Position numbers and translations under genes: made by a program. Below the pieces are notes generated by a model. The model worked only from the letters and a program-made list of their open reading frames with translations. It was not told where the DNA came from and did no database searches. Positions 1 to 40,931 of a stretch of 40,931 nt of DNA are shown here, in pieces (the first letter of the stretch is position 1; every line of letters starts with the position of its first letter). Origin of the DNA: Dehalococcoidales bacterium (GTDB taxonomy: Bacteria; Chloroflexota; Dehalococcoidia; Dehalococcoidales; RBG-16-60-22); the NCBI GenBank assembly GCA_028714335.1, contig JAQTMM010000010.1, positions 1 through 40,931 of the forward strand. The letters run 5' to 3'.

Positions 1-93
1 TATTTTCCGTGGCATTCTTCCCATTATTCTTCTTTTTCCTGAACCACAAAATCAGCATGATAACCTTTCTAAGAAACCTTCATTGTCTAGAGA

Positions 94-504
94 TTAATTA
101 GCGTTGACGCGGATATCGGTGAATGGGTGGGGGTGAGGATTGTTAAGTGTGACCTCGATACGCTTTTTCAGCGCGGGCATATCAAATGGCTCGGTGAGGT
201 AGGTATCGCAGGCCAGGTTGAGCCCGCGCACCATGTTATCGTCCGTTTCCCAGGCGCTAAGCATCATGATGGGCGTTTGCGTCCACTGCCTTAACTGCAG
301 GCAGGTGCGGATGCCTTCCAGCGACGGCATGACGATATCGAGGACGATAAACGCCGGGGCTTCGTTCTCAATGATGTTCTTAAGCTGGATGCCGCTTTCC
401 TCGGTAGAGACGACTTCATAACGTCCGCTGTTAAACCCATGACGAAGTAAATTCACCAGAACCTGGTCTTCGCTGACGGCTAAAATTTTAGTTTTTACAG
501 TCAT
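94..504 (-). CDS. Stand-alone response regulator receiver (REC) domain protein, atypical
   Basis: ORF 136 aa; REC-like pattern (KILAVSED.., FIVLDIVMP, YLTEPFD); the usual KP Lys is Glu. Confidence 0.85.
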   Translation of the reverse strand: MTVKTKILAVSEDQVLVNLLRHGFNSGRYEVVSTEESGIQLKNIIENEAPAFIVLDIVMPSLEGIRTCLQLRQWTQTPIMMLSAWETDDNMVRGLNLACDTYLTEPFDMPALKKRIEVTLNNPHPHPFTDIRVNAN

Positions 505-708
505 AATAGTCTCCTCAAATAGCCTTGTTTCTATTTACATTAGTAGATTAACATTCGGAGGGTAAATATGGCATAAACGAGGCTAATAATAAGATAAATA
601 TATTGTGAATGCGGGACGAAAAAAAGTAAAAGTTAACCCCCAGACGGCGTCATTGTAGTTGACATAAAAACATACTGCTGGGGGTTATAGAATTACTATT
701 TATTTACT

Positions 709-1185
709 TTAGACTTCCTCATTACCGGAGCTGCGGGTATAATCGGTGCCGTTGCCCGCCGTCCAGAAGAAGATAGGGTAGTCAATACTCTTTAGAGTCA
801 GGGGGAGGTGCTTCATGCCGCGGGGGACGTAAATCAGGCAGCTCTTGGTGATAGTGAATTTCTCGTCCTCCAGCCAGAGGTCCATCTCGCCGCCTAAAGC
901 CTGCGGGTCGCCGGGCACGGTGCCGACAAAGCCCAGCGTTTCATCAAAGTCGTGGGTGTGCGCTATTTCTATATCCAAAGGTTCTGCGCCGTGCTTTTTC
1001 CAGAGCCAGACGCAGTTGGTATAAAAAGAACCGCCAACGACTTTATTATCTAAAGCGAACATCCACGTGCTGTCAAAGTAATTGCCCTTTTCTCGCGCCT
1101 CCACCAGTCGCTTGGGTCGAGGGAAGGGTTTATCCAGCTTGGGCGGTTCATAAACGATGTATTTGCTGTATTTTGATTCGGTCAT
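709..1185 (-). CDS. Cupin-fold protein
   Basis: ORF 158 aa; HTHDFDE (HxHxxxxE-type) and later MKHLP metal-ligand pattern; homologous to the adjacent ORF 1195..1698. Confidence 0.65.
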   Translation of the reverse strand: MTESKYSKYIVYEPPKLDKPFPRPKRLVEAREKGNYFDSTWMFALDNKVVGGSFYTNCVWLWKKHGAEPLDIEIAHTHDFDETLGFVGTVPGDPQALGGEMDLWLEDEKFTITKSCLIYVPRGMKHLPLTLKSIDYPIFFWTAGNGTDYTRSSGNEEV

Positions 1186-1194
1186 TTTAAACTC

Positions 1195-1698
1195 CTACTT
1201 CTTCTTTTTCGCCTTGGGTTTGGCTTTAGTTGCCGGCTTTTTCTCTACTTTATTAATGAGGTCGGCTTTCTTCTTTTTGTTGCGCCCCGCCGGTTTCCAG
1301 ATGCGGGTCAGCGAGATTTCTAAAAAGATAATCGGCTTATTCACTGTTTTAATATTGATAGGGCAGTGCTCGACATTGCTGGGGATGGATACCACCGCCG
1401 CTTTACTTATCTTATGTGTTTCACCGCCTATGGTGAAATCAATCTGGGCATCAAAGTCGGTGATGTCTTTAGGATTCCCCCCGATAAAGCAAAGCATCTC
1501 CGGGAAGTTGTGGGCATGGGGCTCGTCAAAGTTTATCGGTTTGGCGATGCAGTGATAGCCGATGGATACGTCGGCATCCAACTCACCGTCGTGCGCCACG
1601 AAGGATTTACCGCCGTAGTAGGGGATGTTCCTGATTAAGTCTTTAGTGTGAATACACTTGCCGTACTTGGTTTTCTTGGCTTTGGTTTTTGTCGCCAT
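1195..1698 (-). CDS. Cupin-fold protein with Lys-rich C-terminal tail
   Basis: ORF 167 aa; PHAHNFPE and VEHCP motifs; tail KKKKADLINKVEKKPATKAKPKAKKKK. Confidence 0.65.
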   Translation of the reverse strand: MATKTKAKKTKYGKCIHTKDLIRNIPYYGGKSFVAHDGELDADVSIGYHCIAKPINFDEPHAHNFPEMLCFIGGNPKDITDFDAQIDFTIGGETHKISKAAVVSIPSNVEHCPINIKTVNKPIIFLEISLTRIWKPAGRNKKKKADLINKVEKKPATKAKPKAKKKK

Positions 1699-1709
1699 TT
1701 TTTTACTCC

Positions 1710-2492
1710 TTAACGCTTAGATTTCTTCACAGATTTTTTCGTGGTCTTTTTAGTCTTTTTATCGTCCAGCCCAAACATATCCCGGACGGCTTTCTCGGCG
1801 CCCTTAATGTTCTTTAGCAGGGCGGCATTCTTTTTGCCTTCTGATGTAGGCTTGCCTGTGACCGGGTGGTCGTAATGGAAGGGGAAGATATAGCCGGAGA
1901 CAAAGCGCGGGTCGCCTTGAATGAATGGTTCATCCGCTTCAAAAGCTTTAAATTCTGCCAGCATACGCCCGAGGTTTTCCGCCGGCGACCAGTATTCCGA
2001 GGGAATCTTGATGCTTAGAGGTATAATCCAGTCTATCTTCCAGAACTTCCAGGTGCCTTTTTCTTTAATATAGTCAATCTCGTAAATGCCGCCGACGATG
2101 CCCGGATTGGTCTTACCGGTTTTTTGGTCGGGCGTGGCAACACCCCCAAAGGAATACCACCGGCCCTTGGCGGTTTTGCCGTCCGGGGCAACGTCCACCA
2201 CACCCGCTATGGGCATTACCTGGTGGATAAAGCCGGGTGGGGGATCGGGGCGCTTTTTATCGCCGACGCCAAAGTAACGCGCCACGCCTTTCTTGCCGTA
2301 CCAGGTGCCTTCCAGCCAGCGGAGTTTAACATCGTCGCGGTCGGCAAAGCAGTCGTAAATCTCATCGCGCATCATATGCATTACGTAATAACTGTAAACG
2401 CGCTGCAGCCTGGTTATCTTGTTGATGTCCTCCAGACGGGTGACTTTCTTTTCCAACGCTTTGACTCTTGCTTCCAGGTCTTTTATAGCCAT
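1710..2492 (-). CDS. NTF2/SnoaL-like protein with N-terminal coiled coil and Lys-rich tail
   Basis: ORF 260 aa; MAIKDLEARVKALEKKVTRLEDINKITRLQRVYSYY typical of SnoaL-like proteins; RBS-like gaaaggagcgcctgATG. Confidence 0.6.
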   Translation of the reverse strand: MAIKDLEARVKALEKKVTRLEDINKITRLQRVYSYYVMHMMRDEIYDCFADRDDVKLRWLEGTWYGKKGVARYFGVGDKKRPDPPPGFIHQVMPIAGVVDVAPDGKTAKGRWYSFGGVATPDQKTGKTNPGIVGGIYEIDYIKEKGTWKFWKIDWIIPLSIKIPSEYWSPAENLGRMLAEFKAFEADEPFIQGDPRFVSGYIFPFHYDHPVTGKPTSEGKKNAALLKNIKGAEKAVRDMFGLDDKKTKKTTKKSVKKSKR

Positions 2493-2563
2493 CAGGCGCT
2501 CCTTTCGATAATCGTTGAAATGTTTACCTGATTTTACTCTAAAATGCAGCTAATAAACAAATA

Positions 2564-2598
2564 AAAAAGGGAGCTTTTTACGGCTCCCTTTTTAACTG
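2564..2598 (-). terminator. Rho-independent terminator for the signalling operon, probably bidirectional
   Basis: aaaaagggagc-tttttacg-gctccctttttaa hairpin with T/A tracts on both sides. Confidence 0.8.
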
Positions 2599-2612
2599 GT
2601 GAAAATTTTGGT

Positions 2613-3323
2613 TTATTCGATGTTCACCGGGGAAGAGGTTGAGATTTGATAACCCACCCCGGGGATAGTCTGGATATACTTGGGGTTCTTGGCGTCGGGC
2701 TCCAGCTTGCGGCGCAAACGCCCCACAAAGACCCGCAGGTATTCTTTCTCGGAAGAGTACTCATTGCCCCAGACGCTTTGCAGCAGCATGTTGTGGGTCA
2801 GCACTTTATCCGAATTTACCGCCAGGTGCTGCAGCAGGGCGAACTCGGTGGGCGTTAGAGTAACCTCGCGGCCGTCAACGGTTACGCGGCGTTTGGCAAA
2901 GTTAATCTCCAGCCCTTCATAAGAGAAGGTAGCCAGTGCCGGAGTGACCGATGGGTCGCCGCGGTGGCGGAAAGCAGTCTTAACCCTGGCCATCAGCTCG
3001 GCGATGCCGAAGGGTTTAGTCAGGTAGTCGTCCGCGCCCAGTTCCAGGCACTTCACCTTATCGTTTTCATCGCCGCGGGCGCTAAGGATAATAATAGGGA
3101 TAGTCGACCATTCCCTGATGCGCCGGCAGACTTCCACACCATCCAGCTTGGGCATCATCAGGTCGAGGATTATAAGGTCGATGAAGTCTTTCTGGACGGC
3201 TTCCAGCGACTCCTCGCCATTGGTGGCGGTGAATATTTCATAACCGCGCGCCTTCAGGTTCATGCTAAGGAGTTTAAGTATCGCCGGGTCGTCGTCTACA
3301 ATGAGTATGCTTTTCTTGTCCAT
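2613..3323 (-). CDS. OmpR/KdpE-type response regulator (REC + winged helix)
   Basis: ILIVDDDPA, LDLMMPKLDG, YLTKPF and C-terminal trans_reg_C pattern VFVGRLRRKLEPD..YIQTIPGVGY. Confidence 0.93.
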   Translation of the reverse strand: MDKKSILIVDDDPAILKLLSMNLKARGYEIFTATNGEESLEAVQKDFIDLIILDLMMPKLDGVEVCRRIREWSTIPIIILSARGDENDKVKCLELGADDYLTKPFGIAELMARVKTAFRHRGDPSVTPALATFSYEGLEINFAKRRVTVDGREVTLTPTEFALLQHLAVNSDKVLTHNMLLQSVWGNEYSSEKEYLRVFVGRLRRKLEPDAKNPKYIQTIPGVGYQISTSSPVNIE

Positions 3324-3335
3324 AATGTACCCCCT

Positions 3336-4952
3336 TTAGTTCACCGGGAGACTGAAAGAGAACTCTGCTCCCTGTCCGGGTTTGCTATCCACCCAGATTC
3401 TGCCTTCGTGTGCTTGAATTATGCCCTTGCAAATCGCCAGACCAAGGCCGGTGCCCCTGCGGCCGGATTTGTTGCGCCCCTCCGCCTGGAAGAAGCGCTC
3501 AAAGATTTTTTGCTGCAGTTCCGCAGGGATACCAATACCTTCGTCCGCGACGGTAATAATTACTTCGTTATTTTTCTTCGCCGCCCGAATGATGATGCGT
3601 GAGTCATCGTCGGAGAATTTGACGGCGTTTTCTACGAGGTTGGTTAAAACTTCGCCGATACGAACTTCGTCAATATTAACCGGCGGCAAGTCGTCCGGGA
3701 TATCAATGCTTAAGTGACGCTTAATAGTCAGCTTATGCAGCCGGTCTTTAATATAATCAATAACCTCGCCCATTTTATGCGCTTGTTTTTTAACTTCCAG
3801 TGCGTTGGCATCCAGTCGGGAGACCATCAATAAGTCGTCTACCAGGCGGGTCAGCGTATCGGCGTCTCTGTCAATTGATACCAGGAACTCGCGCCGTGTC
3901 TGCTCATCGAAGATAACGTCCGGCTGCAGCAGGCTGTTGGCAGAGCCCTTAATCACTGCCAGCGGGGTGCGCAACTCGTGGGAAACGTTAGCTAGGAATT
4001 CGGTACGCATGGTGTCCAGTTCCCTTAAAGCGCGGGCGCTGGAGGCGTCCTCGTAAAGCTGGGCATTCCTGACGGCAATGGCAATCTCGCGCCCGATGCC
4101 GGTCAGCAGTTCAAGATTGTTGGGGCTGAAGCTCTGGGTAAAATCGGTAGCAATGCCCAGCACGCCAATGTTCTCGCCCAGAATTGTCAACGGCACGGCA
4201 GCAAAAGAGCGGTAGCCGAAGTTCTTTAAAAATTCCAGTTCAAGCTCGTCGGTTTTCTCCAGGTCTTTTATAATGATTGGGCCGGACTGCTCCAGCAGAT
4301 GGATGAATATGCCGGAGGTGACGGCTAACTCCTGGGGCATGGTAACCATTGCCCTGGGGGGTAAACCGTGATGGCCTCTGAACTTTAGTTTGTCTCTATC
4401 TCTAAGGTAAATGAAAAACGCTTCCAGCCCGGTGCACTCGGCAACTCTTTCCAGGGCTGAATCAATAATTTTCTGCAAATCCAGCGACTGCGCTACAGCC
4501 TGTGCCACGCTAAGCAGGGTAGTGGCGGTGCGGTTGTGGCGTTCCAACTCGCTGATGAGTTTGCGGTTTTCAAAGACAAGGTGCTGTTTTTCTAAACCGC
4601 GCTGAATAATCGAAAGGAGGTTATCCGGGTCGAGGGGTTTTTCAAGGTAGGAGAATGCACCGCTATTCAACGATAGCACGGCGTTTTTAACTGAAGAATG
4701 GCCGGTAAGCATAATGGCGATGATTTCGGGATGCAGCTCAACCATCTGGGAAAGCAGCTCTGTGCCCTCTGTATCCGGCAGGCTGATATCAAGAATAGCC
4801 ACATTATAGAAGTTGTCGTTCAGTAAAGCCATCGCTTCTTTACCGGTAGAAACGGCGTTTACTTTAAAACCCTTCTTTTCCAGTATCTGACGAATAATCA
4901 CCTGAAAGTCCAGGTCGTCATCTACTACTAAAATGCTGTCCTTGATTTTCAT
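3336..4952 (-). CDS. REC-GAF-HisKA-HATPase sensor histidine kinase
   Basis: N-terminal REC (ILVVDDD..), GAF-like middle, H-box FLANVSHELRTPL, G boxes DEGIGIPAE and GTGLGLAI. Confidence 0.93.
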   Translation of the reverse strand: MKIKDSILVVDDDLDFQVIIRQILEKKGFKVNAVSTGKEAMALLNDNFYNVAILDISLPDTEGTELLSQMVELHPEIIAIMLTGHSSVKNAVLSLNSGAFSYLEKPLDPDNLLSIIQRGLEKQHLVFENRKLISELERHNRTATTLLSVAQAVAQSLDLQKIIDSALERVAECTGLEAFFIYLRDRDKLKFRGHHGLPPRAMVTMPQELAVTSGIFIHLLEQSGPIIIKDLEKTDELELEFLKNFGYRSFAAVPLTILGENIGVLGIATDFTQSFSPNNLELLTGIGREIAIAVRNAQLYEDASSARALRELDTMRTEFLANVSHELRTPLAVIKGSANSLLQPDVIFDEQTRREFLVSIDRDADTLTRLVDDLLMVSRLDANALEVKKQAHKMGEVIDYIKDRLHKLTIKRHLSIDIPDDLPPVNIDEVRIGEVLTNLVENAVKFSDDDSRIIIRAAKKNNEVIITVADEGIGIPAELQQKIFERFFQAEGRNKSGRRGTGLGLAICKGIIQAHEGRIWVDSKPGQGAEFSFSLPVN

Positions 4953-4960
4953 CGCTTTCC

Positions 4961-5398
4961 TTATTTCCTCACCAGACTGGTTTGACGCAGGGTCTGGTAA
5001 ATAGTGTCGTCGTCCACCATTAGAATTGGTTCGTTGCCGGCGGTATCGTTAATCAACTTGATAAGTGAATCAATACGGATGGGTTTCTGGATAATCGTAG
5101 TGACGCCTTCATCCACCGCGGACTTGACCAGTTCTTCATCGGAGTAGGCGGTCATTAATATAATGGAAGCGTCCGGCTGGATTTCCTTAATTTTCTTAAA
5201 AGCGTCCACGCCGTTCATTTCCGGCATAACAACGTCCATTAAGGTTACGTCAAAGTTGTGCTCTTTAAACTTGTCCACCGCGCCTACGCCGTCGCAGGCC
5301 GTCTGGACGTCATAACCGCGCCGCTTTAAAATCATAGCGAAGGTTTCCAGCAGGTCTTCGTTATCATCAACTACTAAAATCGTCGTCTTGTCGTTCAT
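4961..5398 (-). CDS. Response regulator receiver protein with C-terminal stub of a second REC domain
   Basis: ILVVDDNEDL, LMDVVMPEMNG, IIQKPI; ends NEPILMVDDDTIYQTLRQTSLVRK*. Confidence 0.88.
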   Translation of the reverse strand: MNDKTTILVVDDNEDLLETFAMILKRRGYDVQTACDGVGAVDKFKEHNFDVTLMDVVMPEMNGVDAFKKIKEIQPDASIILMTAYSDEELVKSAVDEGVTTIIQKPIRIDSLIKLINDTAGNEPILMVDDDTIYQTLRQTSLVRK

Positions 5399-5403
5399 CG
5401 CGG

Positions 5404-6159
5404 TTAACTCCTTTGCTCCAGCGGCAGTTTCACGGTGAAGGTAGCGCCCTTGTCGGCCTCACTTGCTACCTCTATTTGCCCGCCGTTTTCTTCCACCAGT
5501 CTTTTGGCTATAGCTAGCCCCAGCCCGATGCCCTTGGGCTTGGTGGTGAAGAGAGGCTCGAAAATCTTTTTAAGAGTATCATCGGTGATGCCGCAGCCGG
5601 TGTCGCTAAAGACTATCGAGGCGTAGCCGCCGCCGGTGGCGGTGGTGATGGTCAGGTCGCCGCCCTTGCCGTTCATAGCCTGGATGGCGTTAGAGATAAG
5701 ATTGGTAAACACCCGGGTCATCTGTTCAGGGTCGGTCCTTAACGGCTGGGTAATGCCCTTCAAATCTATAGATAACTTGACCTGCTCCGGGATGGCGACC
5801 CAGGTCAGGCTCTCGTCTATCAGTTTCTGCAAATCCACCCTGGTCTGCGCCGGGGGCTTAATGCGGGTGAAGTCCAGCAGGTCGGTAACAATTTTGTTGG
5901 CGACGTCAATCTGTTTATCCAGTACCTTAAGCGCTTCGGCAGTGCCGGCTTCATCCTTTTCATCAATGGCTATCTTTAATAGGTAAGCGCAGTTGCGGAT
6001 AACGTTAAGGGGATTGCGCAGCTCGTGGCCAACGCCGGAAGCCAGCTCGCCGATGGCTGCCAGACGTTCAGCCCGGATGAGTTTTTCCTGCATCGCTTCC
6101 AGTTCAGCCTTGTTTTGCTGCAGGACGTTTTCTACTGATTTGTCGTTTTTCGTGTTCAT
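5404..6159 (-). CDS. NtrB-like soluble sensor histidine kinase
   Basis: H-box IGELASGVGHELRNPLNVI and HATPase motifs; start set at MNTKNDKSVEN (6159) rather than the 6294 ORF limit because the upstream extension looks non-coding. Confidence 0.88.
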   Translation of the reverse strand: MNTKNDKSVENVLQQNKAELEAMQEKLIRAERLAAIGELASGVGHELRNPLNVIRNCAYLLKIAIDEKDEAGTAEALKVLDKQIDVANKIVTDLLDFTRIKPPAQTRVDLQKLIDESLTWVAIPEQVKLSIDLKGITQPLRTDPEQMTRVFTNLISNAIQAMNGKGGDLTITTATGGGYASIVFSDTGCGITDDTLKKIFEPLFTTKPKGIGLGLAIAKRLVEENGGQIEVASEADKGATFTVKLPLEQRS

Positions 6160-6470
6160 TTTTCTGTCCGTCCCACGTGAATTTGCTCCTCGCGGGATTA
6201 ACACTTTTACTTTATCGCCATACCTTGGCGGCGAACACGAGACTAGCCCCAATCTTGGACAAGCTTTGCACCAATGTAGGGTTGGGGGCAGCAATCAGGA
6301 CTAAAGTAGGGTCAATTCAAGTATAAATTGGGGGTTAACATGTATTGTTTGTACGTACGGCAGATGACACAATCAAACGAGGAAAGTATTTTTTATATGC
6401 GAAAATAGTCGATTAGGCGTAAAAAACACGAAAAATATACAGTCTCTTTACGCTTTGTTTATGATTATTT

Positions 6471-6492
6471 ATTCATATCTTTATATATGAAT
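6471..6492. promoter_or_regulatory. Inverted repeat ATTCATAT-N6-ATATGAAT, candidate operator
   Basis: Perfect 8-bp arms about 80 bp upstream of the divergently placed LuxR-type regulator. Confidence 0.3.
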
Positions 6493-6570
6493 ACTACAAT
6501 TGTTACAGTTGAGTGCGATGGGGCTGAAGCAAAGAACTAATATTAGATAAGCCCCCGGAAGGTAAGAATC

Positions 6571-7302
6571 ATGATAGAAACGAAGACGGAAACAGTAAAC
6601 CTTTTAGTGGTAGAAGAACAGGAAATTTACCGCGAAATTTTCGCCAGTACGCTGTCAAAAAATGGAGACGTCAACATCTTGCGTATTTCTGATGTTGGCG
6701 AAAGCGGTTCAATTAACCGCGCCGTCGGCAGCCTAAATCCCGACGTTTTACTGTTAAGCATTAAAAAGCTCGATGAGGAAATTATCGAAGAGCTTGGAAG
6801 AATCAAAGAAACCGCGCCCAAGATGGGCATCATTATATTAATTGTAAACTACAATCCGCAGGACATTGAACTATTACGCAAGCTCGCTCTGTGCGGCGGC
6901 TCCGGTATGGCGCTTTTCTTGAAACAGTCGCTGGATAAAGTTCAGCAGCTTTCCCGCATGATTACAGCCGTCAAACAGGGGCAGGTTATCCTCGACCCCC
7001 CGCTGGCCAACTACATGTTCGCCGGTCAGCCGGATTGCCCTTTCTTAAAGCAACTCACCGCCCGCGAACTGGAAATTTTAAGCCTGCTCTCGCAGGGCTA
7101 CACCAATCAGGCAATCGCCGAGACCCTATACATCGATATTAAAACGGTGGAGCATCACCTGAACAGCATGTACAGCAAACTCAAGGCCGATCCCGGCTAT
7201 AATACAAAACACTTAAGAGTCAGTGCCGCCAGGCTTTACCTGGAAAAAATGGGCACGATTTATCAAAAAGAAGAAACAAAAGTTCTTGCCGGCGTAAGAT
7301 AA
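6571..7302 (+). CDS. LuxR/NarL-type response regulator with degenerate receiver
   Basis: C-terminal LuxR HTH (LTARELEILSLLSQGYTNQAIAETLYIDIKTVEHHLNSMYSKL); receiver has DVLLLSIKK in place of DVxLLDxxMP. Confidence 0.88.
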   Translation: MIETKTETVNLLVVEEQEIYREIFASTLSKNGDVNILRISDVGESGSINRAVGSLNPDVLLLSIKKLDEEIIEELGRIKETAPKMGIIILIVNYNPQDIELLRKLALCGGSGMALFLKQSLDKVQQLSRMITAVKQGQVILDPPLANYMFAGQPDCPFLKQLTARELEILSLLSQGYTNQAIAETLYIDIKTVEHHLNSMYSKLKADPGYNTKHLRVSAARLYLEKMGTIYQKEETKVLAGVR

Positions 7303-7317
7303 ACGCTGATAAAAGAT

Positions 7318-7647
7318 TTACTCGAAGACTTTAATGGGCTCGCCGGCAACGACCCACTTGATATCCGGCATATTACCTTTCCATGTCTCGTTCATCTCTT
7401 CGATGGCGTCCTTGAACGCCTGTGTTGACTGCATGTTGTCCATGTCTTCTTTCTTATCGAATTCGTATATCGCTAAATACCTCGGTTTGCCTTCGTTCTG
7501 AATAGAGGTATAGCGCGTCACCTTTTTAATTCCCTTATATTTCATCAGCATAGGTATATGCACTTCGTTGTACCATTTGTTGAATTGTTCGGCATCCTCC
7601 GGCTTGCATTCTGTGCAGACGATGTTGATAACTCTGGTTTTGGACAT
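7318..7647 (-). CDS. EthD/Dabb-like ferredoxin-fold protein
   Basis: 109 aa; EQFNKWYNEVHIPMLMKYKGIKKVTRY..YLAIYEFD pattern of EthD-like proteins. Confidence 0.6.
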   Translation of the reverse strand: MSKTRVINIVCTECKPEDAEQFNKWYNEVHIPMLMKYKGIKKVTRYTSIQNEGKPRYLAIYEFDKKEDMDNMQSTQAFKDAIEEMNETWKGNMPDIKWVVAGEPIKVFE

Positions 7648-7793
7648 TTTATTCCCCTTTCATTAAGCGGCGTAAATTATAACTAATCATAATTTTTAAA
7701 AACTCGCTTTGTCAAATATAAAACAGATTTGACAATATCCTCACGAATAATTAGACTGTGGATACAAAAACAACGGTTAGTAAGGAGGATAGC

Positions 7794-8873
7794 TTGAAAG
7801 CAGCAGTTTGTTATGAGGCAGGTAAACCCCTCGTCGTTGAGGAAATAAAACTGGATCAGCCCAAGCAGGGCGAGGTAAAAATCAAGATGGCGGCAACCGC
7901 CGTCTGCCACAGCGATATTCATTTCTTTATGGGGGAACTCCCCGGCCAAACACCCTTTGTGGGCGGGCATGAGTCGGCCGGGTATGTTGATGAAGTAGGC
8001 CCCGGCGTTACCGATTTTAAGAAGGGTGACCCGGTGCTGGTGTCGCTTTTGTATTCCTGCGGCAAGTGCCTTTACTGCCGGACGGGGCGCAGCCACCTCT
8101 GCACCGGCGTGTTTCCGCTGGACACCGAGACGCGGATGCATAACATGAAGGGCGAACCGCTGACGCAAAACCTGAAAATCAGCAGCTTTGCTGATTACAC
8201 CATCATCGACCAGTCACAGCTGGTTAAACTCCCCGCTGATATACCGATGGACAGCGCCTGTATGCTCGCTTGCGGCGTTATCACGGGCTTTGGGGCGGTG
8301 GTCAATAAAGCTAAAGTGGGGCCAAACGACAGCTGTGCCATCGTAGGCGTTGGCGGCGTAGGGATTAACGCGATTCAGGGCGCGGCAATTTCCGGCGCGT
8401 ATCCTGTTATCGCCGTGGACATTTCCGATTCCAAGCTGGAGACAGCCAAGAAATTCGGCGCCACGCATACCGTCAACTCCTCCAAGGTTGACCCTGTTGA
8501 AGCCGTTCAGAAAATCACCGGCGAGGGGGCGGATTACGTTTTCGTTACCGTGGGCAACACTAAAGCCTTTACACAGGGCTTTAATATGTCCAGCCCCTGC
8601 GGCACAACGGTGCTGGTTGGCCTCGCTAAATTCGACGCCATGGCGGAATTTTCACCATTCCTGATTACCCGTTTTGAGAGGACGGTCACCGGCAGCTTTA
8701 TGGGTACCACCCAGCTCCAAACAGAAATCCCCAAGCTGGTTAAGCTTTATCAAGCTGGCATTCTTAAGCTCGACGAGCTGATTACTCACCGCTTCCCGCT
8801 GGAGAAAATCAACGAAGCTATAGACGAAGTCGTGCAGGGCAAAGCGTTGCGGAATATCATCGTTTTCAAGTAA
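7794..8873 (+). CDS. Zinc-dependent medium-chain alcohol dehydrogenase
   Basis: GHESAGYVDEVGPGV, CGKCLYCRTGRSHLC, VGVGGVG; TTG start at 7794 preceded by aaggagg; reported ORF opens at 7758. Confidence 0.88.
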   Translation: MKAAVCYEAGKPLVVEEIKLDQPKQGEVKIKMAATAVCHSDIHFFMGELPGQTPFVGGHESAGYVDEVGPGVTDFKKGDPVLVSLLYSCGKCLYCRTGRSHLCTGVFPLDTETRMHNMKGEPLTQNLKISSFADYTIIDQSQLVKLPADIPMDSACMLACGVITGFGAVVNKAKVGPNDSCAIVGVGGVGINAIQGAAISGAYPVIAVDISDSKLETAKKFGATHTVNSSKVDPVEAVQKITGEGADYVFVTVGNTKAFTQGFNMSSPCGTTVLVGLAKFDAMAEFSPFLITRFERTVTGSFMGTTQLQTEIPKLVKLYQAGILKLDELITHRFPLEKINEAIDEVVQGKALRNIIVFK

Positions 8874-8900
8874 AAAAAGGTATCTTATATGAAAATATGT

Positions 8901-8936
8901 GAGGGCGGCTCTTATAGCCGCCCTCTTAATTTTTGT
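8901..8936 (+). terminator. Rho-independent terminator after alcohol dehydrogenase
   Basis: gagggcggct-cttat-agccgccctc followed by ttaattttt. Confidence 0.8.
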
Positions 8937-8950
8937 AAAAGTTTCGATGA

Positions 8951-8959
8951 TGGTATAAT
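8951..8959 (+). promoter_or_regulatory. Extended -10 promoter candidate (TGGTATAAT) for carboxylesterase
   Basis: tggtataat between the terminator and the aggagg/ATG at 9003. Confidence 0.45.
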
Positions 8960-9002
8960 AGGGCAACAATATCAAAGGGAAACTATCATTCAGGAGGATT
9001 TG

Positions 9003-10553
9003 ATGACCGACAACAGGGCAATCGCTACCACTAAATACGGCAGGCTGGAGGGCTCGTTTGAAAACGGGATGTATGTTTTTAAAGGGATTCCTTACGCCGC
9101 CCAGCCGGTAGGGGATTTAAGGTGGATGCCGCCCCAGCCTCCGGCAAAATGGGAAGGCGTTAAACCGGCGCAAAAGTACGGCGCAATCTGCCCCCAGAAC
9201 ATGATGCTGATGGCGGCTAAATTGCCCGGTACGCCGGACTTTTCCCAAGACACGCAGGATGAAGGTTGCCTTTACATAAATATTTGGACGCCGGGACTGG
9301 ACGACGCCAAACGCCCGGTAATTTTTTGGATACACGGCGGAGCGTTTATCATTGGGGCGGGGAATGAGCCATTCCTGGAGGCCGGTACTCTGGTAAAGCG
9401 CGGCGACATCGTCCTTGTCAGCATCAACTACCGCATGGGCGCTTTTGGGTTTATGAACCTTAAGGAAATTACCGGGGGCAAAATACCCGCCACCGGCAAT
9501 GAAGGTTTGCTCGACCAGATAGCCGCTCTGGATTGGGTACAGGAAAATATTAAAGCTTTCGGCGGCGACCCGGATAATGTTACCGTGGCCGGTTTTTCCG
9601 CCGGCGGTATGAGCATCGGCGACCTGCTGGGTATGCCTAAAGCACGCGGCAAGTTCTGCAAGGCTATCAATCGTAGCGGTTCGACCAATACCGTCAGTCC
9701 GCTTCAAGATGCCGTCGCCAAAGCTGGGCAGTTCTTAAAAATACTTAACATAAACTCTAAAGGTTCCGATGCTTTACGCGGACTCTCAACTAAGCAGCTG
9801 CTGGAAGCACAGGAGAAACTCGGCGTGGTAATGCGCGAAGCCAAAGGCGCTTTAACGCCCTTTATGCCCGTTGTTGACGGTGGCGTGATGCCGGACTTCC
9901 CGATTGAGCTGATTAAAAAAGGCTCGGCGAAAAACGTCATTGTCATGGCGGGGAACAGCCTTGACGAACTTAAAATGAGTACGGCTATGGATCCTGCAGT
10001 CCGCAATTTGGACGAAGCCGGTCTGGTGAATAGACTGAATCTTCATATACCGGGTGATATGGTTCCCAAAGTCATTGAGGTGTACCGTGAAGCGTTAAAA
10101 AAGCGCGGCGGCAACTCTTCCCCGTTGGATATTTTGGGCACGGTAAGCACCGACCTTATGTTCCGGATACCGACCATCCGGCTGGTGGAAGCCCAGCGCG
10201 ATATCGGCATGCCGTCATACAACTATTATTTCACCTACAAATCACCAGCTATGGGCGGCATATTGGGTGCGATGCATGGGCTGGATAACCCATTCCTATT
10301 TGGCGCTCTGGACACGGACTTTACGGGAGACGGCGAGGGGCAGCGGGATCTGGCGCTTAAGATGCAGGACTCATGTATCGCTTTCGTCCATACCGGCGAC
10401 CCGTCCTGTAAAACAGCCGGGGAGTGGCCCGTTTACGGCAAGAATCGCCAAGCGATGATTTGGGATATCAACCCTCGCGTAGAAACAGCGCCCTATGAAC
10501 CGGAGCGTAAAGTCTGGGATGCTTATGAATACAAACATACCCAGCCGCTGTAA
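9003..10553 (+). CDS. Type-B carboxylesterase (para-nitrobenzyl esterase-like)
   Basis: YIHGGAF-like IFWIHGGAFIIG, FGGDPDNVTVAGFSAGG nucleophile elbow; start at 9003 after aggagg because the 8889 extension crosses a terminator. Confidence 0.9.
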   Translation: MTDNRAIATTKYGRLEGSFENGMYVFKGIPYAAQPVGDLRWMPPQPPAKWEGVKPAQKYGAICPQNMMLMAAKLPGTPDFSQDTQDEGCLYINIWTPGLDDAKRPVIFWIHGGAFIIGAGNEPFLEAGTLVKRGDIVLVSINYRMGAFGFMNLKEITGGKIPATGNEGLLDQIAALDWVQENIKAFGGDPDNVTVAGFSAGGMSIGDLLGMPKARGKFCKAINRSGSTNTVSPLQDAVAKAGQFLKILNINSKGSDALRGLSTKQLLEAQEKLGVVMREAKGALTPFMPVVDGGVMPDFPIELIKKGSAKNVIVMAGNSLDELKMSTAMDPAVRNLDEAGLVNRLNLHIPGDMVPKVIEVYREALKKRGGNSSPLDILGTVSTDLMFRIPTIRLVEAQRDIGMPSYNYYFTYKSPAMGGILGAMHGLDNPFLFGALDTDFTGDGEGQRDLALKMQDSCIAFVHTGDPSCKTAGEWPVYGKNRQAMIWDINPRVETAPYEPERKVWDAYEYKHTQPL

Positions 10554-10561
10554 ATAGCCGT

Positions 10562-12235
10562 TTAGACCGGTGCTAGTTTTACATCCAGCACGGCAGCCTG
10601 GCCGTTACGTACCGCCGCCAGGCAGTCTTTAAGCGCCTGTGGCACGTCGGCAGGATTATCCACCGTCAATCCGTAGGCTTTATTGGCGCGGGCAATCAGG
10701 TCGTAGTCCGGCGGCGCAGGAATATCCGCGCCCATATTAATCACATTATATTTTTCATGGAAGAGCCCTTTGATGGCGCCGTAACCCTGATTATCATAAA
10801 TAACGGCCAGGAACGGAGCCTTATAAAAATCTGCCGACCACAACGATGCTTCCGGACAGCCGTAAATAAACGCGCCGTCGCCCATAAGACTGATAACGGT
10901 TTTATCCGGTGACGCCAACTTGACACCTAAAGCCGCCCCAGGCGCCCAACCGATGCACCCGCCGCCGCAGGAAAAAAGTTTACCGGGTTTATCTAGATGC
11001 AATTCGTGGAAAACAATGGTAGCGGGGGAAATAGTCTGATTGACGATTATCGTATTGTCGTCTTTGATTTCATCAATACAGCGGGTCAGCCAATGGGAAG
11101 TAATGGGTTTATTTTTAGCATGACTCTGGGCGATTGATTGCCATTCCCCGTCGAGTTTATCATGCTCGGCGGACAAGGTTTTAAAGCGTTTTTGCAACTC
11201 CTCGCGCCGTTCCTTGGTAAGTTTTTGCTTGATTAAAGTGATTAAAGCAGGTATTGCCTGGCCGGAATCGGCGTTTATCTGTATGTCCGGTGGTATGCCC
11301 CAGAGCGGCACGCCTTTTTTCTTGACGTCAATATCCAGGTGGATAATCTTTGCCTTTGAATTGGGCGTGACCCGTGGCGCCGCATAATGCATATCGTAAT
11401 CAATGGTAAATATCACGTCGGCTTCTGTTAATAGAGGATTGCTGAAGCCCACCGTTGATGAAAGATAAGCTGCCATCGGATGAGTATTGGGGAAGTTCAC
11501 CCATGTATCGGTACTCAACACTCTGGTGGCCAGTGTTTCTGCTAGTTCAATCAAAGCCATTACAGTGGTGGCGTGCCGGCCGGCGTAGCCGGTAATTATC
11601 AGGGGATTTTCGGCCTGCAGCAATATGTCAGCGGCTTTTTCAAGCAATGCGAGGTCGGTTTTGGGTGGCGCCCCAATTGCCGGGTTATAAGATAATTTGG
11701 CTTTGATTTTGTCTTTGCTCCAGAACATCTGCCGCGGCAAGGATAGATAGACAGGCCCGCACGGTTCAGTCAGAGCTATGCTCAAAGCCTGGTTTAAGGC
11801 TTCGCCGGCATCCTCGCCCATTTTCACCTGATGATCCCATTTCACAAAGCTCCTTACCATCGCCCCCTGGTCGAAAGACTCACCCTGCCAATTGGTGCGT
11901 TCAAGCGGTTCCTGCACCTCTGTAAAGAATACTATGGGGACTTTGCCCCACTGGGCGTTGTGTAAAGCGCCTCCGACCTGGAGAACGCCCAGCTCGGAGT
12001 GAACCGATACCACCTGCGGTTTACCGGAAGCCATCCAGCTGCCGTGAGCGGCAGTCATCGCCACAAATTCATCAAGACAAAGGATGCCCCTGGGTGCTTT
12101 TTGGCCCTGTGCCTGGTAAGCCGCGATCGTTTCCAGTACCGGCACATTATCAATGCCGGGGTTAAAAAACACGAATTCCACATCATGGCGGTTCATCACT
12201 TCGATCATGGTTTTTGCTGTGGTGTAGTTCTCCAT
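10562..12235 (-). CDS. ThDP-dependent enzyme (acetolactate synthase/benzoylformate decarboxylase-like)
   Basis: Three-domain ThDP architecture; LCLDEFVAMTAAHG, GDGAFIYG..DNQGYG; likely start MENYTTAKTM. Confidence 0.82.
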   Translation of the reverse strand: MENYTTAKTMIEVMNRHDVEFVFFNPGIDNVPVLETIAAYQAQGQKAPRGILCLDEFVAMTAAHGSWMASGKPQVVSVHSELGVLQVGGALHNAQWGKVPIVFFTEVQEPLERTNWQGESFDQGAMVRSFVKWDHQVKMGEDAGEALNQALSIALTEPCGPVYLSLPRQMFWSKDKIKAKLSYNPAIGAPPKTDLALLEKAADILLQAENPLIITGYAGRHATTVMALIELAETLATRVLSTDTWVNFPNTHPMAAYLSSTVGFSNPLLTEADVIFTIDYDMHYAAPRVTPNSKAKIIHLDIDVKKKGVPLWGIPPDIQINADSGQAIPALITLIKQKLTKERREELQKRFKTLSAEHDKLDGEWQSIAQSHAKNKPITSHWLTRCIDEIKDDNTIIVNQTISPATIVFHELHLDKPGKLFSCGGGCIGWAPGAALGVKLASPDKTVISLMGDGAFIYGCPEASLWSADFYKAPFLAVIYDNQGYGAIKGLFHEKYNVINMGADIPAPPDYDLIARANKAYGLTVDNPADVPQALKDCLAAVRNGQAAVLDVKLAPV

Positions 12236-12434
12236 GTTAAGCCTTTCATTACATTTTTCCCGACTCTTTAGTGTCATATTATAACAGCGTAGTATTGATT
12301 ATACAAAAATAGCCTGGCCTGAAAAAACTAAATCAATTGACGGTTAGTTTGAGAGCTAATATAATAGCAGCAATATCCATTTGCAGTATTGTAACCTGTA
12401 TATAGAACACGTATAATTTAGGTTAGAGAGAACG

Positions 12435-12854
12435 TTGATGATTTGCCCTGTATGCCGCACAGACGCACTAATTGTTGAGTACAAGAATATCGAACTTGAT
12501 ATTTGCCCAAACTGCCAGGGCATCTGGTTCGATTCAGGAGAACTCGAATTGCTGCTGGAATCGGCAAATCTGGGTGATTATCGGACCTATCTTGAAGGTA
12601 TTATCAACAACCCGGAAGTCAAAACATCCGAGAAAAAGCACAAGTGCCCCATCTGCCGCCGCAAAATGAAAAAGAGTCATATTGATGAAGATAATAAAAT
12701 CTTGGTGGATATTTGCTCCGTTGGCGACGGCATCTGGTTTGACAGCGGCGAGGTCCAGGGTCTGGTGGAATCGTTAGCCGGAAAATCCTCGGGCGGGGAT
12801 GCTTCAAAGAGTGTACAGAACTTCATTGGAGACCTGTTAAAAAATAAAAAATGA
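12435..12854 (+). CDS. Two-repeat TFIIB-type zinc-ribbon protein
   Basis: ICPVCRTDAL..LDICPNCQGIWFDSGELE repeated as KCPICRRKMKK..VDICSVGDGIWFDSGEVQ. Confidence 0.8.
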   Translation: MMICPVCRTDALIVEYKNIELDICPNCQGIWFDSGELELLLESANLGDYRTYLEGIINNPEVKTSEKKHKCPICRRKMKKSHIDEDNKILVDICSVGDGIWFDSGEVQGLVESLAGKSSGGDASKSVQNFIGDLLKNKK

Positions 12855-12914
12855 TTTGTAACGAATTTTAGATAGTAAAACGTTATTCGTAGAAATAGTG
12901 AAAGGAGACAACAA

Positions 12915-13481
12915 ATGGCCTGGTGGATTTGGATTATTATTGCAGTCGCGGCGATTCTTGTCCTCTGGATTATCGGTGCATACAACGGATTAATTGGTTT
13001 ACGCAACATCGTTAAAAACGCCTGGGCGCAGATAGACGTTCAGTTAAAACGGCGTTACGACCTGATTCCTAATTTAGTGGAAACAGTCAAAGGGTACGCC
13101 AAACACGAACGTGAAGTTTTCGAGAACGTAACCAAAGCTCGTAATATGGCACAGCAGGCTAGTTCTGCCGGCGCAGGGGAGAGGGGCAAACTGGAAGGCG
13201 AATTGGGCATGGCGCTGGGTCGGCTGCTGGCTGTAGCCGAAGCCTATCCCGAACTAAAAGCCAACCAGAACTTCCTCGCTTTACAGGAAGAACTGACCTC
13301 GACGGAAAACAAAATCAGCTTCTCACGGCAATTTTATAATGACTCTGTATTAAATTTGAATAACAAGATACAGATGTTCCCTTCCAACGTCATCGCCGGT
13401 ATGTTCAACTTTAAACTCGGCGAGTTCTTTGAAGTTACCGTAGAAGCCGAGAGACAGGCCCCTAAGGTCAGTTTCAGCTAG
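12915..13481 (+). CDS. LemA family protein
   Basis: [43 protein letters not shown] and [10 protein letters not shown]. Confidence 0.95.
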
Positions 13482-13496
13482 AAAAAAGATTGAGTT

Positions 13497-14717
13497 ATGT
13501 GGGAACAAATACGGTCTAATCAGGTTAGGTCGGTAATACTGCTGGGTCTAATTGCCGCCATACTTCTGGCTGTGGGCTATTTTATCGGCTTAATATTCTT
13601 TGAGAGTGCCATCGGCGGGCTAATCATCGCCCTAGTCATCTGGGCTATCATGAGCCTGGTTGCATACTTTCAGGGCGATAGTATTCTGCTGGGCATGGCA
13701 GGGGCGAGGAAAGTCGGGCCAAGTGACGCGCCGCGGCTTTATAACGTCGTCGAGGAAATGAAAATCGCGTCCGGGCTGGAGAAAATGCCGAACGTCTATG
13801 TCATTGACGACCCCGCCCTTAATGCCTTTGCCACCGGGCGTGACCCCACTAAAGCCTCGGTAGCCATTACCACCGGCCTGCTGCAAAAGCTTAACCGTGA
13901 TGAGCTGCAAGGCGTCATCGGTCACGAGATATCGCACATCAAGAACCGCGATGTCCTACTAATGGCTATTACCAGTGTTATGCTCGGCACCATCGTGATT
14001 CTTGCCTGGTATGCTTCCAGAGTCCTGATATTCGGCGGCATAGCGGGTGGTAATAGGCGGTCTTCATCGAGCAGCGGCGGTGGTGGCGGCGCTCAAGTTA
14101 TCATACTTATCGTAGGACTCGTTTTGATGATTCTGGCGCCCATTATGGCACAGTTCATCTACTATGCAATATCACGCAAGCGTGAATATCTTGCCGATGC
14201 TTCATCGGCGCTTTATACGCGCTACCCGGAAGGGTTGGCATCGGCTCTGGAGAAAATAGGGGCTTCAACACACCAGTTGAAAAAAGCCAATCAGGCTACC
14301 GCGCCTATGTATATAGCCAACCCGCTGAATAAAGAGGGCAGGAAGCTTTCCGACCTTACCAGTACCCATCCTCCCATTTCCGAGAGGATAAAAATCCTGC
14401 GCGCTATGGCCGGCGGCGTCTCATTTACTGATTATAATAGTGCTTACAGTCAGGTGCATGGCAGAGGCGGCGTACTCTCTAAAGCCGCGATGGGCGCTGT
14501 AGGGGCTGTAGGTATGAGGCAGGCATCGCCTTCGGCGCCGGGTGAAATGGCGCTATCAGAAAAGGCGGCGCGCAGCCGTGAAGTCTCTGACATGATGCTG
14601 AAAATGGATAAGTACCGAATTGTGGACTGTCCTTGCGGCGCCAAGTGGAAGGTGCCGCCGGGTTACACAGAAGACAGCATTTATTGTACGCGGTGCGGAC
14701 GCACCATCAAATTATAG
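13497..14717 (+). CDS. M48 family (HtpX-like) membrane metalloprotease with C-terminal zinc ribbon
   Basis: HEISH motif, NAFATGRDP, REYLADA; C-terminus CPCGAKWKVP..CTRCGRTIKL. Confidence 0.93.
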   Translation: MWEQIRSNQVRSVILLGLIAAILLAVGYFIGLIFFESAIGGLIIALVIWAIMSLVAYFQGDSILLGMAGARKVGPSDAPRLYNVVEEMKIASGLEKMPNVYVIDDPALNAFATGRDPTKASVAITTGLLQKLNRDELQGVIGHEISHIKNRDVLLMAITSVMLGTIVILAWYASRVLIFGGIAGGNRRSSSSSGGGGGAQVIILIVGLVLMILAPIMAQFIYYAISRKREYLADASSALYTRYPEGLASALEKIGASTHQLKKANQATAPMYIANPLNKEGRKLSDLTSTHPPISERIKILRAMAGGVSFTDYNSAYSQVHGRGGVLSKAAMGAVGAVGMRQASPSAPGEMALSEKAARSREVSDMMLKMDKYRIVDCPCGAKWKVPPGYTEDSIYCTRCGRTIKL

Positions 14718-14777
14718 AGACAAATAGTCCAGCGCTATTCTCAAGAGGGAATTTCCGTTTATTGCCGCTTTACCCTT

Positions 14778-15755
14778 TTAGTCGTAGTGGTGGCACTTCA
14801 CCATCTGCTTACCGACCTTGCGCATCTCCGGTACATCCTTGGAGCACTTGTCGCTGGCTTCGGTGCAGCGGGTATGGAAGCGGCAGCCCGACGGGGGATT
14901 CAACGGCGAAGGCATTTCACCGGTCAGAATAATCTGCTGTGCTTTACCTTCGGAGTCTTCAGGCAGCGTCAACTGTGAAGCGGAAATCAGAGCCCGGGTA
15001 TAGGGGTGGAGTGGCCGCTCGAACAATGCTTCGGAATCGCCGTATTCCACCAGCTGTCCCAGGTACATAATCGCCACGCTATGGCTCATGTAACGTACTG
15101 TAGCCAGGTTATGAGCGATAACGATATAGCTAAGGTCGAACTTGCTTTGTAAGTCTTTGAACAGGTTCATTATCTGGGCACGGATGGATACGTCGAGAGC
15201 AGAAACCGGTTCATCGAGGATTAACAAGGTGGGGTTTAAGGCTAACGCGCGTGCCACAGCGATACGCTGCCGCTGGCCGCCGCTGAACTCGTGCGGATAA
15301 CGGGTCATGCCATCGGTGTCGATGCCGACCTGATCAAGCAATTTACCTACTTCTGTGTAAACTGTTTTTTTCGTTTGTTTGGTGTTAACGAATATGGGCT
15401 CGCCAACGACGTCTCTAATGCGCATCCTGGGGTTCATGGAACTCCAGGGATTCTGCTGCACATAGTGCACCTTGGGCCGATAATCGTCTTTAACCTGTGC
15501 AGGCGACATTTTATAGAGGTCGGTGCCTTCAAAGAGGATTGAACCGGAGGTCAGTTTTTCCAGCAGTAATATCTGCCGGGCAACGGTGGTTTTACCCGCA
15601 CCCGATTCACCAACAATACTCAATGTTTTTCCTTGCTCAACGCTGAATGAAACTCCATCAACTGCTCTAACCCAGCCGACGGTGCGTTGTAATAAACCCT
15701 TTGTAACGGGATAGTGTTTTACGACGTCTCGAGCTTCAAGTATCACCTTTGCCAT
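14778..15755 (-). CDS. Peptide ABC transporter ATP-binding protein (OppF/DppF-like)
   Basis: GESGAGKTT, FSGGQRQRIAVARALALNPTLLILDEPVSALDVS, C-terminal oligopeptide extension. Confidence 0.93.
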   Translation of the reverse strand: MAKVILEARDVVKHYPVTKGLLQRTVGWVRAVDGVSFSVEQGKTLSIVGESGAGKTTVARQILLLEKLTSGSILFEGTDLYKMSPAQVKDDYRPKVHYVQQNPWSSMNPRMRIRDVVGEPIFVNTKQTKKTVYTEVGKLLDQVGIDTDGMTRYPHEFSGGQRQRIAVARALALNPTLLILDEPVSALDVSIRAQIMNLFKDLQSKFDLSYIVIAHNLATVRYMSHSVAIMYLGQLVEYGDSEALFERPLHPYTRALISASQLTLPEDSEGKAQQIILTGEMPSPLNPPSGCRFHTRCTEASDKCSKDVPEMRKVGKQMVKCHHYD

Positions 15756-15758
15756 GAG

Positions 15759-16727
15759 TTATTTCACCCTCCAACAGGATACGGAGCGATTTTCGCCAAT
15801 CTTTACCTCAGGCGGTTCCTGTTCCTTGCAGATATCCATGGAAACAGTGCAGCGGGGATAGAAACGGCAGCCTTTAGGTAAGCGTAACAGTGACGGCGGC
15901 TGGCCTTCAATGGAGAATAACCGCTCATCTTTTTTATCTAATTGAGGCACGGATTGAATCAACGCTTTAGTGTAAGGATGCTTGGGGTTTTTAAAGATAT
16001 CTCGCGTTGAAGCAGTTTCAACAATTTTCCCGGCGTACATTACGCCAACTCTATCGCATATCCTGGCGACGACGCCGAAGTCATGCGTAATGAAAATAAT
16101 AGCAACGTTGGTTTTTTCCTGGATGTCTTCAAACAGAGCGATATACTGGGCTTGAATCGTAGCATCCAGGGCGGTCGTAGGCTCATCGGCAATCAGCAGA
16201 CGGGGCCGGCAGGACATGGCAATAGCGCCTACCGCTCTTTGCCTCATGCCGCCGCTAAGCTGGAAAGGATATTCCCTGGCACGCATTTCTGGTGAGGGAA
16301 TTCTTAACAGCCTTAAAGCGTCGATCACTTCGGCTTCCACCATATTCTCGGGGAGGTCCTGGTGCAAACGTACCGATTCACCAATCTGGTCGCCGATGGT
16401 ATAAACGGGATTCAGTGATGACATCGGGTCCTGTAAAATCATAGATATCATCTTGCCCCGGTAGGCTCTCATTTGCTTGGGGTTAAGCTCAAGGAGGCTC
16501 TTGCCCTCCATGATGATTTTACCACCAACTACCTGTCCGGCGGGTTCTGGTAAAAGACGCAAAATAGACAGGCCAGTTACGGACTTGCCGCAGCCGGATT
16601 CTCCCACAATCCCAAAGGTTTCGCCTTCTCTTACGTAGAAGCTAACGCCGTCAACGGCTTTAACTTCACCGGCACGGGTAAAGAATGAGGTGTGTAGGTC
16701 TTCAACTTGTAATACAATATTGCTCAT
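15759..16727 (-). CDS. Peptide ABC transporter ATP-binding protein (OppD/DppD-like)
   Basis: GESGCGKS, LSGGMRQR, LLIADEPTTALD. Confidence 0.93.
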   Translation of the reverse strand: MSNIVLQVEDLHTSFFTRAGEVKAVDGVSFYVREGETFGIVGESGCGKSVTGLSILRLLPEPAGQVVGGKIIMEGKSLLELNPKQMRAYRGKMISMILQDPMSSLNPVYTIGDQIGESVRLHQDLPENMVEAEVIDALRLLRIPSPEMRAREYPFQLSGGMRQRAVGAIAMSCRPRLLIADEPTTALDATIQAQYIALFEDIQEKTNVAIIFITHDFGVVARICDRVGVMYAGKIVETASTRDIFKNPKHPYTKALIQSVPQLDKKDERLFSIEGQPPSLLRLPKGCRFYPRCTVSMDICKEQEPPEVKIGENRSVSCWRVK

Positions 16728-17629
16728 AATTGTCTTAACCTCGGGTCAAGTTTATCGCGAATCCAGTCGCCAAGGAAGTTGCCGGATAACACTACAAGGC
16801 CGATGGCTGCGCCGGGGAACGCGGATATCCACCATGCATTATCAAGATTGGCACGGCCGTCAGATACCATCGAGCCCCAGGAAGGCGTCGGTACTGAAAT
16901 GCCGATGCCCAGGTAGCTTAAAGCGGCTTCCGCCAGAATCATCATACCAACCTGCAGCGTCATAAGAACGATAAGTGAGTTAATAATATTCGGGAAGATG
17001 TGCCTGGTCATAATGCGCCAGCCGGACGCGCCATTGACGCGCGCTTGCGCCACAAAGTCCGATTGGGACAATCGCATCGCCTCGCCGCGAATCATACGGG
17101 CGTATCCTGCCCAACCGAGCAGTGACAAGGCGAACACCACCGTCCAGAAACCTGGCCCGATGGCTACGGCTAACAACATAGCCAGCAGCAAGCCTGGGAA
17201 CGATAACGCCACGTCCACGACTCTCATCACTATAGCGTCAGTGCGTCCGCCGCCGTAACCGGCAATAATACCTAATACGGTGCCGATGCTGGCAGTAATT
17301 GCGATAGCCAACAAAGAGACACTAAGAGATATTCTAGCGCCGTAGATAAGACGGCTTAAAATATCGCGTCCCAGCTGGTCCGTGCCCAGCAGATAATCGG
17401 TTTTTCCACCCTCCATGAAAGCGGGAGGCAGATACCTGTCTGTAATTTTACCTACTGTGGGGTCGTGTGGTGCAATCCAGGGAGAAAATATGGCCAGGAC
17501 AATCATGAAGGCCATGACAACAGTCGGAATCCACAGAGCGAGATTGCGCATAACACGCGTCGCCCGCGAAATACCTCGATATTGCTTCTTCTTTTTTGTT
17601 TTTGCAGTCGTTGTTATTGTATTTAGCAT
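16724..17629 (-). CDS. Peptide ABC transporter permease (OppC/DppC-like)
   Basis: HPLGTDQLGRDILSRLIYGARISL-like signature; overlaps oppD start by 4 nt. Confidence 0.92.
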   Translation of the reverse strand: MLNTITTTAKTKKKKQYRGISRATRVMRNLALWIPTVVMAFMIVLAIFSPWIAPHDPTVGKITDRYLPPAFMEGGKTDYLLGTDQLGRDILSRLIYGARISLSVSLLAIAITASIGTVLGIIAGYGGGRTDAIVMRVVDVALSFPGLLLAMLLAVAIGPGFWTVVFALSLLGWAGYARMIRGEAMRLSQSDFVAQARVNGASGWRIMTRHIFPNIINSLIVLMTLQVGMMILAEAALSYLGIGISVPTPSWGSMVSDGRANLDNAWWISAFPGAAIGLVVLSGNFLGDWIRDKLDPRLRQL

Positions 17630-17632
17630 CCG

Positions 17633-18556
17633 TTAAGTCCTTTGGTACCTGATTTGCGGATCAACCCATGCATATGAAATATCAACCAGCAGGTTAATAC
17701 CAAGAACGAGTATTGCTGTGATAATAGTAACCGCTTGTACCACCGGGAAGTCGCGGGCGAACGTTGCTTCAACCAGCAATCTACCCATGCCGGGCCAGTT
17801 AAAAATCTGCTCGGTAATAACCGCGCCCAGGACTGTACCAGGCAGTAACATACCAATAATGGTTAATGGTGATATCAAGGCGTTTCTTAAAGCGTGTTTC
17901 CAGATAACTGTTCTTTCCGGCAGACCCTTGATGCGTGCCATCTTGATGTACTCGCTATCAAGCACATCTAACATTGTAGAACGAACCAGACGCATCATGC
18001 CGGGTAAGGTAAAGAACACTAAAGTACCCATTGGCAAAATATAATGAGCTGGTGTATCCATACCGGCAACCGGCAGCCATTCAAGCTTTACCGAGAATAT
18101 CAATACGGCCATAATAGCCACCCAGAAGCCAGGCAAAGCCTGGCCCAATACAGCGATGAACTTAACTAAGTTATCCCACCATGAATCGCGGTAGGTAGCC
18201 GCCAATACGCCCAATATAAACGATAATATCATCGCCAGAACAAAAGACGGTACCATTAGCTTAAGTGTGTTCGGCAATGCATCACCTATCATAATGCCGA
18301 CAGCTTTTTTCTTAAGTAACGATTCGCCAAAGTCACCATGCACGATGCTATTTAAGTAAATACCAAGTTGTTCGCCCCAGGATTTATCTAACCCCAGTTC
18401 TGCTTTGAGAGCTTGAACCTGCTCGAGTGAAAAATTGGGAGACGCAAGAAGCGTAGAAGGGTCTCCAGATGCCCGTAACAAGAAAAATGTAATGAGTAGA
18501 ATTCCGAAGAATGCGACGACACACTGCAAAAGTCTGATGACTATAAAACGTGCCAT
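17633..18556 (-). CDS. Peptide ABC transporter permease (OppB/DppB-like)
   Basis: MARFIVIRLLQCVVAFFGILLITFFLLR start and permease signature. Confidence 0.92.
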   Translation of the reverse strand: MARFIVIRLLQCVVAFFGILLITFFLLRASGDPSTLLASPNFSLEQVQALKAELGLDKSWGEQLGIYLNSIVHGDFGESLLKKKAVGIMIGDALPNTLKLMVPSFVLAMILSFILGVLAATYRDSWWDNLVKFIAVLGQALPGFWVAIMAVLIFSVKLEWLPVAGMDTPAHYILPMGTLVFFTLPGMMRLVRSTMLDVLDSEYIKMARIKGLPERTVIWKHALRNALISPLTIIGMLLPGTVLGAVITEQIFNWPGMGRLLVEATFARDFPVVQAVTIITAILVLGINLLVDISYAWVDPQIRYQRT

Positions 18557-18788
18557 TATATATTTCCTTTACGATTTGAGTTCTTAATGGATCTCATATA
18601 ATTTGGAATACCGGGCCGTTTTTATTACTCCAGCTTAAGTGAGAGACATTAAAATCACATTATTCTACCATACCACTTTAATAAAACACAAGCCGACTTT
18701 TTCAACTCTATTTCTGGTTATAAAACTTATCCGTTTTTGGGTCGCAGACCATCACTATCTATAAATCAAAACGCTAAAACTTAGAAAC

Positions 18789-18821
18789 TTTCGGGGCGGG
18801 ATTTTTGGTCCCGCCCCGAAA
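18789..18821 (-). terminator. Strong hairpin between the solute-binding protein and permease genes
   Basis: ttcggggcggga-tttttgg-tcccgccccgaa; modest U-tract on the minus strand. Confidence 0.65.
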
Positions 18822-18840
18822 TCCTTATTGATTTAACTTA

Positions 18841-20445
18841 TTAGGCGTGAGTGGCACCCTGGATTGTTTCAGCATAGCCAGTGTGTCTGCCATCAAAGCC
18901 ACCGACCGTCGCCGGGTTATAGAGGAAGTAATTTTGATACTCGACAACGCCGATGTTGGTGTACAGGCCTTTAACGTATACCTGGAATTCTGCCATCTTC
19001 TCGCGGGCTGCCTCGTAAGTTAGCTGAGTGGTCACTGCGGCATACAGTGCATTGGCGGTTTCATCGTTGGTGACTTTATGAACGCCATTGGTAGTATACA
19101 TGTTAGCGCAGTGGTAGGCCGAGCAAGCGTAGGACCAGGATTTCCAGAACCATATCCAGCCAATGTTGTCCTCAGGAGGCGGGCCAAACCCAAGGTAACT
19201 CCAGTAAGTAGCCGTTTCCATAACCTTCAGTTCAACCTGGAGACCGACAGCCTGCCAGTAGGACATGTAGTATAAGATTCTGTCCTGATCAGAAGCCTGA
19301 CAGTAAACAGTGATTATCGGGTTGGCAAAAGCATCAGGATAACCAGCTTCAGCGATCAGCTGTTCAGCTAATGCCGGGTCGTAGGCATCAGCTACGATTT
19401 CATCAGTCCAGCCGAAAACGCCATGAGGGAAGAAGAACTGGCCGCCCGGAATGGCGTAACCAGAATACCAGGTGTCGCAGATTTCCTGGCGGTTAAGGGA
19501 ATAGGACATTGCTTTGCGGATATTGATATCGTGTACCGGGCCGGCTTCTTCCATCCAGGATTTCTGGAAAGCGAAGCTGTCGGTGCCGTTGATGCCGTAC
19601 TGTTCAACGGGATATCCTTCGTCCTGTAACGCTTTCATACGGGCATAGTCATCAAGGCCGAGGATATCGCACTGACCGGTCTTGAACATGCTGATACGGG
19701 TAGCAAGTTCAGGAACCAAGTACTGCTGGTAGAACTGGAAGTGAGGAACTTCATTAGCTCGGCAATAAGCGGTATTAGCTTCGAATTTGACGCTGATACC
19801 GGTGGAATAGCCGACTAATTTCCATGGGCCGGAACCGGACGGATTGGCAAAGTAGGCTTCTTCGCCAACTCTGTCAATATCGGCTTTGTTCACGATTGCT
19901 GTAGCCGAGAAAGAGGCTACCAGCGTGGGTTCGGCGTGTGCGGTAACGTATTCAACGGTAAGAGAGTCAACTACGTTAACGGCAACACGATTGTAGTCTT
20001 CGCGAAGGTAAGGCGACCAGGCGCTTCTTGCAGAATCAGCGAAACGCTCGATGGAGTATTTAACAGCTGCGGCATCGACTGGGTCACCATTGGTGAAGAA
20101 GTTGTTTGGAATTAGGTGGAACGTCCAGGTCAAACCGTCGGCGCTAAGATCCCAACTTTGGAGAACGTCGCCTTCAAAATCTCCTGCCGCTGTAGTGCGC
20201 ATTAGGTTCTGGAACATTAAACCCGACCAACTGCTGACTAGATTGGGATCAAAGTTATCATAACCGAATGTTGCAGCAACGTCGGTCAAGGTGCCCCAAG
20301 GTTCAGGAATTGTTGTTTCTGTCTGGGTTTGTGTCTGTGTCTGTGTCTGAGTCTGGGTAACCGTTTGAGCTTCCTGTTGGCAGCCCGTGAAAATTATGAC
20401 GGTAGCCAGAAGCACAAACAATGGAACTAGGAACCATTTCTTCAT
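18841..20445 (-). CDS. ABC transporter solute-binding lipoprotein (family 5, peptide)
   Basis: Lipobox FTGC; SBP_bac_5 pattern; TQ-repeat linker after the lipobox. Confidence 0.92.
   Translation of the reverse strand: MKKWFLVPLFVLLATVIIFTGCQQEAQTVTQTQTQTQTQTQTETTIPEPWGTLTDVAATFGYDNFDPNLVSSWSGLMFQNLMRTTAAGDFEGDVLQSWDLSADGLTWTFHLIPNNFFTNGDPVDAAAVKYSIERFADSARSAWSPYLREDYNRVAVNVVDSLTVEYVTAHAEPTLVASFSATAIVNKADIDRVGEEAYFANPSGSGPWKLVGYSTGISVKFEANTAYCRANEVPHFQFYQQYLVPELATRISMFKTGQCDILGLDDYARMKALQDEGYPVEQYGINGTDSFAFQKSWMEEAGPVHDINIRKAMSYSLNRQEICDTWYSGYAIPGGQFFFPHGVFGWTDEIVADAYDPALAEQLIAEAGYPDAFANPIITVYCQASDQDRILYYMSYWQAVGLQVELKVMETATYWSYLGFGPPPEDNIGWIWFWKSWSYACSAYHCANMYTTNGVHKVTNDETANALYAAVTTQLTYEAAREKMAEFQVYVKGLYTNIGVVEYQNYFLYNPATVGGFDGRHTGYAETIQGATHA
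20318..20366 (-). repeat. Hexanucleotide microsatellite encoding (TQ)n linker
   Basis: tctgtctgggtttgtgtctgtgtctgtgtctgagtctggg, in frame in the lipoprotein linker. Confidence 0.8.
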
Positions 20446-20761
20446 TCTTTCCTCCTCTTAAAATTTTTGATAAATGGTTATTGTATGCCTATTCTCGACT
20501 ATTCTCGACCTCCCCTGCATTTGTGTATTCGGGTTAGATCAATTCGTCTATATCAACACGCACAGAAACCCATCTTCTGGCGCGTATTGTTTTCTATAGG
20601 AAATTCTGATTTTCAAATACTATAAATCATATTTAGACATTTGTCAACTGTAAAAATAGGCACTTTTTTGGGGAAATAAATGGAATGATGAAAAAATTCG
20701 CAAATAGTGAAAAAAACGAAGCTGAATATTATTAAGAAAATGTTAAATTAGAGGTGAATTT

Positions 20762-20838
20762 TGGCGACCCCGGGGGGATTTGAACCCCCGATCTCCACCG
20801 TGACAGGGTGGCATGTTAGACCGCTACACCACGGGGCC
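20762..20838 (-). tRNA. tRNA-Asp (GTC), CCA encoded
   Basis: Reverse complement folds as a cloverleaf: acceptor GGCCCCG/CGGGGTC, anticodon loop CTGTCAC, T arm GGGGGTTCAAATCCCCC, 3' GCCA. Confidence 0.95.
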
Positions 20839-20961
20839 ATGTCTTATGAGTCTAGCAAAGCGGGTTTATAGCTGTCAAGGAGTTTCTTCTATCTACAATA
20901 TATATAAAGACATGCATGAGACATGTTTCCAGCCTCGGTCATGGAAACGAATATAAAATTG

Positions 20962-20990
20962 TTGTCTAGTTTTATAGTATATGGTATAAT
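20962..20990 (+). promoter_or_regulatory. Sigma-A-type promoter for rpsF-ssb-rpsR
   Basis: TTGTCT-17 nt-TATAAT with TGG upstream of the -10. Confidence 0.65.
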
Positions 20991-21010
20991 AACATAAAAT
21001 TTGCTAAGGA

Positions 21011-21349
21011 ATGGCGGACGTGGCTAAGAAAAAGACAGAACAAGCAATAGTAGATAGTAAATCTCAAGAATATGAACTGGTTTATATCCTGAATCCAGAG
21101 ATGACGGATGAAGCTTTAGAAACCAGCGTCAACAACGTCAACCAGTTTATCACCAACAGAGAAGGCATTGTTGACGGGGTGGATAAGTGGGGAAAGAAAA
21201 AACTGGCCTACCCACTAAAGCATTTCCAGGAAGGCAATTACTTTTTAACCAAGTTTAAGATAAGCCCGGCGCGGTGCAAGGAACTCGAAGCTAACCTGCA
21301 TATAACCGAAGATGTCTTAAGGCATCTTTTAATAAAAGTAGGCAGTTAG
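21011..21349 (+). CDS. rpsF: 30S ribosomal protein S6
   Basis: YELVYILNPEMTDEALE..VDKWGKKKLAYPLKHFQEGNYFL; followed by ssb and rpsR. Confidence 0.95.
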   Translation: MADVAKKKTEQAIVDSKSQEYELVYILNPEMTDEALETSVNNVNQFITNREGIVDGVDKWGKKKLAYPLKHFQEGNYFLTKFKISPARCKELEANLHITEDVLRHLLIKVGS

Positions 21350-21395
21350 ATATTGATGCCATGCTCTCGAGTTTTTGTGGAGAGGTGAAAGGGCG

Positions 21396-21803
21396 ATGCC
21401 GAGTCTGAACAAGGTAATTATAATAGGTAATGTAGGCAACGAACCGGAAATGCGTTTCACGCCTAACGGCAAACCAGTCACGTCTTTTTCGGTAGCGACT
21501 AACTGGGTCTATACCACCCCGGAAGGGGAACGCCGCCAGGAAACCGAGTGGTTCAATGTCGTAGCCTGGAACCGTCTGGCGGAACAGTGCAACCAGTTCC
21601 TGGCCAAAGGCAAACTAGTTTACACCGAGGGCAGGATACATACGAGGAATTGGGAAGGGCAGGACGGACAGGCCCATTCCAAGATGGAAGTAGTCGCCAA
21701 CCGCGTAATCTTCCTGGATAGAAAAGCAGCCGTCGGCGCCATTGATGAAAAGACGGATGACCCCTCCACAGCGGAAATGGAGCCGGAAGATCTGCCGTTT
21801 TAG
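21396..21803 (+). CDS. ssb: Single-stranded DNA-binding protein
   Basis: LNKVIIIGNVGNEPEMRFTPNGKPVTSFSVATN; ATG at 21396 rather than the 21375 ORF limit. Confidence 0.95.
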   Translation: MPSLNKVIIIGNVGNEPEMRFTPNGKPVTSFSVATNWVYTTPEGERRQETEWFNVVAWNRLAEQCNQFLAKGKLVYTEGRIHTRNWEGQDGQAHSKMEVVANRVIFLDRKAAVGAIDEKTDDPSTAEMEPEDLPF

Positions 21804-21846
21804 TTAAAGCAATAAATATTAAGTTAATATATAGATAGAGGAAAGA

Positions 21847-22137
21847 ATGACGCAAGCAAGAGAATCAACCAGACCTCACAGGCCATCACGCGGCAAGTAT
21901 GTGCCCAAGCGCAAGGTGTGCTTGTTCTGCCGCGATAAAATTGATTACATTGATTATAAAGAACCGGCCAAATTACGGCCTTATATAACCGATAGAGGCA
22001 AAATATCGCCCCGCCGCAAGAGCGGCACCTGCGCCAAGCACCAGCGCGCTTTAACGACTGCCATCAAGCGGGCACGGCACATTGCCTTGCTGCCTTTCGT
22101 TACTTCCAGCGGTCAGAGAGTTGTGCCAACCGGTTAA
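21847..22137 (+). CDS. rpsR: 30S ribosomal protein S18
   Basis: [43 protein letters not shown]. Confidence 0.96.
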
Positions 22138-22202
22138 GCGGTTAAAAAAGCTGATGCTTTTATATTTCAATTATATTGACTAAATTACCATAGGGAGTTA
22201 AA

Positions 22203-22343
22203 GTGCCTAAGAGAACATACCAACCAAAGAATATACCGAGAAAGCGTGAACACGGTTTCTTGAAAAGAATGAGTACCCGCGGCGGTAGGGACGTCCTTAA
22301 AGCCCGCAGGCAAAAAGGGCGCAAAAGACTAACCGTCGTTTAA
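22203..22343 (+). CDS. rpmH: 50S ribosomal protein L34 (absent from ORF track because it is short)
   Basis: GTG start; translation [46 protein letters not shown]. Confidence 0.97.
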
Positions 22344-22372
22344 CGGTTCCGGCTGAACCGTACAGGATTAGT

Positions 22373-22735
22373 GTGAGGGGAGAGAGATATTTAAAAAGCA
22401 ATAACCAGTTCAACCTGGTTTATGACGAAGGCCGGTCGTGGGCGGGTAAAGAAATCGTCCTAAAGGCTTTAGCGAATAACTCAAGCAGCACAAGATTCGG
22501 TTTCGTCATCAGCCACCGTCTGGGGAAAGCGGTTGTAAGAAACCGCATCAAGCGGCGCCTGCGGGAAATCACCAGGCAGATGCCGGTGCAAACCGGATGG
22601 GATATTGTCCTTATCGCCCGCCTCCCCGCCGCCTCCCTCGATTTCCAGGGTTTAGAAAAATCGGTCAAAAGGTTATTGTTAAAAGCCGGATTAATAACGG
22701 GAGAAAATGAAGGCAATCGCCTTAGGGCTAATTAA
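22373..22735 (+). CDS. rnpA: Ribonuclease P protein component
   Basis: [28 protein letters not shown] signature; directly after rpmH. Confidence 0.95.
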
Positions 22736-22925
22736 AATATATCAGCGGACATATTCGCAGGTCATGCCTCCTTCCTGCCGCTTCACACCGACCTGCTCGC
22801 AATATACCGTCGAGGCGATAGAGCGGTTCGGAATAATAAAAGGAATAGGTATGGGCATCCGGCGCATCGCGCGCTGCCACCCCCTAAATCCCGGCGGCTA
22901 TGACCCGGTGCCAGAAAAAAGGTAA
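22707..22925 (+). CDS. yidD: Membrane protein insertion efficiency factor YidD
   Basis: [52 protein letters not shown]. Confidence 0.95.
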
Positions 22926-22936
22926 ACTAATCATCG

Positions 22937-24109
22937 GTGGAGAAAATAGTGAAACTTAAAAATCTAAAAAGAATCGGTTTAATATCGCTGGTGGCTACCG
23001 CCCTAATAATAATAGCGGTGTTCGGCTTCGGCTGCGTCAGCGGTTTATCCGCCATCGGCTGGTCCGGCGGCGCGGTGCAAAACGACGTTCTTTACGTCGG
23101 CTCAATGGAAGGGCGCCTGGCCGCCATTAATCTGGTGGATGAAAGCCGACAGTGGGCCGAGTATCTTAAGGTACAATCGTCCGGCGGCATATTCGGCTGT
23201 TCTTCAATGTTGAGCTGTGGCGGCGATACAAGCCGCGTGCCCATTTACGGCACTCCGGTAGTCACCGACGAACAAATTTTTGTTGCCGGCTACAACGGCA
23301 AGATATATGCCTATAACACCATTAACCTGGCACAGCGCTGGGTGTTCCCGCGCGATACCTATCTCTCACCATTTGTTGGCGGAATGTTTTATGATGACAA
23401 TAAACTTTACGTCGGCTGCTCCGATGGCTTTGTCTATTGCCTTAACGCCATTACCGGCGAGCTGTTAAGTTCCTACCAGACCGAGGATAAAATCTGGGGG
23501 ACACCAACCGTTGCCGACGGCGTTGTCTATATAGGTTCCTTCGATAAAAACATCTACGCCCTTAACGCCGGCGACCTTACGCTGAAATGGAAATACGCCA
23601 TCGAGGGCTCGATAATCGCCGAGCCGCTGGTGGCAAACGGCATTGTTTACGTCGGCTCCTTTGATAAGAAGCTCTATGCCCTCAATGCCGAGGCCGGCAC
23701 GCTTAAGTGGACCTATGAAGCGAACAATTGGTTCTGGACACAGCCGGTCATTGTTAACGGTACACTTTACGCCGGCTGCCTTGATGGCTTTATCTACGCC
23801 CTAAATCCCGCAACCGGGGCGGTGGTTAAGGTATTCGGTGAAGAAGACATTGCCGTTATAAGCGCCTTCGCCTCTCAACCCGCCGTCGAGGGCAACTATG
23901 TTGTCTTTGCCAGTAAAGACGGCATTGTTTATAGAATAGACACCACAACTCAAGAACTAAAAGTGCTGGCGGTCCTAACCGGCTCCATTACCGGGCCGCT
24001 AACGGTTTATAACGGGATAGTCTACTTCCAGACACAGGACATCGCCATACAGCGCATTGATATAGAGTCGGGCGCTTTATTGCTATCAATATCTTTGATA
24101 TCGGGGTAA
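22937..24109 (+). CDS. PQQ/BamB-like beta-propeller repeat lipoprotein
   Basis: Repeated blades (GVVYIGSFDKNIYALNA, GIVYVGSFDKKLYALNA, GTLYAGCLDGFIYALNP); N-terminal hydrophobic segment ending FGFGC; start may be GTG 22949. Confidence 0.85.
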   Translation: MEKIVKLKNLKRIGLISLVATALIIIAVFGFGCVSGLSAIGWSGGAVQNDVLYVGSMEGRLAAINLVDESRQWAEYLKVQSSGGIFGCSSMLSCGGDTSRVPIYGTPVVTDEQIFVAGYNGKIYAYNTINLAQRWVFPRDTYLSPFVGGMFYDDNKLYVGCSDGFVYCLNAITGELLSSYQTEDKIWGTPTVADGVVYIGSFDKNIYALNAGDLTLKWKYAIEGSIIAEPLVANGIVYVGSFDKKLYALNAEAGTLKWTYEANNWFWTQPVIVNGTLYAGCLDGFIYALNPATGAVVKVFGEEDIAVISAFASQPAVEGNYVVFASKDGIVYRIDTTTQELKVLAVLTGSITGPLTVYNGIVYFQTQDIAIQRIDIESGALLLSISLISG

Positions 24110-24115
24110 TTTGAA

Positions 24116-25021
24116 TTGAACGTTTGGGAATTAATAATACAACAGCCATTAACTAACGTCCTCATTGTCATCTCGCATGCCTTCGGGGGGAGTTTCGGCG
24201 CGGCCATCATCATCCTGACAATTGTGGTCAACCTGGCTCTGCTGCCGCTTACCTTAAGTCAGATTAAGTCTTCCAAGAAGATGATGGAGCTGCAGCCCAA
24301 ACTCGCCGAACTGCAGAAGAAGTACGCCAAAGACCGCCAGAAACTTGCCCAGGAGCAGATGAAGCTGTACAAAGAATCCGGCGTCAAGCTCCAGGGCTGT
24401 ATGCTGGGCATGATTATCCAGATGCCGGTATGGTTCGCTCTTTACCAGTCCATTATGCTGGCGCTGGCTGCAGTACCGGAAGGTCTGCTCAACCTTTCCA
24501 GATTCTTATATTCCTGGCCGGTTGTATTTTCGGCTATACCGATGAACCCCTATTTCCTGGGGATGGATCTGGCATCGCCGAATATAGTTCTGGCGATACT
24601 CGTAGGCGTCTTCATGTGGGTACAGCAGAAGATGTCCACTATGCCTACCGCCGACCCGCAGCAGCAGTCGCAGAGTTCCATGATGCTCTGGATGATGCCG
24701 TTGCTCTTTACCTTCATGTCGTTAACCTTCCCCGCCGGCTTGGCGCTTTACTGGGTGGTCAATAGTTTATTCCGCATCGGGCTGCAATACCGCATCACCG
24801 GTTGGGGCACGCTGTTCAAACGTGCTGCTAAACCTGGCGCTGAACCGGAGAAAAAACACCTTAAGTTCGAACAGCCGCCGCAGGAAGAAATTAAGCAGAC
24901 GATTGTTGATAAAAACGGTGAGATTATTATTACCGACAAAGAGTCTTTAAAGAAGAGCCAGAAGAAAGGCTTCCTCGATAGGTTTTTCAAGGGCGGTAAT
25001 AATGGCCAGCAAGACCAGTAA
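24116..25021 (+). CDS. yidC: Membrane protein insertase YidC/Oxa1
   Basis: GAAIIILTIVVNLALLPLTLSQIKSSKKMMELQPKLAELQKKY; located between yidD and jag. Confidence 0.95.
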   Translation: MNVWELIIQQPLTNVLIVISHAFGGSFGAAIIILTIVVNLALLPLTLSQIKSSKKMMELQPKLAELQKKYAKDRQKLAQEQMKLYKESGVKLQGCMLGMIIQMPVWFALYQSIMLALAAVPEGLLNLSRFLYSWPVVFSAIPMNPYFLGMDLASPNIVLAILVGVFMWVQQKMSTMPTADPQQQSQSSMMLWMMPLLFTFMSLTFPAGLALYWVVNSLFRIGLQYRITGWGTLFKRAAKPGAEPEKKHLKFEQPPQEEIKQTIVDKNGEIIITDKESLKKSQKKGFLDRFFKGGNNGQQDQ

Positions 25022-25055
25022 ATTAGCACACTGTCACCGCTAAGGCAGGTTTGTA

Positions 25056-25559
25056 ATGTCGGATAATCAGCAGGAAATTTATGATGCCGCAAAGGAAGTG
25101 CTGGGAACGCTGCTTTCTTTAATGGACTTATCCGGCAGTATTTTCCCTTCTGATGAATTCACGGCCACCGACGATGATGGCAACCTTACTTCTGTCGGGC
25201 TCAACATCGAAGGCGAAGACCTCGGTATCCTAATCGGGCGGCGCGGCCAGACAATGGTTTCCCTGCAGTATATCGTCCGGCTCATCGTTTCTCACAAGAT
25301 GGATGTGCAGATACCCATCGTCCTTGATGTTGAAGGCTACAAGCAGCGCCGCTGTGAAGGGCTCCGCATGCTGGCGACGCGCTTGGCGGAACAGGTCAAG
25401 AACCGCAAAGCGCCCTTCACCATGGAACCGATGACGGCCTTTGAACGCCGCATTATCCACATCACTTTAGCCGACCACCCCGATGTTATTACCGAAAGCA
25501 TCGGCGTCGGCGACGGGCGCAAGGTAGTCATCACCCCTAAGATGCTTCCCGAAAACTAG
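25056..25559 (+). CDS. jag: KH-R3H RNA-binding protein Jag/KhpB, short form
   Basis: GEDLGILIGRRGQTMVSLQYIVRLIVS (KH), MEPMTAFERRIIHITLADHPDVITESIGVGDGRKVVI (R3H). Confidence 0.92.
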   Translation: MSDNQQEIYDAAKEVLGTLLSLMDLSGSIFPSDEFTATDDDGNLTSVGLNIEGEDLGILIGRRGQTMVSLQYIVRLIVSHKMDVQIPIVLDVEGYKQRRCEGLRMLATRLAEQVKNRKAPFTMEPMTAFERRIIHITLADHPDVITESIGVGDGRKVVITPKMLPEN

Positions 25560-25629
25560 TAATTAGTAACCAGTTGTCCTGCGCCTTTCATCCCTTGCTT
25601 TTAACATTATCGTGTGTTAACATAAACTA

Positions 25630-25888
25630 AAGGCTGTGACGGAGAAGAGTAGGGGCGGCAACGAGTATCCAGCGAGTCTGGCAAGGTGGAAGCAGATATA
25701 CTCCCCGCTTTGAAAATCCCTCCCGAGCCTCCGGCTGAAAACCTTGAATGAGTAAGCCCGGACGGACCCGTCAACCGTTAACCGTGACGAGGGCATCAAA
25801 GGTGTCCTTAAAGAGTGCCCCGTTTTTTGGGGAATTTGGGTGGTACCGCGGAGCTTTAAGCCTCGTCCCTTAGAGACGAGGCTTTTTT
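25630..25888 (+). promoter_or_regulatory. T-box riboswitch upstream of ileS
   Basis: T-box core gggtggtaccgcgg (25838-25851), terminator aagcctcgtccctta gagacgaggctttttt, Stem I gacggagaagagtag motif, candidate ATC specifier near 25716-25718. Confidence 0.92.
25859..25888 (+). terminator. T-box-controlled terminator for ileS
   Basis: gcctcgtc/gacgaggc stem followed by tttttt. Confidence 0.9.
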
Positions 25889-25907
25889 ATATATATAGGG
25901 GGTAAAT

Positions 25908-28900
25908 ATGTTTAAACCAGTCAATAACCGGGTGGACTTTCCTAAGCAGGAAGAAGACATCTTAAAGTTTTGGAAAGACAACACGATTTTTGAAAAAAGC
26001 GTGGACGCGCGTAAAGACGGCAAGCGCTTTGTCTTTTACGAGGGGCCTCCCTTCGCTAACGGCAACCCGGGCATTCACCATGTGCTGGCGCGCGCGATAA
26101 AAGACGTCATCGTACGCTACAAAACAATGAAGGGCTATTACATCCCCCGCATCGCCGGGTGGGATACGCATGGCCTTCCCGTCGAGCTGGAAGTAGAAAG
26201 ACAGCTCGGTTTTAGCGGCAAGGACCAGATAGAAAAGTACGGTGTCGAGGAGTTTAATAAAAAGTGCCGCGAGAGCGTTTTTAAGTACCTCAAAGAATGG
26301 AACTTTATGACCGAACGTATCGGTTACTGGGTTGACCTCGACCACGCTTATAAAACGATGGACAACACCTATGTGGAATCGGTGTGGTGGGCGCTAAAGC
26401 AAATCTGGGACAAAGGGCTAGTTTACCAGGGCTACCGCGTCACCCCGCATTGCCCGCGCTGCGGTACGTCGTTAAGCTCCCACGAGGTTTCGCAGGGTTA
26501 TAAGGACGATACTGAAGACCCGTCGGTTTACATAAAGTTCAGAGTGGTGAAAGAGGCTAAAGCCAAGTTGCCCACTAATAAACCGGTCTATCTTTTAGCC
26601 TGGACGACTACTCCCTGGACACTGCCGGGCAACACCGCGTTAGCCGTTGCGCCGGACGCTGAATACGTCTTGTTGGAAGGCGAAAACGGCTATCTCATCT
26701 TGGCGGCGCGGCTGGCAGGGACGCTGGATTTAAAAGATTATCAAGAGGTCAAAAAGTTAAACGGAAAAGAACTCGTTGGCACGGAATACCAGCCGTTGTA
26801 CAACCCGCACGAATTTGGTGTTGAAAGGCTAAAGTTCCATCATGACGGAACATTAACCGCCCAAAAGGAAAGCAAAGACCTGACCTATAAAGTCATCGGC
26901 GGCGACTTTGTCACTATGGAGGACGGTACGGGCATCGTGCATGTCGCCCCCGCTTTTGGCGAGGTGGACTTTAACGCCGGTAAAGAGCTGGGTTTAAGTT
27001 TTGTCCAGCAGGTTGATTTGCAGGGTAAAATTACCGGTAATTATTCCTTCGCCGGTAAGTTCGTAAAAGCCGCCGACCCGCTTATCATGGATGACCTTCA
27101 AGAGCGAGGGCTGCTTTTACACTCCGGTACGATAAAACATACCTATCCATTCTGCTGGCGTTGCGACGCCCCATTGCTTTATTACGCCAAGACAACATGG
27201 TACATCAAGACCACCGCAATTAAAGATAAAATGATTGCCGGCAACGAGACTATCAACTGGTACCCGGAACACATCAAGAAAGGGCGCTTTGGCAACTGGT
27301 TGGAAAACAATGTTGACTGGGCTTTTGCCCGCGAGCGATACTGGGGCTCGCCCCTGCCTATCTGGAAGTGCGAAAAGTGCGGCGCTTTTGAGTGCGTCGG
27401 CTCGATTGAAGAACTGGAGAAAAAACCAGGCTGCCAGGGCATAAAATCACCCATCGATTTACATCGCCCCTATATGGACGAGGTGACCTTTAACTGCGGC
27501 AAATGCGGCGGCAAGATGCAGCGTACGCCGGAGGTAATGGACTGCTGGTTCGATTCCGGCTCGATGCCTTTTGCCCAGACGCATTACCCCTTTGAAAATA
27601 AGGAATTGTTCGATAAAGAAACCGGCCAGGCGGACTTCATCTCCGAGGCCGTAGACCAAACGCGCGGCTGGTTCTATAGCCTCCACGCCATCTCCACCTT
27701 GCTTTTCGGCCGGCCTATTTTTAAGAACTGCATCTGCCTGGAACTGATACTGGACACCAAGGGCAAGAAGATGAGCAAAAGCAAAGGCAATGTCGTTGAC
27801 CCGATAGAGGTAATTCAAAAACACGGCGCCGACGCCCTGCGCTGGTATAACTATACTTCTTCACCGCCCGGCGCCGTCCGCCGCTTTGACGTTAAGATGG
27901 TGGCGGAGATAAATCGCCAGCTGCTGATGACGCTGTGGAACGTCTATTCCTTCTTTGTCATGTACGCCAACATCGACCACTACCAGCCGGCGGATTCATT
28001 CCCGCCGCCCTCCACCGAACTGGATAAATGGATTCTCTCCGAGCTTAACCAGCTCGTCGCCGATTGCGATAACCTGCTGGAAAACTACAACTACACCGAC
28101 GCCGGGCGCAAGATAGAGACCTTTGTGGACGGGCTTTCCAACTGGTACGTCCGCCGCAGCCGACGGCGCTTTTGGAAGAGTGAAAACGACGAGGATAAAC
28201 TCTCGGCGTACAACTCACTCTATACCTGCCTGGTGACGCTGGCAAAACTGCTCGCTCCCTATACTCCCTTCCTCGCCGAAGAGATGTATCAGAACCTGGT
28301 GCGTGAGGTCAAACAAGATGCGCCGTTAAGCGTCCACCTGGAGGACTTCCCCGTCGCCGATACGAGCCTGATTGACAAGCAGTTGAGCGATGATAATCGC
28401 CTGGCGATGAAAGTCTGTAGCCTGGGCAGGGCGGCGCGCAATAAGTGCGGTCTTAAAATCCGCCAGCCGTTGGAAACCCTCTACGTTAGCGTCACTAACG
28501 AATTTGAGGCGCGCGCTTTAGAGAGGGTTGCCCCGCTGATTTTGGAAGAGCTGAACATCAAAGAGTTGAAAACCGAAACGCTGGAAAAGGTCGGCGGTTT
28601 GGAGGTTGCCAACTTCAGCACAGTGACCGAGATGGGTACCTGTGTGAGTATCTCCACCTATATCACTATTGAACTTCAAGCAGAAGGCATCGCACGGGAG
28701 ATTATTCACCGCCTGCAAACCATGCGCCGTAATGCCGGTTATGAGATAGCCGACCATATCAAAATCTACCATGACGCTGACGCTTACTTTATTCAGGCAA
28801 TTTCCGGCTTTACCGACTATATCCGGCAGGAAACCCTCGCCGACGATATTGAAGACGACATCCCGGAAGATGTTGACCTGAAAGAGGAACACAAGATAGG

Positions 28901-28940
28901 CGGCTACCACCTGAACCTGGCGGTAAAAAAGGTGAAATAA
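25908..28940 (+). CDS. ileS: Isoleucyl-tRNA synthetase
   Basis: YEGPPFANGNPGIHHVLARAIKD (HIGH region), KMSKSKGN, 1010 aa; downstream of an Ile-type T-box. Confidence 0.97.
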   Translation: MFKPVNNRVDFPKQEEDILKFWKDNTIFEKSVDARKDGKRFVFYEGPPFANGNPGIHHVLARAIKDVIVRYKTMKGYYIPRIAGWDTHGLPVELEVERQLGFSGKDQIEKYGVEEFNKKCRESVFKYLKEWNFMTERIGYWVDLDHAYKTMDNTYVESVWWALKQIWDKGLVYQGYRVTPHCPRCGTSLSSHEVSQGYKDDTEDPSVYIKFRVVKEAKAKLPTNKPVYLLAWTTTPWTLPGNTALAVAPDAEYVLLEGENGYLILAARLAGTLDLKDYQEVKKLNGKELVGTEYQPLYNPHEFGVERLKFHHDGTLTAQKESKDLTYKVIGGDFVTMEDGTGIVHVAPAFGEVDFNAGKELGLSFVQQVDLQGKITGNYSFAGKFVKAADPLIMDDLQERGLLLHSGTIKHTYPFCWRCDAPLLYYAKTTWYIKTTAIKDKMIAGNETINWYPEHIKKGRFGNWLENNVDWAFARERYWGSPLPIWKCEKCGAFECVGSIEELEKKPGCQGIKSPIDLHRPYMDEVTFNCGKCGGKMQRTPEVMDCWFDSGSMPFAQTHYPFENKELFDKETGQADFISEAVDQTRGWFYSLHAISTLLFGRPIFKNCICLELILDTKGKKMSKSKGNVVDPIEVIQKHGADALRWYNYTSSPPGAVRRFDVKMVAEINRQLLMTLWNVYSFFVMYANIDHYQPADSFPPPSTELDKWILSELNQLVADCDNLLENYNYTDAGRKIETFVDGLSNWYVRRSRRRFWKSENDEDKLSAYNSLYTCLVTLAKLLAPYTPFLAEEMYQNLVREVKQDAPLSVHLEDFPVADTSLIDKQLSDDNRLAMKVCSLGRAARNKCGLKIRQPLETLYVSVTNEFEARALERVAPLILEELNIKELKTETLEKVGGLEVANFSTVTEMGTCVSISTYITIELQAEGIAREIIHRLQTMRRNAGYEIADHIKIYHDADAYFIQAISGFTDYIRQETLADDIEDDIPEDVDLKEEHKIGGYHLNLAVKKVK

Positions 28941-28941
28941 A

Positions 28942-28977
28942 AAGAGGGGGCTTTAGAGCCCCCTCCCGTTTTTCTTT
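28942..28977 (+). terminator. Rho-independent terminator after ileS
   Basis: gagggggct-ttag-agccccctc then ccgtttttctttt. Confidence 0.85.
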
Positions 28978-28988
28978 TACCCTATAGC

Positions 28989-30110
28989 TTAACTGTGCGG
29001 CGTTTCGATGGGTGTTACCATTATCGTGTATTCCTGATCGCCCCGCCAGTACTTTATTTCCAGCGGCTGCCCGATGGTGGAAGCAAATAATATCTTGGTG
29101 AATTCGGCAACCGTGGTTACCTTCGTCCCCCCAATGCTGACGATTACGTCGTATTGCTGCAATCCGGCTTGTGCGGCGGGTCCGTCGGAGGTTATCTCGG
29201 TAATCAGCACGCCTTCACTTACTTTTAAACCTAATTGCATAATTGCATACTGGTCAACGGTATAAAGCCCCACACCTAGGTATGGCCGGGTCACATAACC
29301 CTTGTTGACTAGTTCTTGAATTATTGGCAGGGCGGTGTTAATGCTGATGGCGTAGCCCATCCCCTCTACTCCCACGCTGGATACCTTGGCACTGGTGATG
29401 CCGATGACCTCGCCGCTAAGGTTGACCAGCGGGCCGCCGGAGTTGCCGGCGTTAATCGCCGCGCTGGTTTCCAGCAGGTCGTACAGTGTCTGGTTCTGGT
29501 CCATCTGCAGCTCCACGTTTACGCGGCTAATGATGCCCTCGGTGGCGCGGGTGCCCTGTCCTAAAGCGTTGCCGATGGCGATTACCCAGTCGCCGATGCG
29601 CATACTGCTCGAGTCGCCAATCTTTAAATATGGGAGATTCGTGGCGTTTATCTTGATGATTGCCAGGTCGTTCAAAGAATCGGTATACACATTATTAATG
29701 TCCGCTTGGTAGGTTGCTCCGTCATCGGTGGTAACGGTTATTGACTTTGCCCCTTCAACGACGTGGTTGTTGGTGACGATGATGCCGTTGGGGTCGATAA
29801 TCCAGCCGGAGCCGGCGCCTTGCTGCGTGTATTGCTGATTAAAAAAATCTACTACGGTGACCTCGGTATTGATTGCCACCACCGACGGCTTAACCAACGC
29901 CACAACGTCTGCCAGATTAGGCAATGCCGTTAATGTTCCGCCTGTCGTCGTAGGCGTCCACGTTGAGTCGATTACCGTTGATGTATTGGTACTTGTGGTT
30001 GTATTGGTTGCTGTGCCGTCAACGGCAATACAGCCCGTCAATAGCGTTGTGCCCAGCACGGCCGCTATCACGAAAACCAGGAAAAATGCTTTCAGATTAA
30101 TCGTTTTCAT
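28989..30110 (-). CDS. HtrA/DegP-like trypsin-type serine protease with PDZ domain (lipoprotein)
   Basis: Lipobox LTGC; VTNNHVV (His), NDLAIIK (Asp), NAGNSGGPL (Ser), C-terminal PDZ. Confidence 0.93.
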   Translation of the reverse strand: MKTINLKAFFLVFVIAAVLGTTLLTGCIAVDGTATNTTTSTNTSTVIDSTWTPTTTGGTLTALPNLADVVALVKPSVVAINTEVTVVDFFNQQYTQQGAGSGWIIDPNGIIVTNNHVVEGAKSITVTTDDGATYQADINNVYTDSLNDLAIIKINATNLPYLKIGDSSSMRIGDWVIAIGNALGQGTRATEGIISRVNVELQMDQNQTLYDLLETSAAINAGNSGGPLVNLSGEVIGITSAKVSSVGVEGMGYAISINTALPIIQELVNKGYVTRPYLGVGLYTVDQYAIMQLGLKVSEGVLITEITSDGPAAQAGLQQYDVIVSIGGTKVTTVAEFTKILFASTIGQPLEIKYWRGDQEYTIMVTPIETPHS

Positions 30111-30184
30111 ATATCATCCTCATCTTTCACTACTATAATACTAATTGATTGTTAAAGGATTGTGAAGATGATATTGACGGAAAA

Positions 30185-30224
30185 ATAAAGCCCCCTCCCC
30201 ACCAGGGGATAAGGGGGCTTTATC
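30185..30224 (-). terminator. Rho-independent terminator at the end of the trp operon
   Basis: ataaagccccct..agggggctttat hairpin flanked by A/T tracts. Confidence 0.85.
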
Positions 30225-30243
30225 ATTTTGCTTTATTTTAGTT

Positions 30244-31617
30244 TTACTGAAATTCGGCGGGAACTTCGGGCAGTGACTTTAGCGCTTCTTTTACCAGGTC
30301 TTCGGGATAAGCGTAGTCCTGCAGTTTGCCGTTAAGGTACTGCTCGTAAGCCGCCATGTCAAAGTGGCCGTGGCCGCTGTGGTTGAACAAGATGACCTTT
30401 TTCTCGCCGGATTCTTTGCACTTGAGCGCTTCGTCAATGACGGCGCGGATGGCATGGTTGGTTTCCGGAGCGCTGATGATGCCCTCGGAGCGGGCAAAGG
30501 TGATGCCTGCTTCAAAGGTCGCCAGCTGCGGCACCGACCGGGCTTCCACGAAGCCGAGTTTGTGCAGGTGGCAGATGAGCGGCGCCATGCCGTGGTAGCG
30601 TAAACCGCCGGCGTGTACTGGCGGCGGCATGAAGCCATGGCCCAGCGTGAACATCTTGGCAATAGGTGCCATACCGGCGACATCGCCGAAATCGTAGGCA
30701 TACAGGCCTTTGGTCAGTGTCGGGCAGCTGTCCGGCTCGACGTTGATGATGCGCAGGTTTTTTTTCTTGCCGCTGATTTTCTCCTTGACGAACGGCAGGA
30801 ACAGACCGGCGAAGTTGGAGCCGCCGCCCACACAGCCGATGATGATGTCCGGGTAATCTCCGGCCATTTCCATCTGCTTCATGGCTTCCTGTCCGATGAT
30901 GGTCTGGTGCATCAAAACGTGATTCAGCACGCTGCCCAGCGAGTAGTGGGTGTCTTCGCGGCTGAAGGCGTCTTCACAAGCTTCGCTGATAGCCAGTCCG
31001 AGGCTGCCGGGACAGTTGGGATCAGCGGCTAAAGCGTCGCGGCCGGACTTGGTGTCTGTGCTCGGGCTGGCGACGCACTTGGCGCCCCATGTCTCCATCA
31101 TGATGCGGCGGTAGGGCTTCTGGTTGTAGCTAACCTTAACCATGTAAACCTTGCATTCCAGCCCGAACAGGTTACAGGCAAAAGCCAGCGAGCTGCCCCA
31201 TTGTCCCGCGCCCGTCTCAGTGGTGATGCGTTTAATGCCTTCGGCTTTATTGTAGAAAGCCTGGGCTACCGCGGTGTTGGGTTTGTGGCTGCCGGGCGGT
31301 GAGGTGCCTTCGTATTTATAGTAGATTTTAGCGGGGGTGTCCAGCACTTTTTCCAGCCGGTGCGCCCGGAACAGGGTGGTAGGACGCCATACCTTTAGTA
31401 CGTCCTGCACCTCTTCCGGGATGTCGATATACCTTTCCTGACTCATTTCCTGTTTGATGAGTTCCATCGGGAACAGGGGTGCCAGGTCGGCCGGGCCTAG
31501 GGGCTGCTTGGTGCCGGGATGAAGATAAGGGGGTAGTGGTTTAGGCAGGTCGGCCTGGATGTTATACCATTTGGTCGGCATGTCTTTTTCTTCGAGTAAG
31601 AATTTGGTCTTTTCCAT
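30244..31617 (-). CDS. TrpB2-type tryptophan synthase beta-like PLP enzyme
   Basis: 457 aa; [59 protein letters not shown]; distinct from the canonical TrpB at 32460. Confidence 0.93.
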
Positions 31618-31668
31618 TTTTCCTCCTAAAAATTTGTGTGATATTTAAACGGCAGAGCATTACATATT

Positions 31669-32463
31669 TTATACCTCCCCGGTGTTTTTCTTTTCGTTTA
31701 AAGCTTTTCTAACGCTGGTAATAAACGACTTTAAAGCCGCCAGCGATGTGTCTTCTTCAATTAAATTTATCAAACGGCTGCCGATGATAACGCCGTCGGC
31801 GAGGGCGGCGGCTTCTAAAGCGTGTTCCACTTTAGAGATGCCAAAGCCCACGCAGAGTGGCAGGTCGCTTTTGGCGCGCACTCTTTTAACAAAACCCTTA
31901 AGTTCCGGCGAGAGTGAACTGCGCGCGCCGGTTACCCCTGTTAATGAAACTAAATAGATAAATCCCCTTGACCGCGCTGCCACTGTCCCGATGCGCTGGT
32001 CAGTGCTGGTCGGCGCCAACAGATATATCAAATCGAGGTTGTGTTTGTGCGTCACCTTTTCCAGTTCCAGTCCTTCTTCCGGCGGCAGGTCTGGCACGAT
32101 TAACCCGCTGACGCCGGCCTTGATGCATTCTTTACAAAAAGCCTCCAACCCGTAACGGAGTATCGGATTATAATAGGTCATAAAGACCAGCGGCGTAGTA
32201 ATTATTTGCCGGATTTCCGCGGCTATATCTAGGCAAATCTGTGGCGTGATGCCTTGCTGTAAAGCCAGGTAACTGGCGTGCTGTATCGTGGCGCCGTCAG
32301 CCAATGGGTCGGAGAAGGGTATCCCCAGTTCTATAATGTCACAACCGCCCTCCGCCAGCGCCGCGGCGATATTTACCGTGGCGGTTTTATCCGGGTAGCC
32401 CGCGGTAACGTAGGCGATTAACGCTTTATGGTCAGGCTTGAAAACCGACGTTATTTCACTCAT
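31669..32463 (-). CDS. trpA: Tryptophan synthase alpha chain
   Basis: [42 protein letters not shown]. Confidence 0.97.
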
Positions 32464-33653
32464 TCCTTCATCCCCAAAGCCTGTGTAACGATGCCCAAAT
32501 CCTTATCCCCTCGCCCCGAAAGATTCACGATAATCAGTTTGTCCTTGCTCAAATCTTTGGCCATTTTTACGGCGTAATATATGGCGTGGGCGGATTCTAA
32601 AGCGGGGATAATCCCCTCTGTATTGCTAAGCAGTTTAAATCCTTCCAGCGTTTCTTCGTCGTTCACCGCAACATAGGTGGCGCGGTCGCTGTCTTTGTAG
32701 AAACTGTGCTCCGGCCCCACTCCCGGATAATCCAGCCCGGCGGAGATGCTGTGCGTCTCCATAATCTGCCCGTGCTCGTCCTCCATCAGGTAGCTCTTGG
32801 TGCCGTGCAGTACGCCAACCTTGCCGGTAGCTAAAGTGGCGCTGTGCTTGCCGGTTTTCAAACCCAACCCCCCCGCTTCCACCCCGATGAATTTGACGTC
32901 TTTATCATTGTAAAAAGGATGGAAAAGCCCAATGCTGTTGCTGCCGCCGCCCACGCATGCCACCAAATAATCCGGCAGGCGGTTGTAGGCTTTAAGCACC
33001 TGTGCCCTGGCTTCCCGCCCGATGATTGCCTGGAAGTCGCGGACTATCATTGGGTAGGGGTGCGGCCCGACCACCGAGCCCAATAAATAGTGGGTGTCTT
33101 TAACGTTACTCACCCAGTCACGTATCGCCTCGTTAATGGCGTCTTTAAGCGTCCGACTGCCGGAATCCACCGGGCGGACTTCGGCGTTCATTAGCTTCAT
33201 GCGTTGGACGTTGGGCGCCTGTCGCTTAATGTCCTCCGTCCCCATATAAACAATGCACTCCAGGTCTAGCATCGCACAGACGGTCGCCGTGGCAACGCCG
33301 TGCTGGCCTGCCCCTGTCTCAGCAATAATGCGCGTTTTGCCCATCCGCTTGGCTAGCAGACCCTGCCCCAGCGCGTTGTTGATTTTGTGCGCTCCGGTAT
33401 GCGCCAGGTCCTCACGCTTTAGGAGTATAATCGCCCCGCCGGACTTCTTTGTCAGTTGTTCAGCATAATACAGCGGCGTCGGCCGCCCGATAAAGTCCTT
33501 ACACAATTGGTCGAATTGCTTTTGGAAAGCCGCGTCGGCCAAAGCGTCGGCGTAAGCGCCTTCCAGTTCCGCCAGCGCCGGCATCAGCGTTTCTGGCACG
33601 AACTTGCCGCCGTAATTACCGAAGTACCCGCTAACATCAGGCCTACATGGCAT
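32460..33653 (-). CDS. trpB: Tryptophan synthase beta chain
   Basis: [55 protein letters not shown]. Confidence 0.97.
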
Positions 33654-34296
33654 CGGCTTGCCTCACTGCTTCAATAAACTTCACGATTTTTTTCATATCT
33701 TTAACGCCCCTCGTTTCCACCCCGCTGGATACGTCAACGCCCCAGGGCTTTAGTGTTTCTATCGCCTTTCCCACATTACTCGGTTTAAGACCGCCGGCAA
33801 TGATGATGTGGTCGTGTTTAGCTACTATCGGTTCAGCGAGTTTCCACGGAAATGTTCTGCCCGTCCCTCCGAAGAATCCCTTGACGGCGGTATCGAGTAG
33901 CACCAGGTATTGGCCGTCAAACTTCAACTTTTTACCCTCGTTGATTTTCTCTATCGTGGTTAGCGTATTACGTCTGGCGCACTTAATGGCTTTAATAAAG
34001 GGCTTGCCCAGTTCCCGGCAATACGCCCAGCTTTCGTCGCCGCTCAACTGTATCCAGTCTAGCCCGCATTTATCAGCTATTTTTCTAACGGTGGCTAAAG
34101 GCGTGTTGACGAACACCCCCACCGATTTTGTTCTGGCTTTATTTTTCTTCAGCGCGGCAGTTATTTTTGCGGCGGTTTTAGGTGTGATTTGCCGTCGGCT
34201 GGGCGCAAAAACCAGCCCGATAAAGTCCGCCCCGGCATCCGCCACCTTCATGGCGACGTCCTCGCTTTTTATACCGCAAATCTTGATGTGTGTCAT
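33643..34296 (-). CDS. trpF: Phosphoribosylanthranilate isomerase
   Basis: [34 protein letters not shown]. Confidence 0.95.
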
Positions 34297-35069
34297 GCCA
34301 GCAGTTCCTTCATCTTGGCGGGTATATCTTTCGCCGTCACCAAAGCCTCGCCGACTAGTACGGCGTTAACCTTGCACTCCTTCATTTTCTTCATATCGTC
34401 GGCGGTGCTGATGCCGCTTTCGCTAACGACGATGTTTTCCGCCGGAATCAGCATCCTCAAGCGCCGCGTGGTGTTGGTGTCCACTTTAAATGTCTCCAGG
34501 TTCCGGTTGTTAATCCCGATAATCTCCGCCCCAGCCAGCATCGCTTTAAATAATTCTTCCTCGTTATGCACCTCAACGAGGCAGTCCAGTTTTAGATTAT
34601 TGGCAATGCCTAATAGTTCTTCTAAAACTTCTGTTTCCAGTATCGCTGTAATCAGTAAAATAGCGTCGGCGCCATAAGCGGCGGACTCGTAAACCTGGTA
34701 CGCGTCAAAGATAAAGTCCTTCCGCAATAGAGGGACGTTGACCTTTTCTCTTATCTCTGCTAAATATTCCAAACTCCCCAAAAAGTTCTTTTCTTCCGTC
34801 AGCACGGATATCGCGGCCACGCCGTGTTTTTCATAAGTCTGCGCTAACTCCACTGGCTTAAAATCCGGGCAAAGCAGTCCCTTGGACGGTGACGCTTTTT
34901 TAACCTCGGCGATGAGTTTTACGCCGTTGCCATTTAGCGCCCCCGCAAAGCTGTGCAGTTTACGTTGGGAGATGCGTTCCTGCAAAACCGACAAAGGCAT
35001 CTGTTGCTTAGCCAGCTTTAACGCCTCCCGTTTATCCCCCACGATTTTATCCAGTATCGTTGAAGCCAT
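34293..35069 (-). CDS. trpC: Indole-3-glycerol phosphate synthase
   Basis: LIAEVKKASPSKGLL, LRKDFIFDAYQVYESAAYGADAILLI, VSESGIST. Confidence 0.96.
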   Translation of the reverse strand: MASTILDKIVGDKREALKLAKQQMPLSVLQERISQRKLHSFAGALNGNGVKLIAEVKKASPSKGLLCPDFKPVELAQTYEKHGVAAISVLTEEKNFLGSLEYLAEIREKVNVPLLRKDFIFDAYQVYESAAYGADAILLITAILETEVLEELLGIANNLKLDCLVEVHNEEELFKAMLAGAEIIGINNRNLETFKVDTNTTRRLRMLIPAENIVVSESGISTADDMKKMKECKVNAVLVGEALVTAKDIPAKMKELLA

Positions 35070-35070
35070 G

Positions 35071-36087
35071 TTATTTCAAATTCCGGCTTAATGTAGCCAG
35101 CCTTTCGAGCTTTCCTTTCGCCTTGCCGCTATCAATTGATTCTTCCGCAATTTCCACGCCTTCTTTAAGGTCTTTAGTGACGTCCCCGGCTACTAACGCG
35201 GCGGCGGCATTCATCACCACCATGTCCCTTAGGACGCTTTTTTCCCCGCCCAGAATCCGGTTTAATAATGAGGCATTTTCCTGCGGTGTGCCGCCCTTCA
35301 CCTCACTGATGTCCGCCTTGCTGAACCCAAAGTTTTTAGGCGTGACTTCATACGGTGAGGATAACTTATCTTTAGTGATGTCCCAGATAACGGATTTGCC
35401 GGTTATCGAAATTTCATCCAGCCCGTCTTTGCCGTGCACTACCAGCGCGTGCTTGATTCCCAGACGCTTTAGGACGGCGGCAATTTTTGAGCCGATGTCT
35501 TCGCTCGGCACACCGAGGAGGATATGCTCCACCTGTGCCGGATTGGTTAATGGGCCAAGGATATTAAAAATAGTGCGGATGCCGATTTCTTTACGCACCG
35601 GTGCGGCGTATCTCATCGCCGGGTGGAATGCCTGCGCGAACATGAAACCGATGCCCGCATTCTCGATGCACTCGGTAACACTGTCCGCGCTCAATTCAAT
35701 CTTTACCCCCAGCGCCTCCAATATATCGGCGCTGCCGCAATTGCTGGACATGGCGCGGTTGCCGTGCTTAGCGACTTTTAAGCCAGCCCCCGCCACCACA
35801 AACGCCGCCGCGGTAGAGATATTGAATGTTGCCGCCCCGTCACCCCCAGTCCCCACGATATCTATAGCTGGGCCCTTAATTTTTACTGGGGTGGCTTTAG
35901 CGCGCATCACCGTTGCCAGCCCGGCGATTTCATCGGCGGTTTCGCCCTTTAATCGTAATGCGGTTAAAAAGGCGCCGACCTGCGCCGGTGTTGCCTCCCC
36001 GCCCATGATTTCACCCATCACAAAATAGGCTTCTTCGTAGCTTAAATTCTTGCCTTCTACCAGAGCCCCGATTGCTTCTTTAATCAT
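35071..36087 (-). CDS. trpD: Anthranilate phosphoribosyltransferase
   Basis: DIVGTGGDGAATFNISTAAAFVVAGAGLKVAKHGNRAMSSNCGSADILEALG. Confidence 0.96.
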   Translation of the reverse strand: MIKEAIGALVEGKNLSYEEAYFVMGEIMGGEATPAQVGAFLTALRLKGETADEIAGLATVMRAKATPVKIKGPAIDIVGTGGDGAATFNISTAAAFVVAGAGLKVAKHGNRAMSSNCGSADILEALGVKIELSADSVTECIENAGIGFMFAQAFHPAMRYAAPVRKEIGIRTIFNILGPLTNPAQVEHILLGVPSEDIGSKIAAVLKRLGIKHALVVHGKDGLDEISITGKSVIWDITKDKLSSPYEVTPKNFGFSKADISEVKGGTPQENASLLNRILGGEKSVLRDMVVMNAAAALVAGDVTKDLKEGVEIAEESIDSGKAKGKLERLATLSRNLK

Positions 36088-36143
36088 TTACCCGATTCCT
36101 TTCCTCGCCTCTCCCTTTCATAAAGGGAGACTAAGAGGGTTTT

Positions 36144-36713
36144 TTACAATCCCTTCCTCAAAAAGTTATCCAATATTTTCTTCCCCTCCCCCGTCATAAT
36201 GCTCTCCGGGTGGAACTGTACGCCCTCCACTGGATACTGGCGGTGGCGCAGCCCCATGATAATCTTGTTCTCTGTCACGGCGCTGATGTCCAGGCAGTCC
36301 GGGAACTTGTCCCTCTGTACCGCCAGCGAGTGATAACGCACCGCCGCGAAGGGATTTTTTACGCCCTGGAAGACGCCTTTGTCGTCGTGCTGTATCATCG
36401 AGGTCTTGCCGTGCTTTATCTCACCGGCGTGGTCCACCTTGCCGCCGTACGCCTGACCGATGCACTGGTGTCCCAGGCAGACGCCCAGTATTGGCGTCCT
36501 TTCCCCGAACCTTAAAATCACATCGTTAGAAATCCCCGCGTCCTCCGGTTTCCCCGGCCCCGGCGAGATTACAATTCGTTCCGGCTGCATCTTTTCAATC
36601 TCGTCCAGCGTTATCTTGTCATTGCGCGCCACCTTAACCACCTGCCCCAGTTCACACAGGTACTGATAGAGGTTGTAGGTGAAGCTGTCGTAATTATCAA
36701 TCAGTAAAAGCAT
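36144..36713 (-). CDS. trpG: Anthranilate synthase component II (glutamine amidotransferase)
   Basis: LLLIDNYDSFTYNLYQYL, SPGPGKPEDAG, GVCLGHQ; ATG at 36713 overlaps the trpE stop (TGATG). Confidence 0.95.
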   Translation of the reverse strand: MLLLIDNYDSFTYNLYQYLCELGQVVKVARNDKITLDEIEKMQPERIVISPGPGKPEDAGISNDVILRFGERTPILGVCLGHQCIGQAYGGKVDHAGEIKHGKTSMIQHDDKGVFQGVKNPFAAVRYHSLAVQRDKFPDCLDISAVTENKIIMGLRHRQYPVEGVQFHPESIMTGEGKKILDNFLRKGL

Positions 36714-38137
36714 CAATCGCCCTCCGCTTGCGCTATCGCCGAAAGCGTCGCTTGCATTTTGTTGAGGCACTCGCGGTATTCGTTAGCCGGGATGGAATCC
36801 GCCACGATGCCCGCGCCCGCCTGCACGTAAGCTGTCCCGTCTTTAATGATGATGGTGCGGATGCCGATGGCAGTATCTATGTTGCCGGAGAAATCAAAGT
36901 AGCCCACCGCGCCGGCGTAAGGCCCGCGCTTATCCGGCTCAAGGTCAGCGATGATTTCCATAGCGCGTATCTTGGGCGCGCCGGAGACCGTTCCTGCTGG
37001 AAAGCAGGCGCGTAAAGCGTCGTACTGCGTTAGCCCCTCCCTTAATTTCCCCTGCACGTGAGAGACTATATGCATCACGTGGGAGTAGCGCTCGATGTCC
37101 ATGAATTGTGTTACCTCCACCGTGCCCGGCTCGCTGATGCGCCCCACGTCGTTGCGGGCAAGGTCTACCAGCATCACATGCTCGGCGCGTTCCTTTTCGT
37201 CGCCCTTGAGTTCCTCCTCCAGCGCTTTGTCGTCGCCATTGTCTTTACCGCGTGGGCGCGTCCCGGCGATGGGGTGGTTGGAAACGATGCCGTCTTCCAC
37301 ACGGACTAATAATTCCGGTGACGCCCCGACGATATAGATGTCGTCGAGGTGGAGGAAATACATATAAGGGGAGGGATTTATCGAACGTAAAGCGCGGTAG
37401 ATGGCAAAGGGGCTGGCTTTAGTCGGTTTGCCCAATCTTAACGATGGCACGCCCTGGATGATGTCGCCTTCGTAGATGTGTTTTTTCATCTTGGTGACGA
37501 TTTCTTCATATTGCGCCTGCGTCAGGTTCTGCGTTTCTTTAGTATTGTTATTGTTGTTTTGCACCGGTTGCTCTACCGGTAAAGGTTTCTTGAGCCTTGC
37601 CACCAGACTGTCTATTTTCTCTTTGGCTTCCTGGTAGCTTTTTTCTATATCGCCGTCGAGGTAGGCGTGCGCCACCACCTTTATCTTGTGCGCCAGGTGG
37701 TCGAAGACTAAAAGCGTATCCGCCAGCATCATGCGGGTTTCCGGCAGCTTTAAGGGGTCGGCGGCAGGAGAGGGGAGTTCTTCAAAATACCGTGCCACCT
37801 CATAACTTAAATACCCCACCATCCCCCCGTGGAAGCGCGGCAGCCCGTCCACCGCTATCGGCTTAAATTTCTTGAACTCCTTTTCAATAACCAGTAGCGG
37901 GTCGCCGCCGTCGGTGGATATCACTTTAGACGGCTCCGTCCCCAAGAAGCTGTAGCGCGCCAGCCTTTCGCCGCCCTCGACGCTTTCCAGCAAGAACGAA
38001 TAGTTGCCGCGCGTAATCTTCAGATACGCCGAAACCGGCGTCTCCATGTCCGCGTTAATTTCGCGGTACACCGGCAGCAGGTTGCCCTGGTTCTTTAGTT
38101 TCTTCGCTTCTTCTAAACTTGGTTTATACATATTCAC
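36713..38137 (-). CDS. trpE: Anthranilate synthase component I
   Basis: PSPYMYFLHL, SPELLVRVEDGIVSNHPIAGTRPRG, FPAGTVSGAPKIRAMEII. Confidence 0.96.
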   Translation of the reverse strand: MNMYKPSLEEAKKLKNQGNLLPVYREINADMETPVSAYLKITRGNYSFLLESVEGGERLARYSFLGTEPSKVISTDGGDPLLVIEKEFKKFKPIAVDGLPRFHGGMVGYLSYEVARYFEELPSPAADPLKLPETRMMLADTLLVFDHLAHKIKVVAHAYLDGDIEKSYQEAKEKIDSLVARLKKPLPVEQPVQNNNNNTKETQNLTQAQYEEIVTKMKKHIYEGDIIQGVPSLRLGKPTKASPFAIYRALRSINPSPYMYFLHLDDIYIVGASPELLVRVEDGIVSNHPIAGTRPRGKDNGDDKALEEELKGDEKERAEHVMLVDLARNDVGRISEPGTVEVTQFMDIERYSHVMHIVSHVQGKLREGLTQYDALRACFPAGTVSGAPKIRAMEIIADLEPDKRGPYAGAVGYFDFSGNIDTAIGIRTIIIKDGTAYVQAGAGIVADSIPANEYRECLNKMQATLSAIAQAEGD

Positions 38138-38226
38138 TCACTAAAATAAAAAACCCCCGTCCCATAAAAGGGGCGGAGGTTATAGCTTCCGCGGTGCCAC
38201 CCTAATTATCCTTCTACTATAAAGAC

Positions 38227-38250
38227 CTTGTCCTGAGCGAAGTCGAAGGA
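38227..38250 (+). repeat. 24-nt dispersed repeat unit
   Basis: cttgtcctgagcgaagtcgaagga. Confidence 0.8.
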
Positions 38251-38358
38251 TATCTCTGCGAGTACAGCCTGCCCGCCGGAACTTCAGTGTAGGCGGGTCT
38301 TAAACGATACCCCGGGCTCTGTTAACGCTGCCCTTGCGTCAAAGCCTACTACCCATAA

Positions 38359-38419
38359 CTTGCTCGAACGACTTGTCCCGAGCGTGGTCGAAGGACTTGT
38401 CTCGAGCGTGGTCGAGGGA
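38359..38419 (+). repeat. Tandem array: truncated unit plus two abutting 24-nt dispersed repeat units
   Basis: cttgctcgaacga | cttgtcccgagcgtggtcgaagga | cttgtctcgagcgtggtcgaggga. Confidence 0.85.
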
Positions 38420-38588
38420 TTCGGTTTGCGGCTCCCAGGTCCATTCAGTTCTAGCGTTGGCGTCGGACTCACACCTTACCCGACTCTCTGAAGCCCCGCT
38501 TTAGGACTTACTACTCCTGTTCACAGCCTTTACATAATTCAGTTGTATCTAATTTATCATGGATAAAGGGGGGTTGTCAAGGGTTTTT

Positions 38589-38648
38589 TTACACCACCAT
38601 ATACACATAACACAAGTAAACCACCACCCCCGGCAAACAGCACGCTGT
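38589..38648 (-). pseudogene. Decayed duplicate of the cdsA 3' end
   Basis: ttacaccaccatatacacataacacaagtaaaccaccacccccggcaaacagcacgctgt closely matches 38997-39055 with a few substitutions and one extra C. Confidence 0.9.
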
Positions 38649-38675
38649 TTATAATATACAGCAAATCACTCGCTC

Positions 38676-38702
38676 TGTCATTCTGAGCATAACGAAGAAT
38701 CT
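38676..38702 (+). repeat. Dispersed intergenic repeat (TGTCATTCTGAGC..AACGAAGAATCT type)
   Basis: tgtcattctgagcataacgaagaatct, structurally related to other units nearby. Confidence 0.6.
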
Positions 38703-38710
38703 TGTTTCCC

Positions 38711-38737
38711 TGTCATTCCAGCGCAGGCTGGAATCCA
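38711..38737 (+). repeat. Dispersed palindromic repeat (TGTCATTCCAGC-GCAG-GCTGGAATCCA)
   Basis: 8-bp perfect inverted repeat attccagc/gctggaat with 4-nt loop. Confidence 0.65.
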
Positions 38738-38787
38738 CTTAATGCCTTCTCTTTTTTGGGGGTATTGGCTCTCCCTTTGAAAAAGAG

Positions 38788-38811
38788 CCTGTCATGAGCG
38801 TAGTCGAAGGA
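38788..38811 (+). repeat. 24-nt dispersed repeat unit
   Basis: cctgtcatgagcgtagtcgaagga, same family as 38227 and 38372. Confidence 0.75.
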
Positions 38812-38996
38812 AGGGAATAAGGGAGTGTTTACTCTTCTAACCTTCAGACAAAATCCCCTTGTTCTTCGGATTATCTAAGCAGTATTATTAGATAGAAAAC
38901 AGCAGGGCAGGGTAAACAAACTAGACATAAAATAAATAACGAAAAAGAAAATCTGAACGTAAAATAAAAAAATATTTTAAGACGAATACTAAATCG

Positions 38997-39821
38997 TTAC
39001 ACCACCATATAGACATACCACAAGTAAACTACCACCCCGGCGAACAGCACGCTGTCCAGCCTGTCCAGTATGCCGCCGTGCCCCGGCATGATAGCTCCGG
39101 AGTCCTTCACCCCCGTGTTGCGCTTTAGTAAAGACTCCGCCAGGTCTCCCACCTGCCCGAGGGCACTAACCGCCAGACCCAGCAGAACCGCCTGCCACCA
39201 GCTCAAAGCCACCTGGAAAGGCGTAGCCAGCGTGAACAGCCAGGCAACCAGCATCCCCCCGATTATCCCCCCAAAAGCGCCTTCCCATGTCTTGTGCGGG
39301 CTGACGGATGGCGCCATCTGGTGCCTGCCGATGGCTTTACCCAAAAAGTACGCAAATGTGTCCGACCCGAACGTTGCCAGCAGTGCCAGATAAACAAAAT
39401 TGCGTCCTGCCTCCGGGAAGGCCATTGTTCCCGGTTCCAGCCGTAACGCCACCATATAGCTTAACAGCCACCCGATGTAAAGCGCCCCGCCCACCATCCA
39501 CGCCCAGCGCTGGAACTGGCCCTCTCGTTTGGGCAGGAAAACCAGCATCGCTAAAGATAGTCCCACCCCCGCCACTAAAAGCAGGTGCAGTTCCATCTGC
39601 GGGTAGTAGGGGCGGACGATAAATGCCGCCGTCCAGAGGATGCCGAAGCCGGTGAGGGCATAGCATTCGGTGACGCCGGTGATGCGGTAAAATTCAAAAA
39701 CCCCGATGGCGGCTACTAACGCCGCCAGTATCAAAAACCAGGGCGCCGGGGTGTTGACCCACACGGCAATGAGGACGAGGGGAATACCGATGAGCGCGGT
39801 TAATAACCTTTTCTTCAACAT
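38997..39821 (-). CDS. cdsA: Phosphatidate cytidylyltransferase
   Basis: C-terminal signature SALGQVGDLAESLLKRNTGVKDSGAIMPGHGGILDRLDSVLFA. Confidence 0.96.
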   Translation of the reverse strand: MLKKRLLTALIGIPLVLIAVWVNTPAPWFLILAALVAAIGVFEFYRITGVTECYALTGFGILWTAAFIVRPYYPQMELHLLLVAGVGLSLAMLVFLPKREGQFQRWAWMVGGALYIGWLLSYMVALRLEPGTMAFPEAGRNFVYLALLATFGSDTFAYFLGKAIGRHQMAPSVSPHKTWEGAFGGIIGGMLVAWLFTLATPFQVALSWWQAVLLGLAVSALGQVGDLAESLLKRNTGVKDSGAIMPGHGGILDRLDSVLFAGVVVYLWYVYMVV

Positions 39822-39823
39822 TG

Positions 39824-40552
39824 TTACTTAGGTTGCAGGCCGCCGAAGCGACGCTGCCGCTGGCTGTAGGCTGTTAAAGCTTCCTCCAGTTCCTCTACGC
39901 CAAAGTCCGGCCAGAGTACCGGAGTAAAGTAATATTCGCTATAGGCGGTTTGCCAGATTAACAGGTTGCTGATGCGCATCTCGCCGCCGGTGCGGATGAC
40001 CAGGTCAACGTCCGGGAAGTCCGGCGCGTAGAGGTATTTTTTAAAGGTATTCTCGTTAACTTTATTCGGCTGGGTGCCGTCGGCAATCATGCCCTTAACG
40101 GCGTTGAGTATCTCCGCCCGGCCCCCGTAATTCAAAGCCACCCCGAGGTGCATATCGGAGTTGTCTTTAGTCAACTCCAGCGCCTCGCTGATGGACTTTT
40201 TAAGCTTGGATGAAAATCCTTTGATACTCCCGATGTGGTGAATTCTAACGCCGTATTTTTTAAGCTCTTTGGATTCTTTGCCGATGATTTCCTCGAGAAT
40301 GTGGAACAGCCCGTTGACTTCACCCTCGGGGCGGTTCCAGTTCTCGGTGGAAAAAGCGTAAAGGGTCACATACTTAACGCCTTTATCGTGCATGTACTTA
40401 ATGATGGGGCGGAGGTTTTTTACGCCGGCGCGGTGTCCCTTAAGCCTTGATAAACCGCGCTTTTTCGCCCACCTGCCGTTGCCGTCCATAATGATGGCTA
40501 GGTGGCGGGGGATGGGCTTCTTTTTAGGGGTAACGGCGATTGTTTTCTTCAA
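39824..40552 (-). CDS. uppS: Isoprenyl (undecaprenyl) diphosphate synthase
   Basis: RHLAIIMDGNGRWAKKRGLSRLKGHRAG, YAFSTENWNRP, DLVIRTGGEMRISNLLIWQTAYSEYYF. Confidence 0.97.
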   Translation of the reverse strand: MKKTIAVTPKKKPIPRHLAIIMDGNGRWAKKRGLSRLKGHRAGVKNLRPIIKYMHDKGVKYVTLYAFSTENWNRPEGEVNGLFHILEEIIGKESKELKKYGVRIHHIGSIKGFSSKLKKSISEALELTKDNSDMHLGVALNYGGRAEILNAVKGMIADGTQPNKVNENTFKKYLYAPDFPDVDLVIRTGGEMRISNLLIWQTAYSEYYFTPVLWPDFGVEELEEALTAYSQRQRRFGGLQPK

Positions 40553-40607
40553 AATGCCCCTTAAAAATGGTGTGGTTAAATTCCGGTGACTTTATTGGGT
40601 TGGGAAG

Positions 40608-40931
40608 CTAAACTTCCAGCAGTTCTTTTTCTTTATTATTGCTGGCTTTTTCGGCTTCGAGGATATGGAAGTCCGTCAGCTTTTGCAGCTGGTCTTGGCC
40701 GCGTTTTATCTCATCTTTAGATGTCGTTTTTTCCAGCTTCTTAAATTCGTTCATGCCTTCATGGCGTAGGTTGCGGATAATGACGCGGCGCTCCTCGGTC
40801 CGGCTGTGGACGATTTTGATAAGTTCCTGGCGGCGCTCCTCGCTCAAGGGCGGGATGATAATGCGTATTACATTGCCGTCGTTGGAGGGATTAAGCCCCA
40901 GCTCCGATTTCGCGATGGCTTTTTCAATATC
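40608..40931 (-). CDS. frr: Ribosome recycling factor, truncated by window edge
   Basis: Frame stays open to the window end: ..NDGNVIRIIIPPLSEERRQELIKIVHSRTEERRVIIRNLRHEGMNEFKK; the ORF-track start at 40847 is internal. Confidence 0.95.
   Translation of the reverse strand, partial: DIEKAIAKSELGLNPSNDGNVIRIIIPPLSEERRQELIKIVHSRTEERRVIIRNLRHEGMNEFKKLEKTTSKDEIKRGQDQLQKLTDFHILEAEKASNNKEKELLEV

Follow-up and report, generated by a model that had tools for sequence, protein, structure and literature searches.

Palindromic elements have been described inside structured RNAs before. RPE palindromes of 105-146 bp lie within the tmRNA and RNase P RNA genes of Rickettsia (Ogata et al. 2002, as cited in PMC2229807), where by that secondary account their effect is presumed neutral, and STRR sequences, short tandem repeats, are placed in rnpB of heterocystous cyanobacteria by a title cited in PMC2858038 (Vioque 1997). 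REP and REPIN elements are dispersed palindromic repeats of 20-40 bp, some of them in arrays, and are associated with RAYT transposases (PMC3733652, PMC3116915); a passage in PMC2817692 puts REP copy number usually at over 100 per genome. Among T-boxes, those of Dehalococcoides are known for ileS, trpE and trpB-like genes (PMC2494555), and insertions into T-boxes are called curious and unexplained in a passage of a 2020 review (PMC7583486). Our search of the open-access literature returned no report of dispersed repeats inside a T-box.

Here we analyse a trp T-box leader in a stretch of 40,931 nt from a Dehalococcoidales bacterium (the window), in which, in contrast to known T-boxes, the Stem II apical arm and the Stem III loop are built from a dispersed genomic repeat. 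We are confident, on comparison of sequences, that it is a working trp T-box in which a dispersed, REP-like palindromic repeat has expanded the two arms that vary most. Like RPE, the repeat is a dispersed palindrome inside a structured RNA, but it consists of 24-nt tandem units and its host is a riboswitch; like STRR, it is a short tandem repeat within a functional RNA, but STRR concerns RNase P RNA, another repeat and another phylum. Palindromic elements in functional RNAs are already known, and by analogy with these cases a T-box host would be a new variant.

The trp leader and its core elements

The minus strand at 38166-38533 is a complete T-box (RF00230; cmscan, 103.3 bits against a gathering score of 93 bits, model positions 1-219 of 219) of the Trp class, sharing with that class Stem I, specifier, S-turn, IIA/B pseudoknot, Stem III, bulge and terminator. 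This bears out an earlier sequence-only reading of the locus, which had recognised a trp T-box with a TGG specifier in a GAA-NNN-ACC context and a terminator. The leader sits directly 5' of trpE (36713-38137, minus strand, from the ORF list) in a trpEGDCF-like operon, the trpG, trpD, trpC and trpF-like genes 3' of trpE (33643-36770, minus strand) being named by recognition of their translations and not by a family search. The trpE orthologues of two genomes of the same genus, G002 and G003, are 88% and 81% identical. The window shares both its trpE and its ileS targets with the Dehalococcoides T-boxes: a second T-box, at 25627-25873 on the plus strand, has an Ile specifier (ATC), lies 5' of an ileS-like frame, is of ordinary length and carries none of the 24-nt units.

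All parts of the trp leader that follow are on the minus strand. A putative sigma-70-type promoter, read from the sequence at 38551-38580, has TTGACA at 38580-38575 and a GATAAATT-like -10 box at about 38558-38551, and the TTGACA .. GATAAATT layout is also found 5' of the G002 and G003 leaders. The specifier codon TGG (38441-38443, context GAA-TGG-ACC) is common to the trp leaders compared and agrees with the amino acid of the regulated gene. Covariance-model alignment places the Stem II 5' side with its S-turn strand (AAA CC GAA) at 38420-38427 and, together with the relatives, the 3' side (S-turn strand AGTA, then GG C TTT) at 38341-38350; the Stem IIA/B pseudoknot (GACGC/GCGTT with GGGC/GCCC) lies at 38314-38340 by block comparison with G002 and other relatives. 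Between it and Stem III, fold and relatives place a linker hairpin CCCGCC..GGCGGG at 38272-38297, and the same two sources place Stem III (TATCCTTC..GAAGGATA, with an enlarged loop) at 38207-38252. The T-box sequence AGGGTGGCACC with its bulge TGGC follows at 38193-38203 (model alignment and relatives), and an intrinsic terminator (CCTCCGCCCC..GGGACGGGGG TTTTTT), evident from the sequence at 38145-38180, is retained in relatives. The linker hairpin looks repeat-like (CCCGCCTACACTGAAGTTCCGGCGGG, 38270-38297), yet it is single-copy in the assembly; as a candidate dispersed palindrome, CCGCCTACACTGAAGTTCCGGCGGG was rejected on the same ground, at up to 3 mismatches.

Comparison with the unit-free leader of G002 shows 103 of 110 identical positions in the Stem I block (94%) and 34 of 36 in the IIA/B pseudoknot block; the arms of the two leaders do not align. 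In many relatives the GGGC/GCCC of the pseudoknot becomes GGGG/TCCC. The Rfam scores of the same-genus unit-free orthologues are 116.2 (G002) and 103.5 (G003), and the model alignment marks one C-A mismatch in Stem I of the present leader. Promoter, specifier, S-turn, pseudoknot, T-box bulge and terminator are all conserved.

A 24-nt repeat in the Stem II and Stem III arms

Four matches to the unit TCCTTCGACNNNGCTCRGGACAAG at up to 3 mismatches occur in the window, against 0.00 in dinucleotide shuffles, all on the minus strand. Unit 1 (38396-38419, 2 mismatches) and the adjoining unit 2 (38372-38395, 0 mismatches) lie in the Stem II apical arm and unit 3 (38227-38250, 0 mismatches) in Stem III, at the coordinates that the sequence-only reading had given; a fourth copy (38788-38811, 2 mismatches) lies 5' of the promoter and was missing from that reading. 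The 13-nt TCGTTCGAGCAAG (38359-38371), which the reading had taken for a truncated unit, is plausibly a partial unit by sequence and fold: it abuts the array, but it is short. Two further palindromic repeats, GGATTCCAGCCTGCGCTGGAATGACA and ATTCTTCGTTATGCTCAGAATGACA, also absent from the reading, are found 5' of the trp promoter at 38676-38743 on the minus strand, and the cdsA-trpE intergenic region is packed with different repeats.

The unit is an imperfect palindrome, dispersed in the genome as had been anticipated: the assembly (1.74 Mb) holds 9 copies of TCCTTCGACNNNGCTCRGGACAAG at up to 2 mismatches with none for the reversed control, and 10 matches to a shorter unit core at up to 1 mismatch against 2 for a control, numbers that are lower bounds because the assembly is fragmented and about 89% complete. 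The copies are spread over several contigs, and for those outside the locus an open-frame test, made without gene calls, gave a mixed outcome. At one further site (L006, G000:C23, about 16057-16180) five units of the family follow one another head to tail, each exactly 24 nt from the next, which indicates that the unit multiplies in steps of that length. The four copies at the trp locus span 585 nt; since clusters of this kind are expected at about 2e-8 under uniform scatter, local duplication is favoured over four independent landings. The unit family is rare in this genus, and its core has 47 matches in G033 and 46 in G054, both of the same order. The same-genus genome G003 (L062) has a unit-like palindrome, CCCCGAGCGAAGCCGAGGGG, between the terminator and the trpE start, a separate insertion at a different site from the units described here.

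The sequence-only reading had placed the units in linkers. Alignment with the family model and with 27 other trp leaders instead puts the 2.5-unit array between the S-turn strands GAA and AGTA, as the Stem II apical arm, and unit 3 inside Stem III. None of these 27 leaders, two of them from the same genus, carries units at these sites, so the repeat-free orthologues called for as a check do exist. The Stem II apical segment measures 69 nt here against 10-35 nt in the relatives, in which it is short, variable in sequence and mostly a small hairpin; below it, compensating substitutions preserve the pairing at the base of Stem II (AAA/TTT here, CAG/CTG in G003, CCA/TGG in G034). A stem GTAGGC..GCCTAC proposed downstream of the array likewise finds no support on alignment: GTAGGC is the Stem II 3' side, facing CAAACC, GCCTAC belongs to the separate CCCGCC/GGCGGG hairpin, and the proposed pairing is kept in no relative.

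The predicted fold of the array is a single unbroken arm at -24.7 kcal/mol, a value equalled by 4 of 200 shuffles (z -2.4). In it the 13-nt partial unit pairs with the 3' half of unit 1, around unit 2, TCGAGC of the partial unit facing GCTCGA of unit 1. In silico removal of the units, with G002's loop in place of the array, lowered the predicted probability of the CC/GG closure of Stem II from 0.44 to 0.04 and that of the Stem II base from 0.07 to 0.01, and left the other core pairs tested unchanged; this is no more than a hint and the fold evidence is local, as whole-leader MFE folding recovers the T-box core poorly in this leader, G002 and G003. The expanded Stem II pattern had no other match in 156 genomes of the order, except one that has no T-box core nearby.

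In Stem III, the first six bases of unit 3 (TCCTTC) are the 5' strand, paired with GAAGGA, and the rest of the unit forms the loop. The corresponding stem of G002 is GGTCCTTC-CCATGTT-GAAGGACC, with a 7-nt loop; as it already has the TCCTTC strand, the strand is older than the unit, and this stretch may have been the point of entry for the unit by microhomology. Stem III is predicted to be as stable with the unit as in G002 (-13.8 kcal/mol each), the free unit hairpin reaching -3.1. A class-wide search for the unit in Stem III, 5' of the T-box sequence, returned this leader alone and four short look-alikes. The flanks of Stem III are GAGAT..AA, with A-T for G-C at the edge (A-T is also seen in G035, G052 and G059), and they resemble the discriminator-domain purine motif as given in a passage of PMC7583486.

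Over-long T-boxes in related genomes

The 107 T-box matches in 61 relatives have a median length of 266 nt, and just three of them are longer than 292 nt: this leader (368 nt), one in G033 (336 nt) and one in G015 (426 nt), the latter two below the gathering score of RF00230, with 92.2 and 85.3 bits. The G033 match (L048, G033:C84:7402-7737) is the trpE leader of a member of another family of the order, and its extra segment, which lies in the hairpin separating the IIA/B pseudoknot from Stem III, includes CTCCCCCTTTGAAAAAGGGAG, of which the G033 genome has 33 copies at up to 2 mismatches. It makes a second, independent case, in which another dispersed palindrome occupies a third hairpin. The G015 match (L047, G015:C24:11225-11650) is a leader of ileS, and a long palindromic insert stands ahead of or within its Stem III; the palindrome is ATTCCCGCGAAAGC..GGAATCC-like (TTCCCGCGAAAGC..GGAATCC type). 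Repeats of the GGAATCC type number 8 in G054, 3 in G002 and 1 each in G033 and the present genome, and in G015 occur only at the T-box; the insert as a whole element matches itself only, and we take the G015 leader as no more than a hint. Repeat-type palindromes are thus found in two, perhaps three, of three over-long T-boxes, a small sample picked by length.

Origin and consequences of the enlarged arms

Our analysis suggests that the unit entered the apical hairpin of Stem II and was then amplified in place by tandem duplications of 24 nt each. A unit would likewise have joined the Stem III hairpin, by insertion or by recombination, at the existing TCCTTC, so that its 5' end now acts as one strand of this stem. 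Its self-complementarity would let the array form one closed arm that prolongs Stem II past the S-turn and leaves the specifier, S-turn, pseudoknot and T-box bulge free. The leader would still read through when uncharged tRNA-Trp accumulates, with the repeats as tolerated passengers; we infer this retention of tRNA-Trp sensing, as we do the order of events and the route of insertion. No target-site duplication was identified at the units, and the genome, about 89% complete, has no match to the RAYT transposase family (PF01797); a link of the unit to RAYT was rejected, as no unit lies near four RAYT genes of relatives either. The unit shares with REP elements a short dispersed palindrome and resembles them, but it falls short of the full REP definition in this genome because no RAYT was found and copy number is low, at about 10 here compared with 46-47 copies of the unit core in related G033 and G054.

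Other readings of the locus have to be weighed against this one. The added arms could retune the switch, if the longer transcript delays RNA polymerase and the extended arm nucleates Stem II or contacts the tRNA, so that sensitivity to tRNA-Trp is changed and the repeats are exapted. In its favour, an in silico fold closes the CC/GG pairs of Stem II with a probability of 0.44 when the array is present and 0.04 when G002's loop replaces it, and the 2020 review proposes, in the passage referred to (PMC7583486), that insertions may give a T-box new points of contact with the tRNA. However, little weight can be placed on fold probabilities for RNAs of this kind, and the expanded Stem II is not conserved beyond this genome among the 156 of the order, the one other match being that without a T-box core; we regard retuning as unlikely. 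A decaying leader, in which repeats mark lost constraint, had been among the outcomes contemplated by the sequence-only reading, and the filling of much of the intergenic region by repeats and the C-A mismatch in Stem I would fit it. Yet the core elements are intact from promoter to terminator, Stem I is 94% identical to that of G002 and the Rfam score falls within the relatives' range, which makes decay very improbable.

We give the least credence to chance, by which the segments would be ordinary T-box stems that happen to resemble the dispersed unit. The G002 Stem III already has TCCTTC..GAAGGA, and the likeness of unit 3 is therefore partly ancestral, but full 24-nt matches with none expected in shuffles, two abutting copies, the five-copy array elsewhere in the genome and the lack of conservation of these segments among relatives all speak against it. 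The view that dispersed repeats have grown inside a structured riboregulator while its tRNA-reading parts were spared is upheld, and the best reading of the sequences is that this T-box still works and tolerates selfish palindromes in its variable arms, which have partly absorbed them. A broader proposal, that dispersed palindromes are a general source of T-box arms and insertions, recruited because they are pre-folded (here one end of a unit already supplies a strand of Stem III, and the array would extend Stem II and aid the S-turn helix), is possible but doubtful.

For the family at large, the locus points to a definite source for some, at least, of the T-box insertions that have gone unexplained. 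In each of two families of one order, a trp T-box holds a repeat of its own genome, and both the repeat and the peripheral hairpin that houses it differ between the two, so the origin of T-box insertions becomes a testable question, one that can be approached by comparing over-long T-boxes with the repeat content of their own genomes. Unit-bearing and unit-free sister leaders, in turn, form a natural comparison for which arms of a riboswitch can grow.
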